Shown here: positions 1-64,000 of the stretch, in pieces
Numbering within the stretch: position 1 is the stretch's first letter
How the letters are laid out: every line of letters starts with the position of its first letter
Assembly (NCBI RefSeq): GCF_014191055.1
Contig: NZ_JACHWB010000002.1
Span: 865,612 to 929,611 of the forward strand
Direction: 5' to 3'
Origin: Microvirga lupini
GTDB lineage: Bacteria; Pseudomonadota; Alphaproteobacteria; Rhizobiales; Beijerinckiaceae
Length of the DNA: 64,000 nt
Made by a program: the position numbers and the translations under genes
The notes under the pieces: generated by a model
Databases searched by the model: none
What the model was told of the DNA's origin: nothing
What the model saw: the letters and a program-made list of their open reading frames with translations, nothing else

Positions 1-771
1 CATGGCGGCGGCCGACATCAGCTGGGCTCGGGCTTCGATGTCCTTGCCGTCCTTGTAGGCGCGCGGCAGGTATTCCTTCACGAGGCGGATGCCCTCCACT
101 GCGATGCCATCCGCCATCGGGTGGTAGCCCGGCGCACAATAGGCCTCGATGCAATGAGCCAGCGCATCGAGACCCGTGCCGGCCGTGATGTGGGGCGGCA
201 TGCCCACTGTCAGCTCCGGATCGCAGATCACGATCTTCGGCATCATCAGCGGGTGGAAGATCACCTTTTTCGTGTGCGTCGCCTCCTGCGTGATCACGCC
301 GGCGCGACCCACCTCCGAGCCCGTGCCGGCGGTCGTCGGCACGGCAATGATCGGCTGAATGCCGCTCGGATCCGCGCGGGTCCACCAGTCGCCGATATCC
401 TCAAAGTCCCACATGGGGCGCGTCTGGCCCGCCATGAAGGCGATGACTTTGCCGGCATCGAGCGCCGAGCCGCCGCCGAAGGCGACGACGCCGTCGTGCT
501 TGCCGGCCTTCAAAGCCTCAAGACCTTTATAGACGTTCGTCTCGACCGGGTTCGGCTTGATGTCGGAGAAGATCGCTGCCTTCAGGCCAGCAGAGATGAG
601 CTGATCGAGCGCGGCCTTCGTCATGGCTTGAGTGGCGAGGAATGGATCCGTCACGATGAGCGGCGCCTGCATGCCTACGGATTTGCAGGCCTCTGCCAGT
701 TCGGAGATGCGGCCTGCGCCGAAGCGGATGGCGGTGGGGTAGTTCCAGTTGGAGCGGGGAGACGTGGTCAT
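1..771 (-). CDS. iron-containing alcohol dehydrogenase (partial, 3' end outside window)
   Basis: The reading frame starts with ATG at 771 and stays open to base 1, so only the first 257 residues are present. The N-terminal NAD(P)-binding half of a group III, iron-dependent alcohol dehydrogenase is recognisable: the start NYPTAIRFGAG, the glycine-rich motif AFGGGSALDAGK, the stretch PTTAGTGSEV, and the metal-site segment DALAHCIEAY. The family oxidises primary alcohols or reduces aldehydes with NAD(P). The gene is the last visible member of a minus-strand operon and begins 11 bases after the aldehyde dehydrogenase stop. An alcohol dehydrogenase followed by an aldehyde dehydrogenase suggests two-step oxidation of a hydroxyl group to a carboxylate. 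Family assignment is firm; the substrate is inferred from context only. Confidence 0.9.
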   Translation of the reverse strand, partial: MTTSPRSNWNYPTAIRFGAGRISELAEACKSVGMQAPLIVTDPFLATQAMTKAALDQLISAGLKAAIFSDIKPNPVETNVYKGLEALKAGKHDGVVAFGGGSALDAGKVIAFMAGQTRPMWDFEDIGDWWTRADPSGIQPIIAVPTTAGTGSEVGRAGVITQEATHTKKVIFHPLMMPKIVICDPELTVGMPPHITAGTGLDALAHCIEAYCAPGYHPMADGIAVEGIRLVKEYLPRAYKDGKDIEARAQLMSAAAM

Positions 772-782
772 GATGCTTTCAA

Positions 783-2174
783 TCAGATCTGGCGGAGATG
801 GTAGGATTTCGGACGGGTGAGCGACTCGTAGGCCAGCCGCGACAGGCTCGCGCCACGGCCCGTATCCTTCACGCCCGTCCAGGCAAGCGCGGGATCGAGA
901 TAGTCGCAGCGGTTCATGAACACGGTGCCGGTCTCCAGCTTCTCGCCGATGGTTTCCGCCGCATCGACCTCGGAGGTCCAGATGGCAGCCGAGAGACCAT
1001 AGGGCGAGTCATTCATGAGGCGGATCGCCTCCTCGTCGCCCTTCACCTTCATGATGCCGACCGTGGGGCCGAAGCTCTCCTCGCGCATGACGCTCATGGA
1101 ATGATCAACATTGGTGAGCACCTGTGGGGCGAGATAGGCGGTGTTGCCCACATCGGCCGCGAACTTCTTCGCATCGATATGCGCCTTCGCGCCTTTGGCT
1201 ACCGCTTCCGCGTTCTGCTCGCGCACAAGATCGGCGAAGCGTTTATGCGCCATGGGGCCCAGCGTCGTCGCCTCGTCGAGTGGGTTGCCGAGCACGTACT
1301 TGTTCACGAGATCGACCGCGCCTTCGACGAAGCGGTCGTAGTGCTTTTCGTGCACATAGATGCGCTCGATGCCGCAACAGCACTGGCCCGAATTGAAGAA
1401 AGCCCCGTCCACGAGGTTCTCGATGGCGTGATCGAGATTGGCGTCCTCGCGCACATAGGCCGGATCCTTACCGCCGAGTTCGAGACCGAGCGAGGTGAAG
1501 GTGCCGGCTGCCGCGCGCTCAATGGAGCGACCGCCGGAGACGGAGCCGGTGAAGTTGCAGTGATCGACGAGGCCGTTGCCCAGTATGCGGCTCGTCTGAT
1601 CGTGGCTGAGATGGAAGTTCTGGAACAGGCCTTTCGGCATGCCGGACCGGTCCATCGCCATCTGGAAGCGCTCACCTGCCAGCACGGTTTGGGAAGCATG
1701 CTTCAGCAGCACCGCATTGCCGGCCATCAACGCCGGCACGATGGTGTTGATGGCGGTGAGATAGGGGTAGTTCCACGGCGCGATCACCAGCACGAGACCC
1801 ACGGGCTCGCGCTTGATCATGCGGCGGAAGCCCGGCTTCTCGTCATCGGCCGGAATGGGCCTCAGGCTCTTCTCGGCGATGCCGATCATGTAGCGCGCCC
1901 GCTCCTCGACGCCGCGGAACTCGCCGCCATAGCGCACGGGACGGCCCATCTGCTGGGCAATCTCCGGCACGACCTCCTGGTTCATGGCAAGCAGCGCATC
2001 GAGAAAGGCGGACACCTTGCTCGCGCGCTCCCCAATGGTGGTGTTCCGCCACGATTTCTGCGCCTCGCGGGCAGACGTGATCGCCGCATCGATAGCGGCC
2101 TCGGACATGATCGGGCGACGGACGAGTTCGCGTCCGTCAACCGGGGAAATACAGATGATATCGGTATCAGCCAT
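783..2174 (-). CDS. NAD(P)-dependent aldehyde dehydrogenase family protein
   Basis: This is a 463-residue aldehyde dehydrogenase of ordinary length. Visible hallmarks are the cofactor-site segment IAPWNYPY, the catalytic glutamate region LELGGKDPAY, and the catalytic cysteine loop FFNSGQCCCG, with ESFGPTVGIM in the C-terminal half. The family oxidises aldehydes to acids in the cytoplasm. The gene lies 72 bases downstream of the glutamine synthetase-like ligase and 11 bases upstream of the iron alcohol dehydrogenase, all on the minus strand, so it probably belongs to the same transcript. In the proposed pathway it would oxidise a gamma-glutamyl aldehyde, as PuuC does for gamma-glutamyl-gamma-aminobutyraldehyde. 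Substrate is inferred, not visible. Confidence 0.93.
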   Translation of the reverse strand: MADTDIICISPVDGRELVRRPIMSEAAIDAAITSAREAQKSWRNTTIGERASKVSAFLDALLAMNQEVVPEIAQQMGRPVRYGGEFRGVEERARYMIGIAEKSLRPIPADDEKPGFRRMIKREPVGLVLVIAPWNYPYLTAINTIVPALMAGNAVLLKHASQTVLAGERFQMAMDRSGMPKGLFQNFHLSHDQTSRILGNGLVDHCNFTGSVSGGRSIERAAAGTFTSLGLELGGKDPAYVREDANLDHAIENLVDGAFFNSGQCCCGIERIYVHEKHYDRFVEGAVDLVNKYVLGNPLDEATTLGPMAHKRFADLVREQNAEAVAKGAKAHIDAKKFAADVGNTAYLAPQVLTNVDHSMSVMREESFGPTVGIMKVKGDEEAIRLMNDSPYGLSAAIWTSEVDAAETIGEKLETGTVFMNRCDYLDPALAWTGVKDTGRGASLSRLAYESLTRPKSYHLRQI

Positions 2175-2246
2175 GGTGTGATGTCTGAAAGACCATGAAC
2201 CCGGCAGGCCATGGTCCTCTCCTGTGCTTGAGTCTCAAAAAGGCTT

Positions 2247-3617
2247 TTAGATGATCTCGAAGTAACGGGCGAGCTGCCAATCGGTGATAGCCTTGCGCGC
2301 CTCGCGCTCCTCCCATTCGCGGGTTGCAGCGTAATGCTCCACGAAGGTGTCGCCAAAGAGCTGTCGCGCGGCCTGCGAGCTCTTGAGCCTCTCGGCCGCC
2401 TCGCCGAGGGAGCGCGGCAGGGCCCGCTCCTTCGGGTGCTCGACCGCATAGGCGTTGCCTTGGATGGGCTCGCCCGGATCGATCCGGTTCTCGATGCCCC
2501 ACAGGCCGGAGCCGATGGCGGCAGCGAGCGCGATATAGGGATTGATGTCGGCCGCCGCGACCCGGTATTCGACGCGCTGCGACTTCTCGGATCCGGGAAT
2601 GACGCGAAGCGCCGTGGTGCGGTTCTCCACGCCCCAGGCGGAATCGGTGGGGGCCCAGAAGCCGGGGATCAGCCGCGTGTAGCTGTTCACCGTGCAAGCC
2701 ACCATGGCGAGGATCTCGGGCATCAGCTTCTGCTGGCCTCCCACGAACCAGCGCATGGTTTCCGACATGTTGTGCTTAGCCTGCGGATCGTAGAAGGCAC
2801 CCTTGCCAGTGTTGAGATCCTTGAGCGAGGCATGCAGATGGCCGGACTGGCCGGGCCAATCGCGCGACCACTTGGCCATGAAGGTCGCCATCCAGCCGCG
2901 GCGCTGGGCCAGGATCTTGGTGTAGGTCTTGAACAGAGCCGCCTTGTCGGCTGCATTCAGCGCGTCGTCGACGCGGATCGCAGCCTCCAGCACGCCGGGG
3001 CCGGTCTCCGTGTGCAGTCCCTCGATCTCGAAATCCATCCTTTTCCCGAGGTCGAGAAGCTCGTGGTAGAAATCTGCGTGCACACCGGAGCGGAGCACCG
3101 AATAGCCGAAGAAGCCTGGCGTGATGCTCTTGAGATCGCGGTAGCTCTTCTCACGCACGGAGTGCGGGGTTTCCTCGAACAGGAAGAACTCGAACTCGGC
3201 TGCGGCCGAGACCGCAAAGCCCATGTCCTTAGCCTTCTTCAGCACCCGCCGCAGCACACCCCGCGGGCAGGCCGCCTCCGCATAGCCCTCGAACTCGGCG
3301 AGGAAGAACGGCAGGTCGTCCTCGAAGGGGGTGAGCCGCATGGATTCGGGGATCACCCGCGCCGTCGCATCGGGATAGGCGGTATGCCAGCCGGTGAGCG
3401 TGGTGTTGTCGTAGAGCTGATCGTTGGAGTCCCAGCCCAGCACCACGTCGCAGAAGCCGAACCCCTTTTCGAGGGCGGACTCGAACTTGTCGCGGGCCAT
3501 GTACTTGCCGCGCATGATGCCGTCGACATCCGTGAGGCCGATCTTCACGAAGGGAAGATCGCGGCTGCGCACGTATTCCATGGCATCGGCGGCGTTCTTG
3601 ATTTTGGGAGCGTCCAT
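2247..3617 (-). CDS. glutamine synthetase family protein (probable gamma-glutamyl amine ligase)
   Basis: This 456-residue protein has the type I glutamine synthetase fold order: a beta-grasp domain (about residues 15-110, containing VKIGLTDVDGIMRGK) and the catalytic domain with AAAEFEFFLF, IEGLHTETGPGVLEAAI, GQSGHLHASL and the arginine-bearing NRTTALRVIPGS. GS relatives of this length that lie next to amine-catabolic enzymes, such as PuuA or the Streptomyces gamma-glutamylethanolamide synthetase GlnA4, ligate glutamate to an amine using ATP. The flanking permease, dehydrogenases and amidohydrolase make that more likely than nitrogen assimilation. The sequence does not identify the amine; polyamine, ethanolamine or another amino alcohol are all possible. 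Confidence 0.9.
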   Translation of the reverse strand: MDAPKIKNAADAMEYVRSRDLPFVKIGLTDVDGIMRGKYMARDKFESALEKGFGFCDVVLGWDSNDQLYDNTTLTGWHTAYPDATARVIPESMRLTPFEDDLPFFLAEFEGYAEAACPRGVLRRVLKKAKDMGFAVSAAAEFEFFLFEETPHSVREKSYRDLKSITPGFFGYSVLRSGVHADFYHELLDLGKRMDFEIEGLHTETGPGVLEAAIRVDDALNAADKAALFKTYTKILAQRRGWMATFMAKWSRDWPGQSGHLHASLKDLNTGKGAFYDPQAKHNMSETMRWFVGGQQKLMPEILAMVACTVNSYTRLIPGFWAPTDSAWGVENRTTALRVIPGSEKSQRVEYRVAAADINPYIALAAAIGSGLWGIENRIDPGEPIQGNAYAVEHPKERALPRSLGEAAERLKSSQAARQLFGDTFVEHYAATREWEEREARKAITDWQLARYFEII

Positions 3618-3677
3618 ACGAAAAACCTTGACCGCAATTGGAGAAAGGGAGCGCGCAGACTGCGCGCTCCCGAAGGG

Positions 3678-5213
3678 TTAGTAGGACTTGTACTCGCTCT
3701 CGCCCTTGGTGAGCGCGAACTCCTCCTCCGGCGAGAGGATGAGCTTGTGCCGCCCGACCAGCAGGAAGTAGGCCATCATTACCGCATAATAGACGGCAAC
3801 GCCGATAACGGCCGTACGGAAGACCGAGTCGGTGAGCTGGAAGTAGAGCGTCACCGCCGCGATCACCATGCAGGTGACAGCACCCGCGACACCGAACGGG
3901 CTCTTGTAGGGCCGGTGCAGGTTCGGGAACTTCCTTTTCAGCACGACATAGGACATGCCCTGCATAAAGTAGGCCAGCATCGCGCCCGCCACCGCCATGT
4001 TCAGCAGCGTGCCGCCGATGACTGTCGCACCCGCCTCGGCGCCTGCCGAGAACCAGATGATCATCATCACCAGGAGGCCCAGAACCGCGCCTGCGATAAG
4101 GGCCACGTGAGGCGTCTTGCGCTCGCCGTGCGTCACCGAGAGGAAGCTCGGGAAGTACCCTGCCCGCGACAGCGAATAGATCTGCCGGCCGAAGGCGAAG
4201 ATGATCGTGTGGAACGAGGCGATGAGGCCGATCACGGCAATCGCCGCCAGAATCTTCGCGATATCCGTGCCGAACAGGGTCCGGAACCCGTCGAGCAGCG
4301 GCTCGCCGGATTTGCCGAGGCCCACCGCACCCGGTGCGATGCCCGTGTTCAGGAACAGCACGAGGAACGCGGAGGCGATCAGCGTCAGAATTCCTGCGAT
4401 GATGCCTTTGGGCATGTCCCGCTGCGGATCGTGCGACTCTTCGGCCGACAGCGGCAGTTGCTCGATTGCGAGGAACAACCAGACTGCGAAGGGCAACGAG
4501 GCCAGGATGCTGCCGATGCCTAAGGGCAGGAAAGGCCCATTGCCGCTTGGAAGCTCTGCGCCATCGGGCCCGATATTCAGGGCCCAGCGCGAAAAGTCGA
4601 ACTGGCCGGAGAACAGGACCGAGATATAGAAGAAGCCGAGCACTGCAAGCGCCGCCACCGTGACGCCCACCGTGACCTTGAACGAGAGCTCGACACCAAT
4701 GATGTTGAGGCCGACGAACAGCGCGTAGCACAGCACCCAATAGACCGGCTGGAAGGCTGGTGCCGTCTCGAAGATCGCCGACAGATACGAGCTGATGAAG
4801 AACACGATCACGGCCGGTGTCAGCACAAACTCGATGTTCTCGGCAATGCCTGTGATGTAGCCCGCCCAAGGCCCCATGGAAGTGCGGGCGAAGGAATAGG
4901 CGCCGCCCGTATGCGGCAGGGCCGGCGACATCTCGGCGAGCGAGAAAGTGAGGCCCAGATACATGATCGCGATGATGATGGTGGCGAAGAACATCGCCCC
5001 AAAGCCGTTGGCGAGGCCGAGATTCCAGCCCGAATAATGGCCCGAGATCACCGCGCCGACCCCGAGCGCCCAGAGCGACCAGACACGTGCGTGGCGCTTC
5101 AGGCGCCGGGCTTCGAAATAGGTTTCGTCGACCGTGGTGTAGGTGACGCCGGCGGCATTCTGCACCCCGGCTGGCGGGGCATGAACACCGGGATTTCCTT
5201 GTCCGACTGACAT
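3678..5213 (-). CDS. APC family amino acid/amine permease
   Basis: The 511-residue product has about twelve hydrophobic segments and the consensus-like start of the amino acid-polyamine-organocation family: RVWSLWALGVGAVISG in the first helix and the GGAYSFARTSMGPWAGY segment after it. Permeases of this type (similar to ethanolamine or GABA permeases) import small amines or amino acids across the inner membrane. It sits between the amidohydrolase (5' side) and the GS-like ligase (60 bases 3'), in one orientation, and is the likely uptake step for the compound that the operon degrades. Family is clear; substrate is inferred from the neighbours. Confidence 0.9.
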   Translation of the reverse strand: MSVGQGNPGVHAPPAGVQNAAGVTYTTVDETYFEARRLKRHARVWSLWALGVGAVISGHYSGWNLGLANGFGAMFFATIIIAIMYLGLTFSLAEMSPALPHTGGAYSFARTSMGPWAGYITGIAENIEFVLTPAVIVFFISSYLSAIFETAPAFQPVYWVLCYALFVGLNIIGVELSFKVTVGVTVAALAVLGFFYISVLFSGQFDFSRWALNIGPDGAELPSGNGPFLPLGIGSILASLPFAVWLFLAIEQLPLSAEESHDPQRDMPKGIIAGILTLIASAFLVLFLNTGIAPGAVGLGKSGEPLLDGFRTLFGTDIAKILAAIAVIGLIASFHTIIFAFGRQIYSLSRAGYFPSFLSVTHGERKTPHVALIAGAVLGLLVMMIIWFSAGAEAGATVIGGTLLNMAVAGAMLAYFMQGMSYVVLKRKFPNLHRPYKSPFGVAGAVTCMVIAAVTLYFQLTDSVFRTAVIGVAVYYAVMMAYFLLVGRHKLILSPEEEFALTKGESEYKSY

Positions 5214-5276
5214 TGAGTTGATCCTCCAAGAAGTTCTGCTTCTCGAGTCATGGCACGCCTTGCGCCATGCCCGTCA

Positions 5277-6065
5277 TCAGAGCGTCCGTGCCCCCTCCCT
5301 CAAAAGCGGCGCCAGACGGTGTGACCACGACGCCTGTCCGTCTTGTGTGCGGATCAGGTCGTTGCGGATTTCGATCATCAGCGGAGGCAGGCCACGTTTC
5401 TCAGCGTGGCGCTCCAGGGTGTGGAACACCCGGTCCGCTGGCGAATAGGGTTGGTTCATGCCGACGACGAGCGCCGGATCCTGCCTCAATCCAGCTTCGA
5501 CATAGCGGGCATAGCGCTTGTCGCGATCAAAGATGAGACCGATCTGCCAAGGCCTCGGCACATCCCGGTAGACGGGCGTGAAGGAATGGATGGACACGAC
5601 GGCGCCAAGCTGGCCCGCTGCCATGCGCGCATTCGCAAAGGCATCGACCGCATTGTGGAACGCGTCGTAGACCTCACGGGTGCGATAGGCCCGCTCCTCC
5701 TCGTCGAGGTCGAGATTGCCCGGGATGGTGGTGCGCTCGCTCAGGGTCCAGATCGAATCCGGCGCGGACGGATCGCGGTTGAGGTCCAGCACCAAGCGCG
5801 AGACGGTGGCGTGGATCAGCGGCGCATCGAGGAGCCGTGAGAGCTCCTTCGCCACTCCGAGGGCGCCGGGATCCCAGGCGATGTGGCTTTCGAGTTCGTC
5901 GTCCCCGAGGCCGAGCGTGCCGTATCGGGCAGGCAAGCGATTGGACGCATGTTCGCAGATGAGCAGGATGGGCGAGTGCCCTTGCGGGTTCTCAATGGCG
6001 GCGACCGGCTGCTCTGCCGTTGCGGCAGAGGATCGATCCGCTGTCACCCGACTCGCCTGCGTCAT
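5277..6065 (-). CDS. N-formylglutamate amidohydrolase family protein
   Basis: Residues ILLICEHASNRLPARYG near the N-terminus and IHSFTPVY in the middle match the N-formylglutamate amidohydrolase (FGase) family, a zinc-dependent amidohydrolase family. I chose ATG 6065 because GGAG lies nine bases upstream; an in-frame TTG at 6089 gives eight more residues. It is the first gene of the amine operon and faces the RpiR regulator. Family members hydrolyse N-formylglutamate in histidine degradation, but no hut genes are present. Here it could instead cleave a gamma-glutamyl amide at the end of the proposed pathway, releasing glutamate. That role is inference. Confidence 0.82.
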   Translation of the reverse strand: MTQASRVTADRSSAATAEQPVAAIENPQGHSPILLICEHASNRLPARYGTLGLGDDELESHIAWDPGALGVAKELSRLLDAPLIHATVSRLVLDLNRDPSAPDSIWTLSERTTIPGNLDLDEEERAYRTREVYDAFHNAVDAFANARMAAGQLGAVVSIHSFTPVYRDVPRPWQIGLIFDRDKRYARYVEAGLRQDPALVVGMNQPYSPADRVFHTLERHAEKRGLPPLMIEIRNDLIRTQDGQASWSHRLAPLLREGARTL

Positions 6066-6131
6066 GCGGTTCTCCGTCAACCTACCCAAAGGCAGGGATT
6101 GTCCCCGGTTGAACGCTTGATACGTTTCTTA

Positions 6132-6157
6132 TGAAATTCTCAGGTTCTGAAATTTCT
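6132..6157. promoter_or_regulatory. paired TGAAATT repeats between amidohydrolase and RpiR genes (candidate operator)
   Basis: TGAAATTCT at 6132-6140 and TGAAATTTCT at 6148-6157 form a direct repeat with a 16-base period, and GAAATTTC inside the second copy is a perfect palindrome. The site lies in the 125-base divergent region between the operon and its regulator, about 35 bases upstream of the regulator's GTG start, where an RpiR-type factor would be expected to bind. Binding is not shown. Confidence 0.35.
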
Positions 6158-6190
6158 GATACAGCTTTTCGAAACCGTCAAGGAGGGGCT

Positions 6191-7075
6191 GTGAATCAAT
6201 CCGGCATGCGTGGCGACCGCCGCTCTCCAAAGGACCCGCCGAGCCTCGCCGAGCGCATTCGGCTCGAGATGGAGTCCTTCACGCCCAGCGAAAAGCGCGC
6301 CGCCCACCTGCTCCTGAGCCATTATCCCTTCGCCGGTCTCGATACCGTTGCGGAATTCGCCACGCGAGCCGGAATCTCCGCGCCTTCAGTGCTGCGCTTC
6401 GTCACCCGGTTGGGGTTTGGCGGCTTCCCGGATTTCCAGAAGCACCTGCGGGAGGAGCTGGAGGCCCAGCTGCTCTCGCCGCTCGCCAAGGCCAGTCCCT
6501 CCGACAAGAGCCAAGGGGCGCCGGCGCTTGCTTCCTTTGCAGAAGCAGTGATCGGAAACCTGAAGGCAACTGTGGACAACATTGCACCGGCCGAGTTCGA
6601 CGCGGTGGTGACGCTCCTGTCCGATTCGCGCCGGCATATCCATTTCACGGGCGGGCGCTTCACGGGCGCCCTCGCGCGTTACGCGGAAAGTCACTTCCGC
6701 ATCGTGCGCAGCCATGTGGACTTCATCGAAGGCCAACCTGCCCTCTGGCGCGACCGGGTGATCGAGATCGGACGGAAGGACGTGGTCGTCGCCTTCGACA
6801 TCCGCCGCTACCAGGAGGATGTCACGGCACTCTGCGAAACGGCCGCGAAGCAGGGAGCGACGGTCGTCCTTCTGACGGATCCGTGGCTCTCCCCGATCGC
6901 CCGCGTGGCGCGGCACGTGCTGCCGGCTCACATCATCGCTCCGTCCAATTGGGATTCCTCGGCAGGCCTGTTGCTTCTGACGGAGGCGCTCGTCGCGGCG
7001 GTCACCAAGCGCCTGTGGGACACCGCCAAACCACGCATGGAGGCGGTGGAGCGGCTGAGGAACGAGAACTCCTAG
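6191..7075 (+). CDS. MurR/RpiR family transcriptional regulator
   Basis: A GTG start at 6191 follows AGGAGG closely and gives 294 residues; an ATG at 6131 is in frame but has no such site. The N-terminal helix-turn-helix domain carries the RpiR pattern (SLAERIRLEMESFTPSEKR, then FATRAGISAPSVLRFVTRLG), and the C-terminal part is a SIS sugar-isomerase-type ligand domain (about 125-270, with HIHFTGGRFTGALARY). RpiR proteins sense small metabolites and control adjacent catabolic genes. It is transcribed divergently from the amidohydrolase-permease-ligase-dehydrogenase operon and very probably controls it. The effector is unknown. Confidence 0.92.
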   Translation: MNQSGMRGDRRSPKDPPSLAERIRLEMESFTPSEKRAAHLLLSHYPFAGLDTVAEFATRAGISAPSVLRFVTRLGFGGFPDFQKHLREELEAQLLSPLAKASPSDKSQGAPALASFAEAVIGNLKATVDNIAPAEFDAVVTLLSDSRRHIHFTGGRFTGALARYAESHFRIVRSHVDFIEGQPALWRDRVIEIGRKDVVVAFDIRRYQEDVTALCETAAKQGATVVLLTDPWLSPIARVARHVLPAHIIAPSNWDSSAGLLLLTEALVAAVTKRLWDTAKPRMEAVERLRNENS

Positions 7076-7079
7076 AACC

Positions 7080-8150
7080 CTATTCCGCAGCCGCGGTCTT
7101 GCCCCGCTGGAGCCAGCCGATCAGGAACGGTAGCACGAGCCCGATACCGAGGAAGCGGACGAGGTGGTGGATGCCCACATAGAGCGGGTCGAGTCCCAGG
7201 ATCAGGGCAAGCACCGTCATCGCCTCCAGCCCGCCCGGCGCGAAGGCGATCAGGCTGTTGGCAAAGCTCACGCCTGCCAGCCAAGCGGCCAGACCTGCGA
7301 AGATCGTCGCGACTGCCATGGCCACCGCGAAGGAGCCGAGGGCCGCAAGGAAGGCGTTCTTCAGGGTCGAGCGCTGGATGTTGCGGAACCGCTCGGCGAT
7401 GAAGAGGCCGATCAGAACGAGACCACCGGTGGCGATGACGGGAGGGATGACGCCGGTCACAAACTCCGTGCCGTGACTCACCGAACTCATGATCGTCGCG
7501 CCCAGCAGGATGGGGGCTGCCACCCTCAGCCGGTTGAAGACGGCCCCGAGGGCAATCCCTCCGAGTAGAATGATCGCCATCCCCTCCGGGCTCTGGATCG
7601 GGAGCCCCTCCCCCACCAGCGCGCTCGAGTGTTCGGCGCCGCCGATGACCACCACGATGCTCGGCAGGAGCGCGATCAGGACGAAGAGGCGGAGGTTCTG
7701 AGCGATGGCGATGGAGGCGACGTCCGCCTTGCGGTCGATGGCCACGGCAATCACCGTCGAGAGCGCTCCGGGAGCAGAGGCCAGCAAGGCATCAAGCCTG
7801 CGCCAGCCGGAAACGCGAACGAGCCAGAAGGACGAGGCATAGGAGATCGCAACAATCGCGATCACCAGCATGATCAAGCTGCCAGGATAGCGCCCCATGG
7901 CCGAGATGGCCGCAGGTGTCACCGCCGCCCCCATGGCGGCGCCCGAAACCATCATGGCGGCATCGGCGAGGGCATGGGGCATGGTCACGGCCCGGCCGGT
8001 CAACCCCCACAGGACAGCCGCTACGGCGGCTCCCGACAGCCACGCGGCTGGAACGCCAAGCCAGTGGAACACGAGGCCACCGAGAGCGGCGATCAGAATC
8101 TGGACGAGATGGGCAAGCACGAGACGCATCACGGGTTGCTCAATGGACAC
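7080..8150 (-). CDS. AbrB family integral membrane protein
   Basis: This protein of about 356 residues is almost entirely hydrophobic, with a duplicated arrangement of membrane helices and the recurrent motif GLVFHWLGVPAAWLSGA near its start and AAWLAGVSFANSLIAF in the second half. It matches the gram-negative AbrB-duplication membrane family (PF05145), often mislabelled ammonia monooxygenase; its function is not established and a transport role is assumed. The start is uncertain: GTG 8150 has CAGG seven bases upstream, while ATG 8192 and ATG 8129 are alternatives. The gene ends four bases from the convergent RpiR gene. Confidence 0.82.
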   Translation of the reverse strand: MSIEQPVMRLVLAHLVQILIAALGGLVFHWLGVPAAWLSGAAVAAVLWGLTGRAVTMPHALADAAMMVSGAAMGAAVTPAAISAMGRYPGSLIMLVIAIVAISYASSFWLVRVSGWRRLDALLASAPGALSTVIAVAIDRKADVASIAIAQNLRLFVLIALLPSIVVVIGGAEHSSALVGEGLPIQSPEGMAIILLGGIALGAVFNRLRVAAPILLGATIMSSVSHGTEFVTGVIPPVIATGGLVLIGLFIAERFRNIQRSTLKNAFLAALGSFAVAMAVATIFAGLAAWLAGVSFANSLIAFAPGGLEAMTVLALILGLDPLYVGIHHLVRFLGIGLVLPFLIGWLQRGKTAAAE

Positions 8151-8253
8151 CCTTTCGCCTGCGGTCAAATGCCGATGATGCGCACAAGCCATGCGGTCAG
8201 CGCCTGTCGGGCACAGCCCAGGTTTCAGCAAAGCCCAGGAAAGTGCTCGGAGC

Positions 8254-9456
8254 TTACGCCACGAGCCGCGGCAGAGCCTCGCTGATGCGGCGAACCGCCT
8301 CTTCCACGTCCTCGGGCTTGCGCAGGTAGCACAGGCGCAGATAGCCCTCGCCCGCCTCGCCGAAGGCGGAGCCCGGCGCGAGACCGACATTGGCCTCGTC
8401 GATGAGGCGGAAGGCAATGTCCTTCGAGCTGGTCGCCCCTTTGATCTTCAGGAAGGCATAGAAGGCGCCGCTCGGCGGCGGCAACTCGACGAGACCAGTC
8501 TCAGAAAGCCTCCCGACGATCTCCCGCCCCTGGCGGGCGCGGACGATCTGATCGGCCAGGAAGCTTTCTCCCTGCTCGATGGCCGCCACGCCGGCACGCT
8601 GAACGAAGACCGGCGTTCCCGAGGTCTGATACTGCACGAGATTCTCGATCACCTGCCCCAGTGCAGGCGAGGCTTCAAGCCAGCCGAGCCGCCAGCCGGT
8701 CATAGCCCAGTTCTTGGAGAATGTCTGGACAAAGAGGATCTTGTCCTCCGGCTCCATCACATCGCGGAACGAAGGCGTGCGTCCGTCGATGGTGAGCGCA
8801 GGATCATGAATGAAGCGGCTGTAGATCTCGTCCGCCACGATCCAGAGGCCGTGACGGCGGGCGAGATCGAGCGCGGTACGAAGATCGGCATGGCTTGCCA
8901 CCCAGCCTGTCGGGTTCGACGGCGAATTAATGACGAGCACGCGGGTGCGCGGTGTGATCGCTTTTTCGAGGCGCTCGAAATCGAGGTGAAAGCCTTTGTC
9001 ATCGATCGTCATCGGCACCGGCACAGGGCGTGCGCCCGCGATGGTGATGGCGCCAGCGAAATTCGGCCATGCGGGCGTCGGGATCAGCACCTCGTCGCCG
9101 TTGCCCGCGAGCATGCGGAAGGCAAGCTGCATGGCCGGCATGCCGCCGGAGGTGACGAAGAAGCGCTCGGGATCGAAAGCCTTGCGGTAGACCTGCTCGT
9201 GGTAGCGGGCAATCGCCTGGCGCAGTTCGGGGATGCCGCGCTGATAGGTGTAGAAGGTCTCGCCCTTCGCGAGCGACTGCGCCGCCGCCTCGCAGATGAA
9301 GGATGGCGTCGGCAGATCACCCTCGCCCACCCAGAGCGGAATGATGCCGGGCTTCAGCCGGCCATAGCTGAACACGTCGACGATGCCGCTGGTCGGCGCC
9401 TGCTCGGCCTCGGGCCGCAGGTTGAGAACGGACGGAATCGAAACAGACGCATTCAT
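8254..9456 (-). CDS. pyridoxal phosphate-dependent class I/II aminotransferase
   Basis: The 400-residue product shows the fold-type I aminotransferase signatures: VINSPSNPTGW, the aspartate-tyrosine stretch IVADEIYSRFI that binds the cofactor, and the Schiff-base lysine in FVQTFSKNWAMTGWRLGW. Family members transfer amino groups between amino acids and 2-oxo acids in the cytoplasm. It stands between the AbrB-type gene, on the same strand about 100 bases downstream, and mscL upstream. No neighbouring pathway fixes the substrate. Confidence 0.93.
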   Translation of the reverse strand: MNASVSIPSVLNLRPEAEQAPTSGIVDVFSYGRLKPGIIPLWVGEGDLPTPSFICEAAAQSLAKGETFYTYQRGIPELRQAIARYHEQVYRKAFDPERFFVTSGGMPAMQLAFRMLAGNGDEVLIPTPAWPNFAGAITIAGARPVPVPMTIDDKGFHLDFERLEKAITPRTRVLVINSPSNPTGWVASHADLRTALDLARRHGLWIVADEIYSRFIHDPALTIDGRTPSFRDVMEPEDKILFVQTFSKNWAMTGWRLGWLEASPALGQVIENLVQYQTSGTPVFVQRAGVAAIEQGESFLADQIVRARQGREIVGRLSETGLVELPPPSGAFYAFLKIKGATSSKDIAFRLIDEANVGLAPGSAFGEAGEGYLRLCYLRKPEDVEEAVRRISEALPRLVA

Positions 9457-9569
9457 GGGAAATTCCTTGAGAAGCCGGCGAACAGGGATGGCCCGTCCGG
9501 CCTCTCAAGGCAAGCGCCGAGTGCGTCGCATGACAAAAGACGAAGGGTCTGATCGAAACCGGTGATGAT

Positions 9570-10004
9570 TCAGAGCGTCCGGCCCGTCTTCAGGAGGTCG
9601 CGGATTTCCGTCAGCAGCTTCACATCGGCAGGGATTTCGGCCGGCTTGTCGGCCGTGCCGGTCTTGGCGTCCTCTGTGCGGCGCATGCGGTTCATGCCCT
9701 TGACCAGAAGGAACAGGATCCAGGCGATGATGATGAAGTTGATGGTAACCGTGATGAAGTTGCCCCAGCCGAGCACGGCGCCCTGCTTCTTGGCCTCTTC
9801 AAGCGATCCCGCCGTAACGTTGCCCGAAAGGGCCGTGAAGTAGTTCGAGAAGTCGAGGCCGCCCGTCACGGCCCCTATGATGGGCATGAAGATGTCGCCG
9901 ACGAGGGAATCCACGATCCTCCCGAAAGCGACACCGATGATGATGCCGATGGCGAGATCGACCACGTTGCCGCGAAGCGCAAACTGCTTGAACTCATTCC
10001 ACAT
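9570..10004 (-). CDS. mscL: large-conductance mechanosensitive channel MscL
   Basis: The 144-residue protein begins [18 protein letters not shown], the highly conserved amphipathic N-terminus and pore-lining first helix of MscL, and continues with a second membrane helix ([20 protein letters not shown]) and a charged C-terminal bundle. ATG 10004 is chosen because AGGAGG stands six bases upstream; a longer frame to 10031 is open but lacks a site. MscL forms a homopentameric pore in the inner membrane that opens under hypo-osmotic stress. Confidence 0.97.
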
Positions 10005-10060
10005 GGCGGGCCTCCTGTTGCTTGCTCTCAAGCTTCAGGCTGCCCGATTCAGGAATTTCG

Positions 10061-10588
10061 TCAAGCGGTTCGACTGGCAAGGAGGCCTTGGAGGTCCAGG
10101 CGCTCGGTGACCATGGCGAGCTCGCCGTTGGCCGTTCGCGGCCATTGATCCTCGGGACGATCGACATAGAGCTCGATACCGTTGCCGTCGGGATCGCTCA
10201 GGTAAAGCGCCTCGCTCACTCCGTGATCGCTTGCGCCCTGAAGCGGAATATTGGCTTGGACCAGCCTGTAGAGCGCATCGGCGAGAGCCGCCCGGGTCGG
10301 GTAGAGGATCGCCACATGATAGAGCCCCGTGGTGCCGGGAGGCGGCGGGGAGCCGCCCTTGCTCTCCCATGTGTTCAGCCCGATGTGGTGATGGTAGCCG
10401 CCGGCCGACACGAAGGCGGCCTGCGTGCCGTAGCGCTGGATCAGCTCGAAGCCGAGCACACCGCAATAGAAGGCAAGCGCGCGATCAAGATCGGCTACCT
10501 TCAGGTGGACATGGCCGATCCTGACGCCGGGATCAATGGGTCGTGCCGCTGGCTTACCAGAAGCGTCGTGGGATATGGGCTTGATCAT
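10061..10588 (-). CDS. VOC family protein (glyoxalase/catechol dioxygenase-like)
   Basis: The 175-residue product contains two vicinal oxygen chelate half-modules: IGHVHLKVADLDRALAFY starts the first and GLYHVAILYPTRAALADAL the second. YHHHIGLNTW and the late glutamate in DPDGNGIELY are likely metal ligands. The second half is typical of catechol-2,3-dioxygenase-like proteins. The gene begins 11 bases after the DoxX gene stop on the same strand, so the two form an operon facing a LysR regulator. VOC-DoxX pairs often deal with electrophiles or aromatic compounds, but the substrate is unknown. The frame remains open upstream through the DoxX gene, which is coincidental. Confidence 0.88.
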   Translation of the reverse strand: MIKPISHDASGKPAARPIDPGVRIGHVHLKVADLDRALAFYCGVLGFELIQRYGTQAAFVSAGGYHHHIGLNTWESKGGSPPPPGTTGLYHVAILYPTRAALADALYRLVQANIPLQGASDHGVSEALYLSDPDGNGIELYVDRPEDQWPRTANGELAMVTERLDLQGLLASRTA

Positions 10589-10599
10589 CGGAACCGACC

Positions 10600-11034
10600 T
10601 CAGGCTGAACGTGCGTGGAGCACAGGGGCAGTCCTGGCCGATCCGGTCCGCACCGCAAGGGCGCCATCGCCCAGAAGGGCCTGAGCCACGAGAGCTGCGA
10701 TCCAGAACGCCAGGTATTCCCAACCGCCATTCGGGTTGTTGAAGAAGAACCCGGCCGGGCCATGCACGAACACGATGGCGCCGAGCAGAATTGGAATCAG
10801 GGCGAGCGACACCCAGCGGGTGAAGAAGCCGAGGATGAGGGCAATGCCGCCGAGAGTCTCGGCCGCGATGGTCAGGTAGGCCAAAGCCGGCGGCAGGCCA
10901 AGGCTGCCGAAGAACTGAGCGGCACCCGCAGGCGTGAAGACGAAGACCTTCAGGCCGGCATGGGCCAGGAACAGGACGCCTAGAGTGATGCGCAGAATCA
11001 GGGCGGCATAGGGAGCAGTGCGGGTGTCGATCAT
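10600..11034 (-). CDS. DoxX family membrane protein
   Basis: This is a 144-residue protein with four predicted membrane helices, beginning near ALILRITLGVLFLAHAGLK and including TIAAETLGGIALILGFFTRW, the typical DoxX family pattern. DoxX-like proteins are inner-membrane proteins linked with thiol, quinone or aromatic stress metabolism. It is the first gene of the two-gene operon with the VOC protein, and lies 101 bases from the divergent LysR gene. Confidence 0.88.
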   Translation of the reverse strand: MIDTRTAPYAALILRITLGVLFLAHAGLKVFVFTPAGAAQFFGSLGLPPALAYLTIAAETLGGIALILGFFTRWVSLALIPILLGAIVFVHGPAGFFFNNPNGGWEYLAFWIAALVAQALLGDGALAVRTGSARTAPVLHARSA

Positions 11035-11060
11035 CGGAATGTCTCCAGAATGGAACCTTC

Positions 11061-11120
11061 ATATGATCTCAAACCACTGATAAGATAATAAGCGCCTTGG
11101 AATATGATCTCACACTCATA
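11061..11120. promoter_or_regulatory. candidate LysR-type operator in the doxX-lysR intergenic region
   Basis: ATATGATCTCA occurs twice, at 11061-11071 and 11102-11112, 41 bases apart (about four helical turns). The second copy is part of the inverted repeat TATGA-N8-TCATA (11103-11120). This spacing and the T-N11-A-like form agree with tandem recognition and activation sites of LysR-type regulators between divergent genes. The site is inferred from sequence only. Confidence 0.5.
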
Positions 11121-11135
11121 GAGTGAAATATCCTT

Positions 11136-12050
11136 ATGCTCGACCGTGTCACAAGCATGCAGGTCTTCGTTCGTGTCGCAGCTCTCGGCAGCTTCTCGGC
11201 GGCAGCACGAATGCTTGATCTCTCCCAGACCATGGTGACGAAGCACGTGGCCGCTCTCGAAGACAGGCTCGGGGTCAAGCTGCTGCATCGCTCCACCCGC
11301 AAACTGGTGCTGACCGAGGGCGGACGGACATATCTGGCCGCCTGCGAGCGCATCCTGGCCGAGATCGAGGAGGCGGAGGCCTCCGCCAGCCTCGACCGGA
11401 TCGAGCCGCGCGGGACCTTGCGGCTCAACGTGCCCCTTACCTTCGGCTTTCGCCACATTGCCCCCGCGCTGCCGGAATTCGCCCGTCTTCACCCGGCCGT
11501 CTCCTTCGATCTCGGCCTCGCCGACCGCTACGTGGATCTCATCGAGGAGGGGTGGGACCTGGCGATCCGGATCGGACGGCTGAAGGATTCGAGCCTCGTC
11601 GCCCGGCGCCTCGCCCCATGCCGCACCGTGGTCTGCGCCGCTCCCTCCTACCTGAAGCAGCATGGAACGCCGGAAAAGCTCGACGATCTCGCCCAGCACA
11701 ACTGCCTCGGCTACACCCTGCCCAGCGCCATCGGGGCGAACCGCTGGACCTTCGGCCAGGATGGCGAGACGGTCGTGCCGGTGCAGGGCAATCTGCGGGC
11801 CAATAACGGCGATGCCCTGCTCGCTGCAGCCGTTGCCGGACAGGGGCTGATATACCAACCCACCTTCATCGTGGGAGATTGCCTGCGCGACGGCAGGCTC
11901 GTGCGGGTGCTCGGCGGCTACCCGACCTATCAGCCCGGCATCCATGCCGTCCTGCCCTCCGGCCGTCAGGCGCCCGCCAAGGTACGCGCCTTCATGGCGT
12001 TCCTGGCACAGCGCTTTGCGCCGGAGCCCGATTGGGACCGCGGTCTATGA
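11136..12050 (+). CDS. LysR family transcriptional regulator
   Basis: The 304-residue protein opens with a LysR winged helix (MLDRVTSMQVFVRVAALG, then SFSAAARMLDLSQTMVTKHV) and continues with a periplasmic-binding-protein-like effector domain from about residue 90 (RGTLRLNVPLTFGFRH). The lead MDRxxxMxxFVxV type resembles the AaeR/DsdC-like cluster often paired with oxidoreductases. It is divergent from the DoxX-VOC operon and probably regulates it. The effector is not evident. Confidence 0.94.
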   Translation: MLDRVTSMQVFVRVAALGSFSAAARMLDLSQTMVTKHVAALEDRLGVKLLHRSTRKLVLTEGGRTYLAACERILAEIEEAEASASLDRIEPRGTLRLNVPLTFGFRHIAPALPEFARLHPAVSFDLGLADRYVDLIEEGWDLAIRIGRLKDSSLVARRLAPCRTVVCAAPSYLKQHGTPEKLDDLAQHNCLGYTLPSAIGANRWTFGQDGETVVPVQGNLRANNGDALLAAAVAGQGLIYQPTFIVGDCLRDGRLVRVLGGYPTYQPGIHAVLPSGRQAPAKVRAFMAFLAQRFAPEPDWDRGL

Positions 12051-12122
12051 CCGGGTAGCGGTGGTCTTCGCATCCTTTACCGGCTAAAGCTAATCCACGT
12101 CTGTTTTCGAGGGTTCACGCCT

Positions 12123-15100
12123 ATGGTTGCCACCTGGGCCGTCGTGTTGTCGGCACTGGTCTATCTCTGCTTCCTGTTCACCGTGGCCTATTGGGGCGAC
12201 AACTGGGGGCGGCGCTTCGTTCAGGGACCGGCTCGATCCACGATCGCGGCTCTTGCACTGGCCGTCTACTGCACCTCCTGGACCTTCTTCGGATCGGTCG
12301 GGCTTGCCAGCCATTCGGGCTTCGATTTTCTCGCCATCTATATCGGTCCGGTCCTGGTGATCGGCTTAGGGTTCCCACTGGTCGCCCGGGTGGTGCGGGT
12401 GGCGAAGACCCAGAACATCTCCTCCATCGCCGACTTCGTCGCTGCCCGCTACGGCAAGAGCGAAAGAGTGGCGGCCCTCGTCAGCCTCATCGCTCTCATC
12501 GGCTCGGTTCCCTACATCGCCCTGCAGCTCAAGGCGGTCTCATCGTCGCTCGACGTGTTCCTGACGGCAGCGAACGGCGCATCCCTGACCCAGTTGCCGT
12601 TCCTCGGCGATTTGGCTCTCGTCGTCGCTCTCGTCCTGGCGGGCTTCGCCGTCGCCTTCGGGACGCGTCACACGGATGCGACCGCCCATCAGAACGGACT
12701 TCTCCTTGCCATCTCCATCGAGTCGCTGGTGAAGCTGATCGCCTTCCTGATTGTCGGCGGCTACATCACCTTCGTAATGTTCGGCGGCTATGACGACATC
12801 GTCCAGCGGCTCAACGCGCAGGGCACCACCTCCGCCCTGATGGAGCGGACATCGGGCTTCGGCAGCTACATCACGCTGATCCTGCTCTCGACCTGCGCCA
12901 CCCTTCTGCTGCCGCGCCAGTTCCATGTCACCGTGGTGGAGAACCACGACATCGCGGACCTGAAGCGTGCGGCCTGGCTGTTTCCGCTCTACCTCGTCCT
13001 CATCAATCTTTTCGTCGTGCCCATCGCCCTGGCAGGCCTCGCGGCATTCCCGGAGGGCGCCATCGACCGCGACATGACCCTGCTGGCGCTGCCGCTGTCG
13101 GACAAGGCCGGGACGCTGGCGGTGATCGCGTTCCTCGGCGGCTTCTCGGCAGCGACCGCCATGGTGATCGTCGATTCCGTCGCCGTGGCGGTGATGATCT
13201 CGAACCACCTCGTCATGCCCATCGTGCTGCGGCGGCGCGCCTTCTCAGGCATCGATCCCGGCGGCTTCGTGATCGGCGTGAGGCGGATCTCCATCGTTCT
13301 CGTCATCCTGCTGGGCTATGCGTATTACCGCGCCTCTGGGGAAGCGGCGCTCGCGGCGATCGGGCTTCTGTCCTTTGCCGCCATCGCCCAGGTTGCGCCG
13401 GCCTTCATCGGCGGCCTGATCTGGTCGCGCGGCACGGCGCTCGGCGCCAGCGTCGGGCTCGTGGTCGGCTTCATCACCTGGGCCTACACGCTCCTTCTGC
13501 CGAGCCTCGTCTGGGACGGCGTGTTCTGGTCGGATGTGGTTGTGACCGGCCCCTTCGGTATCACGGCTTTGAAGCCGACATCGCTCTTCGGAGTCGATCT
13601 GCCCCAGCTGACCCATGGCGTCATCTGGAGCCTGACACTGAACATCCTGTGCTATATCGGCTTCTCCCTGTGGCGGCCGGTGACGGCCATGGAGCAGATC
13701 CAGGCCAACGTCTTCCTCGGCGAGGCCGCTGCTTCCGCGACGCCGAGCTTCCGCCTGTTTCGCGCCAGCGTGAGCGTCGGCGAGCTGCGGGCTACCGTCG
13801 CCCGATATCTCGGCGAGGAGCGGACGGTCCGGTCCTTTGAAGGGTTCGCTCACAGCCGCGGACAAAATCTGGACACGCGTGCCGAGGCGGACATCCATCT
13901 CCTGCGCTATGCGGAGCACCTGCTGGCGTCGGCCATCGGCACCGCATCCTCCCGCTTGGCCCTGTCGCTGCTGCTGCGCCGCCGCACCGTCTCCACGGAA
14001 GCCGCCCTCAAGCTGCTCGACGATGCCTCGGCGGCGATCCAGCACAGTCGAGATCTTCTCCAGCACGCCCTCAATTACGCCAAGCAGGGCATTACGGTGA
14101 TCGACAGCGACCTGCGGCTGCTCGCCTGGAACCAGGCCTTCCTCGACCTTTACGACATGCCGCCCAACTTCGTGCAGGTGGGAATCGGCATGGAGCAGAT
14201 CGTCCGCTACAACGCCTCGCGCGGTTCCTATGGGCCCGGCAAGATCGAGGATCTCGTGGAGGCCCGCCTCCACTCATTCCGGCACGATGTGGAGCCGGTG
14301 CGCCTCAGGCTCTATCCTTCCGGCAAGGTGATCGAGATCCGCTCGAACCTTCTGCCTGACGGCGGCCATGTGACCACCTATACGGATGTGACCGAAACCG
14401 TTCTCGCCGAAGAAGCGAGCCGCCGCGCCAACGAGACCCTGGAGCAGCGGGTGCGCGAGCGAACCGAGGAGCTCACGCGCCTCAACGAAGCGCTCAGGAA
14501 CGCCAAGGCGGAGGCCGATGAGGCCAACATCTCGAAGACGCGCTTCCTCGCCGCCGCCTCGCACGACATCCTGCAGCCACTCAATGCGGCGCGCCTCTAC
14601 GCCACGTCGCTCGTGGAGCGGGATCGCGAGGCAGGCGACGTGACGCTGGCCGAGAACATCGACGCGTCGCTTGACGCCGTCGAGGAAATCCTCACGGCCA
14701 TCCTCGATATCTCGCGCCTCGATACGGGCGCCATGAAGCCGCAATGGTCGAGCTTCCGCATCGACGAATTGTTCCGCCAACTGCAGCGCGAATTCGAGCC
14801 GGTGGCCAAGGCCAAGAACCTCAAGCTCACCTTCGTCCCCTCCTCTCTGACGGTGCGCTCGGACCGACGGCTCATGCGTCGCCTTCTGCAGAACCTGATC
14901 TCCAACGCGATCAAGTACACGCCCTCGGGACGCGTGCTCGTCGGCGGGCGCAGGCGCGCCGGGAATCTCGTTCTCGAGGTGTGGGACACCGGCCTTGGGA
15001 TCCCGGCTTCCAAGCAGCGGGTCGTCTTCCGCGAGTTCCAGCGCCTGGATCAGGGAATGAAGGTCGCGCGGGGTTTAGGCCTCGGCCTCTCCATCGTCGA

Positions 15101-15632
15101 GCGCATCGGCCGCGTGCTCAAGCACCCGATCACGCTGAACTCCGAGGTCGGGCACGGCTCGGTGTTCCGGGTCGAGTTGCCGGTGGTCGCGGCTCTTCCG
15201 GCCAGCGCCGCAGCGCCTGAGCCGCCGAAGGCTCCAGCCACCGTGCTGTCGGGCCTGCGCGTGCTCGTCATCGACAACGAGCCCGCCATCCTGGAAGGCA
15301 TGCGACTTCTGCTGACGGGATGGGGCTGCGAGGTTTGGACGGGTTCGGATCTTGAGACGGCCCAGCAGGCCCTGCGCGCGAACAGGGCGCTGCCCGAAGT
15401 CATCATCGCCGATTATCACCTTGACGACACGGATGGCCTTGAGCTCATCAAGGCCCTGCGCTGGAAGACGCAGGTCGACACACCCGCCGTTCTCGTGACA
15501 GCCGACCGCACGCCCGCCGTGCGCGAGGCCGCTGCCGCGATGAACATCCACGTTCTCAACAAGCCGCTGAAGCCCGCGGCTTTCCGGGCGCTGCTGACGC
15601 AGTGGCGGGCAACGAAGGTGGCGGCAGAGTAA
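12123..15632 (+). CDS. NahK/ErcS-type hybrid sensor histidine kinase with sodium:solute symporter domain
   Basis: This is a 1169-residue membrane sensor. Residues 1 to about 510 form a sodium:solute symporter (SLC5-like) module of roughly 13 helices. A PAS domain follows (about 645-760, ITVIDSDLRLLAWNQAF), then a short coil, a dimerisation/phosphoacceptor domain with histidine in ASHDILQPLNAARLY (about residue 812), an ATPase domain (NLISNAIKYTPSG; WDTGLGIP; GLGLGLSIVERI), and a C-terminal receiver with the phospho-accepting aspartate in EVIIADYHLDDTDG. The layout matches CbrA- and NahK/ErcS-type kinases that sense carbon or alcohol substrates. No receiver-DNA-binding protein lies adjacent; a LuxR-type response regulator at 40533 is a possible but unproven partner. 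Confidence 0.93.
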   Translation: MVATWAVVLSALVYLCFLFTVAYWGDNWGRRFVQGPARSTIAALALAVYCTSWTFFGSVGLASHSGFDFLAIYIGPVLVIGLGFPLVARVVRVAKTQNISSIADFVAARYGKSERVAALVSLIALIGSVPYIALQLKAVSSSLDVFLTAANGASLTQLPFLGDLALVVALVLAGFAVAFGTRHTDATAHQNGLLLAISIESLVKLIAFLIVGGYITFVMFGGYDDIVQRLNAQGTTSALMERTSGFGSYITLILLSTCATLLLPRQFHVTVVENHDIADLKRAAWLFPLYLVLINLFVVPIALAGLAAFPEGAIDRDMTLLALPLSDKAGTLAVIAFLGGFSAATAMVIVDSVAVAVMISNHLVMPIVLRRRAFSGIDPGGFVIGVRRISIVLVILLGYAYYRASGEAALAAIGLLSFAAIAQVAPAFIGGLIWSRGTALGASVGLVVGFITWAYTLLLPSLVWDGVFWSDVVVTGPFGITALKPTSLFGVDLPQLTHGVIWSLTLNILCYIGFSLWRPVTAMEQIQANVFLGEAAASATPSFRLFRASVSVGELRATVARYLGEERTVRSFEGFAHSRGQNLDTRAEADIHLLRYAEHLLASAIGTASSRLALSLLLRRRTVSTEAALKLLDDASAAIQHSRDLLQHALNYAKQGITVIDSDLRLLAWNQAFLDLYDMPPNFVQVGIGMEQIVRYNASRGSYGPGKIEDLVEARLHSFRHDVEPVRLRLYPSGKVIEIRSNLLPDGGHVTTYTDVTETVLAEEASRRANETLEQRVRERTEELTRLNEALRNAKAEADEANISKTRFLAAASHDILQPLNAARLYATSLVERDREAGDVTLAENIDASLDAVEEILTAILDISRLDTGAMKPQWSSFRIDELFRQLQREFEPVAKAKNLKLTFVPSSLTVRSDRRLMRRLLQNLISNAIKYTPSGRVLVGGRRRAGNLVLEVWDTGLGIPASKQRVVFREFQRLDQGMKVARGLGLGLSIVERIGRVLKHPITLNSEVGHGSVFRVELPVVAALPASAAAPEPPKAPATVLSGLRVLVIDNEPAILEGMRLLLTGWGCEVWTGSDLETAQQALRANRALPEVIIADYHLDDTDGLELIKALRWKTQVDTPAVLVTADRTPAVREAAAAMNIHVLNKPLKPAAFRALLTQWRATKVAAE

Positions 15633-15645
15633 AGACAGGCTCCTT

Positions 15646-15676
15646 CGTCATGGCCGGAACAAGTCCGGCCATGACG
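15646..15676. terminator. 12-bp perfect inverted repeat between convergent genes
   Basis: CGTCATGGCCGG at 15646-15657 pairs perfectly with CCGGCCATGACG at 15665-15676 around a seven-base loop. It lies between the kinase stop and the end of the convergent racemase gene. No T-tract follows. The core resembles the ends of GTCATGGCCGG-type intergenic palindromes, so it may be a repeat remnant serving as a bidirectional stop. Confidence 0.5.
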
Positions 15677-15682
15677 GGCGTA

Positions 15683-16381
15683 TCACGCAGCCTTCAGCGC
15701 CCAATCCACCGCCGCCACGGCGTGGATCGTCGTCGTATCGAACAGCGGCACCGCGCTGTCCTCATCCTTCACCAGCAGCATGATCTCGGTGCAGCCGAGA
15801 ATGATACATTGCGCGCCGCGCTCGATCAGGCGGGCGATGATGGCGCGATAGGCCCGGCGGGACTCCGGCCTGACCTGCCCGAGCACGAGCTCCTTGTAGA
15901 TGATCTCATGGACGATCCGGCGGTCGTCCTCGTCCGGTACCAGAACGTCGAGGCCGTGGCGCTGCTGAAGCCGGCCCTTGTAGAAATCCTGCTCCATCGT
16001 GAAGGCGGTGCCGAGCAGGCCGACCCGCTCGAAGCCTGAAGCCTTGATCCTCTCCGCCGTCGGATCGGCGATGTGAAGAAGCGGGATGCCGACATTGGAG
16101 GAGATCGCATCGGTCAAACGGTGCATGGTGTTGGTGCAGAGCACGATGACATCGGCTCCGCCGCGCTCCAGCCGAAACGCGGCTTCCTTCATCATATCGG
16201 CGAGCCGCTCCCAGTCACCATCGTGCTGCAGCTGTTTGATCCCTTCGAAATCGAAGGAATACATCAGGCATTGCGCCGAATGCACGCCGCCGAGGCGACG
16301 GTTCGCCTCCTGATTGATGATGCGGTAATACTCGGCCGAGCTTTCCCAGCTCATGCCGCCGATGAGACCGATCGTCTTCAT
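15683..16381 (-). CDS. aspartate/glutamate racemase family protein
   Basis: The 232-residue protein starts MKTIGLIGGMSWESSAEYY and has the two catalytic cysteines expected for the Asp/Glu racemase superfamily, in VIVLCTNTMH and IILGCTEIMLL. Members interconvert D- and L-aspartate or related amino acids without a cofactor. It ends near the convergent kinase gene and lies nine bases downstream of the 2-hydroxychromene-2-carboxylate isomerase-like gene on the same strand, so the two may be co-transcribed. The amino acid specificity cannot be read from the sequence. Confidence 0.92.
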   Translation of the reverse strand: MKTIGLIGGMSWESSAEYYRIINQEANRRLGGVHSAQCLMYSFDFEGIKQLQHDGDWERLADMMKEAAFRLERGGADVIVLCTNTMHRLTDAISSNVGIPLLHIADPTAERIKASGFERVGLLGTAFTMEQDFYKGRLQQRHGLDVLVPDEDDRRIVHEIIYKELVLGQVRPESRRAYRAIIARLIERGAQCIILGCTEIMLLVKDEDSAVPLFDTTTIHAVAAVDWALKAA

Positions 16382-16390
16382 GGCGAGCCT

Positions 16391-17014
16391 TTACGGATTG
16401 GGCGTATAGGGGGCGCGGCCGCTCGCGAGCGCATCGGCGAGCAGGTCGAGCCGGTCCTGGCCCCAGAATACCTCGCCGTCGAGCACATAGGCCGGGGAAC
16501 CGAAGACATCGCTCGCAACCGCGTTCTCGAGGTTGAGGGCATAGATCGCCTCGGTGGTGCTGCCGGTGGCCACATCCATCAGCGAGGACGAGTCGAGCCC
16601 GGCCTGCTCCGCCAGTTCCGTGAGGACGAGCGGATCGGCGAGATTCCGCTCCTCCTCCCAGACCGCAGCGAAAGCACGGCGCAGGAACGCGTCCGGGCTC
16701 TTGCCGGAAGCATTGATGGCGATCACGAACCTGTCGGCAAGGTTCACGTCGAAGGGCCAGTGCTTCGGGGTGATGTTGAAGGACAATCCCCGCTTCTCGC
16801 GCCAGCGCTGGAGTTCAAGGATCCGGTAGCGCTGACGGGCCGGGTGGCGCTGCGGCAGAGGCAGGCCGCCGGTTTCGGCAAAGACCCGGCCGAGAAAGAC
16901 AGGCTTGTAATTGACCTCGGCCCCATGCCTCTGGACGATGTCCATGAAGGGCACATGGCCGATATAGGCCCAGGGGCTCACGAGGGAGAAGTAATAGTCG
17001 ATGATGCGGGGCAT
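16391..17014 (-). CDS. 2-hydroxychromene-2-carboxylate isomerase family protein (DsbA/kappa GST-like)
   Basis: The 207-residue product begins with the thioredoxin-fold strand YYFSLVSPWAYIGHVPF, where serine occupies the active-site position used by kappa-class GST-like isomerases. It ends with the segment GVFGSPAYVLDGEVFWGQDRL-type motif characteristic of 2-hydroxychromene-2-carboxylate isomerases (here DVFGSPAYVLDGEVF). The founding enzymes use glutathione in naphthalene breakdown, but most members in soil bacteria have no known substrate and no aromatic pathway is next to this one. It precedes the racemase gene by nine bases. Confidence 0.88.
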   Translation of the reverse strand: MPRIIDYYFSLVSPWAYIGHVPFMDIVQRHGAEVNYKPVFLGRVFAETGGLPLPQRHPARQRYRILELQRWREKRGLSFNITPKHWPFDVNLADRFVIAINASGKSPDAFLRRAFAAVWEEERNLADPLVLTELAEQAGLDSSSLMDVATGSTTEAIYALNLENAVASDVFGSPAYVLDGEVFWGQDRLDLLADALASGRAPYTPNP

Positions 17015-17066
17015 AGGTCCGATTCGGAGTTGATGGGCCGGAACGGCGATGCTCCAGCTTGGACCA

Positions 17067-17615
17067 TCAGGCCGCGCTCTTCAACGTCTCTTCTGCCCTG
17101 AGGAAGGCCTCGACTTCGGGAGCCGCCGCCGGCGCCTCTGCCTGAAGGCCGACTTCCGCCAGAAGGCGAGGCATCGACACGAAGCTTCGTTCCTTGCGGT
17201 CATAGAGCCCCGCCCTCACCAGAGAGATGGCGTTGAGGATGGTGCTGCCGTCCTTGGACTGCGAGACCAGCCTGTGCTCCATCACCACATGGGTGGCCGA
17301 CCAGGTGAGGATGCGCGTTTCAAGAGTAAAGGCGCGAAAGGGCCTCAGCTCCCGCCGGAACCGGATCTGCCCCGCGCCGACCACCGGCACCCAGCCGTGT
17401 TTGAGGACGGGCCGCCACAGGCCGGAGCGGATCATCATGTCCGTGTGGCCGAGATCCATGAGCGTCCAGTAACGCCCGTTGTTCATGTGCAGCGACGTGT
17501 CGAGGTCGTGCGGCCAGACCCGGAAGGTGAGGCGCGAGACGTCCCGTAGCGGATCGAGCCTCGGTCGGACGAAAGAAGCGACGATCAGGTGCAGCAGGCG
17601 CAGCCAGAGGTTCAT
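17067..17615 (-). CDS. hotdog-fold thioesterase family protein
   Basis: A protein of 182 residues with the 4-hydroxybenzoyl-CoA thioesterase-like pattern: WPHDLDTSLHMNNGRYWTLMDLG carries the HMNNGRY motif of THEM6/YbgC-type proteins, followed by the strands VGAGQIRFRRELRPF and HVVMEHRLV. Such enzymes hydrolyse acyl-CoA thioesters. Its start overlaps the stop of the DinB-like gene by four bases (ATGA), so the two are probably translated together. The preferred acyl chain is unknown. Confidence 0.85.
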   Translation of the reverse strand: MNLWLRLLHLIVASFVRPRLDPLRDVSRLTFRVWPHDLDTSLHMNNGRYWTLMDLGHTDMMIRSGLWRPVLKHGWVPVVGAGQIRFRRELRPFRAFTLETRILTWSATHVVMEHRLVSQSKDGSTILNAISLVRAGLYDRKERSFVSMPRLLAEVGLQAEAPAAAPEVEAFLRAEETLKSAA

Positions 17616-18121
17616 GTGAGGCCCATCCCGGACTGGCGCTGGAACAGGACGAGATCGAGGGAGGGGGCCTCAAGGCCGAGGCCTGTCAGCAGGCAGTGCA
17701 CCTGTCCGCGGTGATGGGTCTGGTGGTTGAAGAAATGCAGCAGCGTTGGCGCCAGGGGCTGCTCGACATCGGTCGGGTTCGTGATCGTCCGGTAGCGGAA
17801 GCGCCCCGCGAGGTCAGCTTCGGAAAGGCCGTCGATATAGGTGACGATCCGCGCATCCTCGCTCTCGCGTGCAGCCCTGAGCTCAGCGAAGTTCTCGAAG
17901 AGGATGGCATCAAGCCGGTTCGGCGCCTCACCCTCTCCGGTGAACCGTCTCAACCAGATGCGGTCGGCAACGAGGATGTGGTTCAGGGTGCCGTGCACCG
18001 ACTTGAAGAACGCCCCGCGATCGGCACGATAATCCGCATCGGACAGCTGCGCGGCCACCGCATAGATGCGCTCGTTGCACCAGGCATTGTAGCCGGCCAT
18101 CATGGCGAAGTGCGGTTTCAT
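17612..18121 (-). CDS. DinB family protein
   Basis: This 169-residue protein shows the DinB four-helix bundle with three candidate metal-binding histidines: one in SVHGTLNHILVADRIWL and two in FNHQTHHRGQVH. The family comprises putative metal-dependent enzymes related to mycothiol- and bacillithiol-dependent transferases. Despite the name, most members are not DNA damage induced, and no LexA box precedes this one. It is translationally coupled to the thioesterase. Confidence 0.88.
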   Translation of the reverse strand: MKPHFAMMAGYNAWCNERIYAVAAQLSDADYRADRGAFFKSVHGTLNHILVADRIWLRRFTGEGEAPNRLDAILFENFAELRAARESEDARIVTYIDGLSEADLAGRFRYRTITNPTDVEQPLAPTLLHFFNHQTHHRGQVHCLLTGLGLEAPSLDLVLFQRQSGMGLT

Positions 18122-18138
18122 GGATCACCTCCTCTTTC

Positions 18139-18234
18139 CTCTCCCGTCCCCGGGAGAGGGGCAGAGCCTATCCGATGACGTCCCCTCTCCCGACCTGCTA
18201 CGCAGGTCACTCTCTCCCACAAAAGGGAGAGGGT
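18139..18234. repeat. CCCTCTCC-type palindromic intergenic repeat
   Basis: The spacer between the DinB-like and fadB-like genes consists of nested inverted repeats: CCTCTCCC with GGGAGAGG, GACCTG with CAGGTC around CTACG, and CTCTCCC with GGGAGAG. The same CCCTCTCC/GGGAGAGG style recurs inside the helicase gene near 33500 and at the end of the exonuclease gene near 38090, so it is a member of a dispersed repeat family. Confidence 0.75.
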
Positions 18235-18244
18235 TAAGCGCACG

Positions 18245-20449
18245 TCATGCCGCCTTCTTGGCTCCGGCACGTCCATAGAAGGTCTCACCGGACGGGGCCA
18301 TGTCGAGCAGGATTTTTGGCGGCGCGAAGCGGTCGCCGTGTTTGGCCTGGAGCCGCTGGCACAACTCCACGAAGGCCTTGGCCCCCATGAAGTCGATGTA
18401 GGACAGGGCGCCGCCCGTATAGGGCGCGAAGCCGAAGCCGAGGATCGAGCCCACATCCGCCTCGCGCGGATCGGTGACCACGCCCTCCTCGACGGTGCGC
18501 GCGGCTTCCAGTGCCTGGGTCACGAGCAGGCGCTGCTTCAGCTCGTCCATGTCGATGAGCTCGGCCGCCGCCGGGTTCACCTGCAGATCCTTCAGCCCGG
18601 GCCAGAGACGCTTCTGCCCGCCTTCCGGATAATCGTAGAAGCCCTTGCGGTTCTTGCGGCCTAGGCGCCCTTCCTGCTCCACGAGCGTGGTGAGCAGTTG
18701 CTCCTGCTCAGGGATGATGGCGGCAGCGCCCAGCTGTGCCTTGGTGGCGCGCAGGATCTTGAGGCCAAGATCGACGCCGACCTCGTCATTGAGCGAGAGC
18801 GGCCCGACCGGCATGCCCGCCTGCTTGCCGGCCTGCTCGATCATCGTGGCCGGCACACCCTCCGTCAGCATGAGATGGCCTTCGAGGATGTAGGCCAGAA
18901 CGCAGCGGTTGGCGAAGAAGCCGCGCGAGTCGTTCACGACGATCGGCGTCTTCTTGATCAGGCGCACGTAGTCGAGGGCGGTGGCGAGCGCCTTGTCGCC
19001 CGTCTCTTTTCCTAAGATGATCTCGACCAGCATCATCTTCTCGACCGGCGAGAAGAAATGAATGCCGATGAACTGGTTAGGCTCTTTCGATTGCTGGGCC
19101 AATCCCGAAATCGGTAGGGTCGAGGTGTTGGAGGCGAAGATGCAATCCGGGCGGATGGCGGCCTCCACCTTCTGGATCACCTCGGCCTTCACCTTCGGGT
19201 CTTCGAACACCGCCTCGATGACGAGATCGCAATCCTTGAGATCGTTGTAATCGGCCGATGCCGTGATGCGTGCGAGCAGCGCATCGCGATCCGCCGTCTT
19301 GGCGCGGCCCTTCATGATCTGGTCCGACACGAGCTTGTGCGAATGCGCCTTGCCCCTCTCGGCCGCTTCCACGTCGCGGTCGATGAGCACGACCTCGATG
19401 CCGGCATTCGCCGTGACGTAAGCCACGCTCGCGCCCATGAAGCCGGCGCCGATGACACCCACCTTCCTGAGGCTCGTCGGCGGCACGTCCTTGGGACGGC
19501 GCGCGCCCTTGTTCAGGTCCTGCATGGAGATGAAGAGCGTGCGGATCATCGCCGCCGCCTCCTTCGAGCGCAGGATCTTGGCGAACCAGCGCGACTCCAC
19601 CTTCAACGCCAAGTCCATCGGCAGCTGCAGGCCCTGATAGACGGATTCCAGGATCGCGCGGATCGCCGGGTAGTTGTCCTGCGTCTCGCGGCGGTAGATG
19701 GCGTTCGCCGGCGGCCAGATCTGCATGCCGGCGGCGGAATAGACCTTGTTGGAGGGCAGCTTGTAGCCTTTCTGGTCCCACGGCGCGAGGGCCGAGCCGC
19801 CGCCCTTGATCCAGTCCTTCGCGGCCTGCACGATTCCGTCGCGCGGCGCGACTGCATGGACAAGGCCCATGTTGCGCGCCATGAGCGGACGGATCTGCTC
19901 GCCCTTGAACAGCATCTGCAGCGCATCGCCTGTTTGCATCAAACGCGCCACGCGCTGCGTGCCGCCGGCGCCAGGGAACAATCCGACCTTCACCTCGGGC
20001 AGGCCGACGCGGGTGGAATCCACATCCGACAGCACGCGAAAATGGCAGGCGAGCGCGAGTTCGAAGGCGCCGCCGAGGCAGACCCCATGCACGGCCGCCG
20101 CGAACGGCTTGCCGCAGGTCTCGAGACGACGGTAGAGCAGCGAGAGCTTGCGGGATTCGTCGAAGAAGAACTGCATCGCAGCCTCCTCGCCCTTCTCCTT
20201 TGCAAGCTTTGCATACTCGGCGCCGAGCCCCTGGAGCATGGTGAGATCCGCGCCGCCCGAGAACGCCTCCTTGCCGGAGGTGATGACGCAGCCCTTTATG
20301 GCCTCGTCGCCGGCAACCTTGTCGATGATCTGCTCCAGTTCGCTCATCACTTCAGGCGTGATGACGTTCATGGAACGGCCGGGCATGTCCCAGGTGGCAA
20401 GCGCAATACCGTCGGCGTCAAGCTCGAAGCGGAAGTTCGTGAAGTTCAT
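18245..20449 (-). CDS. 3-hydroxyacyl-CoA dehydrogenase/enoyl-CoA hydratase (FadB/FadJ-like)
   Basis: The 734-residue bifunctional enzyme has an N-terminal enoyl-CoA hydratase/isomerase domain (about 1-190; HGVCLGGAFELALACHFRV and GLFPGAGGTQRVARL), a Rossmann domain starting at VGVIGAGFMGASVAYVTA (about residue 330), and C-terminal 3-hydroxyacyl-CoA dehydrogenase domains (IGIHFFSPVEKMMLVEI; NDSRGFFANR). It catalyses hydration and NAD-dependent oxidation in fatty acid beta-oxidation. It is the third gene of a minus-strand operon after the acyl-CoA dehydrogenase and the thiolase, forming a full beta-oxidation spiral. Confidence 0.95.
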   Translation of the reverse strand: MNFTNFRFELDADGIALATWDMPGRSMNVITPEVMSELEQIIDKVAGDEAIKGCVITSGKEAFSGGADLTMLQGLGAEYAKLAKEKGEEAAMQFFFDESRKLSLLYRRLETCGKPFAAAVHGVCLGGAFELALACHFRVLSDVDSTRVGLPEVKVGLFPGAGGTQRVARLMQTGDALQMLFKGEQIRPLMARNMGLVHAVAPRDGIVQAAKDWIKGGGSALAPWDQKGYKLPSNKVYSAAGMQIWPPANAIYRRETQDNYPAIRAILESVYQGLQLPMDLALKVESRWFAKILRSKEAAAMIRTLFISMQDLNKGARRPKDVPPTSLRKVGVIGAGFMGASVAYVTANAGIEVVLIDRDVEAAERGKAHSHKLVSDQIMKGRAKTADRDALLARITASADYNDLKDCDLVIEAVFEDPKVKAEVIQKVEAAIRPDCIFASNTSTLPISGLAQQSKEPNQFIGIHFFSPVEKMMLVEIILGKETGDKALATALDYVRLIKKTPIVVNDSRGFFANRCVLAYILEGHLMLTEGVPATMIEQAGKQAGMPVGPLSLNDEVGVDLGLKILRATKAQLGAAAIIPEQEQLLTTLVEQEGRLGRKNRKGFYDYPEGGQKRLWPGLKDLQVNPAAAELIDMDELKQRLLVTQALEAARTVEEGVVTDPREADVGSILGFGFAPYTGGALSYIDFMGAKAFVELCQRLQAKHGDRFAPPKILLDMAPSGETFYGRAGAKKAA

Positions 20450-20465
20450 CTCATCCTCCCTCGGA

Positions 20466-20575
20466 CCTCATCCTGAGGAGCCCGCCTTGGCGGGCGTCTC
20501 GAAGGATGGTCCAGTGTGCTCTGGATCCACATCCTCGTCCTTCGAGACGGCGCTTTGCGCCTCCTCAGGATGAGG
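20466..20575. repeat. palindromic intergenic repeat, CCTCATCCTGAGGAG family, copy 1
   Basis: The outer arms CCTCATCCTGAGGAG (20466-20480) and CTCCTCAGGATGAGG (20561-20575) are perfect 15-base inverted repeats. A second inner pair, CGTCTCGAAGGA (20495-20506) with TCCTTCGAGACG (20538-20549), completes a long cruciform of about 110 bases. Two further copies lie at 35409 and 36567. It occupies the whole gap between the fadB-like gene and the thiolase gene. Confidence 0.92.
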
Positions 20576-20595
20576 ATGCCTGCGTTGTGTTATCC

Positions 20596-21804
20596 TCAAA
20601 CCCGCTCGATGATGGCTGCCGTGCCCATGCCGGCAGCGACGCAGAGCGTCACAAGCGCCGTCTGCTTGTTGGTGCGCTCCAGCTCGTCGAGCACCGTGCC
20701 GAGGATCATGGCTCCGGTGGCGCCCAGCGGATGGCCCATGGCGATGGCGCCACCATTCACGTTGACCTTCGCAGGATCGAGATCCATCGCCTGCATGTAG
20801 CGCAGGACCACGGAGGAGAACGCTTCGTTGATCTCGAAGAGGTCGATGTCGTCCTTCGTCATGCCGGCCTTGCGCAGTGCCAGCTCCGACACGTCGATGG
20901 GGCCGGTCAGCATGAGCGCGAGATCGGACCCGATGGAGGCGAAGCCCTTGATGCGCGCCCGCGGCTTCAGGCCGGCCTTCTCGCCACCTTCCCTGTTGCC
21001 GACGAGAACGGCAGCCGCGCCATCGACGATGCCCGACGAGTTACCCGCGTGATGCACGTGGTTGACGAATTCCACATCCGGATGCGCTGCAATCGCCACC
21101 GCGTCGAAGCCGCCCATCTCGCCCATCTGCACGAAGGCGGCCTTGAGCTGGCCGAGTGACTGCATGTCGGTCTGCGGCCGCATGTGCTCGTCCTTGGCCA
21201 GAATGGTGAGGCCGTTGATGTCCTTCACCGGCACCACGGACTTGGCAAAGCGCCCCTCGTCCCATGCCTTCCCGGCACGCTTCTGCGACTCGACCGCATA
21301 GGCGTCGACGTCGTCGCGCGAAAAGCCGTACTTGGTGGCAATCAGATCCGCCGAGATGCCCTGCGGCAGGAAGTAGTTGTCGATGGCGATCCCCGGATCG
21401 ACCGGCCATGCGCCGCCGGATGCGCCCATGCCGATGCGACTCATGGATTCCACGCCGCCGCCGATGGTGATGTCCTTCATGCCCGACATGACCTGCGCGG
21501 CGGCCAGAGCCACCGCATCGAGACCCGAGGCGCAGAAGCGGTTGATCTGCACGCCCGGCACTTCCTTGCCGAAGCCGGCCTTCAGAGCCGCCGCACGTGC
21601 GATGTCGCCGCCGGCCTCGCCGACCGGATCGACGCAGCCGAGCACCACATCCTCCACCAGCTTCGGGTCGAGGTTGTTGCGGCGGCGGATCGCGTCGAGC
21701 GCCGTGACGGCGAGGTCCACGGTCGGCACTTCGTGCAGCGAACCATCCGGCTTGCCGCGCCCGCGCGGGGTGCGAACGGCGTCGTAGATATAGGCTTCAG
21801 CCAT
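20596..21804 (-). CDS. acetyl-CoA C-acyltransferase (thiolase)
   Basis: The 402-residue thiolase carries the acyl-accepting cysteine in [18 protein letters not shown], the histidine motif [11 protein letters not shown] and the second active-site cysteine in [15 protein letters not shown] 21804 is preferred because AGGAGG lies five bases upstream; the open frame extends ten codons further into a repeat. The enzyme cleaves 3-oxoacyl-CoA to acetyl-CoA and a shortened acyl-CoA. Its place between the acyl-CoA dehydrogenase and FadB-like genes supports the degradative direction. Confidence 0.95.
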
Positions 21805-21828
21805 GGAGGCCTCCTGGAATTTCATCAG

Positions 21829-21928
21829 CGTCATCCTGGGCTAGCGAAGGGCGACCCAGGATCGTTTTCAAGAGTGTTCACTCGTCACGCGATCCCGGCT
21901 CTTCGCTGACGCTCCGGCCGGGATGACG
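21829..21928. repeat. palindromic intergenic repeat, GTCATCC/GGATGAC type
   Basis: CGTCATCC at 21829-21836 pairs with GGATGACG at 21921-21928; inside are CCTGGG/CCCAGG and the arms CGATCCCGG and CCGGCCGGGAT. The element fills the space between the acyl-CoA dehydrogenase stop and the thiolase ribosome binding site. Its ends resemble those of the 34362-34457 element. Confidence 0.7.
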
Positions 21929-21936
21929 CCTGTTAC

Positions 21937-23730
21937 TTAGAACGCCTCGACCGGCATCGCCATGGTCGTGTCGGCGCCCGTCGTGATGAGGGCGAGGCGC
22001 GTTGCGGTCTCGGGCATCAAGCGCTCCATGAAGAAGCGACCGGTGAGCAGCTTGGCGTCCATCTTCTCGGCGACGCCGTTGCCTTGTGCCTTCTTGGCCT
22101 GAGCCGCCTTCGCCATCCGGGCCCACATATAGCCCAGAACCACCAGGCCGAAGAGGTGCATGTAGTCGGTCGCCCCGGCGCCCGCGTTGTCGGGCTTCGC
22201 CATGGCGTTCTGCATGAACCACATGGTCGCCTGCTGGAGATGGCCAAGGCCCTGCTGCAGCGGCGCGATATAGGGCTTCAGGCTCTCGTCGCCGGCATTC
22301 TCCTGGCAGAAGGCGCCGACCTCGTTGAAGAAGGTCATGACCGCGCGGCCGCCGTCCTTGCCGAGCTTGCGGCCGACGAGATCCATGGCCTGGATGCCGT
22401 TGGCGCCCTCGTAGATCATGGCGATACGAGCATCGCGCACGAACTGCGACATGCCCCATTCCTCGATATAGCCGTGGCCGCCGAACATCTGCTGCGCCTT
22501 CACGGCATTGTCGAAGCCGAGATCGGTGAGCACGCCCTTCGCCACAGGCGTCATGAGGCCCATGTAGTCCTCGGCCACCTGGCGCTGCGCCTCGTCGGAG
22601 GAGCGGTGCGCGATGTCGTTGTTCAGCCCCGTCCAGACGATGAAGGCGCGGCCGGCCTCGTTGAAGGCCTTGATGGACATCAGCGTGCGGCGCACGTCCG
22701 GATGCACGATGATCGGGTCGGCGGGCTTGTCGGGAAATTTCGCGCCGGTGAGCGAGCGGCCCTGGAGACGGTCCTTCGCATAGGCCACCGCGTTCTGGTA
22801 GGCGACCTCGGACTGTGCCAGCCCCTGCACGCCGACGGCGAGGCGCGCCTCGTTCATCATCACGAACATGGCGTTGAGGCCGCGGTTTGCCTCACCCACG
22901 AGCCAACCCCTGGCGCCGTCGTAGTTCATGACGCAGGTGGCATTGCCGTGAATGCCCATCTTGTGCTCGAGCGAGCCGCAGGAGACACCGTTGCGCTCAC
23001 CCAGCGAGCCATCCTGGTTCACGAGGACCTTCGGCACGACGAAGAGCGAGATGCCCTTGGTGCCCGCCGGTGCGCCCTCGATGCGGGCCAGCACTAGGTG
23101 GACGATGTTCTCCGCCATGTCGTGCTCGCCGGCCGAGATGAAGATCTTGGTGCCGGAGATCGCATAGGAGCCGTCGCCATTCGGTACGGCCTTGGTCTTG
23201 AGCAGGCCCAGATCCGTGCCGCAATGGGGCTCGGTGAGGTTCATGGTGCCGGTCCATGTGCCCTCGATCATCTTCGGCAGGTAAGTCTTCTTCTGCTCCT
23301 CGGTGCCGTGCACGATGAGCGCCGCGATGGCTCCTTGAGTCAGGCCCGGATACATGCCGAGCGCGAGGTTCGACGAGGAGACGAATTCCTGCATGATCGT
23401 GTTGAGGACGGACGGAAGCCCCTGCCCGCCGAACTCGTCGGGCGCAGCCAGACCCATCCAGCCACCGGCGGCATAGGCCTCATAGGCCTCCTTGAAGCCT
23501 TTCGGCGTCGTCACCGATCCATCCGGGTTGCGGGTGCAGCCTTCCTGGTCGCCGGACAGGTTCAGGGGCGCGAATACCTCCTCGCAGAGCTTGGCGCCCT
23601 CGGCCAGGATCGCCTCCACCGTGTCGGACGTCGCATCGGCGAAACCCGGCAGGTTGTTGTATCGCTCAATCGGAAACACGTCGTTCAAAAGGAACATGAC
23701 GTCTTCGACGGGGGCCTTGTAGACCGGCAT
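21937..23730 (-). CDS. acyl-CoA dehydrogenase with C-terminal extension (DmdC/FadE-like)
   Basis: The 597-residue flavoprotein has the acyl-CoA dehydrogenase N-terminal, middle and C-terminal domains, with FAD-site segments MNLTEPHCGTDLGLLKTKA and FISAGEHDM, the catalytic-glutamate region MIYEGANGIQAMDLVGRKL, and an extra C-terminal domain typical of the about 600-residue DmdC-like subgroup. ATG 23730 with GGAG ten bases upstream was chosen; 14 upstream codons are open. It catalyses the first, FAD-dependent step of beta-oxidation. It is the promoter-proximal gene of the operon that includes thiolase and the FadB-like protein. Confidence 0.94.
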   Translation of the reverse strand: MPVYKAPVEDVMFLLNDVFPIERYNNLPGFADATSDTVEAILAEGAKLCEEVFAPLNLSGDQEGCTRNPDGSVTTPKGFKEAYEAYAAGGWMGLAAPDEFGGQGLPSVLNTIMQEFVSSSNLALGMYPGLTQGAIAALIVHGTEEQKKTYLPKMIEGTWTGTMNLTEPHCGTDLGLLKTKAVPNGDGSYAISGTKIFISAGEHDMAENIVHLVLARIEGAPAGTKGISLFVVPKVLVNQDGSLGERNGVSCGSLEHKMGIHGNATCVMNYDGARGWLVGEANRGLNAMFVMMNEARLAVGVQGLAQSEVAYQNAVAYAKDRLQGRSLTGAKFPDKPADPIIVHPDVRRTLMSIKAFNEAGRAFIVWTGLNNDIAHRSSDEAQRQVAEDYMGLMTPVAKGVLTDLGFDNAVKAQQMFGGHGYIEEWGMSQFVRDARIAMIYEGANGIQAMDLVGRKLGKDGGRAVMTFFNEVGAFCQENAGDESLKPYIAPLQQGLGHLQQATMWFMQNAMAKPDNAGAGATDYMHLFGLVVLGYMWARMAKAAQAKKAQGNGVAEKMDAKLLTGRFFMERLMPETATRLALITTGADTTMAMPVEAF

Positions 23731-23794
23731 TGTGGGTGTCTCCCAGATCGGATTCCGGCACGATCTTCCCATACGGAAGCATGCCAGCCAAATA

Positions 23795-23816
23795 GATAGT
23801 TCACATATAAACTATC
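23795..23816. promoter_or_regulatory. 22-bp palindromic operator candidate upstream of the beta-oxidation operon
   Basis: GATAGTT (23795-23801), an eight-base AT-rich spacer and AACTATC (23810-23816) form a perfect inverted repeat 64 bases upstream of the acyl-CoA dehydrogenase start. It is the most AT-rich segment of this intergenic region. The adjacent MerR regulator is a plausible ligand because MerR-type factors control beta-oxidation genes in related bacteria, but this is inference. Confidence 0.55.
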
Positions 23817-23935
23817 CGGCCGGATTTGGAAGAGCCGGGGCACGAAATCTTTCGAGGGGTAGGCCCCGGGTGCTCGTCAGGAAGACTTGCCGGCTTCTGT
23901 CAGGCCATGGCCTCTTCTGCGATCGACAGCGCGCA

Positions 23936-23992
23936 AACAAAAAGCCCTTTGGCATCGAGGCGTGCAGCCTGATGCCAAAGGGCTTGTTTTAG
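23936..23992 (-). terminator. rho-independent terminator of the MerR regulator gene
   Basis: GCCCTTTGGCATC (23944-23956) and GATGCCAAAGGGC (23971-23983) form a perfect 13-bp stem. Read on the minus strand, the stem is followed by TTTTTGTTT, a proper T-tract, 22 bases after the MerR stop codon. On the plus strand TTGTTTT follows, so it may work in both directions. Confidence 0.9.
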
Positions 23993-24014
23993 ACGGTTGG
24001 CAGGTGTGCGAAGA

Positions 24015-24440
24015 TCAGGCCGCGGCAGCCAAGCCGGCGCGGCGGGCCTGGAGTTCGGCCAAGGCCTCCTCGATTTCCTTCTTCTGCTGCTCGAGGTGCT
24101 GGATCTGGTCCTCGATCTGGTCGAGCGACAGCTTGAGGTTCATGGCCGGGCCGTTGCCGGAGCGCTCCTCGGCCAGCATGGCGCGGATCTCGGTCAAGGT
24201 GAAGCCGAGCTGCTTGCCCTTGAGGATCACGGAGAGGCGCTCACGGTCGCGGGCGTCGTAGATGCGGGCGGTGCCGTCCCGGCGGGGGGACAGGAGGCCG
24301 CGATCCTCGTAGAACCGGAGAGTCCGCAGGGTCACCCCGAACTCGCGCGCCAGATCTCCGATCGTATAGTACTTGGCACCCTCTGCTGCATCTCCAGCTT
24401 TGGCGCCGATTGCGAATTGGTCCATGGAATGCCCCGTCAT
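24015..24440 (-). CDS. MerR family transcriptional regulator
   Basis: This protein of about 141 residues has the MerR winged-helix signature YTIGDLAREFGVTLRTLRFYEDRGLL with ARIYDARDRERL, then a long dimerisation coiled coil (about residues 95-135, LDQIEDQIQHLEQQKKEIEE) but no cysteine-rich metal domain. This short form resembles LiuR-like regulators of branched-chain amino acid and fatty acid breakdown. The start is uncertain; ATG 24440, ATG 24473 and ATG 24425 are in frame. It lies directly upstream of the beta-oxidation operon on the same strand but behind a strong terminator. Confidence 0.87.
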   Translation of the reverse strand: MTGHSMDQFAIGAKAGDAAEGAKYYTIGDLAREFGVTLRTLRFYEDRGLLSPRRDGTARIYDARDRERLSVILKGKQLGFTLTEIRAMLAEERSGNGPAMNLKLSLDQIEDQIQHLEQQKKEIEEALAELQARRAGLAAAA

Positions 24441-24496
24441 CTCGTTGTTCTCGGCTTTGTGCTCGAAGCACATCCCCTTTGGTAATGAAATGATAG

Positions 24497-24506
24497 AACA
24501 TATGTT
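24497..24506. promoter_or_regulatory. palindromic site upstream of the MerR gene
   Basis: AACATATGTT (24497-24506) is a perfect ten-base palindrome within GATAGAACATATGTTTC, about 57 bases upstream of the assigned MerR start. It shares the GATAG and ACATAT elements with the candidate operator at 23795-23816, which would fit autoregulation. The rest of the 24507-24791 interval, up to the PodJ-like gene, is AT-richer promoter-like sequence in which I see no gene; TTAA-N7-TTTA at 24631-24645 is an imperfect CtrA-like match. Confidence 0.35.
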
Positions 24507-24791
24507 TCGAAAGATGCAAGGGTATTACAGATATCAGGTGCCGGTAGGGCAAAAGAACGCGCTTCTTTCGTCGTGACGTAAGGGAATATTCTGCCTCTCA
24601 GGCAGGCAACATTACTGAAACCCTCTCCATTTAACGGGTTTTTTACTACGCTCGACGAAAGCTGCGCCATCGGACAAAGGGTTCTTAAGGCGGCATGATT
24701 CGCCTTTCTCGACATCCCTTTGCCCGTCAGGCGAAGGTCGGCACGGGGCTCATCTTCGCCTTGAGAAGTTTCAGCGTATCCCCGCGAGCCC

Positions 24792-27700
24792 ATGATGAGA
24801 CGACACGTCCTCTCAAGACCTGACGACCCGGACCTCGACGCCCGCGAGCTGGCCATGGCCGCGGCGCGCCGGGCGGGCTTGAGCCTCGAGGACTGGGCCG
24901 CGGCCGTTCTGGCCGACCAGGACGACGAACCCGTCCCCTCCTTTCGACCGAGGGCGCGCTGGACGACCGGCAGCGACCTCGATGCCCTGATCGCCCGGAT
25001 GTCCTCCCCGCGGCCGAAGAAGGATTACGAAACCCTCAGGGCGGCCATCGCGGCCGAGAGCGAGCGGCAGGCCGAGGATCAGGCTGCGCGGACGGCCATC
25101 GCCCTGGAATCGATGGCAAGCTGGATCGAGCAGGCCGAGACCCGGCTCAACGACGCTGCCCGCACGTCTGTGGATCAGCAGGAGCGCATCGCCGCGATCC
25201 TGACCCAGGCCCTGTCCTCCCTGAAGGAGCGCCTCGACACGGTCGAGCGCCGGGTTGCCACTGAGCGGCCCCCTCCGCCGCGCATGGAATTCCCCATGGA
25301 GGAGGCCCTCAAGGCGCTCGCCCCCGTGTCCCAGACCTTATCCGGCCTGCGGGCCGACATGTCCCGGCTCGCCACTCGCCTGGAGCAGCCAGTCCCGGAC
25401 GTCTCGCCCGCCGTTGAGACGATCCGCGCCGAAATCGACACGCTCCGATCCGGCCTGGAGCATCTGGCGACCCGCAGCGAGATCGCGGCCCTTGGCGCAT
25501 CCCTCGGCTCCCTGGCCAAGGATCTCGGGCAGGGTCCGACCTCCAAGGACCTGCACACCCTCGCCGGCTCGATGACCGTGCTCTATGAAGAGGTTCAGAC
25601 CCTCTCCGAGCGGGTCAATCATGAGCTGCATCAGCATCTCGGCCTCGGGATCGATCGCGTCACGAAGAAGATCGACCGCATGGCCGAGGCGGGCATCGAC
25701 CGCTCGGTGATCGAATTCCTCAGCGGCCAGATCGTGGACCTGCGCCATGACCTGGCGAGCCGCGCCGAGCCGCAGCAGATGGTCCGGCTCTCCGGCGACA
25801 TCGAAGCTCTGGGGCGGCAGATCGCCGAGCTTCGCCTCCATCAGGTGAGCAAGAGCGATTTCACCGCCCTGAAGCGGTCCCTCGACGATGTCTGCTCGGC
25901 CCTCTACGTGACCGCCACGGCCCAGGACGCCAGCAAGGTTCCCGAACTGCTGGAGAGCGTGGATCGCCGCCTCGATCTCCTCGTCCGCCGCCCTGACCCG
26001 CAACCAGCCGATTTTGCCCCGATCAGCGAGCAGCTGGCCCTCCTGACCGAGCGCATGGCCGCCCTGTCCGACAGCCGCTCGACCGAGGGCGCCCCGGTCA
26101 GTGGGATGGAAGATCGGCTGTCGTTCCAGATCAGGGAAGTGGCCGCGCGGGAAACGCTCTCCCATGAGCCTCTGCTGGAGCGGTTCGATCGGATCGAGCA
26201 GGAACTGCGCCAGCTCGGCCAGCAAGCTGATACGGCCGACGTGGCGCGGATGCTCCGTTCCATCGACGAAAAGCTTGAACGCCCGCCCGCCCCACCGGCG
26301 GGCTTCGATGCCCTGGAGCGGCAGGTCGCGGCGCTGGCGGAACGCCTCGGATCCACAACCGACGAACCGCTGCGCAACGCCTTGCAGGATGCGGCCGGGC
26401 AGCTGACACATCTGCAGAACGAGGCTGCCGGGATTGCCGAGCGTGCGGCCAGGGCCGCGTTGAACGACATTCGAGCAACCTTGCCCGATGCGGGCGATTT
26501 GGATGTTCTCAAGCATGGCTTCGTCGAGCTGAAGGCCCTTCACACCCGCTCGGACCGGAAGACGCAGGAAACCCTGAAGTCGGTTCATGAGGCCTTGGAG
26601 GGGCTGGCGTCCCGCTTACAGAGCCAAGCTGCACCCGCGACCGGCAGCCAGCCCCTTCCGCCCTCGGACCTGCCGCCCTCAGACCGCCTCGAAGCGGCTG
26701 TGCGCAAGCTTCATGCGGTCACTCTGTCCCGGATCGAGGACACCGCGCTCCCTGCTCCCGACGCACCCGCGCAAGCTCCAAGGCCGGCAGAGATCGCGCC
26801 CGTGGCAGCCGCAGACGAAGACACCGGCCATGTGCGCGCGAGCTTCATCGCGGCGGCCCGGAGGGCTGCGCAGAATGCGGTGTCGGAACCCGCAGAACCC
26901 GCCCTTCTGGCTCAGGAGCCGAACGCAGAGCTCACAAGCGAAGAGCGGGATGCAAACGACGAGGCCGAGGCATCGCAGCTGCCCTCGCTGTTCGAGCGCC
27001 TGCGCCGGACCCTCGACAGCCATCGCCGCCCTCTCCTTCTGGGCCTCGCATTCCTGGTTCTGGCGGCCGGCACCGCACAGATCCTGACTGGAACGCCCAG
27101 CGTCTCGGCCGTCGCATCCGCGTCGGCAAGCGCGCCGCAGGACGTTCAAGCTCCCGAAGCGCAGCCCCAGAGCATGCCAAGCGCTCCCGCAGCAAAGCAG
27201 GATGTGAGCCTGTTCCAGGCATCCAGCCTCGCCGCGCAATCCTCGACCCCGGCCCCTCTGGCCGCGGGCAGGTTCCTCGTGGACCCGGAAACCATCGGCG
27301 GCATCCCGACCGAGATTCCGGCAGGTTTACGCCAGGCGGCCCTCACAGGCGATGCGGCGGCGCTCTATGAGATCGGAGCGCGACTGGCCGAAGGGCGCGG
27401 CATGGTCGAGGACCTGGCAGCGGCGGCACGCCTCTTCGAGCGCGCCTCCCAGGCAGGTCTCCCACCGGCCCAGGAGCGTCTTGCCTCGATGTTCGAGCAA
27501 GGCCTCGGGGTCGGGCGCGATCTCAAGCAGGCGGTCTTCTGGTATGAGCGGGCGGCCCTGGGCGGCCATGTCCGCGCCATGCACAACCTCGCGACCCTGC
27601 TCGCCTCCGGGGCCAGCGGCAAGGCGGACTACGCCACGGCCCTGCGCTGGTACACCGAGGCCGCGGAGGCGGGCTTTCGCGACAGCCAGTTCAACACAGG

Positions 27701-27968
27701 CCTGCTGCTGACCCGCGGCATCGGCTCGAAGGCGAACCTGCCCAAGGCCTTCCAGTGGTTTTCTCTCGCGGCCGCTCAGGGCGACGCGGAAGCCGCCCGA
27801 AAGCGTGACGATCTGGCTGCTCGCCTCACCCCTGCGGATCTGAAAAGCGCTAGAAACACGATCGATCAGTGGCGCCCGCGCGCCGTGGACCCGATTGCCA
27901 ACGAGCCCCCGACGGCGGCCCCGGAATGGACGGCTGCCCTGGATCGATCTTCACCCGACAGGAGTTGA
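24792..27968 (+). CDS. PodJ-like polar localization protein with coiled coils and Sel1 repeats
   Basis: This 1058-residue protein starts with a short N-terminal motif (ARELAMAAARRAGLSLEDWAA) followed by some 600 residues of heptad-rich coiled coil, an acidic linker, one membrane helix at about 745-768 (RPLLLGLAFLVLAAGTAQIL), a proline/alanine-rich periplasmic linker and three or four Sel1-like repeats (about 845-1020, including GVGRDLKQAVFWYERAALGG). This order is that of PodJ, the Caulobacter polar organelle factor that recruits division and adhesion machinery, and of related Rhizobiales proteins. The typical PodJ peptidoglycan-binding C-terminus is not obvious. It is monocistronic in appearance. 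Confidence 0.82.
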   Translation: MMRRHVLSRPDDPDLDARELAMAAARRAGLSLEDWAAAVLADQDDEPVPSFRPRARWTTGSDLDALIARMSSPRPKKDYETLRAAIAAESERQAEDQAARTAIALESMASWIEQAETRLNDAARTSVDQQERIAAILTQALSSLKERLDTVERRVATERPPPPRMEFPMEEALKALAPVSQTLSGLRADMSRLATRLEQPVPDVSPAVETIRAEIDTLRSGLEHLATRSEIAALGASLGSLAKDLGQGPTSKDLHTLAGSMTVLYEEVQTLSERVNHELHQHLGLGIDRVTKKIDRMAEAGIDRSVIEFLSGQIVDLRHDLASRAEPQQMVRLSGDIEALGRQIAELRLHQVSKSDFTALKRSLDDVCSALYVTATAQDASKVPELLESVDRRLDLLVRRPDPQPADFAPISEQLALLTERMAALSDSRSTEGAPVSGMEDRLSFQIREVAARETLSHEPLLERFDRIEQELRQLGQQADTADVARMLRSIDEKLERPPAPPAGFDALERQVAALAERLGSTTDEPLRNALQDAAGQLTHLQNEAAGIAERAARAALNDIRATLPDAGDLDVLKHGFVELKALHTRSDRKTQETLKSVHEALEGLASRLQSQAAPATGSQPLPPSDLPPSDRLEAAVRKLHAVTLSRIEDTALPAPDAPAQAPRPAEIAPVAAADEDTGHVRASFIAAARRAAQNAVSEPAEPALLAQEPNAELTSEERDANDEAEASQLPSLFERLRRTLDSHRRPLLLGLAFLVLAAGTAQILTGTPSVSAVASASASAPQDVQAPEAQPQSMPSAPAAKQDVSLFQASSLAAQSSTPAPLAAGRFLVDPETIGGIPTEIPAGLRQAALTGDAAALYEIGARLAEGRGMVEDLAAAARLFERASQAGLPPAQERLASMFEQGLGVGRDLKQAVFWYERAALGGHVRAMHNLATLLASGASGKADYATALRWYTEAAEAGFRDSQFNTGLLLTRGIGSKANLPKAFQWFSLAAAQGDAEAARKRDDLAARLTPADLKSARNTIDQWRPRAVDPIANEPPTAAPEWTAALDRSSPDRS

Positions 27969-28028
27969 CAGCAGGCAGGCTCTGTCATCTTCCGTTCAGA
28001 ACGTGACCGTTACATCGCCTGCATGATG

Positions 28029-28051
28029 CTGTAACAACGAACTGTAACAAC
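28029..28051 (+). promoter_or_regulatory. tandem CTGTAACAAC repeats upstream of the TauE-like gene
   Basis: CTGTAACAAC occurs at 28029-28038 and again at 28042-28051, 13 bases apart, within the 115-base gap ahead of the TauE/SafE gene. GTTACA just upstream makes an inverted partner for TGTAAC. This looks like a regulator binding region but no regulator can be named. Confidence 0.35.
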
Positions 28052-28083
28052 CACGTGGCTGCACCGGCCATAGGGGAACCGGG

Positions 28084-29013
28084 TTGCAAATCTATTTGCC
28101 TATCGCTGAGATGCCTGTGAGCGTTCTTCTCATCCTCGGGATGGGTGCGGCGGTGGGCTTCATTTCAGGCCTGTTCGGCATCGGCGGTGGCTTCCTGATG
28201 ACGCCGCTCCTGATCTTTCTCGGGATCCCCCCGGCCGTCGCGGTGGCAACCCAATCGGCCCAGATCGTCGCCTCCTCCACCACCAGCGTGCTCGGCGCGT
28301 TGAGGCGCAACGCCCTCGATCACAAGCTCGGCGCCATTCTGGTGGCGGGCGGCTTCGTCGGATCCGCCCTCGGCGTCTGGTTCTTTGCGGCCGCGCGCCG
28401 GGCCGGACAGCTCGATCTCGTGATCGTCATCTCCTACGTGACGCTGTTCACCATCGTCGGCAGCCTGATGCTGAAGGAGAGCATCCGGGAGTTCTGGCAC
28501 AGGCGCAAGGGCGGCGCGGTGCGCCTGCGCCGCCGGGCCGGCGAGCACGCGCCCTATCTCGGCTGGCCCCTGCGGATGCGCTTCTACCGCTCGAAGCTCT
28601 ATGTCAGCGTCATTCCCATCCTCGGCCTCTCTCTCTTCATCGGCTTCGCCGGCGCGCTGCTCGGCATCGGCGGCGGCTTCATCGTGGTGCCGGCGCTGCT
28701 CTACATCTTCCGCGTGCCCACCACCGTGGTGGTCGGCACCTCACAGTTCCAGATCGTCTGCACCACCCTGGTGGCTCTCATCCTCCACGCGATCACCAAT
28801 CAGGCGGTCGACATGGTGCTGGCGATCCTCCTCATCGTCGGCGGCGTCTTCGGGGCTCAGTTCGGGGCACGGATGGGACGCCATCTGCGGGCGGAGCTGT
28901 TCCGCTTCCTGCTCGCGCTCCTGCTGCTGGCCGTGGGCCTGCGCTTCGGGCTCGAACTCGTGCTGAAGCCGGAGGAGCCGTTCTCCATCTCCGTCCAGGA
29001 GGTGCGCCAGTGA
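28084..29013 (+). CDS. TauE/SafE family sulfite exporter-like membrane protein
   Basis: The 309-residue protein has eight or so membrane helices and the duplicated TauE/SafE glycine motif: ISGLFGIGGGFLMTPLLIF in the first half and GALLGIGGGFIVVPALLY in the second. Members export sulfite, sulfoacetate or other organosulfur anions. The TTG start at 28084 preserves the common MQIYLPIAE beginning and follows AGGGG; ATG 28111 is an alternative. Its stop overlaps the next gene (GTGA), which is the usual partner of this exporter subtype. Confidence 0.9.
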   Translation: MQIYLPIAEMPVSVLLILGMGAAVGFISGLFGIGGGFLMTPLLIFLGIPPAVAVATQSAQIVASSTTSVLGALRRNALDHKLGAILVAGGFVGSALGVWFFAAARRAGQLDLVIVISYVTLFTIVGSLMLKESIREFWHRRKGGAVRLRRRAGEHAPYLGWPLRMRFYRSKLYVSVIPILGLSLFIGFAGALLGIGGGFIVVPALLYIFRVPTTVVVGTSQFQIVCTTLVALILHAITNQAVDMVLAILLIVGGVFGAQFGARMGRHLRAELFRFLLALLLLAVGLRFGLELVLKPEEPFSISVQEVRQ

Positions 29014-29771
29014 GGGTGCTCGGCCTCCTCCTGCTCCTGTGGGCTGGCTTAACTCCGGCGCAGGCCGAGACCCTGATCACGTCCCTGTCAAACCATCGGG
29101 TCCTGATCAATTCCAACTATACCGGCACGCAAATCGCCGTGTTCGGCGCCATCGAGCGGGATGCCCAGACGGTCGCCCGCGCCACGGGCTACGACGTGGT
29201 CGTCACGGTCCGCGGTCCGCGTCAGTTCCTGACAGTGCGCGAGAAGGAGCGGCTCGGCCCCGTCTGGATCAACCAGGACCAGCAGAAATTCCCATCGGTT
29301 CCGGCCTATATCAGCGTCATGACCTCCCGGCCGATTACCGAGATCACGAGCGACCAGCTGCGCCAGCGACAGAAGATCGGCCTTGAGGCCATCATCAGCG
29401 CCAACGACTTCACCTATGGGCGCGACGGCGCGGACAAGCCGTTCCGCGAAGCGCTGCACCGCCTGAAGGCCCAGGAAGGGCTCTATCTCGAAGACGAGCG
29501 AGGCGTGACCTTCCTGACATCGGACATCTTCCGCGCAGGCATTCCGTTGCCGGCCACCGCACCGCCCGGCAATTACGATGTGGATGTGACGCTCTTTGCC
29601 GACACCGTGATCCTGGCCCGCACCAACACCCATTTCGAACTGGTGAAGACGGGCTTCGAGGAGCAGATCGGTGTGGTGGCCCGTGACTGGTCGCTGCTCT
29701 ATGGCCTCGCAACCGCCGCGATCGCCATCTTCTTCGGCTGGCTCGCAAGCGTCATCTTCCGCCGCGACTGA
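29010..29771 (+). CDS. TIGR02186 family membrane-anchored periplasmic protein
   Basis: The 253-residue product begins with a signal sequence (VLGLLLLLWAGLTPAQA), has a periplasmic body with the recognisable ISNHRVLINSNYTGTQI-type opening (here SLSNHRVLINSNYTG), and ends with a single membrane helix (LYGLATAAIAIFFGWLASVIF). This matches the TIGR02186 family, of unknown function, regularly encoded after a TauE/SafE exporter. The GTG start overlaps the exporter stop by four bases, so the proteins are likely made together and may work as one exporter complex. Confidence 0.88.
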   Translation: MRVLGLLLLLWAGLTPAQAETLITSLSNHRVLINSNYTGTQIAVFGAIERDAQTVARATGYDVVVTVRGPRQFLTVREKERLGPVWINQDQQKFPSVPAYISVMTSRPITEITSDQLRQRQKIGLEAIISANDFTYGRDGADKPFREALHRLKAQEGLYLEDERGVTFLTSDIFRAGIPLPATAPPGNYDVDVTLFADTVILARTNTHFELVKTGFEEQIGVVARDWSLLYGLATAAIAIFFGWLASVIFRRD

Positions 29772-29847
29772 AACCGCCGCCGGCCTTCGCCTTTACAGGA
29801 AGAAATCGTCGGGTGATCCTGCTCTCCGCTGGAGGAGAACGAGCAGG

Positions 29848-30825
29848 ATGATGCTGAAGGCTGGGACGGTTCAATTTCACCACAGGGCCAACGACAAGGC
29901 CTACAACATGTCGGTGGTGGAGCGCTTCTGCGGTGAGGCTGCCGCGAAGACGATCAAGATCCTCGCTTTTCCCGAAATGTGCCTGACCGGCTACTGGCAT
30001 GTGCGCAATCTCGGGCGGGAGCAGCTGGAGGCACTTGCCGAGCCGGTACCCTCGGGTCCCTCCACGCAGGCGGTCTTAAGCCTTGCTGCACGATATGACA
30101 TGGCCATCGGGGTCGGCCTGATCGAGAAGGCAAAGGACGGGCGCCTTTTCAATACCTACGTGGTGTGCATGCCTGACGGACAGGTGCACCGCCACCGCAA
30201 GCTCCACGCCTTCGAGAGCGACGATATCGCGAGCGGCGACAGCTACACGGTGTTCGACACGCCATGGGGCGTGAAGGTCGGCGTTCTCATCTGCTGGGAC
30301 AACAACCTCGTCGAGAATGCCCGCGCCACGGCCCTGCTGGGCGCCGATATCGTCATGGCGCCGCACCAGACCGGCGGCTGTCATTCGCGCAGCCCTCAGG
30401 CCATGGGGTTGATCGACCCGGCTCTCTGGAAGAACCGGCACACCAATCCCGAGGCCATCGAAGCGGAGTTCCGTGGCCCCAAGGGGCGCGAATGGCTGCT
30501 GCGCTGGCTGCCGGCCCGCGCGCACGACAATGGGTATTTCCTGCTCTTTGCCAACGGGGTCGGCGAGGACGACGGCGAGGTGCGCACCGGCAACGCCATG
30601 ATCATCGATTGCTATGGCCGGATCATCGCGGAAACCTGGAAGGCTGACGATGCTCTGGTCGTCGCCGATCTCGACCTCGACCTCCTGCCGCTCGCCACCG
30701 GCCGCCGCTGGATCCGCGGCCGCCGCCCGGACCTCTACGGGCTTCTCACACAGCCGCAGGGCCATGAACTCGCACCACGGCAGGCGCGTTTTTCGGAGGC
30801 GCCTGTAGTGAAGGCAAAGGGATGA
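29848..30825 (+). CDS. nitrilase/carbon-nitrogen hydrolase family protein
   Basis: The 325-residue protein contains the nitrilase superfamily catalytic triad: glutamate in LAFPEMCLTGYW, lysine in HRHRKLHAFE and cysteine in VGVLICWDNNLVENAR. A longer stretch between the lysine and cysteine and a C-terminal segment with RWIRGRRPDLYGLLT are typical of a soil-bacterial subgroup of amidase-like members. It hydrolyses a carbon-nitrogen bond, probably of an amide or nitrile, in the cytoplasm. ATG 29848, preceded by GAGCAGG, is chosen; a second ATG follows immediately. Substrate unknown. Confidence 0.9.
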   Translation: MMLKAGTVQFHHRANDKAYNMSVVERFCGEAAAKTIKILAFPEMCLTGYWHVRNLGREQLEALAEPVPSGPSTQAVLSLAARYDMAIGVGLIEKAKDGRLFNTYVVCMPDGQVHRHRKLHAFESDDIASGDSYTVFDTPWGVKVGVLICWDNNLVENARATALLGADIVMAPHQTGGCHSRSPQAMGLIDPALWKNRHTNPEAIEAEFRGPKGREWLLRWLPARAHDNGYFLLFANGVGEDDGEVRTGNAMIIDCYGRIIAETWKADDALVVADLDLDLLPLATGRRWIRGRRPDLYGLLTQPQGHELAPRQARFSEAPVVKAKG

Positions 30826-30835
30826 CACTCTCGAC

Positions 30836-30900
30836 GTCATGCCCGGGCTTGTCCCGGGTATCCACGTGTTCATGGCGCCGTGGTTCGAAGACGTGGGTGG
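30836..30900. repeat. partial CCCGGG-type intergenic repeat
   Basis: The gap between the convergent nitrilase and pdeM genes contains ATGCCCGGGCTTGTCCCGGGTATCCACG, with CCCGGG arms around GCTTGT, and a degenerate right half (CGTGGGTGGCCG). This resembles the GTCATGCCCGGG family of intergenic palindromes common in Rhizobiales. It appears incomplete. Confidence 0.5.
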
Positions 30901-30937
30901 CCGTAAACCAAGTGCGTCCGTGACGGCGGTTTGATGC

Positions 30938-31639
30938 TTAGTCTCGGCAGAGCATGGATTTGGCGATGGCGAAGATCCGCTCGGTGCCGATGAGATGGGC
31001 CGTGAAGCCGTTCGGGAACAGAGGCTTGAAGGCGGCATCGCAGGCATTCAGTCCGCCTGCATAGGCCCCGAGCGCCGGCATCACGCAACGCTGGCCATCG
31101 GTGAGGAAGCAGCGCCGCCGGGTCGAGCGCCCGCGCATCACCACCTTGCCGACCGGATGGAGATGGCCGGCGACCTCCGCCTGCTCGCCGGCTGCGGGTT
31201 CATGGCGCAGGGTGAGGGATCCGAGCGCCATCTCCTCCACCACCTGCCCGCCGATGCTGTCGGGGAGGATGCGGTCATGGTTGCCCGTGACCCAGATCCA
31301 GTCGCGGCCCTGCTGCACTTGCGTGAGCGTCGTGCGCTCCTCAGTCCCGAGCCGCTCCGGCCCACCGATGTCATGGAAGCTGTCGCCGAGCGCGATCACG
31401 GTCTTCGGATTGAAGCGGAACACCGCATCGGAGAGGGCGAGAAGCGTCTCGCGCGTGTCGTAGGGCGGTAGCATCATGCCACGCCGGGCGAAGGACGAGC
31501 CCTTCTCGAAATGAAGATCGGCCACGAGCAGCGCATCCTGGGCCGGCAGATACATCGCCCCCGTCAGGTCGAGCAGCGCCAGCTGCCCCTTCAGCTCGAT
31601 TTCGTGCGTTGTCTGTTTGTTCTTCTGCAATGCCGTCAC
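30938..31639 (-). CDS. pdeM: ligase-associated DNA damage response endonuclease PdeM
   Basis: The 233-residue protein carries calcineurin-type phosphoesterase motifs: ADLHFEKG, GDSFHD, VTGNHDR and AGHLHP. This is the short PdeM form that is coded with the Lhr-like helicase, the exonuclease and the ATP-dependent ligase in the ligase-associated DNA damage response set. It would act as a metal-dependent endonuclease on DNA intermediates. Its start overlaps the helicase stop by four bases, giving translational coupling. Assignment is strong because of both motifs and context. Confidence 0.93.
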   Translation of the reverse strand: MTALQKNKQTTHEIELKGQLALLDLTGAMYLPAQDALLVADLHFEKGSSFARRGMMLPPYDTRETLLALSDAVFRFNPKTVIALGDSFHDIGGPERLGTEERTTLTQVQQGRDWIWVTGNHDRILPDSIGGQVVEEMALGSLTLRHEPAAGEQAEVAGHLHPVGKVVMRGRSTRRRCFLTDGQRCVMPALGAYAGGLNACDAAFKPLFPNGFTAHLIGTERIFAIAKSMLCRD

Positions 31640-34305
31640 GCCAAAGCCTCGTCGAGAAGCGCTGCTTCCGCCTCGGCCAGAATCTCGTCCGCGTTGTCGC
31701 TATAGACGCGCTCGCGGCCGATCTCCAGCATGACGGACACGCTCAAAGGAGATACCCGGTCGAGCGGCTTGTGGATGATTCGCCCCCGGATGCGCTCAAG
31801 CATCATGCCGAGGCGCCTCACGTCGAGGAGTCCCGTTGCCGCATCCGCCCGGGCGGCGCGCAACAGAACGTGATCGGGCTCGTGCTTGCGCAGCACGTCG
31901 TAGACGAGATCGGTGGAGATCGTCACCTGCCGGCCGGTTTTCTTCTCCCCCGGGAAGCGGCGCTCGATGAGGCCGGCGATCACGGCGCATTGGCGGAAGG
32001 TGCGCTTCATCAGGGAGGATTCGGCGAGCCAATCCTCCAGGTCGTCGCCCAGCATGTCCTGCGAGAACAGCTCGTCCATGAAGCCCGGATCGCGCCCGGC
32101 GCGGCCTGCGATGTCGCCTGAGGCATAGACCGCGATGCCGTAATCATTGGCGACGAAACCGAGCGGCTTGAGCTTGGCCCGCTCCAGGCGGCGGGTGAGG
32201 AGCATGCCGAGCGTCTGGTGCGCGAGCCTGCCCTCGAACGGGAAACAGGTCATGTAGAAGCGGTTGCCGCGGGGAAAGGTCTCGACCAGGAGATCGCGCG
32301 GCCCCGGCACGATGGAGCGGCGCCGCTGCTGCAAGAGCCACTCCGTCATCTGCGGCGGCAGGCGATCCCACTCGAACGGGTCGGCGAGGATCGCGCGGAC
32401 ACGCGCGGCGAGAAAGGTTGAGAGCGGGAACTTGCCGCCCTCATAGGACGGGATCATCGGATCGGTGCCGGAGCCGGCGCGGGTGACCAGCACTTCATCC
32501 TCGGAGATGCCCTCGAAGCGCAGCACCTCGCCGGAGAAGAGAAACGTGTCGCCGGGCGTCAGCGTCTCGGCGAAGTATTCCTCGATCTCGCCGAGAATTC
32601 GTCCACGCGGCAGCACGGTGCCGGGCCGCGAGCGCATGCTCTTGCCGAGCCGCACCTTGATCATGCTCGACTCGACGATGGTGCCGACGTTGAGCCGGTA
32701 TTGCTGCGCTACCCTGGCATCGCGCACGCGCCACAGGCCATCGTTACCCCGTACGATCTTGGCGAAGCGTTCGTAGGCACGCAGCGCATAACCGCCTGTG
32801 GCGACGAAGGCGACGCAGGCCTCGAAATCCTCCCAGCTCAAGCCGGCATAGGGCGCCGCCGAGCGCACCTCCTCGTACAGCTCCGCAAGGTCGAACGGCC
32901 CGGCGCAGGCCATGCCGAGGATGTGCTGGCAGAGCACATCGAGCGCACCGACACGCGCATCCGGCGTATCCTGCGCGGCCTCGTGCACGGCATCGAGCGC
33001 TGCACGGCATTCGAGAATCTCGAAGCGGTTCGCCGGCACGAGATAGGCCTCCGAGGGCTCATCCATGCGGTGGTTCGAGCGGCCGATGCGCTGCATGATG
33101 CGCGACGCCCCCTTCGGCGCGCCCACATTCACCACGAGATCCACATCGCCCCAGTCGATGCCGAGATCGAGCGTCGCGGTGCAGACCACCGCCTTCAGCT
33201 TTCCCGCCGCCATCGCCTCCTCGACGCGCCTTCTCTGCGACACGTCGAGGGAGCCGTGATGGAGTGCGATGGCAAGGTTGTCGTCGTTGAGTTTCCAGAG
33301 CTCCTGAAATGTGTACTCCGCCTGCAGGCGCGTGTTGACGAAAACGAGCGTGGTCTTGTGGCCGCGGATGAGATCGTAGATCGCCGGCATCGACAGGGAG
33401 GCCGTATGGCCGGCGAGCGGCAGGCGCTCGTCGAGGTCGAGCATGCGGATGTCCGGCTGCGCGCCGCCTTGGACCACGACGAGGTCGGCCATCGGTGTTT
33501 CCCCTCCCCCTTGCGGGGAGGGGCTAGGGGTGGGGGTGGTGCGACCGGGTAAGCGCTCGCTCGAGTCCACCGTTGCAGCGATGCTTTCGCGAGCCGAAGA
33601 ACGCGCGGAGTTCTGGCTTTCCGACCCCCACCCTTTATCCCTCCCCGCCAGGGGGAGGGAATCTGCGGAACGCTGCGGCACCAGGTACCGCCTGAGATCA
33701 TCCGGCTCGCGCACCGTCGCGGAGAGGCCAACGGCCGTCGCCTGCGGGGCGATCATCATCAGCCGTGCAAGGCCGAGCGACAGCAGGTCGCCGCGCTTCG
33801 AGGTGACCAGCGAGTGCAGTTCGTCCAGCACCACGCGCCGCAGGTCCTTGAAGAACTCCCGCGCCTCCGCGTGCGCCAGCAGCAGCGCCAGCTGCTCCGG
33901 CGTGGTGAGCAGGATGTCCGGCGGCCGCTCGATCTGGCGGGCGCGCTTGTGCGAGGGCGTGTCGCCCGTGCGGGTTTCGACGCGGATGGGGAGCCCCATC
34001 TCGGCGACCGGGATTTCGAGGTTGCGGGCGACGTCGGTGGCGAGCGCCTTCAGGGGCGAGATGTAGAGGGTGTGGAGCCCGCGCCTGTCCTTGGCCGTGC
34101 CGCGGCTTGGCCTCCGCTCCGAGAGCTCCACCAAGCTCGGCAGGAATCCGGCCAGCGTCTTGCCCGCCCCGGTGGGCGCCACGAGCAGCACCGAGCGGCC
34201 TTCTCGCGCCTTGGCGAGCAGGTCGAGCTGGTGCGCCCTCGGCTTCCAGCCGCGGCTCTTGAACCAGTCACGAAAGGTCTTAGGGAGAAGGGACGCTTGA
34301 GACAT
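31636..34305 (-). CDS. ligase-associated DNA damage response DEXH-box helicase (Lhr-like), with in-frame repeat insertion
   Basis: The 889-residue protein has a superfamily 2 helicase core: Walker A VAPTGAGKTLAGFLPSL, the DEXH-box VVLDELHSL, motif III GLSATV, and the second RecA domain with FVNTRLQAEY and QRIGRSNHR, followed by a winged helix and the Lhr core C-terminal domain. It is the helicase of the LigC/PdeM/exonuclease DNA repair set. Residues at about 212-271 (AD then SLPLAGRDKG to TPSPSPQGGGETP) match no part of the family and are encoded by a palindromic repeat at 33499-33661 that is inserted without breaking the frame. The insert separates motif III from MADLVVVQGG. Confidence 0.93.
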   Translation of the reverse strand: MSQASLLPKTFRDWFKSRGWKPRAHQLDLLAKAREGRSVLLVAPTGAGKTLAGFLPSLVELSERRPSRGTAKDRRGLHTLYISPLKALATDVARNLEIPVAEMGLPIRVETRTGDTPSHKRARQIERPPDILLTTPEQLALLLAHAEAREFFKDLRRVVLDELHSLVTSKRGDLLSLGLARLMMIAPQATAVGLSATVREPDDLRRYLVPQRSADSLPLAGRDKGWGSESQNSARSSARESIAATVDSSERLPGRTTPTPSPSPQGGGETPMADLVVVQGGAQPDIRMLDLDERLPLAGHTASLSMPAIYDLIRGHKTTLVFVNTRLQAEYTFQELWKLNDDNLAIALHHGSLDVSQRRRVEEAMAAGKLKAVVCTATLDLGIDWGDVDLVVNVGAPKGASRIMQRIGRSNHRMDEPSEAYLVPANRFEILECRAALDAVHEAAQDTPDARVGALDVLCQHILGMACAGPFDLAELYEEVRSAAPYAGLSWEDFEACVAFVATGGYALRAYERFAKIVRGNDGLWRVRDARVAQQYRLNVGTIVESSMIKVRLGKSMRSRPGTVLPRGRILGEIEEYFAETLTPGDTFLFSGEVLRFEGISEDEVLVTRAGSGTDPMIPSYEGGKFPLSTFLAARVRAILADPFEWDRLPPQMTEWLLQQRRRSIVPGPRDLLVETFPRGNRFYMTCFPFEGRLAHQTLGMLLTRRLERAKLKPLGFVANDYGIAVYASGDIAGRAGRDPGFMDELFSQDMLGDDLEDWLAESSLMKRTFRQCAVIAGLIERRFPGEKKTGRQVTISTDLVYDVLRKHEPDHVLLRAARADAATGLLDVRRLGMMLERIRGRIIHKPLDRVSPLSVSVMLEIGRERVYSDNADEILAEAEAALLDEALA
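33499..33661. repeat. palindromic repeat element inserted in frame in the helicase gene
   Basis: CCCCTCCCCCTTGCGGGGAGGGG at one end and CCCTCCCCGCCAGGGGGAGGG at the other, with GGGGTGGGGGTGG facing CCCCCACCC inside, form a long imperfect palindrome of roughly 165 bases. It has the composition of the intergenic CCCTCTCC-type elements seen elsewhere in the window, but lies within an open reading frame whose flanks are conserved helicase sequence. The length keeps the frame and contributes about 55-60 residues. Confidence 0.8.
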
Positions 34306-34361
34306 GAATCCTCAAGATAAGGCCGCCGGGAAGGTTCCGCCATGGCCGGGCCCCACCCTGT

Positions 34362-34457
34362 TGTCATTTCCGGCCGGAGCGTAGCGGAGGGGAAGGGAAT
34401 CCATAGCCCGCGTTCGATCGTGGATCCCTTTCCTCGCTTCGCTCGCCGGGGATGACA
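34362..34457. repeat. palindromic intergenic repeat, TGTCAT/ATGACA type
   Basis: TGTCATTTCCGGCCGGAGCG at the left is an imperfect inverse of CGCTCGCCGGGGATGACA at the right, and GGAAGGGAATCCA faces TGGATCCCTTTCC near the centre. The element lies between the divergent helicase and SDR genes. The remaining bases on both sides show no LexA box or other recognisable site. Confidence 0.75.
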
Positions 34458-34570
34458 CCCACGGCACGATTTCGGAACATGTGAAAGCCCCTGTCTGACC
34501 GCTTGCCATCCAGCCCAGGATCGCCTCAGTTCAACCAACGCCAAAAACGATACCGTAGAGGACCAACGCT

Positions 34571-35389
34571 ATGCCGCACGATACCCAGTTCGAGAACGCC
34601 GTCGCCGTCGTCACCGGAGGCACGCAAGGGGTGGGCGAGGCCATCGCCCGCACGCTGGCCGAGCGCGGCGCCAAGGGCATCGTGATCTGCGGCCGCAACG
34701 AGGAGCGCGGGCATGCGGTGGCCCGCGAGATCTCCAACCAGGGCTGCCACACGGAATTCGTGCGGGCCGACCTCGAAAACATCGACGAGGCGCGTCAGGT
34801 CACCGCGCGGGCCGACAGCGTCTTCGGGCGTGTCGACGTGCTGGTGAACGCCGCCGGCATCACCGACCGCGGCACGATCTTCGACACGAGCCCCGAGCTC
34901 TTCGACCGCATGTTCGCCGTCAACGTGCGCGCGCCGTTCTTCCTGATGCAGGAGGCCGCCAAGATCATGCGGCGCGAGAAGATCGAAGGCAGCATGGTCA
35001 ACATCCTGTCCATGTCGGCCCATGGCGGACAGCCCTTCATTGCGGCCTATTGCGGCTCGAAGGGGGCGCTCGCCACGCTGACCAAGAACGCCGCCTTCAG
35101 CCTCATGCCCTGGCGCATCCGCGTGAACGGCCTCAACATCGGCTGGATGAACACGCCCGGCGAAGACCGGATCGTGCGTCTCTACCACGGCGCCCAGGAC
35201 GGCTGGCTCGAGAAGGCCGAAAAGGAACAGCCCTTCGGCCGCCTGCTCGACCCACGCGAGGTCGCCCGCGCCGTGGCTTTCCTGACCTCGTCGGAATCCG
35301 GCATGATGACCGGCTCGATCATCGACTTCGACCAGTCGGTGATGGGCTGCTACGAGAGCGCGCCGCATCCCTCGACGCCGGGGCAGTAG
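34571..35389 (+). CDS. SDR family oxidoreductase
   Basis: The 272-residue protein is a classical short-chain dehydrogenase: the nucleotide motif VVTGGTQGVGEAIARTLAERG, the segment DVLVNAAGITDRG, the active-site tyrosine and lysine in FIAAYCGSKGALATLTK with serine in ILSMSAHGG, and a C-terminal region with PGEDRIVRLY. It reduces or oxidises a carbonyl or hydroxyl group with NAD(P). It lies between two halves of the DNA repair set and is flanked on both sides by palindromic repeats, but has no evident link to repair. Confidence 0.93.
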   Translation: MPHDTQFENAVAVVTGGTQGVGEAIARTLAERGAKGIVICGRNEERGHAVAREISNQGCHTEFVRADLENIDEARQVTARADSVFGRVDVLVNAAGITDRGTIFDTSPELFDRMFAVNVRAPFFLMQEAAKIMRREKIEGSMVNILSMSAHGGQPFIAAYCGSKGALATLTKNAAFSLMPWRIRVNGLNIGWMNTPGEDRIVRLYHGAQDGWLEKAEKEQPFGRLLDPREVARAVAFLTSSESGMMTGSIIDFDQSVMGCYESAPHPSTPGQ

Positions 35390-35408
35390 ACCGCTCCCAC
35401 AAACTCAA

Positions 35409-35512
35409 CCTCATCCTGAGGAGCAGCCGTGAGGCTGCGTCTCGAAGGAGGGTCAAGAGAGAACTGGAGCCTCCTTCGAGACGGTCGCTGAAGCGACCTC
35501 CTCAGGGTGAGG
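35409..35512. repeat. palindromic intergenic repeat, CCTCATCCTGAGGAG family, copy 2
   Basis: The arms CCTCATCCTGAGGAG (35409-35423) and CTCCTCAGGGTGAGG (35498-35512) match with one mismatch, and CGTCTCGAAGGAGG faces CCTCCTTCGAGACG inside. The stem interiors (CAGCCGTGAGGCTG and GTCGCTGAAGCGAC) are small hairpins of their own. It occupies the gap between the convergent SDR and methyltransferase genes. Confidence 0.92.
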
Positions 35513-35537
35513 CTTCAGGTGACTCCAACGTTGGAAA

Positions 35538-36467
35538 TCAACGCTGCAGCACGCATAAGAACCCGGGAACCGGCACGCCGCGATCCTCCCGGGTCGAAAC
35601 CCGCTCGAAGATCACCATCGTGAAGCCCGCCGTCTCGGCGAGCTCACGCACGTAGGGTTCGCTGTGCGCGTAGCGCGCGTCCTCGCCGAGGATGAAGCCT
35701 TCGCCTTTATGGGCCTGCACCGTGAAGGCGAAGAGCCCTTCGCGCTTCAGGACCCGGTGTGCCTCGCGGAACACGGCGTCGAGCGCCGCCATGTAGACGA
35801 ACACGTCGGCCGCCACCACGAGATCGGCCTCCGCGGTTGCGCGACCTGCGAGAAACGACACCAGCTCGCCCTCGTGCAGGGCATCGTAGAGCTTGGTCTT
35901 CTGCGCCTTCTCCAGCATGCCGGGCGAGAGGTCGACACCTTCGATGGAGGCGCACGTCCCGTCGAGCGCCTGCGCCATGAGTCCGGTGCCGCAGCCGAGG
36001 TCGAGGGTGAGGCCGAAGCGGTAATCACGGATCTGCGTGGAGCAGGCGCGGCGCAGGGCGTCGGCGATCAGCTCCGGCCCGCGATAGGCGAGGCTCTTGG
36101 TCAGGTGCCGGTCGAATTTCGGCGCATAATCGTCGAAGAGCGCCCGCACATAGCCCTCCGTGATCGCCTCATCGGGCGCCAACGCTCCAAGCTTGGCGAG
36201 GTCGAGCCGCACACCCAGTTCGTCGGCAGGCTCAAGCGTCAGCGCCCGACGCAGTGCCTCGACCGCCTCGTCCCGTGTGCCCAGTTCAGCCAGGGAACGC
36301 CCCAGCATGGCATGGGCGGCTGCGAAATCCGGCGCGAGCTCCAGCACCTGCCGGGCCAGATCGGCCGCGGCCGCGAAGTCGCGCTCGTCGAAGGCGGCGC
36401 GGGCATATTCATAGCGGCGGTCGGCGCGAAAATCGCCGGTGGATCGGGCAGTCTGGGTCTGCGGCAT
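35538..36467 (-). CDS. TPR-containing class I SAM-dependent methyltransferase
   Basis: The 309-residue protein has tetratricopeptide-like helices at about residues 15-85 (YARAAFDERDFAAAADLARQ; HAMLGRSLAELGTRDEAVEA) joined to a methyltransferase domain with the SAM motif LTLDLGCGTGLMAQAL and the later acidic loop GVDLSPGMLEKA, and the end VPVPGFLCVLQR. This fusion is the 'predicted TPR repeat methyltransferase' group common in Rhizobiales. Substrate unknown. ATG 36467 excludes 35 upstream codons that run into repeat sequence. Confidence 0.87.
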   Translation of the reverse strand: MPQTQTARSTGDFRADRRYEYARAAFDERDFAAAADLARQVLELAPDFAAAHAMLGRSLAELGTRDEAVEALRRALTLEPADELGVRLDLAKLGALAPDEAITEGYVRALFDDYAPKFDRHLTKSLAYRGPELIADALRRACSTQIRDYRFGLTLDLGCGTGLMAQALDGTCASIEGVDLSPGMLEKAQKTKLYDALHEGELVSFLAGRATAEADLVVAADVFVYMAALDAVFREAHRVLKREGLFAFTVQAHKGEGFILGEDARYAHSEPYVRELAETAGFTMVIFERVSTREDRGVPVPGFLCVLQR

Positions 36468-36566
36468 GGCGTGTGGATGCGGGAGAGTGGAGAGGCTGTC
36501 AATGGTGCGCAAGCCCTGTATCATCCCTGGCCTCGGTCCGGGGATCCACGTCTGGTCTTCCTCCGC

Positions 36567-36670
36567 CCTCATCCTGAGGAGCAGCCGTGAGGCTGCGTCT
36601 CGAAGGAGGATCCAGAGAGCACTGGTGCCTCCTTCGAGACGGTCGCCTAGGCAACCTCCTCAGGATGAGG
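36567..36670. repeat. palindromic intergenic repeat, CCTCATCCTGAGGAG family, copy 3
   Basis: CCTCATCCTGAGGAG (36567-36581) and CTCCTCAGGATGAGG (36656-36670) are perfect inverted arms around CGTCTCGAAGGAGG and CCTCCTTCGAGACG. It is nearly identical to copy 2 located 1.1 kb away, the methyltransferase gene lying between them. A candidate SOS promoter begins 25 bases downstream. Confidence 0.92.
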
Positions 36671-36694
36671 GCTACGGGTGTGAGGCTACGTCTT

Positions 36695-36709
36695 GTTCTC
36701 ACTTTGTTC
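36695..36709 (+). promoter_or_regulatory. LexA (SOS) box upstream of the exonuclease-ligase operon
   Basis: GTTC at 36695-36698 and GTTC at 36706-36709 are separated by exactly seven bases, the consensus of the alphaproteobacterial LexA box GTTC-N7-GTTC. The box abuts the -35 element of a near-consensus promoter, where bound LexA would block RNA polymerase. This predicts damage induction of the downstream repair genes. Confidence 0.72.
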
Positions 36710-36738
36710 TTGACTTCTGTCCTAAGCTGGGCTATATC
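36710..36738 (+). promoter_or_regulatory. sigma70-type promoter for the exonuclease-ligase operon
   Basis: TTGACT (36710-36715) and TATATC (36733-36738) are separated by 17 bases, the ideal spacing. A LexA box ends directly before the -35 hexamer. The first gene downstream starts at 37059, so the leader would be about 315 bases. Bases 36745-37058 hold no credible gene; they contain hairpins such as GCGGGAC (36788-36794) with GTCCCGC (36804-36810), and CCTGG with CCAGG near 36848-36865. Confidence 0.6.
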
Positions 36739-37058
36739 ATGGTTCATCCTCGTCCACAGAGGGGCGCGCTCGCGAGGCGTCGCAGATGCGGGACGAAGGA
36801 GCGGTCCCGCCGCAGGTCTCGCACGCCTGTGATCGCGGGTGGCCGATCCTGGCGCAGATCCAGGTCCGCTGAAACAAACCGCGCGTGACGAGCAGGTCCG
36901 GCTCTTCACTTCTCACCACACCCATCGAGCCGGGCTGCCCAGCACGCCTCCCTCGATCTCACCCGACGGCTCGCAGCCCACCCGCTGCGGGCCCGAAGGC
37001 GCTGGTTCGGCGTTATCCCTCGGCCTGACATCACCAAGCCGGACCCTATATTCCCACC

Positions 37059-38234
37059 ATGGCGCTGCGTTCCACCGACATCCTCACCCAGACCCCGCAA
37101 GGGCTCTACTGCCCCCTCGGCGACTTCCACATCGACCCGGTCAGGCCCGTGAAGCGGGCGCTGATCACCCACGGTCATTCGGACCATGCCCGCTCGGGCC
37201 ACCGGACCGTCATGGCGACCCGGGAGACCCTGCGGATCATGGGCGTGCGCTACGGCGAGGACTTTGCCGGCTCGACCCAGGAGGCAACCTTGCGCGAGAG
37301 CATCCGCGTCGGCGACGTGACCGTGCGATTCACGCCGGCCGGCCATGTGCTGGGCTCGGCGCAGATTGCCATCGAGGCTGGCGGCACCCGGGTCGTGGTC
37401 TCGGGCGACTACAAGCGCGCCGAGGATCCGACCTGCCTCCCTTACGAGGTCGTGCCCTGCGACGTGTTCATCACCGAGGCGACCTTCGGCCTACCCGTTT
37501 TCCGCCATCCGGACACGCGGGGCGAGGTCCGCAAGCTCCTCGATTCCGCAGCCCTTTTCCCCGAACGTGCTCACATCGTTGGCGCCTATGCGTTAGGCAA
37601 GGCGCAGCGGGTCATGGCGCTCCTGCGCGAGGAGGGCTACGACCAGCCGATCTATCTCCACGGCGCCATGGAGCGCCTGACCGAGCTGTATAAATCCGAA
37701 GGCATCCCGTTGGGCGAGACCCCGAAAGTCGTGGCTGCCGAGCGCTCGAAGCTCGCTGGGGCCATCGTGATCTGCCCGCCCTCCTCCATCCAGGACCTCT
37801 GGTCCCGCCGCTTCCCCGATCCGGTCACATGCTTCGCCTCCGGCTGGATGCGGGTGCGGGCACGAGCCCGGCAGAAGGGCGTGGAACTGCCGCTCGTGAT
37901 CTCCGACCATTCCGACTGGGACGACCTCTGCCGCACGATCCGGGAGACCGGCGCCGGCGAAGTCTGGGTCACCCACGGCCAGGAGGATGCGCTGGTCCAT
38001 TGGTGCACCACCCACGGCATCCGGGCGCGGCCCCTGCACATGCTGGGCTACGGCGACGAGGGCGAAGCGGAGGAGCCAGCCCACCCTCCCCTCGAGGGGG
38101 AGGGTCGGGAGCAGAGCGAGCGGGGCGGGGTGGAAACTCAACCTCCCAATGTTCGCGCTGCCACCCCACCTCGGCCTTCGGCCGATCCTCCCCCTCAAGG
38201 AGAGGATAAGGGTGGGCAAGGAGACGCGGCATGA
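37059..38234 (+). CDS. ligase-associated DNA exonuclease (MBL fold/beta-CASP)
   Basis: The 391-residue protein has the metallo-beta-lactamase motif HGHSDHARSGH, the later ligand stretch FTPAGHVLGSAQI, and SGDYKR, then beta-CASP-like segments including ISDHSDWDDL and VTHGQEDALVHW. This is the SNM1-like exonuclease of the ligase-associated DNA repair set, and its stop overlaps the ligase start (ATGA). The last 45-50 residues (from AHPPLEGEGREQ to GEDKGGQGDAA) are low-complexity and encoded by a palindromic repeat at 38085-38217, so the natural C-terminus has been replaced or extended by repeat-derived sequence. Confidence 0.93.
   Translation: MALRSTDILTQTPQGLYCPLGDFHIDPVRPVKRALITHGHSDHARSGHRTVMATRETLRIMGVRYGEDFAGSTQEATLRESIRVGDVTVRFTPAGHVLGSAQIAIEAGGTRVVVSGDYKRAEDPTCLPYEVVPCDVFITEATFGLPVFRHPDTRGEVRKLLDSAALFPERAHIVGAYALGKAQRVMALLREEGYDQPIYLHGAMERLTELYKSEGIPLGETPKVVAAERSKLAGAIVICPPSSIQDLWSRRFPDPVTCFASGWMRVRARARQKGVELPLVISDHSDWDDLCRTIRETGAGEVWVTHGQEDALVHWCTTHGIRARPLHMLGYGDEGEAEEPAHPPLEGEGREQSERGGVETQPPNVRAATPPRPSADPPPQGEDKGGQGDAA
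38085..38217. repeat. palindromic repeat element within the 3' end of the exonuclease gene
   Basis: CCACCCTCCCCTCGAGGGGGAGGG opens the element and CCTCCCCCTCAAGGAGAGGATAAGGGTGGG closes it; GGGGTGG and CCACCCC face each other inside, and CGGCCTTCGGCCG forms a small internal hairpin. The element has the same end composition as the one in the helicase gene. It is read in frame to the overlapping stop codon shared with the ligase start. Confidence 0.78.
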
Positions 38235-39949
38235 ACCGCTTCGCCGCCCTCCTCGACCGCCTCGGCTATGAGCCGCGTCGCAACGCGAAGCTGCGGCTGC
38301 TGACCGATTACTTCCGTCACACCCTCGACCCGGAACGGGGCTATGCGCTGGCGGCCATGACCGGCGCGCTCATGTTCAAGGAGGCGAAGCCCGGCCTGAT
38401 CCGCGGCCTCGTCGAGGAGCGGACCGATCCGGAGCTGTTCCGGATGTCCTACCATTACGTGGGCGACCTCGCCGAGACGGTGGCCCTGATCTGGCCCGCT
38501 CCGGGGCATGAAAGCGTGGCGCCCGCCGACGGCACGCCGACCATCGGCCACAACAACCCGCCGCCGCACGTGCCGACCCTCACCGAGGTCATCGAGACGC
38601 TGGCGACCACCAGCAAGAGCGACCTTCCGGCCCGGGTCGCCGGGTGGATGGATGCCCTGGACGAGACTGGGCGCTGGGCCCTGATCAAGCTGATCACCCG
38701 GGAGCTGCGCGTCGGCGTCTCGGCCCGCCTCGCCAAGACTGCCGTCGCTCAGCTCGGGCAGATCGAGCCGGACGAGGTCGAGCTGGTCTGGCACGGGCTG
38801 GAGGCGCCCTACGAGGATCTGTTCGCCTGGGTCGAGGGCCGTGGCGAGAAGCCCGAGTCCGGCAATCCCGCGCCGTTCCGCCCATCGATGCTCTCGCATC
38901 CGCTGGAGGATGAGGATTTTGCGAAGCTCGAGGCGTCCGAGTTCCTGGCCGAATGGAAATGGGACGGCATCCGCCTCCAGGCCGCCTCTGGCCATGGCAG
39001 CGACGGCCGCCCGGTGCGACGGATCTATTCCCGCACCGGCGAGGACGTCTCCCGCGCCTTTCCCGACCTCGTGGAGGCGCTCGATTTCGAGGGCGCCATC
39101 GACGGCGAACTGCTGATCGTGCGCGAGGGCCGGGTGCAGAGCTTCAACGTGCTGCAGCAACGCCTGAACCGGAAGGCCGTGACTCCGAAGCTCATTGCCG
39201 AGTTTCCGGCTCACCTGCGCGTCTACGACATCCTGTTCGAGGGCGAGGAGGACCTGCGCGCCCTCCCCTTTGCCGAGCGGCGCAAACGACTTGAGGCGCT
39301 TGTTGCAAGACTCGACGACCCGCGCATCGACCTCTCGCCGATGGTGCCGTTCGAGACCTGGGAGGATCTCACCGCCGCCCGCGCCGACCCCGCCTCCGTC
39401 GGAGCCGGTCCCGATGCGGACGCCATCGAGGGCTGCATGATCAAGCGGGCGAACAGCCCCTACCTGCCGGGCCGCCCCAAGGGCTATTGGTACAAGTGGA
39501 AGCGCGATCCCTACCTTGTCGACGCGGTGATGATGTACGGCCAGCGCGGGCACGGAAAGCGCTCGTCCTTCTACTCCGACTACACGTTCGGGGTCTGGCG
39601 CGACGGACCGAACGGCGAGGAGCTGGTGCCGGTAGGCAAGGCCTATCATGGTTTCACCGACGAGGAGCTGGTGAAGCTCGACCGCTTTGTCCGCAACCAC
39701 ACGGTCAAGCGCTTCGGCCCGGTCCGGGAGGTGGAATACGGCAAGGATCGAGGCCTCGTGCTGGAGGTGGCCTTCGAGGGGCTGCAGCGCTCGACCCGGC
39801 ACAAATCCGGCGTCGCCATGCGCTTTCCCCGCATCAACCGCATCCGATGGGACAAGCCCGCAGCCGAAGCCGACCGGATCGAGACCCTGGAAAAGATCCT
39901 GGAGCGGGGCGAACAGGAGGTTCATCCGTTGAAGGATCAGGAGGCCTGA
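38231..39949 (+). CDS. cisplatin damage response ATP-dependent DNA ligase
   Basis: The 572-residue ATP-dependent ligase has an N-terminal alpha-helical DNA-binding domain (about 1-200), the nucleotidyltransferase domain with the adenylated lysine in LAEWKWDGIRLQAA, and motifs including RIYSRTGEDVSRAFPD, DGELLIV, EGCMIKR and YWYKWKRDPY, then an OB-fold domain. It is the ligase that names the ligase-associated DNA damage response cluster. ATG at 38231 overlaps the exonuclease stop. It seals nicks with ATP, presumably after processing by the exonuclease, PdeM and Lhr-like helicase. Confidence 0.95.
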   Translation: MNRFAALLDRLGYEPRRNAKLRLLTDYFRHTLDPERGYALAAMTGALMFKEAKPGLIRGLVEERTDPELFRMSYHYVGDLAETVALIWPAPGHESVAPADGTPTIGHNNPPPHVPTLTEVIETLATTSKSDLPARVAGWMDALDETGRWALIKLITRELRVGVSARLAKTAVAQLGQIEPDEVELVWHGLEAPYEDLFAWVEGRGEKPESGNPAPFRPSMLSHPLEDEDFAKLEASEFLAEWKWDGIRLQAASGHGSDGRPVRRIYSRTGEDVSRAFPDLVEALDFEGAIDGELLIVREGRVQSFNVLQQRLNRKAVTPKLIAEFPAHLRVYDILFEGEEDLRALPFAERRKRLEALVARLDDPRIDLSPMVPFETWEDLTAARADPASVGAGPDADAIEGCMIKRANSPYLPGRPKGYWYKWKRDPYLVDAVMMYGQRGHGKRSSFYSDYTFGVWRDGPNGEELVPVGKAYHGFTDEELVKLDRFVRNHTVKRFGPVREVEYGKDRGLVLEVAFEGLQRSTRHKSGVAMRFPRINRIRWDKPAAEADRIETLEKILERGEQEVHPLKDQEA

Positions 39950-39951
39950 CG

Positions 39952-40404
39952 ATGCTGAACGTGGAAACCCTCTCCGAGGCGAGCGTCACCCAGCAGGTGA
40001 ACGGCCGGCTCGTGGTGGAAACCGAAGGCCAGGGCTTTACCGAGATCACGGAGCCCCTGTCGCGCTGGGTGTTCGGCACCGGGGTTCTGAACGGCCTGCT
40101 GACGGTGTTCTGCCGCCACACCTCGGCCTCGCTGCTCATCCAGGAGAACGCCGACCCCGACGTGCGCCGGGACCTGCTGACGGCCCTTGACCGCCTGGCG
40201 CCTCGCGAGGCGGGCTATGTCCACACCATCGAGGGGCCGGACGACATGCCGGCCCATATCAGGACCATGCTGTCCGGGGTCTCCTTGAGCATTCCCGTGC
40301 TGGACGGCCAGATGGTGCTCGGGACATGGCAGGGCGTCTATCTGGCCGAACATCGGGACCGGCCGCACACCCGCGACCTGATCGTGCATCTGATCGGGGC
40401 GTAA
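39952..40404 (+). CDS. YjbQ family protein (secondary thiamine-phosphate synthase enzyme)
   Basis: The 150-residue protein matches the YjbQ/UPF0047 family: FCRHTSASLLIQENADPDV near the middle, then HTIEGPDDMPAHIRTML and VLGTWQGVYLAEHR. Family members have weak thiamine-phosphate synthase activity in complementation tests and an unclear main role. AGGAGG precedes ATG 39952, which starts two bases after the ligase stop, so it is probably in the same transcript. Confidence 0.92.
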   Translation: MLNVETLSEASVTQQVNGRLVVETEGQGFTEITEPLSRWVFGTGVLNGLLTVFCRHTSASLLIQENADPDVRRDLLTALDRLAPREAGYVHTIEGPDDMPAHIRTMLSGVSLSIPVLDGQMVLGTWQGVYLAEHRDRPHTRDLIVHLIGA

Positions 40405-40532
40405 TCCACATGATTGCATGTGACGCCTCCGTAGATTCCCGTAGAATGGCCAGGAACGGCGTTTGCCGCCTTGCCATTCCCTCAAGGTTCCGGCTAAGGC
40501 ACAGGGCAAGCGTCTCGTGGGAGTAGGCACAC

Positions 40533-41204
40533 GTGCAAAGTCAGTCCACCACGATCATCATTGCTGATGACCATCCGCTGTTTCGCGGCGCGCTGAGGCA
40601 GTCCGTTGCCTCCATCATGCCCCAGGCCCGCGTGATGGAAGCAAGCGGCATGGATGACCTGAACGCCACCCTGTCCCAGGAACGCGACGTCGACCTGATC
40701 CTGCTCGACCTGACCATGCCGGGCGTCCAGGGATTTTCCGGTCTCATGTCGCTGCGGGCACAATATCCCGAGCTGCCGGTCGTGATCGTTTCCGCCACGG
40801 AAGAACCGACCGTGATCCGCCGGGCCATGGATTTCGGCGCCTCGGGCTTCATCCCGAAATCCATCGACATCGACAGCATCGGCGGCGCCATCCAGGCGGT
40901 GCTCGCCGGCGACACCTGGACCCCGCCGGATGTGGACCTCTCGGCCGCCGAGGATGCTGAGACCGCCGATCTCGTGCGCCGCCTGGGCACCCTCACGCCG
41001 CAGCAGGTGCGCGTTCTGACCATGCTGTCCGAGGGCCTGCTCAACAAGCAGATCGCCTACGAGCTCGGGGTCTCCGAGGCCACCGTGAAGGCCCACGTCT
41101 CGGCGATCCTCGACAAGCTCGGGGTCGACAGCCGTACGCAAGCCGTCATCGCCGCCTCCAAGATCGGCGTGACCCAGCGCCCCTCCCCGGCCGGAGCCGA
41201 TTAA
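40533..41204 (+). CDS. LuxR family response regulator
   Basis: The 223-residue protein has a receiver domain (about 8-125) with the acidic pair in IADDHPLFRGAL, the phospho-accepting aspartate in DLILLDLTMPGVQG and the lysine in GFIPKS, and a NarL/LuxR-type helix-turn-helix (about 148-215, LTPQQVRVLTMLSEGLLNKQIAYELGVSEATVKAHV in parts). GTG 40533 is the start. No kinase is adjacent; NahK/ErcS-type kinases such as that at 12123 commonly phosphorylate this kind of regulator. The stop overlaps the convergent hydrolase gene by four bases. Confidence 0.93.
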   Translation: MQSQSTTIIIADDHPLFRGALRQSVASIMPQARVMEASGMDDLNATLSQERDVDLILLDLTMPGVQGFSGLMSLRAQYPELPVVIVSATEEPTVIRRAMDFGASGFIPKSIDIDSIGGAIQAVLAGDTWTPPDVDLSAAEDAETADLVRRLGTLTPQQVRVLTMLSEGLLNKQIAYELGVSEATVKAHVSAILDKLGVDSRTQAVIAASKIGVTQRPSPAGAD

Positions 41205-42169
41205 AGCCCCTCGATAAATCCATCGATCCGCGACAGCGCCTGCTCGCTCATGGCGCTGTCGAAGCGGATGAACACGTGGCAGCCGCCGGGCCAGAGGGCG
41301 AGGTCCGCCGCGTTGCCGGCCGCCGCCCAGCGCGAGGCCATGAACAGCGTGTCGTCGAGGAGCATGTCCTTCGTGCCCACCGAGAACAGCGCGGGCGGCA
41401 GGCCCTTCAGGTCGGCGTAGAGAGGCGAGATATCCGGGTCGCGCCGATCGGGAGCATGACCGACGAAGTTGTCGGCGAACACCTTGACGTCGTTCGTGTT
41501 CAGGATCAGCCGTTCAGGTCCCCAATGTCGGACGCTCGGCGTTAGGGTGAGATCATAGCAGCCGGCAAAGAGGTTTGCGCCCCGGAAGGGGGTGAGACCA
41601 TGCCGGTCCCGCAGCCGCAGGATCGTCACCGCCGACAGATGGGCGCCGGCCGACTCGCCGCCGATGAACAGGCGCGAGGAGCCGAATCGGCTCTCCATCT
41701 CCCGGAGCACCCAGAGCGCGGCCGCCTCGCAATCGTCGGCTGGAGCCGGATAGGGCTGTTCGGGTGCGAGGCGATACTCGACCGAGACCACGGCAAGGCC
41801 GCAACGGTCGGCCAGGCGGTCGAGCCAGGGATCCTGCTCGTCCGCCGTGCCCCAGGTCCATCCGCCGCCATGGATGTGCAGATAGACGCCGCGCGGGTTG
41901 TCGGGCGCGATGATCCGCAAGGGAATGGGACCGCCCGGCCCGTCGATTGTCATGGCCTGAGCCTTGGAACTCAGGGGCAGCAGGGGAAATGGCCCCAGGC
42001 CTTGGCGGCGCCGCTCGCGCACCACGGCCGGCGGGACGGACATCGGGTCCGGCAAGGCTGCAAGCTTGGCCACGATGTCGGCATTCTGGGCACGGATCTC
42101 CTCGCTGATGGCGGAGGGGTCGAACAAGGCGGGATCGATCATGCGGAACTCGGGTTGGGTTGCGTTCAT
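41201..42169 (-). CDS. alpha/beta hydrolase (hormone-sensitive lipase-like)
   Basis: The 322-residue protein carries the HSL-family oxyanion motif HIHGGGWTWGT and the nucleophile elbow GGESAGAHLSAV, with the acid and histidine near the C-terminus (DMLLDDT; GGCHVFIRF). Such enzymes hydrolyse short-chain esters. It is convergent with the response regulator gene and no neighbour points to a substrate. Confidence 0.92.
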   Translation of the reverse strand: MNATQPEFRMIDPALFDPSAISEEIRAQNADIVAKLAALPDPMSVPPAVVRERRRQGLGPFPLLPLSSKAQAMTIDGPGGPIPLRIIAPDNPRGVYLHIHGGGWTWGTADEQDPWLDRLADRCGLAVVSVEYRLAPEQPYPAPADDCEAAALWVLREMESRFGSSRLFIGGESAGAHLSAVTILRLRDRHGLTPFRGANLFAGCYDLTLTPSVRHWGPERLILNTNDVKVFADNFVGHAPDRRDPDISPLYADLKGLPPALFSVGTKDMLLDDTLFMASRWAAAGNAADLALWPGGCHVFIRFDSAMSEQALSRIDGFIEGL

Positions 42170-42253
42170 CGCCGGCCCCTGCGATGAAGCACACGCGAGG
42201 CCTGAGGTCCATTACGCTTTCTTCCAGTGACGCTTTCCGACGAGATGAGCAGC

Positions 42254-42517
42254 ATGTCCAACCTGAACCGTTTTCTCGGCGGCTCCCCCGGCTCGGTGCT
42301 GGTGAAGCTGATCTTCCTGTCGCTCCTCGTCGGCGCCTTCCTGGCCTTTTACGAGATCACACCCTTTGAACTAGTTGAGAGGCTGTTCAGCTGGCTTGCC
42401 TCCGTTTTCGACCTAAGCTTGGAGACAGTCCTTAGAGTAGGCCGTTGGGTTCTCTACGGGGCGGTCATCGTGGTCCCGCTCTGGCTCATCTCCCGCCTGT
42501 TCGGCAGCCGGCGCTGA
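42254..42517 (+). CDS. small membrane protein, DUF6460-like
   Basis: About 87 residues long, with two membrane helices (LVKLIFLSLLVGAFLAFYEI and VLYGAVIVVPLWLISRLFG). It resembles the DUF6460 family of small Rhizobiales membrane proteins of unknown function. ATG 42254 begins MSNLNRFLGG; ATG 42245 and GTG 42227 are also possible. It lies eight bases upstream of the MATE transporter gene and may be co-transcribed. Confidence 0.75.
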   Translation: MSNLNRFLGGSPGSVLVKLIFLSLLVGAFLAFYEITPFELVERLFSWLASVFDLSLETVLRVGRWVLYGAVIVVPLWLISRLFGSRR

Positions 42518-42525
42518 GGCTCGCC

Positions 42526-43863
42526 ATGGACGGCGCACCGACCCCGCAGCGGCTGGATATTTCCCACTGGCGTATCCTGGCGCTCGCCCTGCCGATGACC
42601 CTGTCGCATGTGACGACGCCCCTCCTGGGGCTCGTCGACGCGACGGTGATCGGGCGGCTCGGCGAGGCGCATCTCCTGGGCGCAGTGGCGCTCGGCGCCG
42701 TCATCTTCGATTTCGTGTTCTGGAGCTTCGGGTCGCTGCGCATGGCGACCGCCGGCCTCACGGCCCAGGCGACAGGCGCCGGCAACCGGCACGAGGTCGA
42801 CGTGACGCTGGCCCGCGCGTTTCTGGTGGCCGGGATCACGGGCCTCCTGCTGATCGTGCTGCAATGGCCGATTGCCGCCATCGCCTTCTCCATGGCGGGC
42901 GCCAGCGAGGCGGTGACCAAGGCGCTCTCGACCTATTTCTTCATCCGCATCTGGGCCGCTCCCTTCACCCTGGCGAACTATGTCATCCTCGGCTCGACCC
43001 TGGGGCGCGGGCGCACCGATCTCGGCCTGCTGCTGCAGGTGGCGATCAACGTCGCCAACATTGTGCTGACCATGGCGCTGGTGCTGGGTCTCGGCCTCGG
43101 CATCGCCGGTGCGGCCATCGGCACGGCTTTGGCCGAGATACTAGGCGTGGGCCTCGGCATCGTGGTGCTGCGGCGGCTCGGTTCCAATCCGCTCGCCGTC
43201 ACATGGGCCGAGGTGCTGAACCGGACCGCGATGCTGCAGACGCTCGCCATGAACCGGGACATCATGATCCGCAACGTGGCGCTGATCCTCGCCTTCTCGA
43301 TCTTCAGCGCCATGGGGGCGCGATCCGGAGACGTGACGCTCGCGGCGAATGCGGTGCTCTACAACATGTTCCTGATCGGCGGCTATTTCCTCGACGGCTT
43401 CGCCACCGCGGCCGAGACCCTGTGCGGCCAGAGCATCGGCGCCCGCGACGAGCGCAGCTTCCGCCGCGCCATCCGCTTGAGCCTGGGATGGAGCCTCGGC
43501 TTCGGATTTGCGGTCTCCTGTCTCTTCCTTGCCGGCGGCGGACCATTCATCGACTTCGTGTCGACCAACCCGGATGTGCGGGCTTACGCACGTGACTATC
43601 TGGTCTTTGCAGCCCTGACGCCCCTTCTGGGTGCCGCGGCCTTCGCCTTCGACGGCATCTACACCGGCGCGACCTGGACCCGCTCCATGCGCGACCTGAT
43701 GGTCATCGCCTTTGTGATCTATGCCGGCATCCTGCTCGCCGCTGGCAGCCTCGGCAACACGGCTCTCTGGATCGCGCTTCTGGCCTTCCTGAGCGCGAGG
43801 GGGCTTGGCCAGTTCATCCTCTATCCAGGGCTGGCGAGAAAAACCTTCGCCAGCCTCGCCTGA
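42526..43863 (+). CDS. MATE family efflux transporter
   Basis: The 445-residue protein has twelve membrane helices in two related halves. The first begins ILALALPMTLSHVTTPLLGLVDATVIGRLG, the usual MATE start with the cation-site aspartate region; the second contains NAVLYNMFLIGGYFLDGFATAAETLCGQSIGARD. DinF-type MATE proteins export cationic or oxidised metabolites using H+ or Na+ gradients. ATG 42526 is chosen; the frame is open upstream through DUF6460 but without homology. Confidence 0.92.
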   Translation: MDGAPTPQRLDISHWRILALALPMTLSHVTTPLLGLVDATVIGRLGEAHLLGAVALGAVIFDFVFWSFGSLRMATAGLTAQATGAGNRHEVDVTLARAFLVAGITGLLLIVLQWPIAAIAFSMAGASEAVTKALSTYFFIRIWAAPFTLANYVILGSTLGRGRTDLGLLLQVAINVANIVLTMALVLGLGLGIAGAAIGTALAEILGVGLGIVVLRRLGSNPLAVTWAEVLNRTAMLQTLAMNRDIMIRNVALILAFSIFSAMGARSGDVTLAANAVLYNMFLIGGYFLDGFATAAETLCGQSIGARDERSFRRAIRLSLGWSLGFGFAVSCLFLAGGGPFIDFVSTNPDVRAYARDYLVFAALTPLLGAAAFAFDGIYTGATWTRSMRDLMVIAFVIYAGILLAAGSLGNTALWIALLAFLSARGLGQFILYPGLARKTFASLA

Positions 43864-43872
43864 GTTCGGCGT

Positions 43873-44958
43873 TCAGAACTCTCCCCTGGCAATCGCCGAT
43901 GCATCACGGCCAAGAGCCTGCGCGAGCGACATCTTCTCGCTCGCGAGGATCTGCACCAGACCGTTCTTGATGTCGCCGATGAGGCTTGGCCCCTTGTAGA
44001 CCATGGCCGAGTAGAACTGCACCAGGCTGGCGCCGGCGCGGATCTTCGCCCAGGCGGCCTCCGCGGAATCCACACCGCCGACGCCGATGAGCGGGATCTT
44101 GCGTTCCACGCGCTGGAAGGTTTCGGCGAGAAGCTTCGTGGACGGCACGAAGAGCGGCTTGCCGGAGAGGCCGCCTGTCTCCGATGCGAGCGCTTTTTCC
44201 TTCAGGCTGTCGGGCCGCGCGACTGTCGTGTTGGAAACAGTGAGACCGTCGATGCCGCGCCTGAGCGCGGTGGCCACGATGGCGTCGAGCGTGTCGAGCG
44301 AGATATCGGGCGCGATCTTCAGCAGCACGATTGTCTTGTGCCCGCCCTTTTCCGCCTTGTCCCGTGCCTCGATGCTGCGCGCGAGAAGATCGTCGAGGAA
44401 AGCCTCGCCCTGCAGGTCGCGCAGGCCCGGCGTGTTGGGCGATGACACGTTGATTGTGAGGAAATCGGCAAGCCCGCACAGGCGCTGAATGCACAGCACG
44501 TAATCGGCAATGCGGTCATCCGAGTCCTTGTTCGCCCCGATATTGACGCCCACGATGCCGGGACGCCCACGGCGTTGCGCAAGACGCCGGCATGCCACGT
44601 CGAGCCCGTCGCTGTTGAGCCCGAAGCGGTTGATCACCGCTTCGTCCTCGGCGAGACGGAAGACGCGTGGGCGCGGATTACCTGCCTGCGGCTTAGGCAC
44701 GACACCACCGAGTTCGACGAAGCCGAACCCAAGGCCAAGAAGCTGATCCGGCACTTCGCATTGCTTGTCGAAGCCCGCCGCAAGCCCAACCGGGTTGGGA
44801 AAAGTTCTGCCGAACACCGCGACGGAGAGGCGCGGATCGTCCGCCGGGGCGGGCGTCACCGGCATCAGGGACAGCCCCCTGATGGTCAACTGATGGGCGG
44901 TCTCCGCATCGAGCGCATGCAGCGCGGGCTTCGCGAGGGAAAACAGTGCACCAATCAT
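43873..44958 (-). CDS. pyrD: quinone-dependent dihydroorotate dehydrogenase
   Basis: The 361-residue class 2 enzyme shows the N-terminal membrane-association helix ([19 protein letters not shown]), FMN-binding segments [15 protein letters not shown] and [19 protein letters not shown], the catalytic serine region [16 protein letters not shown], and [15 protein letters not shown]. It oxidises dihydroorotate to orotate in pyrimidine synthesis and passes electrons to quinone. Its start overlaps the stop of the DUF952 gene by four bases. It converges on the MATE gene with a nine-base gap. Confidence 0.97.
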
Positions 44959-45299
44959 GCGTCGAGATCCGGAAAGATGTGTTGTCCATTTGCGCCGAGA
45001 GGCAGCGGCTTCACCCATCGGACAGTTGATAAAGGCAGATGAGCGTAAAGATGCGGGAAGAGATCCCCGCCACGGGACGGCTCATACCGCAGGGCCTCGC
45101 CCAGTGAGTCGGCATCGATGGCGATCAGCAGGAGATCGCTTTGTCCCGCAAAGTGCCTGGCAGCCGTCTCGCGAACCTGCTCGGCAGTGGAAAAGTGGAG
45201 GTACCCATCCTGGATGTCGATAGGCGCTCCTGAGAAGAGGCCGGCCTCTTCAGCCTCGCGCCAAAGCAATGTCGGGCAAATTTTGTAGATAATGCGCAT
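44955..45299 (-). CDS. DUF952 domain-containing protein
   Basis: The 114-residue product has the DUF952 pattern: [40 protein letters not shown] and [16 protein letters not shown]. The family resembles glutathione S-transferase-linked small proteins and has no proven function. ATG 45299 gives the conserved beginning MRIIYKI. The four-base overlap with pyrD is common in Rhizobiales and implies co-translation. Confidence 0.92.
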
Positions 45300-45453
45300 G
45301 ATAGCTCGATTAATTGAGCGTCGCTTCAGGAGCAATCCTGATTAGACATATTGTCTCAAGAGTCGGGATCCCGTTGTCTATGCCTTAGAACAATCTTAAT
45401 TCCTATTCATAGGTTCGGTTTCAGTTATTCGCTTCTAGCGAAGGTTTCTTGCG

Positions 45454-46086
45454 ATGTTGTCCCATGAGCGCGTCTGGGCTGCTATCGATGCATTGGCATC
45501 ACGTCACGGCATGACCGCATCGGGCCTCGCCCGCAAGGCCGGTCTCGATGCGACAAGCTTCAACAGATCAAAGCGCGTCAGTCCCGAGGGTCGGGAGCGA
45601 TGGCCGTCAACCGAGTCGATCTCGAAAATCCTGAAGGCAACCGGTGCGACCCTTGAGGACTTCCTGCGCCTCGTCGAACCCACCGGCTCCCTGCGCCGCT
45701 CTATGATTCCGCTGATCGGCATGGAGGAAGCAGGCACTGGAAAGATCCTCAACGAGGACGGCACGCCTGCGGAAGGCTCCCGCTGGGACGAGCTCGAATT
45801 CCCCGATTTCGGCCAGGAGAGGATCTTCGCCCTTGAGGTCACCGGCGATACGCTGGCGCCTCTCTACCGGGATGGGGACGTGCTCATCGTCTCGCCCACC
45901 GCCAGCACCCGGAAAGGCGACCGGATCGTGGTGTGCACCACGAACGGGGAGATCCTGGCCAAGGAACTCAAGCGCCGCTCGGCCAAGACCCTGGAGATGA
46001 CGTCCCTGGCGAAGGATCAGGAGGACCAGATGATCCCCACCGAGGAGATCGCCTGGTCAGCCCGGATCATGTGGGCGCGGCAATAA
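45454..46086 (+). CDS. S24/CI-like helix-turn-helix repressor with Ser-to-Thr substitution
   Basis: The 210-residue protein has a helix-turn-helix region (about 18-70, TASGLARKAGLDATSFNRSK) and a LexA/CI-type S24 peptidase fold (about 85-205). The expected catalytic serine in GDSM is threonine here (VTGDTLAPLYRDGD, Thr133), while the lysine (EILAKELKRR, Lys170) is kept; self-cleavage is therefore doubtful. The gene is not lexA itself, which in this group has GTTC-binding helices of another sequence. An imperfect LexA-like site, GTTC-N7-GTTA, lies about 40 bases upstream (45413-45427). It may be a repressor controlled by a signal other than RecA cleavage. Confidence 0.85.
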   Translation: MLSHERVWAAIDALASRHGMTASGLARKAGLDATSFNRSKRVSPEGRERWPSTESISKILKATGATLEDFLRLVEPTGSLRRSMIPLIGMEEAGTGKILNEDGTPAEGSRWDELEFPDFGQERIFALEVTGDTLAPLYRDGDVLIVSPTASTRKGDRIVVCTTNGEILAKELKRRSAKTLEMTSLAKDQEDQMIPTEEIAWSARIMWARQ

Positions 46087-46089
46087 CCC

Positions 46090-47811
46090 TTATGCCGCGC
46101 GATCCTTCAGGAAGGCTTCGTGCTCGCGCACGAGATCGCCGTTGAGTGCGTTCTGGATCAGCGCCCGCGTTTCCTTGACGCCATAGAGAGCCACGAAAGA
46201 ACCGAAGCGAGGTCCACGCGGCTCGCCGAGCAGCACTTGATAGATCGTGTTAAACCACTCGATGGACACGCCCGGACGCTCGGGCGTAGCGCCCTTGGCC
46301 TTGAGATCCTGATAGCGCGGCTCGGCGCGGCCGACATTGTAGATCTCTTCCTGGATCGCCTCGGCCGTTGCGGGACGCTCCCCTGCCTCGAAGGATCCCA
46401 GCACCTCGTCCAGGCGCCGCAGGGATGCGGCCTCGACCTCATCGGCCAGACGATAGGTCTTCTGCGGCTTCACGAAATCCTCGAAGTAGCGCACCGCGCG
46501 CTTCACGAGGCTGTCGAGGCGCGGATGGGTCTCCGGTGATACGCCCGGTGCATAGCGGCGAATGAAGCCCCAGAGTACGGAGGGATCCTCGGAATTCGCC
46601 ACCGCCACGAGATTGAGCAGCATAGAGAAGGAGATCGTCGTGCCCGGCTGGTTGGCGCCACCCGACGCCACCAGTTCAGGCGCCGGCGGCTCGCCTCCAT
46701 GGAGATGCCAGACCGGGTTCATCAGGCGCGCCTTGGCGTCCTGCGCCGGGTACTTCTCCAGGAAGGTCAGGTAGTCGTCCACCTGCCGCGGGATCACATC
46801 GAAATAAAGTTTTTTCGCCTCGCGCGGCTTGTTGAACATGAACAGCCTCAGACTGTCCGGCGTACCGTAGGTGAGCCACTCGTCGATGGTGAGGCCGTTG
46901 CCCTTGGACTTGGAGATCTTCTGGCCCTTGTCGTCGAGGAAAAGTTCGTAGTTGAACCCGTCCGGCGGAAGGCCGCCGAGCGCTTTGGCGATCTCGCCTG
47001 AGAGCTTCACGCTGTCGATCAGGTCCTTGCCGGCCATCTCGTAATCGACGCCGAGCGCCACCCAGCGCATGGCCCAATCGGGCTTCCACTGCAGCTTGGC
47101 GTGGCCGCCGGTGACCGGTGTCTCGAAGCGCTCGCCCGTTTCAGGATCGCGCCATACGATGGTGCCGGCGTCCAACTTGCGCTCGTCGATCGGCACCTGC
47201 ATCACGATACCTGTCTTCGGGTGGATCGGCAGGAAAGGCGAATAGGATTGCTGGCGCTCCTCGCGCAGCGACGGCAGCATGATCGCCATCACGGCATCGT
47301 AGCGCTCGAGCACGGTCAGCAGCGTCTTGTCGAACTTACCGGCCTTGTAGCACTCGGTCGCCGACATGAACTCATAGTCGAAACCAAAGGCGTCCAGGAA
47401 TTCGCGCAGGCGCGCATTGTTATGATGCGCGAAGCTCTCGTGAGTCCCGAACGGGTCCGGCACCTGGGTCAGGGGCTTGCCGAGGGAAGCCGCAATCAGC
47501 TCCTTGTTGGGGATGTTGTCCGGCACCTTGCGCAGACCGTCCATGTCGTCCGAGAAGGCGACGAGGCGGGTCGGGATCGTGTCGCCTGTCAGCACCCGGA
47601 AGGCATGCCGGACCATGCTGGTGCGGGCGACCTCGCCGAAGGTGCCGATATGCGGCAGGCCCGAGGGGCCATAGCCCGTTTCGAACAGAGCCTCCGTCTT
47701 GCCCGTTTTCTTGAGACGCTCGACGAGCTTGCGGGCCTCTTCGAAAGGCCAAGCATTGGCAGTCTGGGCGGCTTCAATCAGAGCGGGATCAAGAAACAGA
47801 GGGTGAGACAT
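46090..47811 (-). CDS. lysS: class I lysyl-tRNA synthetase
   Basis: The 573-residue enzyme belongs to the class I (archaeal-type) lysyl-tRNA synthetases typical of alphaproteobacteria. It has the HIGH-equivalent motif [12 protein letters not shown] near residue 50 and the KMSKS motif [15 protein letters not shown] at about 290, with a helical C-terminal domain. It charges tRNA-Lys. The symbol lysS is used for both classes; some authors use lysK for this one. It converges with the repressor gene, stops three bases apart. Confidence 0.96.
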
Positions 47812-47858
47812 GGGCCTAGTGCTTAAAGGAAATGCTTCCAGAAGCGCGGCACACTAGA

Positions 47859-47970
47859 GCATCGAACCCAAAAGTGGAAACCACTTTTGGGGCATATTCG
47901 ACGCTTCTTCTCTTGCAAGCGCATCGTCAGGCGGAAAACCGGAGCCACTTTTCCGTACGATGCGCTTGGA
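47859..47970. repeat. GCATCGAACCCAAAAGTGG-type palindromic intergenic repeat
   Basis: CCCAAAAGTGG and CCACTTTTGGG form a short hairpin near 47868-47891, and AAGCGCATCGT faces ACGATGCGCTT perfectly near 47918-47967 with a GGAAAA/TTTTCC inner arm. This two-hairpin element is a version of a repeat widespread in Rhizobiales and Methylobacteriaceae chromosomes. It lies between the divergent lysS gene and the end of the solute-binding protein gene. Confidence 0.8.
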
Positions 47971-48022
47971 TCAGCCCCCTAGGGTCAATGCGGTAAACCC
48001 GGCAGACCCGTAAAGTAAGCCG

Positions 48023-48907
48023 TCAGTAAGGGCTTGTCGGGAAGAAACGCAGGTAAAGCTCGGCGTATTTCCCATCCCGCCAGAGCTGCTGCAGAGCAAA
48101 GTCGAGAGCCCGCCGCAGGGCGTCGTCCTCCGTGCGGGTGATGAAGCCGATGCCCTCGCCGAAGAAGCGGCTCTCAAGATATGGGCCACCCAAGAAGTCG
48201 CAGCATCCGGCAGATTCCTCGCCGCCGATCCAGAGGGCGAGACCGAGGCCGTCGGCGAACAGGTAGTCGATCTCACCGGCCTTCAGCGCGGCCTGCGCCG
48301 CCGCCAGTTCCGGGTAAGGCTTGAGGGAGGCTCCTCCCATGAAAGCCTTGGCATAGGCCTCATGGGCCGTCCCTCCGACGACGCCCAGGGTCTTGCCCTG
48401 CAGGGCCTTTGCCTCAGGTGCCGGCTGGTTCTTGTCCTTCCGTACGGCAAAACGGGCCGGGATCTTGAAATAGGGCCCGGTCACGGCAAAGCCCCGGCGA
48501 AGGTCCGCCGTGATGGGAATGGCAGCCGCCACCACGTCGCCCTGCCTCTCGTTGAGGGCACTCAAAAGCGTATCGAAGCGGCGCACCTGAACGGTGCAGG
48601 TCAGGCTCAAACGCTCGCAGGCGGCCCGGGCGAGTTCCACCGACAGTCCGGTCGGGTTGCCGTCGAGGCCAGGAAAGTGGAGCGGCGGGAAGTCATCGTC
48701 GACGAGAAAGCGGATCGTACGCGTGGCCGGCAGCTCCGGGCGCTCGAGCTGTGTTCTCGGGTCCCAGAAATTCGGGATGCTCACCCCCTGAGCCTGAGCC
48801 GCGCTTGCCATGAGCGCGAAAGCCAGGGGCAAAAGCGTTCCGGCTCGCCCAAAGGGCTTGATCTTACGAGAAAGGCGGGCAACCAATGTAATGATATTTA
48901 GGACCAT
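48023..48907 (-). CDS. extracellular solute-binding protein family 3 (amino acid-type)
   Basis: The product of about 294 residues has a signal peptide (TLLPLAFALMASAAQAQ) and the family 3 bilobal binding fold: IRFLVDDDFPPLHFPGLDG, then GLSVELARAACERL, FDTLLSALNERQGDVVAAAI and LGVVGGTAHEAYAKAF. It should bind a small polar ligand in the periplasm. No ABC permease or ATPase gene is adjacent, so it is an orphan. ATG 48907 or the upstream GTG 48940 may be the start. It is divergent from the glycosyltransferase gene with about 70 bases between. Confidence 0.88.
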   Translation of the reverse strand: MVLNIITLVARLSRKIKPFGRAGTLLPLAFALMASAAQAQGVSIPNFWDPRTQLERPELPATRTIRFLVDDDFPPLHFPGLDGNPTGLSVELARAACERLSLTCTVQVRRFDTLLSALNERQGDVVAAAIPITADLRRGFAVTGPYFKIPARFAVRKDKNQPAPEAKALQGKTLGVVGGTAHEAYAKAFMGGASLKPYPELAAAQAALKAGEIDYLFADGLGLALWIGGEESAGCCDFLGGPYLESRFFGEGIGFITRTEDDALRRALDFALQQLWRDGKYAELYLRFFPTSPY

Positions 48908-48975
48908 AGAGGCGACATTCTCTTGCTCTTGGCTTTGCACTGCTCAGGAATGCCCGCAGGAAGCACCCAACGCTC

Positions 48976-50859
48976 ATGAGGCAGGGTCTAGCGGACGGGG
49001 CTGCACAGTCAACAGCGCTGCCGGTCGAGATCGGATTTCTCAGCAACCACGGACATGCGCCCGAAGTTCTGTGGCAGGCTGCCGTCTTCTCCCAGGCCGC
49101 CGGGGTGACGGCCGATGAGTTCCTGATCAGGGAAGGGATCGTCCCGGAGGACGGCTTCTACCGGGCTCTCGCGGCAGAACTCCGTCTGTCGTTTATTGCA
49201 AATCCACACTTGTCATCGGCCGTCCGCTACCCTGACAGTGTCCTGGCGGGCCTGGCCCCTCTGGCCCGAGACAAAGCCAGGTTCGTTGCCGCGCCGCGCG
49301 GCCCTGCCCTGACGGACCTTCTCAAGACTCGCTCCTTGGGTCGTCCACTCGCCATCACCACGCCCACGCGGCTGAGACAGGCGGTCTTTCAAACTCAAGC
49401 GCGGTTGATTGCCCAGCAGGCTGCTCATGAACTGGCCAACAAGACCCCTCACCTCGCAACCGATGTGAGCTACGGGCAAATCGCCCTCCTGTTCATGGCT
49501 CTCACGCTGATCTCGTTCGGCCTAGTCCACGCGTTCGGGCCTACCATCGGCATCCTTGGGGCAGCGATGGGCCCCCTGTTCATCGGGAGCGTCGTTCTCC
49601 GACTCGCCGCATCGATGTTGAGCAACCCGGTCATACCAACGGCCCCGCCGCCTCGCACTGAAGATGCCGATCTTCCGGTCTATACGGTCATCGCCGCCCT
49701 CTACCGGGAAAAGCGCGTCGTCGCCCGTTTCCTCGACGCCTTGGCGCAGCTCGACTACCCGGCCGCCAAGCTCGACATCAAGCTCGTTCTGGAGGTCGAC
49801 GATCCGGAGACCATGGAGGCTCTCCGCGCCATCGAGGTTCCAGGCAATGTCGAGATCCTTATCGCGCCGCCGGGAGAACCGCGCACGAAACCCCGCGCGC
49901 TCAACGTCGCCCTGCCGCTGGCGCGGGGCCGCTACACGGTGATCTACGATGCCGAGGACGTGCCCGATCCAGGGCAGCTGCGCCTGGCGGTGTCGCGCTT
50001 TGCCGAAGCGCCGCCACGCGTCGCCTGCCTGCAGGCACGGCTGACCATCGACAATACGGACGACACCTGGCTCACGCGGCTCTTCACGGTCGAATACGCG
50101 GCCCTGTTCGACGTGTTCAATCCGGGGCTGGCGGAGATCGGCAGCCCGATCGCCCTGGGCGGCACCTCGAACCATTTCCGCACCTCCGTGCTGCGGAGGG
50201 TTCATGGATGGGATGCCTGGAACGTGACCGAGGATGCCGATCTCGGCATTCGCCTGGTACGGCTCGGCTATGAGGTCAGAGACCTACCCTCCTCCACCTT
50301 TGAGGAGGCACCTGGCACGCTGCGCCTCTGGATGCGGCAGCGGACGCGGTGGATGAAGGGCTACGTGCAGACCGCCGTGGTTCATACACGAAAGCCCTGG
50401 ATCATGCTGCGCCAGCTCGGGCTTTGGCGTTTCTCCGGCGCCCTTGCCCTGACCTGGGGAGTTGTGCTCAGCGCCCTTGTGTATCCGTTCTTCACCGGAC
50501 TCTATTTGGCCTCATGGTTTGCGAGCACTGAAGAGGCTTTCGACCTGGGCTGGACAGCGGCACTCAACGCTTATGCCCTGACGCTTTTCCTGTCAGGCGC
50601 GGCCTCGATTTTCATCCCCGCCTGCGTGGCCCTGCACCGGCGCAGGCTCTGGCGGCTCATGCCCTGGATCTTGATGCTGCCGCTCTATTACTGCCTCGTC
50701 AGCTTTGCGGCCTGGAGAGGCTTATGGGAGCTGGCCATCGCGCCGTTCCGGTGGAACAAGACGAGCCACGGCCTCGCCCGCACCTCAAGGGCCGGGCTTT
50801 TTCAGAAGCACCAAGCCAGGGTGGCGGTCACCAGATCGTTGAACACGGCGCCGCCATAG
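48976..50859 (+). CDS. BcsA-like family 2 glycosyltransferase with N-terminal MshEN-like domain
   Basis: This 627-residue inner-membrane enzyme has a processive GT2 domain with the nucleotide-sugar and metal motif YDAEDVPDPGQ, the catalytic-base motif NVTEDADLGIRL and QRTRWMKGY, as in cellulose and beta-glucan synthases, flanked by membrane helices at about 170-215 and four near the C-terminus. The N-terminal 125 residues (AAVFSQAAGVTADEFLIREG and following) resemble the type II secretion ATPase N-domain (MshEN), known in other proteins to bind c-di-GMP. Glycan product unknown. Its C-terminal codons overlap a small gene on the other strand. Confidence 0.9.
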   Translation: MRQGLADGAAQSTALPVEIGFLSNHGHAPEVLWQAAVFSQAAGVTADEFLIREGIVPEDGFYRALAAELRLSFIANPHLSSAVRYPDSVLAGLAPLARDKARFVAAPRGPALTDLLKTRSLGRPLAITTPTRLRQAVFQTQARLIAQQAAHELANKTPHLATDVSYGQIALLFMALTLISFGLVHAFGPTIGILGAAMGPLFIGSVVLRLAASMLSNPVIPTAPPPRTEDADLPVYTVIAALYREKRVVARFLDALAQLDYPAAKLDIKLVLEVDDPETMEALRAIEVPGNVEILIAPPGEPRTKPRALNVALPLARGRYTVIYDAEDVPDPGQLRLAVSRFAEAPPRVACLQARLTIDNTDDTWLTRLFTVEYAALFDVFNPGLAEIGSPIALGGTSNHFRTSVLRRVHGWDAWNVTEDADLGIRLVRLGYEVRDLPSSTFEEAPGTLRLWMRQRTRWMKGYVQTAVVHTRKPWIMLRQLGLWRFSGALALTWGVVLSALVYPFFTGLYLASWFASTEEAFDLGWTAALNAYALTLFLSGAASIFIPACVALHRRRLWRLMPWILMLPLYYCLVSFAAWRGLWELAIAPFRWNKTSHGLARTSRAGLFQKHQARVAVTRSLNTAPP

Positions 50860-50969
50860 CGCCACCACAGTAGCCCGCCCGAGGCGACCAGGCACAGAAA
50901 TGCTGCCGCGAGAAGGCCGACGCGCGCCCGCTGCTCCTGCTGCTCCCCATGCCCCGTCTCTGTGCTCAT
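50802..50969 (-). CDS. small single-helix membrane protein, overlapping the glycosyltransferase 3' end
   Basis: A 55-residue frame starts at ATG 50969, preceded by GGAG with six bases spacing, and ends at 50802 with a TGA. It encodes a charged N-terminus, one membrane helix (RVGLLAAAFLCLVASGGLLWW), then RYGGAVFNDLV and ends in CF. Codon usage and the proper ribosome site support a real gene. The last 58 bases lie antisense to the end of the glycosyltransferase gene. It is encoded 65 bases downstream of recD2 on the same strand. No function is known to me. Confidence 0.75.
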   Translation of the reverse strand: MSTETGHGEQQEQRARVGLLAAAFLCLVASGGLLWWRYGGAVFNDLVTATLAWCF

Positions 50970-51034
50970 TCTCTACTCCAGAGGATGCTTCTGCAGGAGC
51001 AGATATAGAGCGCTTTGCCTCTGGACGAAAGGGA

Positions 51035-53224
51035 TCAGACCTGAAGCCAGTTCCTGAGCCTGGAGAGGCGCGGCTCCTCTTCCGAGCCGACCGCCTGAAC
51101 CAGTGCAGCCCGGCTGCCGACGAGGATCACCAGACGGCTTGCCCGTGTCACCCCCGTATAGAGAAGCTTGCGCCGCAGCATCGAGGCCTGTTGCAGGGCA
51201 ACCGGGATGACCACGGCCGGATACTCGGAGCCTTGCGCCTTGTGGATTGTCACGGCATAGGCCAGAGCCAGCTCGTCGAGCTCCTGCAGCGAGTACACAA
51301 CCATCCTGTCGTCGAACGCAACGGTGAGTTCGCCGTGGTCGCGGCTCACCTCGCGTACGATGCCGACTTCGCCGTTATAAACATCGCGCTCGTAATCGTT
51401 GCGGACCTGCATGACCTTGTCACCTGGCCCGTAGCTCCAGCCGGCCCGGTGCAGGCTATCAAGACATGGCGGATTGAAGATCTGCTGCAGTTCCCCGTTC
51501 AGCGCATGCGTGCCGAGACGACCACGATTCATGGCGCACAGCACCTGCACGTCCCGCACCGGATCGAGGCCGAAGCGGCACGGAATCCGGTCGCGGATCA
51601 GGATGGTCATCTTGGCCATGGCCTCGGACGGCGTCTCGGCCTCGATGAAGTAGAAATCGGAATCCGGCTGATGACCCAGATCGGGTACGAGGCCTCGGTT
51701 GATCGCATGGGCCACGGTGATGATGCGGCTCTCCCGCTCCTGCCGGAACACTTCCCTGAGATGCACCACCGGAACGGCGCCGGACGCGATGATGTCGGAC
51801 AGGATCTGCCCTGGGCCGATGGAGGGCAGCTGGTCCACGTCGCCCACGAGAACGAGCGAGGCTTCGTCCGGCAAGGCGCGCAGCAGCGCCGCCATCAGGC
51901 GGATGTCGAGCATCGAGGTCTCGTCGACCACGAGAAGGTTGCAGTCGAGCGGCATCTTGGTGTTGCGCCGGAAGCCGCCCTCGGACGCTTCCAGCAGGCG
52001 GTGGACGGTCTTGGCCGGAAAGCCCGTGCTTTCCGACAGCCGCTTGGCAGCCCGTCCGGTCGGCGCACACAGGGCAATCGTCAACGCATGCTGCGCGCAT
52101 AGATGCGTCAGGCTTCGGATCAGCGTCGTCTTGCCGACACCAGGCCCACCGGTCACGACGAGCACCTTCGAGCGGCAGGCGGAGGCCAGGGCCTCGCGCT
52201 GGCTCGGCGAGTAGGAGACGCCGATAGCTGCTTCAGCCTCAGCGATTATCTGCTCGCTATTAAATCCGCTCCAGGGATGAACTCCCTGGGCGATATCCTT
52301 CAGGCGCTGCGCGATGAAGAGCTCGGCACCATAGAGGCCTTTCAGGAAGATGCTGCGGCGGCCATCAAGCTCGTCGCCGACGAGCTGACCTGCCGCACAT
52401 TGCGCATCAAGCACCGGCTTCAACTCGGCTTCAGAGACTTCAAGCAAGCGACTCGCCTGCCGCAGCAGTTCATCCGCCGGCAGGCCGGAATGCCCTTCCT
52501 TCACGGCCTCCGAGAGCACATGCGCAAGACCGGCCTGAAGCCTGATCGCGGCTGTGGGCTCCACGTCGAGCTCCAGCGCCACCTGGTCGGCGAGCGCGAA
52601 CTCGAAGCCTGCAATGTCGAGGACCAGCCGGTACGGATTGGCCTTGACGATGTCGATAGCCCCGACCCCGTAGGCGCGGTAGATGCGCGTGAGCAGAAAG
52701 CCGCCGATGCCGTGAGCATTCAGAAAGGCGGCGATATCCTTCAAGGCCCGGTGCTCGGTCCAGGCCGCGCCGATGCTGAGCGCCTTGGCCATCGCGATGC
52801 CATGCACCCGCGTCAGCTCGTGCGGCTTCGTCTCGATCACGTCGAGGATGCGCGCACCGAAGGATGCGATAAGCCTCTGGGCGAGAGAAGGTCCGAGGCC
52901 TTTCAGCAGGCCGGAGCCGAGAAAGCGCTGCAGGTCTTCCGCCGTGGTCGGCGCCGAGGTCGTCAGCTCGCTCGCGCGGAACTGAACCCCGTGATTGCGG
53001 TCATGCAGCCAGCCGCCACTCGCCTCGACAACCTCACCCATGGCGACCGACGGCGCATGACCCACGACAACAACGGGTTTGCGGTGCCCGCGCGCTTTCA
53101 CGCGCAGTACGCAGAAGCCGGTTTCATCGTTGTGGAACGTCACCCGCTCGATGGAGCCGACGAGATGTTCGGAGAGGAGCAGCGCCTCCTGATCGGAAGC
53201 AGCCATGGCGGAGGATTTTGGCAT
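51035..53224 (-). CDS. recD2: ATP-dependent RecD-like DNA helicase RecD2
   Basis: The 729-residue superfamily 1B helicase has an N-terminal OB-like and helix-hairpin-helix region (about 20-180) absent from RecD of RecBCD, the Walker A motif VVTGGPGVGKTTLIRSL at about 357-371, Walker B LVVDETSMLD, the later motif VGDVDQLPSIGPGQIL and the C-terminal helicase motif VTIHKAQGSEYPAVV, with YTGVTRAS near the end. RecD2 proteins unwind 5' to 3' and act in repair and replication restart without RecBC. It neighbours the SOS-associated island, but no LexA box lies directly upstream. Confidence 0.95.
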   Translation of the reverse strand: MPKSSAMAASDQEALLLSEHLVGSIERVTFHNDETGFCVLRVKARGHRKPVVVVGHAPSVAMGEVVEASGGWLHDRNHGVQFRASELTTSAPTTAEDLQRFLGSGLLKGLGPSLAQRLIASFGARILDVIETKPHELTRVHGIAMAKALSIGAAWTEHRALKDIAAFLNAHGIGGFLLTRIYRAYGVGAIDIVKANPYRLVLDIAGFEFALADQVALELDVEPTAAIRLQAGLAHVLSEAVKEGHSGLPADELLRQASRLLEVSEAELKPVLDAQCAAGQLVGDELDGRRSIFLKGLYGAELFIAQRLKDIAQGVHPWSGFNSEQIIAEAEAAIGVSYSPSQREALASACRSKVLVVTGGPGVGKTTLIRSLTHLCAQHALTIALCAPTGRAAKRLSESTGFPAKTVHRLLEASEGGFRRNTKMPLDCNLLVVDETSMLDIRLMAALLRALPDEASLVLVGDVDQLPSIGPGQILSDIIASGAVPVVHLREVFRQERESRIITVAHAINRGLVPDLGHQPDSDFYFIEAETPSEAMAKMTILIRDRIPCRFGLDPVRDVQVLCAMNRGRLGTHALNGELQQIFNPPCLDSLHRAGWSYGPGDKVMQVRNDYERDVYNGEVGIVREVSRDHGELTVAFDDRMVVYSLQELDELALAYAVTIHKAQGSEYPAVVIPVALQQASMLRRKLLYTGVTRASRLVILVGSRAALVQAVGSEEEPRLSRLRNWLQV

Positions 53225-53315
53225 CGATCAGCGGGACCACGAGCGCCGGGACGCCACCAGAGATATGAGAAAGGCGAGACGGCTTGTCCCGTCTCGCCAA
53301 TGATCGCAGCGAAAG

Positions 53316-53987
53316 TTAGGCTGCCTTCTTGGTCGGCCAGCCGAGTTCGACGAGCCGCGCCTTGGCATAGTCGCGGATCTCGTCGCGGATGCCCTCCGGC
53401 AGTTCGGCGAGCACCTTCTGCGTGTCGGCATGGAGCATCAGGTCCGTGACCGCATTAATGGTCTTGGCCTTCTTGATCTTCGCCTTCAGATCATCCTCAA
53501 CCTTGCCGTCGGAGGCAGCAGCCTCGACCCGGCCCTTCTGCGGCTGGGCCTCGGTTTTCTCGACCTCCACGTGCGGATCGGCAAAGCCCGGGCGACCCTG
53601 CTTGAACTCGTCCGCCTCTTCCTCGGAATAGACATAGCCGTGCAGTTCGATGAGCTTCAGGATCACGCGGTCCTTCGCCCGCTTCTCGGCCATGGCATAG
53701 ACATAGGCCGCCTGCTTGCCCGAGACGCGGTAGTTCACGCCGATCAGCGCCTCGCCGATCGACCATTCAACGCGCTCGCCCATGCGACCGGTGACCTGGA
53801 TCACCGCCTCATCCCGCTCGGCACGGATGATCTTGGGCTCGTCGAAGACCACGTTGGCCTGCGCGGCAATGCGCTCAAGCGTCTTGTGGTAGACCACGGC
53901 CGTTCCCTGGACCCGCCAGACATTGCCGGCCATCGGCTCACCGAACTTGGCCAGCACCTCGGAGATTTTCTTATCGGTCGTATTCAT
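53316..53987 (-). CDS. SOS-associated hypothetical protein, possible Rad52/annealing-like
   Basis: The 223-residue product is not a firm family member. The N-terminal half has a pattern recalling Rad52/DdrA-type single-strand annealing proteins: VVYHKTLERIAAQANVVFDE, a strand with VEWSIGEALIG, then a helix AYVYAMAEKRAKDRVILKLI close to the ExAxKxAxTDAxKR form of Rad52. A charged linker precedes a C-terminal helical domain (residues 170-223). The start is ATG 53987. A perfect LexA box lies 73 bases upstream, and its neighbours are a TnsA-like gene, Mre11/Rad50-like genes and SSB. That makes a recombination role plausible but unproven. Confidence 0.7.
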   Translation of the reverse strand: MNTTDKKISEVLAKFGEPMAGNVWRVQGTAVVYHKTLERIAAQANVVFDEPKIIRAERDEAVIQVTGRMGERVEWSIGEALIGVNYRVSGKQAAYVYAMAEKRAKDRVILKLIELHGYVYSEEEADEFKQGRPGFADPHVEVEKTEAQPQKGRVEAAASDGKVEDDLKAKIKKAKTINAVTDLMLHADTQKVLAELPEGIRDEIRDYAKARLVELGWPTKKAA

Positions 53988-54059
53988 CCTTGATCCTAAC
54001 TTTATAGGGCCCGTATATCGGCTCACGCTCTTCTCGAAACCGTCTTCTGCGGCAGGCAT

Positions 54060-54074
54060 GTTCGTTTTTTGTTC
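54060..54074. promoter_or_regulatory. LexA (SOS) box upstream of the Rad52-like gene
   Basis: GTTC (54060-54063) and GTTC (54071-54074) are separated by seven bases (GTTTTTT), a perfect alphaproteobacterial LexA consensus. It lies 73 bases upstream of the ATG of the minus-strand gene at 53987 and within the divergent region shared with the TnsA-like gene. It is the first of four such boxes in the island. Confidence 0.7.
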
Positions 54075-54236
54075 TATATCAAATTTTGGGACGGAGGTCT
54101 AATTCGGGAATAGCTGGGAAGGCGTATTTAAGGTTTTAAAACAGTGTCTTAGATGGTGTGCCATTTTGCCTCAATATGCGGCCGCCATCACCTGTACCGT
54201 AAGCCACACTTAAAGGCATGGATAAGGCGCCATGAT

Positions 54237-54268
54237 TTGACCAGAACATATATGTTCTATATATGTTC
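54237..54268 (+). promoter_or_regulatory. SOS promoter with LexA box for the TnsA-like gene
   Basis: A promoter with -35 TTGACC (54237-54242) and -10 TATATG (54260-54265), 17 bases apart, is overlapped by GTTC (54254-54257) and GTTC (54265-54268), the exact LexA consensus. It lies about 80 bases upstream of ATG 54349. The overlap with the -10 region fits repression by LexA. The remaining bases 54075-54236 are AT-rich with no gene visible. Confidence 0.75.
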
Positions 54269-54348
54269 TCATCAGTCAGGATGTCGATATGCGCCCTAAT
54301 TCCGAGGCGGCCTGACTGCTCGTCGTAACGGCCACCCTGGAGGACCGA

Positions 54349-54999
54349 ATGTCCGCGCAAGCGATCCTCGACCTATCGGATCGACGCCCTGCCCGCCGCG
54401 GCGGCACCCGCCGTGCTGCCAAGCGCCCGGTGGCGCCGCTGACGCGCAACGCCCTGATCGCGGACTTCCTGGCGATCTGCGAGCTCGATGCCGACGTGGA
54501 GTCCCTGCGCGCGCCGGCTGATCCGGCAACCTTCGCCATCGGCGACGAGACGGTGGAGCACGTGGCCGATTTCGAGATCGTCCGCGACGGTTCGGTTTAC
54601 CTCGTCGACGTGGTGACGGATGACGATCTGTTGAACCATCCCCTGCGCGCCGCCGCCATTCACGGCATCACCTGCGCCGACGGACGTCCCTTCCTGATCG
54701 AGACGGCGGCGAGCATCCGGTCGGAGCCTCGCTTCACCACCATGCGCCTCATCATGGCCTGCAAGCGCACGCCGGTGACGGCGGGGGACCGGGTGCGCAT
54801 CCTGCACCAGCTTGATGAACTCGGCACCATGCGGCTTGTCGATTGCGCCAGCGCCGTGATGAACACGCAGGATGGGGTCGCGGCCGTTCTGGCGCTGGCC
54901 TGCGAAGGCCTGGTGGCCGTCGACATCAGCCGTCCGATCCTGCCCGAGACGCAGGTGCGCCGACGCCGCCTGCCCTTCGCCGATCCGTTTGCCTTTTGA
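54349..54999 (+). CDS. hypothetical protein with TnsA-like nuclease fold, catalytic lysine missing
   Basis: The 216-residue protein shows a basic N-terminus and then a segment (about 70-90) like the restriction-nuclease-type core of TnsA: EHVADFEIVRDGSVYLVDVV, with a possible acid and a following strand; the lysine expected in the TnsA DxK pattern is replaced by valine/aspartate. The C-terminal part (about 130-216) looks like a winged-helix tail as in TnsA. No TnsB/TnsC genes are near, so this is not a Tn7-type transposon. It may have an annealing- or end-binding role or be an inactivated nuclease. It is SOS-promoter-linked. Family assignment is tentative. Confidence 0.6.
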   Translation: MSAQAILDLSDRRPARRGGTRRAAKRPVAPLTRNALIADFLAICELDADVESLRAPADPATFAIGDETVEHVADFEIVRDGSVYLVDVVTDDDLLNHPLRAAAIHGITCADGRPFLIETAASIRSEPRFTTMRLIMACKRTPVTAGDRVRILHQLDELGTMRLVDCASAVMNTQDGVAAVLALACEGLVAVDISRPILPETQVRRRRLPFADPFAF

Positions 55000-55002
55000 G
55001 GC

Positions 55003-55998
55003 TTAGGAGGCGTGCCGCTCCACCGCCTCGCCAAGCAGCGAGCGCACGATGGCGCGCACCGCATCCGACGTATTGTCGGCCGTGAACCTCGCCTCGATCT
55101 CATCGCGGATGATCGAACCGTCGCCGCTGCGCTTCAGCTCGGTTGAGGATTCCGCCTGAAGCAGGGTCACGAAGGCGCTCTCCACCTCGCGCGCCACCAG
55201 CGCCTCATCAGCCGCATCGACCACGCGGCCCGTGAGATCGAACACGTTGCTCTCGAAAGGCAGCGCCTGCGCTTCGAGTTCGCCGCTGCCATCGAGGATC
55301 CAGGCGCGCGGCACGTGATCCATCAGGTCGACGGACTGACGCGTGATGTTGCCTGGATTGAGCCAGCGTGTCCGGCCCGCAAGAATGGACTTCTGGGTCT
55401 TGTGGATGTGACCGTTGATCATGACATCGCAGCCTTCCACCGCGAAGGGCGGAACGGCGCCGGGATAACCGCCGTCGAAAGCGATGTCGTGATGCGTGAA
55501 CCAGGCCTGGAGATCGGCACTGGTGAAGGAGCCGCGCGCATCGGTTGGAATAGTTTGACCATAGGGCGTCATGCCGACGCCGATTCGACGCGTGCCGATC
55601 TGGAACTCGGCGACTGGAGCGGATGTGGACACGACGTCGACCACATCGCAGAGACCGAGCAGCGCCAGCGAGTCGCTGTCGGTGAGCGTCGTATGCTGGA
55701 TGTCGTGGTTGCCCACGTTAACGATAGGCCGGTGGCGAAAGCCTTTCAGGATGCGAATCAGCTGGTTCTTGAGCGCCACATCGGTCTCGACCGGTCGGTC
55801 GAAGAGATCGCCGAGAATGACCACGGCGAGCTGCCGCTCATTGGCGATGGAAATGCAGCGCTCCAGCTTGCCCAGCACAGCCTGAGGCCAGACCGCATCC
55901 TTGCGCCGCCCAGGACGCCGCGAACCCACATGCGGGTCCCCGATCACGAGAATGCCGTTGCAGGCAACAGCGGGAAGTCGATCGCCGGTCAGGATCAT
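55003..55998 (-). CDS. Mre11/SbcD-like metallophosphoesterase, partner of the permuted ATPase
   Basis: The 331-residue protein contains the five phosphoesterase motifs of Mre11-type nucleases: VIGDPHVGSRRPG, VILGDLFDRP, IVNVGNHDIQHT and, later, MINGHIHKTQ, with a C-terminal capping region of about 100 residues. Its ATG overlaps the stop of the Rad50-like gene by four bases, so the two are made together, as SbcCD or Mre11-Rad50. It should be a Mn-dependent nuclease that processes DNA ends. It ends four bases from the convergent TnsA-like gene. Confidence 0.92.
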   Translation of the reverse strand: MILTGDRLPAVACNGILVIGDPHVGSRRPGRRKDAVWPQAVLGKLERCISIANERQLAVVILGDLFDRPVETDVALKNQLIRILKGFRHRPIVNVGNHDIQHTTLTDSDSLALLGLCDVVDVVSTSAPVAEFQIGTRRIGVGMTPYGQTIPTDARGSFTSADLQAWFTHHDIAFDGGYPGAVPPFAVEGCDVMINGHIHKTQKSILAGRTRWLNPGNITRQSVDLMDHVPRAWILDGSGELEAQALPFESNVFDLTGRVVDAADEALVAREVESAFVTLLQAESSTELKRSGDGSIIRDEIEARFTADNTSDAVRAIVRSLLGEAVERHAS

Positions 55999-57821
55999 GC
56001 GGTGAGCCGCTCCGAGGCATTCAGCGAATGGGTGTGATGGTCCAGCAGGGTCTCAGGCTTCACGGGCGAACCGCAGGTCGGGCACAGCCCGCCGGTTTCC
56101 TCGACGAGGCGCGCCATCTCGGCTTGCAGGGATTTCAGCCCTTCATCGACCTGCACCATGCGGCTTCGGGCGATCTGCGAAGCCGTGCGAAGATCGCTCA
56201 GCCTTTTCAGAATGTTTTGTGCCGAAGCGTAGTTTTCAAGGGTCGGCACGGCTTGCGGCAGTTGAAGCAGCGCATCCAGCCGCGCCTGGCTGCGTGTCAG
56301 ATTACGGCTCAGCTGCAGCACTTGCCGCCCGATGCGCTCGCGTTCGCGGGCACGTTCGACCGCACGGGTGAGATCGGCGAGCCGCTCCGCCGGCGGAAGC
56401 ATCTCGGTGATGCAGGCGCGTGCCTCGGCTGTCGCCAGCCGTCGCCGGATGGTGGCGATCTGCGCTGCATGGCTCTGCAGCCGCTCCAGTCCCACGGCTT
56501 CCGTCGCTAAACGCTTCGCCTGCTGGCGGACGGCCGAGAGCTTGTCCTTCAGTTGTTCGAGCTCGGTGAGTCCATCGAGCGTCTCGCTCAGCGTGATCAG
56601 CTCCCGCTCGCCGTTGCGCACAAGATCGTTGTCCCGGCGGCAGCGTTCGCGATGGATCGCGAGCATGTCGCGGATATAGCCCGCCTCCTGCCCGATCGAG
56701 AGAACCGCCGAGCGGCGTGACGGCGTCTCGCCGAGCAGGAATACGGGAAATTTCTGGTGCGCGATATGAACGTCGAGATCCTCGACCTTGCGGATGCGGA
56801 TGAGATCGGCCACCCAATCTGGCACATTGCGCCCGCCGGTCTCGTAGCGCATGCCCTGCTCTTCGACCACGGAGCCATCGGGTTCATGCAGCGACCAGAT
56901 GTTGACCGGCGAGCGGCGCGGCTGGCGGGTGAAGCGCAAGGTCCGCCGCCCGGCAACGCCGATTTCCACCGTGGCGGATTTCGCGCCGGCGCGCACGAGG
57001 CTGTCGCGGGCCTCGCCATAGAACACGGCACGCAAGGCGCGGATGAAGGTGGACTTGCCGCGGTTGTTCGGCCCGATCAGCGCATTGACGCCCGGGCTCA
57101 GAGGCAGCGTCGCATCCGCATAGGCCTGCACGTTGACGAGACGGATGTACCGCAAACCCGACTGGGAGTCGTCCCACTGCGCGCTGGTGTCGGAGGAAAC
57201 CACCTCCACCCCGGTGACCGGCTCGCCGGCGATGCGCGCGATGTGGAACTTGCCGGAGAACTGCGACAGGTCGTGGTGCGAGACCGCAAGGCACTGGACG
57301 CCGAGCCGCGCCGAGCCGTCTTCCAGCACTGTGTAGAAGGACGACACGCGCTCCGGCGCAATCCAGCAATCGGCTTCGTCCAGCGCCAGGAAGCGCGCGA
57401 CATCCGCCTTGACCACGGCGATCAGGCGCAAAGCCATGCCGATCACATTGGTGAGCGCGCCGCCATTGTCCTCCAGCACGTCTTCAAGCGAGCCATCCGG
57501 GCGCCGCACGCAAATGTCGAGGGACGCGAGCCCCCGCTCAGTCGAAAGCTCCAGCGCCACGGGCTTCTCGCCCGGCAGCACCTCCTGCACGAGCGCCGTC
57601 AGCAGGGTCTCGAAGGCGGACAGGCTGCGACGGCTCGCAGCGCCATGCACGGCCTCAATGAACGTCTCCACCTCATCCTTGACCGCGAGGCGGCCCTTGG
57701 CGAGTTCGATTTCGCGCGTGAGCTCTTCAACCCGCGTACGGATGGCATCGCGCCGGCCTTCGAGGCGCGCGAGCAGCGCTTCCGCTCGGGCAACATCGTG
57801 AGGGGCAGAGGCCAAGATCAA
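55995..57821 (-). CDS. circularly permuted Rad50/SbcC-like ABC ATPase with C-terminal zinc hook
   Basis: The 608-residue protein has the parts of Rad50 in a rotated order. Residues about 11-55 are coiled coil; about 56-212 is the C-lobe, with a degenerate signature (EDNGGALTNVIGMALRL, 117-133), Walker B RFLALDEAD (143-151) and the H-loop in LAVSHHDLSQF (178-188); about 224-395 is the N-lobe, with Walker A LIGPNNRGKSTF (248-259) and the Q-loop in HIAHQKFPVFLLGE (352-365); 395-575 is coiled coil; and the zinc-hook motif CPTCGSP ends it (580-586). Standard Rad50 runs N-lobe, coil, hook, coil, C-lobe. The TTG start overlaps the upstream gene stop (TTGA); the stop overlaps the Mre11-like start (ATGA). 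Nucleotide binding and hydrolysis residues look intact except for the weak signature. Confidence 0.88.
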   Translation of the reverse strand: MILASAPHDVARAEALLARLEGRRDAIRTRVEELTREIELAKGRLAVKDEVETFIEAVHGAASRRSLSAFETLLTALVQEVLPGEKPVALELSTERGLASLDICVRRPDGSLEDVLEDNGGALTNVIGMALRLIAVVKADVARFLALDEADCWIAPERVSSFYTVLEDGSARLGVQCLAVSHHDLSQFSGKFHIARIAGEPVTGVEVVSSDTSAQWDDSQSGLRYIRLVNVQAYADATLPLSPGVNALIGPNNRGKSTFIRALRAVFYGEARDSLVRAGAKSATVEIGVAGRRTLRFTRQPRRSPVNIWSLHEPDGSVVEEQGMRYETGGRNVPDWVADLIRIRKVEDLDVHIAHQKFPVFLLGETPSRRSAVLSIGQEAGYIRDMLAIHRERCRRDNDLVRNGERELITLSETLDGLTELEQLKDKLSAVRQQAKRLATEAVGLERLQSHAAQIATIRRRLATAEARACITEMLPPAERLADLTRAVERARERERIGRQVLQLSRNLTRSQARLDALLQLPQAVPTLENYASAQNILKRLSDLRTASQIARSRMVQVDEGLKSLQAEMARLVEETGGLCPTCGSPVKPETLLDHHTHSLNASERLTA

Positions 57822-58114
57822 CGCTCGTCTCCGAGCTGCCTGAGCCGCGTCTCGACCTCGCGCAGAGCCATGCCGAATTCCTCCGCGAGCTTGGCGTTTC
57901 TCACTTGCGCTTCCTCGATCAGGCTTTGAATCTGCGCTTCATCGTCCGTGCCGAGCTCGGCTTTGGCGAGGGCGCGCGCCTCCTCAAGCTCGCGCATCAG
58001 TCGCTCGACCTCGCCCTCAGCCCGGATCCGTTCCGCCCGCAGCTTATCAAAGCTCTTGCGCATCTCCTCCAGGCGGCGGAGCTGGTCGGTCTCAAAGCGT
58101 GACTGGCTGGTCAT
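57818..58114 (-). CDS. small coiled-coil protein coupled to the permuted Rad50-like ATPase
   Basis: The 98-residue protein (ATG 58114; a TTG at 58135 gives seven more) is almost wholly coiled coil, with heptads such as LRRLEEMRKSFDKLRAERIR and VERLMRELEEARALAKAEL. No domain is recognised. The stop overlaps the TTG start of the ATPase in TTGA, so translation is coupled, or a frameshift could join the two. In ordinary Rad50 the descending coil follows the hook; here this protein could be that coil, because its reading direction and place, directly before the ATPase's own short N-terminal coil, are the right ones. That is inference. Confidence 0.78.
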   Translation of the reverse strand: MTSQSRFETDQLRRLEEMRKSFDKLRAERIRAEGEVERLMRELEEARALAKAELGTDDEAQIQSLIEEAQVRNAKLAEEFGMALREVETRLRQLGDER

Positions 58115-58292
58115 GGAATCGCGGCTCCGCTGCAAAGGAATGGTCGAGCTTCAGTTATCGTCAGCGCTATTTCGTCGCAACGACTTTGCCTCTTTTTGGT
58201 CTGGATAGGGGACGATGTCTTCAATCCTGGCATCCGACCCTCCACATAGTATCCGTTACTCCAAGATTACAGTCTCAAACAGCGGACTTTGC

Positions 58293-58332
58293 TTGACACA
58301 GCGCCCGCCAAAGCTATGTTCTTGGTTTGTTC
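58293..58332 (+). promoter_or_regulatory. SOS promoter with LexA box ahead of the 201-residue gene
   Basis: TTGACA (58293-58298) and TATGTT (58315-58320), 16 bases apart, form a strong promoter. GTTC (58318-58321) and GTTC (58329-58332) are the exact LexA consensus with N7 spacing and overlap the -10 hexamer. The site lies 74 bases upstream of ATG 58406 and about 180 bases upstream of the small coiled-coil gene in the opposite direction, so it might affect both. Bases 58115-58292 hold no visible gene. Confidence 0.78.
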
Positions 58333-58405
58333 ACATCATCTGTATGCGTCGTGGATGTGACCTCATTAGGGCAGCATGATGCGCCCTCGGCACAAGGATC
58401 CCGTG

Positions 58406-59011
58406 ATGAGCGCCATGACGGAAGAGCGTCCAATCTTCGAGAACGAGGAGTGGCTCGTGAACGAGAGCGGCCTCGAGCACAAGACCACCGGGTATTTCAT
58501 CGATCGCGAGAGCCTCGGCCAGCGGCGCGAGGATGGGCTGTGGGCGTGGCCGCTGCACATGGCGGAGAAGAGCTGGTGCGGCATGCAGCCGTTCTCGGAA
58601 GCTTTCACCTGTGCCCTCTCCGTTTTCGGCATCGGCACAGGCGTGGATCTGGCGCAGAGCCTGAAGGTTGCGCGCTGCGAAGTCTCACCTTGGCCGAAGG
58701 CTGCACGGACCCATGCGGGGTCGGTTCCGGCGATCCCGCGCACCTTGCATCCGAAGGGTTCAAACCCCATCTTAGTGAAGCCGCGCTCGTCGCATAAACC
58801 TTTGAATGGTCAAGGTATTCCGAGCCCGGCTGAAGCCTGGCGCATTCGCACCACATTGGGCGCGCGCCTCATTCTGAAGAACTCGCGTCAACGTTCCGAA
58901 CGCCTGAACCCGCCCCGTGAAGCCATCCTCTCCTGGCAGGCGCCGCGCCGGATTCGAAAGACCGGAACGAAGCTCGTTCGGCTGCTTCAGGCGGCCTGGA
59001 ACATACGGTGA
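58406..59011 (+). CDS. SOS-linked hypothetical protein, C-terminal half possibly decayed
   Basis: ATG 58406, preceded by AAGGA at good spacing, opens a 201-residue frame. Residues 1 to about 95 read as a compact domain (ENEEWLVNESGLEHKTTGYF; WAWPLHMAEKSWCGMQPFSE), resembling phage-encoded proteins of unknown function. From about residue 95 the composition changes to a basic, proline-, arginine- and tryptophan-rich sequence without obvious secondary structure, so that part may be out of frame or decayed. The stop overlaps the next gene's GTG (GTGA). It follows a LexA-controlled promoter. Confidence 0.65.
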   Translation: MSAMTEERPIFENEEWLVNESGLEHKTTGYFIDRESLGQRREDGLWAWPLHMAEKSWCGMQPFSEAFTCALSVFGIGTGVDLAQSLKVARCEVSPWPKAARTHAGSVPAIPRTLHPKGSNPILVKPRSSHKPLNGQGIPSPAEAWRIRTTLGARLILKNSRQRSERLNPPREAILSWQAPRRIRKTGTKLVRLLQAAWNIR

Positions 59012-59430
59012 GATTGATGCCAAGCTTTGGGCTTGAAGAGATGATGCGCCATGGCGCAAGTGCTTTCCAGGGCGACATCTCCGGTGCGGAGACGCCGGCG
59101 CCTGAAACGGCGGATGCGTTCGCGCAGCATGTGATCGAGACGATCTGCCATGCAAGCGTGACCCCGGCCATCGGCCGCCGCACGTTCGAGCGCTGCATGC
59201 GCGCGCTGAGCTTCGGGTCTACGGCTCGCTTGGGCTTTCGCCACCCGGCGAAAGCTGAGGCCATAGACGTGATCTGGCGCGAGCGTGAGCGCCTGTTCGC
59301 GGAATACACGGCAAGCCCGGACAAGCTGCGCTTCCTTGCGACGCTGCCCTGGATCGGCCCCGTGACGAAACACACCCTGGCCCGCCGGCTCGGCATCTAT
59401 GCCGCGCATGGAGAACGGGCTGTTGCCTGA
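59008..59430 (+). CDS. helix-hairpin-helix protein, probably C-terminally truncated
   Basis: The 140-residue product starts with GTG overlapping the preceding stop. It is largely helical; residues about 110-130 contain a helix-hairpin-helix motif, FLATLPWIGPVTKHTLARRLG, as in phage-type DNA glycosylase/lyase-like proteins. Those proteins, as I recall them, continue beyond this motif, whereas this one ends 15 residues later, so a C-terminal part may have been lost. A DNA-binding function is plausible, no catalytic residues are visible. It is in the SOS-linked plus-strand cluster. Confidence 0.6.
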   Translation: MRLMPSFGLEEMMRHGASAFQGDISGAETPAPETADAFAQHVIETICHASVTPAIGRRTFERCMRALSFGSTARLGFRHPAKAEAIDVIWRERERLFAEYTASPDKLRFLATLPWIGPVTKHTLARRLGIYAAHGERAVA

Positions 59431-59458
59431 GACGAACAACAAGAAGAGGTATCAACCC

Positions 59459-59734
59459 ATGGCTAAGGTTCGCGCAAGCGATGTCGGCTTCTGCGTTGTC
59501 GACGGCAACGCCAATGTCATCGCAGACAATCTCGTCCACCGCATCCGCGAAGCTGCCGCGGAGATGGAAAGCCAAGTCAACCGGCTCTACCGGGGCCGCA
59601 GGGCTTATGATCTTGAGGCTGGCACCAAGGACGATCTCGACAAAGCCATCGAGCAGCTCACCTACATGGCGCGCACCCTGCGCGAGGTGAAGGACGAGCA
59701 GACGAGGGTGGTCTACCTGCAGGCGGCTGAATAA
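59459..59734 (+). CDS. small helical hypothetical protein
   Basis: A 91-residue frame begins at ATG 59459 after AGAGG and encodes an N-terminal strand (DVGFCVVDGNANVIADN) followed by helices (VHRIREAAAEMESQVNRLY; DDLDKAIEQLTYMARTLREVK). No family is recognised. It lies 28 bases downstream of the HhH gene and 250 bases upstream of ssb, between SOS-linked genes, and is probably part of the same transcript as the HhH gene. Bases 59735-59864 hold no gene. Confidence 0.75.
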   Translation: MAKVRASDVGFCVVDGNANVIADNLVHRIREAAAEMESQVNRLYRGRRAYDLEAGTKDDLDKAIEQLTYMARTLREVKDEQTRVVYLQAAE

Positions 59735-59864
59735 AGCTCAAGCCGTGCGGATGTATTTCAAGGAGCGGTGAGACATCACCGCTCCTTTTTCATAGCCCTG
59801 TGCCATTCTAGGAAACACCGCAAACTTCACCCCGGAATCCCTCTTCATCCTTGTGTTTCACGTG

Positions 59865-59879
59865 GAACAAATATAGAAC
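59865..59879. promoter_or_regulatory. LexA (SOS) box upstream of the second ssb
   Basis: GAAC (59865-59868) and GAAC (59876-59879), seven bases apart, are the LexA consensus on the complementary strand. The site lies 106 bases upstream of the ssb start. A possible promoter overlaps it: TTGTGT (59851-59856) and TATAGA (59872-59877), 15 bases apart, weaker than the other SOS promoters. The site predicts damage induction of this SSB. Confidence 0.68.
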
Positions 59880-59984
59880 AATCAGTGATGCCCGCGCCTT
59901 GGGCAGGAGAGTGCAACCGACCTGAAAACGTGCGGCATTCCTTGATGCCCCAGCCGTTCAGGAGAGATGAAGTGGAGAGCCGTT

Positions 59985-60482
59985 ATGGCTGGATCTGTGA
60001 ACAAGGTGATCCTGGTTGGGAATCTGGGGCGTGACCCTGAGGTGCGTCGGCTGGGCAGCGGGGAGCCGGTGGTGAACCTGCGGATCGCCACGTCCGAGAC
60101 TTGGAAGGACAAGGCCACGGGCGAGCGCAAGGAGAAGACCGAGTGGCACTCGGTGGTGATCTTCAACGAAAATCTGGCGCGGGTGGCCGAGCAGTACCTG
60201 AAGAAGGGCTCGAAGGTGTACCTGGAGGGGCAGCTGCAGACGCGCAAGTGGACCGACCAGCAGGGAGTGGAGAAGTACTCCACCGAGGTGGTGCTGCAGC
60301 GCTTCCGGGGTGAGCTGACGATCCTGGACAGCCGCGGCGGCGGCTCGTCCGAGTTCGGCGACGAGGAACAGGGCCAAATCTCCCGCGGCGGTGACTTCGG
60401 ACGATCCTCGCCGATGGAGCGCAGGCCTGAGCCGACAGGCGCCTCCCGTCACAGCGACTTCGACGACGATATTCCGTTCTGA
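59985..60482 (+). CDS. ssb: single-stranded DNA-binding protein (additional SOS-linked SSB)
   Basis: The 165-residue protein has the SSB OB fold from the start ([56 protein letters not shown]), a glycine/serine-rich linker and the conserved acidic tip DFDDDIPF that recruits repair proteins. ATG 59985 follows GGAG by seven bases; ATG 59967 is possible. It is coded apart from the uvrA-ssb locus typical of the chromosome, and preceded by a LexA box, so it is probably an additional, damage-induced copy. It would protect single strands made by the island's nucleases. Confidence 0.93.
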
Positions 60483-60506
60483 TGGACGCACAATCGACGT
60501 TTTCGG

Positions 60507-60533
60507 AATCCGGGCTCTAGGCCCGGATTTTTT
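60507..60533 (+). terminator. rho-independent terminator after ssb
   Basis: AATCCGGGC (60507-60515) and GCCCGGATT (60521-60529) form a perfect nine-base stem with a five-base loop, followed by TTTT. It lies 25 bases downstream of the ssb stop and 18 bases from the end of the convergent HARP-like gene. Confidence 0.92.
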
Positions 60534-60550
60534 ATGCCCTGGCGGAGGCC

Positions 60551-61465
60551 TCAAACATCTGCAGAGGCGTTCCTCGCCTCGTGCCGCGCGCGTTGCATCC
60601 GCTCCACCTCGCGCAGCTTGCGCGCCCTCTCCCGCAATTCGTCACGGCTGGCCCACCACCAGCCCCGAACCGAGCGAAGCTCAGGGTCCTCGTCCGCGCG
60701 AGACGGCCTGGTGCGGTAGACCTCCTGAAGGGTGGGCATGCGCCAGTGAGCCCAGACATAGCCTGAGGGATCGCTCCTGATGTGCGGATAGAACTCGGCC
60801 ATGTCCGGATCATGGATGGGGTCGCTTTCGATCTCCTCGAAGACCACAACGCCCCACCGCGCCGTCGACAGCGGGAAACCCAACGGCGGCAAGTCGTCTC
60901 CGGGAACAGGATAGCGCCTGCGGCGGCGCTCCGCCTGAACCCGGACCGACTCGTCGGAACGTTGAGCCCTCTGCTCTTCGCGTCGCCTCTGGCGGGCAGC
61001 CGGCTCATTGCGCCGAGCCGCCTCCTCGATCTCGGCCCAGCGCGCCTTCAGCTCGTCGTAGGACCGGAACGGCACCCGCCAGATCCGCTCCTCTGGATCC
61101 CAATGGGCCCAGGGAATGGATCGCAACGCCTCCACGATCGTACGTGAATAGGGCGTGCGCACCCTCAGGTCATCCGCAACCGTCAGATAGGGGCTCTCCA
61201 GAGGCTCAAAAGCAAAAGCATCCCGCCCCTTCTCGTCGGCATGCCGATCCAGGTTCTGCAATTCTTGGGCCATCCAGGTGTCGAGCCGCTGGACCGCCGT
61301 GGTGCCTGGCACGAACCAGTGCTGATCATCTGCACGCCACCGGGCCCGCGGAAAGGTTTCACGGAAGCGCCGCACCAGATCGCGGTCATAGGGAAAGACC
61401 GCATAGGCACCCGGTTTTTCTTCGTCATCGGACGGAACGATCCGGAAGGCGAATGCAGTCTCCAT
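60551..61465 (-). CDS. hypothetical protein with two HARP-like modules
   Basis: The 304-residue protein has two segments like the HARP domain of SMARCAL1-type annealing helicases: FRETFPRARWRADDQHWFVPGT (about residues 30-55) and IVEALRSIPWAHWDPEERIWRVPFRSYDEL (about 105-135, cited here in parts). HARP domains bind forked DNA and promote annealing. No helicase domain follows: the middle is basic coiled sequence, and the C-terminus (FYPHIRSDPSGYVWAHW; RGWWWASRDELRERARKL) is unassigned. ATG 61465 is chosen. It is adjacent to the SSB gene and converges with it, but no LexA box precedes it. The assignment is by my recognition only. Confidence 0.65.
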   Translation of the reverse strand: METAFAFRIVPSDDEEKPGAYAVFPYDRDLVRRFRETFPRARWRADDQHWFVPGTTAVQRLDTWMAQELQNLDRHADEKGRDAFAFEPLESPYLTVADDLRVRTPYSRTIVEALRSIPWAHWDPEERIWRVPFRSYDELKARWAEIEEAARRNEPAARQRRREEQRAQRSDESVRVQAERRRRRYPVPGDDLPPLGFPLSTARWGVVVFEEIESDPIHDPDMAEFYPHIRSDPSGYVWAHWRMPTLQEVYRTRPSRADEDPELRSVRGWWWASRDELRERARKLREVERMQRARHEARNASADV

Positions 61466-61732
61466 AGCCCGGCTTTTCAGATCATGATGTATCTCAATCC
61501 TGAGGTCACAACAACCGCGCGAAAGATTGGATCCCGTTTTCCTCAAGACCAAGCAGGCCTTTGGAATAGAAAATAAGTCACATCTGAAGTTCAGCTTTCA
61601 GGAAGCAATCTCATGTATTGTCCTGCGTGGTCTCCTGAAAACTTATAAAATGATACATTATTTACATTGCTGCATTGCCTGTCAGCTTGTCCTTATCTCC
61701 CGAATAGAACCACGATCGAGGGTCTGTAAGGC

Positions 61733-63835
61733 ATGACAAAGCCTATTATCGGCCCGGCCACCGATCCGCATGCCCATGACCGGAAATCGACTGAACGAGG
61801 TGCGGCCGAAAGAAACGAACAGTACAAAGCTCTCCTCGAGGCGAGCGCCGTCGTGCTATGGCTTGCTGCACCCGACGGAACGCTGACGCATCTCGAGGGC
61901 ACTATCGAGATCGGTCTCTTGATTGGGGATGCCTATACAGGTCAGGGATGGTTCGACTTCGTTCATCGCGACGATCTGGCCCGGGTCAAAGCCGCTTGGT
62001 TGTGGGCTGTATCCTCAGGAACCCCATATCAGAACGAGTTTCGGATCAAGCTTGCCAGCGGTGAGTACCGCTGGATGCTCGCAAACGCGGTCGCCTTGAA
62101 GAATCCTGACGGGACGATCCGCGAATGGGTGGGCAGCGTTGCGGATATTCACGACCGCAAGCAGGTCGAGGAAAAGCTGCGCGATAGCGAAGAACGGCTG
62201 CGGCTTGCCCTCCATGCAGGGCGCATGTTCGCATGGGAGCAGGATCTCCGGACGGATTACATCACCCGCTCCCAGAATGCCGTCTCGCTTCTTGGGGTCG
62301 GCTCCGGTCCATTGGCGGAGTTTCTCGACAAGGTGCATCCTGAGGATCGGGCCCTGCGCCATCACTTTGCGCAAGTGGTGAAAACCCAAGGATCCTATAC
62401 GTCCGAGTTCCGGTACATTCTGCCGAGTGGAAAGGTGCTCTGGTTCGGCTCTCGCGCCGAACTCGCCTCGCCTGACCGCGTGGTCGGCGTCACCTTCGAC
62501 ATCACGGATCGCAAGGCGGCGGAGGAAGAGATCTGGCGCGCCGCAAATCACGACTCCCTGACCGGTCTCCCGAACCGAGGGCTGTTCCACCGCTGCCTCG
62601 AGCAGGCTCTGTCGGATGCCAAGATCAACGGAACAAGTGTCAGCCTTCTCCTGATTGATTTGGACGACTTCAAGGACGTCAATGACACCCTGGGCCATGA
62701 CGCCGGCGACGCCCTGCTGCAGGAAGCAGCCCGTCGCCTTGCTGGTCTTATGCGCCCATCCGACATCGTCGCAAGACTCGGTGGAGACGAGTTCGCCGTG
62801 CTTTTGACCGATCCAGCCACGCTGGATGAGGCCACGCAGTTTGCAGAGCGCATCATCGGGACGTTGCGTGAGCCCTTTACTTACAGGCGGCGCACCGTCT
62901 CGAGCAGGGCCAGCATCGGCGTGGCGGCGTTTCCGGAGCACGACCTCGCCCCCACAGGGCTGATGAAAAGCGCCGACATTGCCCTCTACCGCGCGAAGGC
63001 GCAGGGCCGGAATCGGGTTCTGACCTACTCGCCCGCCATGCGGCGCGAAATCGAAAAGCGCGTCACCCTCGGAGCCGATCTGCGCGAGGGTCTGGCCCGG
63101 AACCAGATCACTCCGTTCTACCAACCCAAGATCTGCCTTGCGACCGGACAGATTGTAGGTTTCGAGGCGCTGGCACGCTGGGAGCACCCGACGAGAGGTG
63201 TTCTTGATCCTGCCTTCTTCGGAGCAGCCTTCGAGGATGCGGATCTCGCTCCGGCGATCCGGCGGCAACTGGTGGCGAAGGTTGCGGCAGACATGGGCCG
63301 CTGGCGTGATGACAATCTGCCCTTCGGCCGCATTGCCGTGAACTTCTCCTCGGCTGATTTCAGTCAGCCGCGGCTGGTGGAGGAAATCCTCGAGGCTTTT
63401 CAGAGTGCGAAGGTGGAGCCTGAAGCTTTCGAAATCGAAATTACCGAGACCGTCCTTCTGGGCAGAAGCTCCGATTGCATATCGGCCATTCTCAGGCAGT
63501 TTCGCGACAACGGCATCAGCATCGCCCTGGATGATTTCGGAACGGGCTATGCGTCTCTCATGCACCTCAAGCACTTTCCAGTCGACCACGTAAAGATCGA
63601 CCGAACGTTCATCGAAGATCTGAACCAGAATGCGGACGATGAGGCGATCGTTGCAGCCATCATAGGCCTCGGCAGGAGCCTGAACCTGAAGATCACAGCC
63701 GAAGGCGTTGAAACACGCGATCAGGAACAGCGCCTCAAGCGTCTAGGCTGCCACTACGCGCAGGGTTACCTCTACTCTTCTGCTGTCTCCGGCCTGGACG
63801 TTGGTGAATTGCTGGCGCGCTTTCGTCGTGCGTGA
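61733..63835 (+). CDS. PAS-GGDEF-EAL protein (c-di-GMP cyclase/phosphodiesterase)
   Basis: The 700-residue protein has two PAS domains (about 27-145 and 150-265), a GGDEF domain with the intact signature RLGGDEFAVLL (about residue 349) and an EAL domain with FEALARWEHP (about 476) and the metal-binding DDFGTGYASL, all motifs intact. It may make or break down c-di-GMP according to a signal sensed by the PAS domains. No transmembrane segment is visible, so it is cytoplasmic. A BcsA-like glycosyltransferase with an MshEN-like domain at 48976 could be one target, by inference. Bases 61466-61732, before it, contain no gene or recognised site. Confidence 0.94.
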   Translation: MTKPIIGPATDPHAHDRKSTERGAAERNEQYKALLEASAVVLWLAAPDGTLTHLEGTIEIGLLIGDAYTGQGWFDFVHRDDLARVKAAWLWAVSSGTPYQNEFRIKLASGEYRWMLANAVALKNPDGTIREWVGSVADIHDRKQVEEKLRDSEERLRLALHAGRMFAWEQDLRTDYITRSQNAVSLLGVGSGPLAEFLDKVHPEDRALRHHFAQVVKTQGSYTSEFRYILPSGKVLWFGSRAELASPDRVVGVTFDITDRKAAEEEIWRAANHDSLTGLPNRGLFHRCLEQALSDAKINGTSVSLLLIDLDDFKDVNDTLGHDAGDALLQEAARRLAGLMRPSDIVARLGGDEFAVLLTDPATLDEATQFAERIIGTLREPFTYRRRTVSSRASIGVAAFPEHDLAPTGLMKSADIALYRAKAQGRNRVLTYSPAMRREIEKRVTLGADLREGLARNQITPFYQPKICLATGQIVGFEALARWEHPTRGVLDPAFFGAAFEDADLAPAIRRQLVAKVAADMGRWRDDNLPFGRIAVNFSSADFSQPRLVEEILEAFQSAKVEPEAFEIEITETVLLGRSSDCISAILRQFRDNGISIALDDFGTGYASLMHLKHFPVDHVKIDRTFIEDLNQNADDEAIVAAIIGLGRSLNLKITAEGVETRDQEQRLKRLGCHYAQGYLYSSAVSGLDVGELLARFRRA

Positions 63836-63863
63836 GGGTTGTTGAGTGCTCTTTTGACGGCCG

Positions 63864-63893
63864 AAAGCCCCCATGGTTTCCCGTGGGGGCTTT
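63864..63893. terminator. terminator after the GGDEF-EAL gene
   Basis: AAAGCCCCCA (63864-63873) and TGGGGGCTTT (63884-63893) form a perfect ten-base stem. TTTCC ends the plus-strand side, and AAAG on the other strand gives TTTC as well, so it may serve both the GGDEF-EAL gene and the tRNA gene that reads toward it. Confidence 0.75.
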
Positions 63894-63911
63894 CCTGCGT
63901 TGGGCGTGTAT

Positions 63912-63988
<77 letters not shown>

Positions 63989-64000
63989 CCATTCGGGCCA

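Follow-up and report, generated by a model that had tools for sequence, protein, structure and literature searches.

A permuted Rad50-type ATPase with a candidate C-terminal zinc hook, found in many bacteria beside an Mre11-type gene and a small coiled-coil gene

Rad50 and SMC proteins have been described as single chains that run out along an arm, turn at a hook or hinge, and run back. Mre11-Rad50 fusion proteins are on record for Mimivirus (R555) and Bacillus phage 0305phi8-36, with Mre11 ahead of Rad50, and Rad50-like proteins occur on plasmids and phages, where one P-loop segment was reported missing in cases from Bacillus phage and Anaerostipes; permutation is not described in the part of PMC3175470 from which these accounts come. 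The missing segment would fit a C-lobe split off into a gene of its own. Here we describe a locus in a 64,000-nucleotide stretch of Microvirga lupini DNA (the window) whose ATPase follows a different layout: a coil leads into a Rad50 C-lobe, then a Rad50 N-lobe, a helical arm, and finally a CPTC hook. Judged by its sequence, this permuted, hook-terminated protein is a new variant of Rad50 that recurs in many bacteria beside genes for an Mre11-type protein and a small coiled coil. Our literature searches listed no family with the order C-lobe, N-lobe, hook, and the initial annotation likewise knew of none.

A Rad50-type chain that ends at its hook motif

The ATPase gene (55995..57821, minus strand, as are all features below) encodes 608 aa from a TTG start and was delimited by open reading frame, profile and AlphaFold2 evidence; a database protein of 100% identity has 606 aa, so the precise start is uncertain. 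The chain opens with a coil (residues 3-81, 57579..57815) that corresponds to the head-proximal part of the ascending coil and is modelled as helices 3-46 and 48-81. The C-lobe follows (82-208, 57198..57578), with a degenerate signature NGGA (119-122), Walker B LDE (147-149) and an H-loop SHH (181-183); within the Walker B core (57375..57383), D148 and E149 are invariant in 33 C-lobes, both permuted and split. A linker of residues 209-222 (57156..57197), between model strands 204-208 and 225-231, bears out the short connection between lobes that had been read from the sequence. The N-lobe (223-378, 56688..57155) contains the Q-loop (Q356) and Walker A, GPNNRGKST (250-258, 57048..57074), identified by sequence and alignment. 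The arm (379-576, 56094..56687; helices 379-418, 421-473, 478-519 and 532-575) ends at the CPTC motif (580-583, 56073..56084), 25 residues from the C-terminus, in which C580, P581 and C583 are invariant in an alignment of relatives.

This is the motif order that the initial annotation had given, here numbered N119-G-G-A, L-D148-E149, S-H182-H, G250-PNNRG-K256-S-T, Q356 and CPTC, and its identification of a permuted Rad50/SbcC-like ATPase with a C-terminal zinc hook holds by motifs, profiles and relatives, on the minus strand. Its picture of a chain opened at the hook apex holds, with one refinement. The N-terminal coil is far shorter than the 201-residue arm, and most of the arm's ascending half is therefore missing from the chain.

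The layout is conserved well beyond Microvirga. Intact permuted relatives are present at 57 of 62 named-genome loci, a count that excludes two with a separate C-lobe (L110, and L111 at a contig end). A CxxC lies within the final 120 residues of 41/41 full-length ORFs, drawn from 45 loci of which the other four comprise one split C-lobe (L110) and three where our script found no start. In a larger set it lies within the final 80 residues in all 163 proteins, 139 of which share the 201-residue arm and are nearly all close relatives, and the N-terminal coil measures 75-91 residues in 159 of the 163. Across 41 aligned proteins, the window's included, G120, G121, D148, E149, H182, G250, G255, K256, S257, Q356, C580, P581 and C583 are invariant, a degree of motif conservation far beyond chance. 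The ATPase motifs are intact save for the signature, as had been proposed. Many named records label the permuted protein solely as 'AAA family ATPase'.

The apparent C-lobe might have been some other domain, and a homologue search identifies it as that of Rad50. A profile built from residues 1-214 and relatives retrieves Rad50 C-terminal chains from the PDB (best 3qkr_B, E 1.8e-12 over 31-208), SMC chains scoring lower, and Foldseek ranks a Rad50 fragment, 1f2u_B, first. For residues 221-375 the matches are Rad50 N-lobes, and solved Rad50 chains are matched in swapped order, query 226-272 to chain 6-52 and query 120-208, a stretch weak by itself, to chain 271-358. A profile for the hook end (554-624) picks up Rad50 chain 6zff_A at E 7.7e-5. 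AlphaFold2 places residues 40-425, with the motifs of both lobes, in a single confident domain (pLDDT 88.9, pTM 0.81), and the lobes are predicted to assemble as one composite ATPase head.

The protein stays below the curated family threshold: the best NCBIfam Rad50 model gives it 43.2 bits, where the cut-off is 700. As a probe of collinearity, rotating the protein in silico raised its best stretch against a model of eight alphaproteobacterial SbcCs, themselves divergent, from 4.5 bits in native order to as much as 13.7 with the hook followed by the N-terminal coil; with hhalign the score went from 86.4 to 91.3 on rotation. In both comparisons the C-lobe stayed unaligned among the matches listed, and the PDB profile search above was used in their place. 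The signature also departs from the LSGGE type, which is present in 8/8 SbcC ORFs that we fetched: the window's ATPase has N-G-G-A, the residue preceding the GG pair varies across the C-lobes of 33 relatives, and the serine is missing from nearly the whole family. From these alignments, the degenerate signature is a family-wide trait that extends to the split forms and is not tied to permutation.

A small coiled-coil gene and an Mre11-type partner

Our favoured reading, held with good confidence, is that this ATPase forms a complex with an Mre11-type protein and a small coiled-coil protein (sCC) for DNA-end tethering and processing, and that the complex would resemble SbcCD. In this picture two heads would close on ATP, zinc would link two protomers by their C-terminal hooks, and the Mre11-type subunits, bound at the base of the coil, would cut DNA ends or hairpins. 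The ascending half of the arm on its hook-proximal side would be supplied by the 105-aa sCC.

The sCC gene (57818..58135; 105 aa from a TTG, start uncertain) overlaps the ATPase gene by 4 nt, TTGA, and by eye reads as two helix-rich stretches on either side of L/F/Y-G-T. Its homologues lie immediately upstream of the ATPase gene in 96 of 101 loci, which remain from 104 once three with no ATPase ORF at threshold, all at contig ends (L091, L095, L107), are set aside. The five misses are L081, L090, L101, L036 and L037; an annotated small gene is present in the last two, and the sCC of L101 is matched by an HMM built from split-operon sCCs alone, which matches the adjacent ORF in 94/101 loci. By this recurrence, the sCC belongs to the system as a third gene. 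In the other direction, the permuted-sCC HMM matched none of eight sCCs from Bacillota, phage and Fusobacteriota under E 1e-3 (best 0.01), so the tie to those splits is weak, and against canonical SbcC the sCC scored 19.9, its reversed control 19.8.

The sCC probably replaces the missing half of the arm. It occurs in split and permuted operons alike at the place expected of the ascending coil, and the helix-rich stretches of the window's sCC are, by eye, about the length of arm helices 478-519 and 532-575. These points must be weighed against an alternative to which we grant close to an even chance, that the sCC is a separate regulator or chaperone and each outer arm pairs with that of a second protomer or folds back on itself. 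Arms among the relatives measure 161, 201, about 240 and 281 residues, and their lengths often differ by some 40 residues. The N-terminal coil nevertheless keeps to about 81 and the sCC does not visibly grow: by inspection, arm and sCC ORF are 161 residues and 105 aa in L088, 201 and 105 in the window, and 272 and 102 in L104. Proline loops recurring each 38-39 residues (25/30 spacings in split arms, 3/11 in permuted arms) could also let an arm fold locally. Some arms fall off the 40-residue ladder, at 222-224, 255-256 and 272 residues (L101, L105, L109, L102, L106, L104), and the proline-loop pattern occurs a single time in the window's arm.

Downstream, the ATPase gene overlaps by 4 nt, ATGA, with a gene for a 331-aa Mre11/SbcD-type metallophosphoesterase (55003..55998) bearing the motifs GDPH, GDLFD, GNHD, HHD and GHIH. 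It matches Pfam Metallophos (E 3.3e-7) and the SbcD-like phrog_100 (E 1.1e-12); the NCBIfam sbcd model gives 15.7 bits, below its cut-off of 77.65. All 20 matches of a PDB profile search are named Mre11, SbcD, rad32, double-strand break repair protein or 'exonuclease, putative', the last two of which we take to be Mre11. The coupling to an Mre11-type nuclease gene noted at the outset is thus confirmed. Where the adjacent gene was missed despite room for it (eight loci: L042, L082, L083, L084, L086, L088, L089, L093), it is present as an over-long ORF.

The partner also bears on what the complex does. In 9/9 gamma-proteobacterial megaplasmid records its D-x-H, GNHD and GHxH motifs are gone, and nuclease action is therefore not the family's sole role. 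The six of these records that were aligned nonetheless retain the hook and the motifs of the ATPase. One might go further and suppose that the main job of the whole family is to hold DNA molecules together, for replicon maintenance or segregation, with the Mre11-type subunit mainly a structural clamp; the megaplasmid location of many members would suit this. We regard it as unlikely. The window's partner keeps its motifs, all five patterns are found in 77 of 100 loci with 12 more short of one or two, the Microvirga gene can be chromosomal (L068, a record titled complete chromosome), and 5 of 47 congeners do without it.

Split relatives and a probable origin of the layout

Split Rad50 operons occur in an unnamed phylum, on Bacillota megaplasmids, on a Fusobacteriota plasmid and in Bacillus phage vB_BboS-125. 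The unnamed-phylum operons keep separate genes in the order N-lobe-arm-hook, Mre11, coiled coil, C-lobe (10/10), and the permuted operon shows the same order rotated cyclically, an agreement with a 1 in 6 chance of arising for four genes. In a tree of 50 chosen loci, the permuted proteins group as a single clade that is nested within split forms; L041 has a very long branch, as does the canonical outgroup, whose distance weakens the rooting. A single clade of all split rows is rejected (p-AU 0.015), for a group named after the tree had been viewed.

The layout likely goes back to a split Rad50 whose pieces were put together again in another order. Tree and gene order suggest two steps. A break near the hook would first have divided canonical Rad50 into collinear genes for N-lobe-arm-hook, coiled coil and C-lobe. 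The second step would have rotated the cyclic gene order and joined C-lobe to N-lobe, probably a single time, in an ancestor shared by the sampled Pseudomonadota proteins. A fuller account joins this single origin by fission, rotation and fusion at the hook to an arm whose hook-proximal ascending half has become a subunit of its own, so that it works as a non-covalent two-chain rod changing length in modules near 40 residues, and to a gamma-proteobacterial megaplasmid complex turned into a nuclease-dead DNA tether; we advance this combination only tentatively, at a little under even confidence.

Textbooks explain circular permutation by tandem duplication and subsequent loss of the ends, and the order could have arisen directly by tandem duplication and trimming of a whole Rad50 gene, with the split operons as later, independent fissions. 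The dependence of the rooting on a long branch leaves room for this, but we judge it improbable: split forms lie outside as well as beside the permuted clade and retain the canonical collinear order of N-lobe, sCC and C-lobe, the AU test counts against a single split clade, and the four-gene cyclic order is shared with the unnamed-phylum splits.

In a phage collection, C-lobe queries matched only vB_BboS-125 (two records), Microbacterium phage Magritte, one uncultured phage and one Microcystis phage; phage 0305phi8-36 is not represented among these matches, which have no bearing on its missing lobe. We had considered Magritte as a rotated but unfused intermediate and dropped it, as its gene 4 is by eye a DnaX-like clamp loader and only gene 2 counts as a C-lobe. 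Among viral proteins, A7KV18 of phage 0305phi8-36 matches the head of the window's ATPase best by structure. Viral contigs yielded no relatives among 9 and 37 pattern stretches (two profiles).

Distribution, significance and comparison with known systems

Many family members reside on megaplasmids. Absence from 5/47 genomes of the genus makes the gene dispensable, and it is rare beyond its strongholds, with 2 of 398 sampled Pseudomonadota genomes carrying it at E 1e-25 (its own and one of the same family), a lower bound with four candidates scored per genome. Standard models found neither SbcC nor SbcD in the window's genome; the permuted system may be the sole Mre11-Rad50 complex of a Microvirga cell.

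SMC-like complexes, Lamassu among them, are assigned a role in immunity in the part of PMC10586767 that we draw on, and the best PADLOC match of the ATPase is LmuB (E 1.1e-12, over 226-590). A Lamassu-kind anti-phage or anti-plasmid complex with a Rad50-like sensor nevertheless strikes us as very doubtful. The LmuB match is restricted to the N-lobe and arm side, neither LmuA nor LmuC was matched at E 0.01 by the seven neighbouring proteins scanned (ATPase, partner, sCC and four others) among the matches listed, and PADLOC gives nothing for the sCC and one weak methyltransferase match for the partner. The four flanking ORFs are kept in 34/34 Microvirga loci, unlike the surroundings of mobile defence islands. 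That the gene is an artefact, two fragments fused by chance or in broken form, has virtually no probability left and is refuted by a layout found in 41/41 full-length ORFs with invariant catalytic residues and a dN/dS of 0.12-0.20 among relatives, which marks purifying selection.

A conserved Rad50 that ends at its hook would show that continuity of the chain is not required, and raises the question of what would relay force or a signal to the head from the hook. Three questions become directly testable: whether an arm's return half can be provided in trans, whether a hook can serve as a chain end, and how circular permutation evolves in large multidomain proteins, in this case with split relatives still living.

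Set against described systems, the ATPase has its ABC head fold in common with SMC, RecN and RecF, in which we know of no CxxC hook or Mre11 partner; its chain ends at CxxC, and no SMC hinge model appears among its 16 Pfam matches up to E 10. With Lamassu LmuB it shares a Rad50/SMC-like ATPase and similarity on the N-lobe and arm side only, with no effector match at the window locus among the matches listed. Mre11-Rad50 fusions differ in that no permutation of their Rad50 is described in the part of PMC3175470 cited above, whereas the window's Rad50 is permuted. Split Rad50 operons are closer, with homologous lobes, an Mre11-type partner and a degenerate signature, and with an sCC clearly homologous to the window's in the unnamed phylum and weakly so elsewhere; they differ in keeping N-lobe-arm-hook and C-lobe as separate collinear genes, and some Bacillota splits have Mre11 fused to the N-lobe chain, unlike the window. 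Canonical Rad50/SbcC shares both lobes, the N-lobe with Walker A and Q-loop and the C-lobe with Walker B and H-loop, together with a CPxC hook and an operon partner of the Mre11/SbcD type. In place of an N-lobe-first, C-lobe-last chain with CxxC in its middle and 966-1258 aa in the eight SbcC ORFs fetched, the 608-aa window protein has its lobes reversed, its hook at the C-terminus, a short N-terminal coil beside an unequal arm, a signature other than LSGGE, and an extra gene for a small coiled coil.

The permuted operon and its distribution

The initial annotation read the ATPase gene (57821 to 55995, minus strand; 608 aa from a TTG start, against 606 aa in the identical database protein) as a Rad50-type ATPase coupled to an Mre11-type nuclease. 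It is preceded by a gene for a 105-aa coiled-coil protein (sCC; 58135-57818, minus) and followed by the Mre11-type gene (331 aa; 55998-55003, minus). Adjacent genes overlap by four bases, TTGA at the sCC/ATPase junction and ATGA at the ATPase/Mre11-type junction, which suggests that all three may be translationally coupled. The reported coupling to the nuclease holds. Of 104 loci given, 101 have an ATPase ORF that is intact; in these, the Mre11-type gene lies directly downstream in 92 of the 100 with room, and sCC directly upstream in 96. An Mre11-type gene is absent from the entire locus in 4 of 73 cases (L085, L091, L095 and L107), each of which stops at a contig end shortly after the ATPase gene. 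The dN/dS of the ATPase gene is 0.12-0.20 against six congeners, two pairs having identical values.

Four ORFs beside the operon (53316-54059, 54349-54999, 58376-59011 and 59399-59734) are kept in 34/34 Microvirga loci. The first two, which have no Pfam match, also occur at 9 of 39 non-Microvirga loci; NCBIfam gave sub-cut-off matches only for 54349-54999 and no match for the other three. A RecD2-like helicase (51035-53224; HHH_RecD2 and OB_YrrC domains) lies close by in 23 of the 34 Microvirga loci.

We find the ATPase gene in 42 of 47 same-genus genomes, near full length in 41 and as a 65-residue fragment in one. One congener has a second, divergent match (G008:C33:235774-237330; 34% identity over 17-535). 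A scan of named genomes yielded 62 loci in Microvirga, Methylobacterium, Aurantimonadaceae, Antarcticirhabdus, Thalassospira, Salipiger, Sabulicella, Roseococcus, Arenibaculum, Variovorax, Achromobacter, Novimethylophilus, Acidithiobacillus, Agitococcus and a few further bacteria. An intact ORF of the permuted family is present in 57; the other five comprise two with a separate C-lobe (L110 and L111) and three truncated by the end of a contig. Among plasmid records there are further matches in Bosea, Rhizobium, Methylorubrum AM1, Acidiphilium, Pseudomonas, Vibrio, Aeromonas and Alteromonas; 26 records match the window ATPase, 11 of them across 80% or more of the query, and Bacillota, Fusobacteriota and Thermus plasmids match on the N-lobe side only. 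In an even draw of Pseudomonadota genomes, only 2 of 398 have the gene. As for canonical SbcC, its model gave one 20-bit match in the window's genome, in a 562-aa frame, and strong matches (E <1e-30; five candidates scored per genome) occur in 0/48 genus genomes and 11/72 others. The SbcD model found nothing in the window's genome at E 1e-3, though this insensitive model misses the window's own partner too.

Conserved motifs, partner and arm

That the ATPase motifs are intact apart from the signature is borne out by 41 aligned proteins, in which the two signature glycines and residues of the Walker, Q-loop, H-loop and hook motifs are invariant (G120, G121, D148, E149, H182, G250, G255, K256, S257, Q356, C580, P581 and C583). 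Across 33 permuted and split C-lobes, G120, D148, E149 and H182 remain invariant and the position before the GG pair varies; thus the degenerate signature is a trait of the whole family. Of 100 partner ORFs scored with strict patterns, 77 match every one of the five phosphoesterase motifs; one or two are missing in 12, three in two from Microvirga, and four or five in nine. These nine are the gamma-proteobacterial megaplasmid partners (the gene downstream of the ATPase in L034, L035, L037 and L044-L049), which lack D-x-H, GNHD and GHxH; the ATPase motifs and hook are kept in the six of these records that were aligned. The eight annotated records call these partners hypothetical proteins.

The N-terminal coil spans 75-91 residues in 159/163 proteins. 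Between residue 379 and the hook, the arm has 161-165, 199-201 or 235-242 residues in most members from Alphaproteobacteria (an exception is L101, with 224), 222-223, 255-256 or 272 in beta/gamma and Acidithiobacillus loci, and 281 in one metagenome protein. Proline loops are spaced 38-39 residues apart in 25 of 30 spacings in ten related split arms, versus 3 of 11 in permuted arms, and 34-35 apart in two betaproteobacterial arms. Proline-loop repeats with this 38-39-residue spacing run along the arms of the N-lobe genes L130, L137 and L138. When lengths are compared, sCC does not visibly grow with the arm, and therefore either the modules of an arm would fold locally or two protomers would pair their arms, sCC spanning a stretch of constant length. 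The reading we prefer, with about an even chance of being right, is that sCC supplies the missing return strand of the arm, because its two helix-rich stretches in the window are, by eye, about as long as outer arm helices 478-519 and 532-575.

Split relatives and the permuted order

The same pieces occur as separate genes on a metagenome-assembled contig (L110). Ten of 294 genomes drawn from its phylum, its own included, have a separate C-lobe, and all ten operons run N-lobe-arm-hook / Mre11 / sCC / C-lobe. The permuted order, sCC / C-N / Mre11, corresponds to this one after cyclic rotation, for which chance with four genes is 1 in 6. Bacillota megaplasmids, one Fusobacteriota plasmid and one phage retain the order N / sCC / C; a fusion of Mre11 with the N-lobe chain occurs in Paenibacillus, Aneurinibacillus, Geobacillus and Jeotgalibacillus. 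On the Jeotgalibacillus malaysiensis plasmid (L038, L116) this fusion and sCC lie together, with the C-lobe gene ~74 kb away. In Bacillus phage vB_BboS-125 (L031), an unannotated stretch (22426-23352 of the record) encodes an Mre11-type partner, and so the phage has every piece of the split complex, with N-lobe gp32, sCC gp34 and C-lobe gp35. On Cetobacterium somerae plasmid p3 (L041), the N-lobe-arm-hook reading consists of two overlapping ORFs (252 and 123 aa), with iscB sitting between the C-lobe and Mre11-type genes. Mre11-Rad50 fusions of a Bacillus phage and Anaerostipes are described in PMC3175470 as being without one P-loop segment, and a split C-lobe is a likely reason.

A tree of 50 rows, with eight SbcC proteins as its root, unites the 25 permuted rows in one clade (99/96); this clade joins the ten splits of the L110 phylum at 100/97, and the remaining splits fall outside. 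Forcing all splits together cost 10.2 log units (p-AU 0.015), for a group named after the tree was seen and with a long outgroup branch. An HMM of eight permuted sCCs ranked the sCCs of all ten L110-phylum operons as top matches among 683 ORFs (E 2e-17 to 3e-13) and placed 0/8 other split sCCs below 1e-3. The reverse HMM, of seven split sCCs, detected the neighbouring ORF at 94 of the 101 permuted loci, and its four other significant matches (L107, L091, L095 and L101) sit at the expected sCC place, next to an ATPase that is truncated or starts differently. Permuted and Bacillota-type sCCs are weakly linked (E ~4e-4 to 2e-2). The initial reading of a circularly permuted Rad50 was right, and is strengthened by conservation and purifying selection, by the third subunit and by split relatives that still exist.

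Comparison with Rad50

In Mre11-Rad50, the heads engage over ATP and the hooks join protomers via zinc, while Mre11 sits at the base of the coil and cleaves ends or hairpins. The permuted complex has an anatomy that fits this scheme: its heads would engage over ATP, its C-terminal hooks would pair protomers via zinc, and the Mre11-type partner would bind the coil base and cut ends or hairpins. Given the degenerate partners on gamma-proteobacterial megaplasmids, we argue that tethering could be kept without cutting. The hook is presented as a constitutive dimerization module in PMC6969161. Searches on circular permutation of Rad50/SbcC, permuted SMC/ABC ATPases, megaplasmid SbcCD, split Rad50 and the hook, covering titles and abstract openings and few subscription journals, returned no permuted Rad50; circular permutation refers to methylases in PMC7824862 and PMC10853773, to HEPN domains in PMC3710099 and to the T4 genome in PMC3175470. 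The window ATPase differs from canonical Rad50 in lacking its layout features; it likely works like Rad50.
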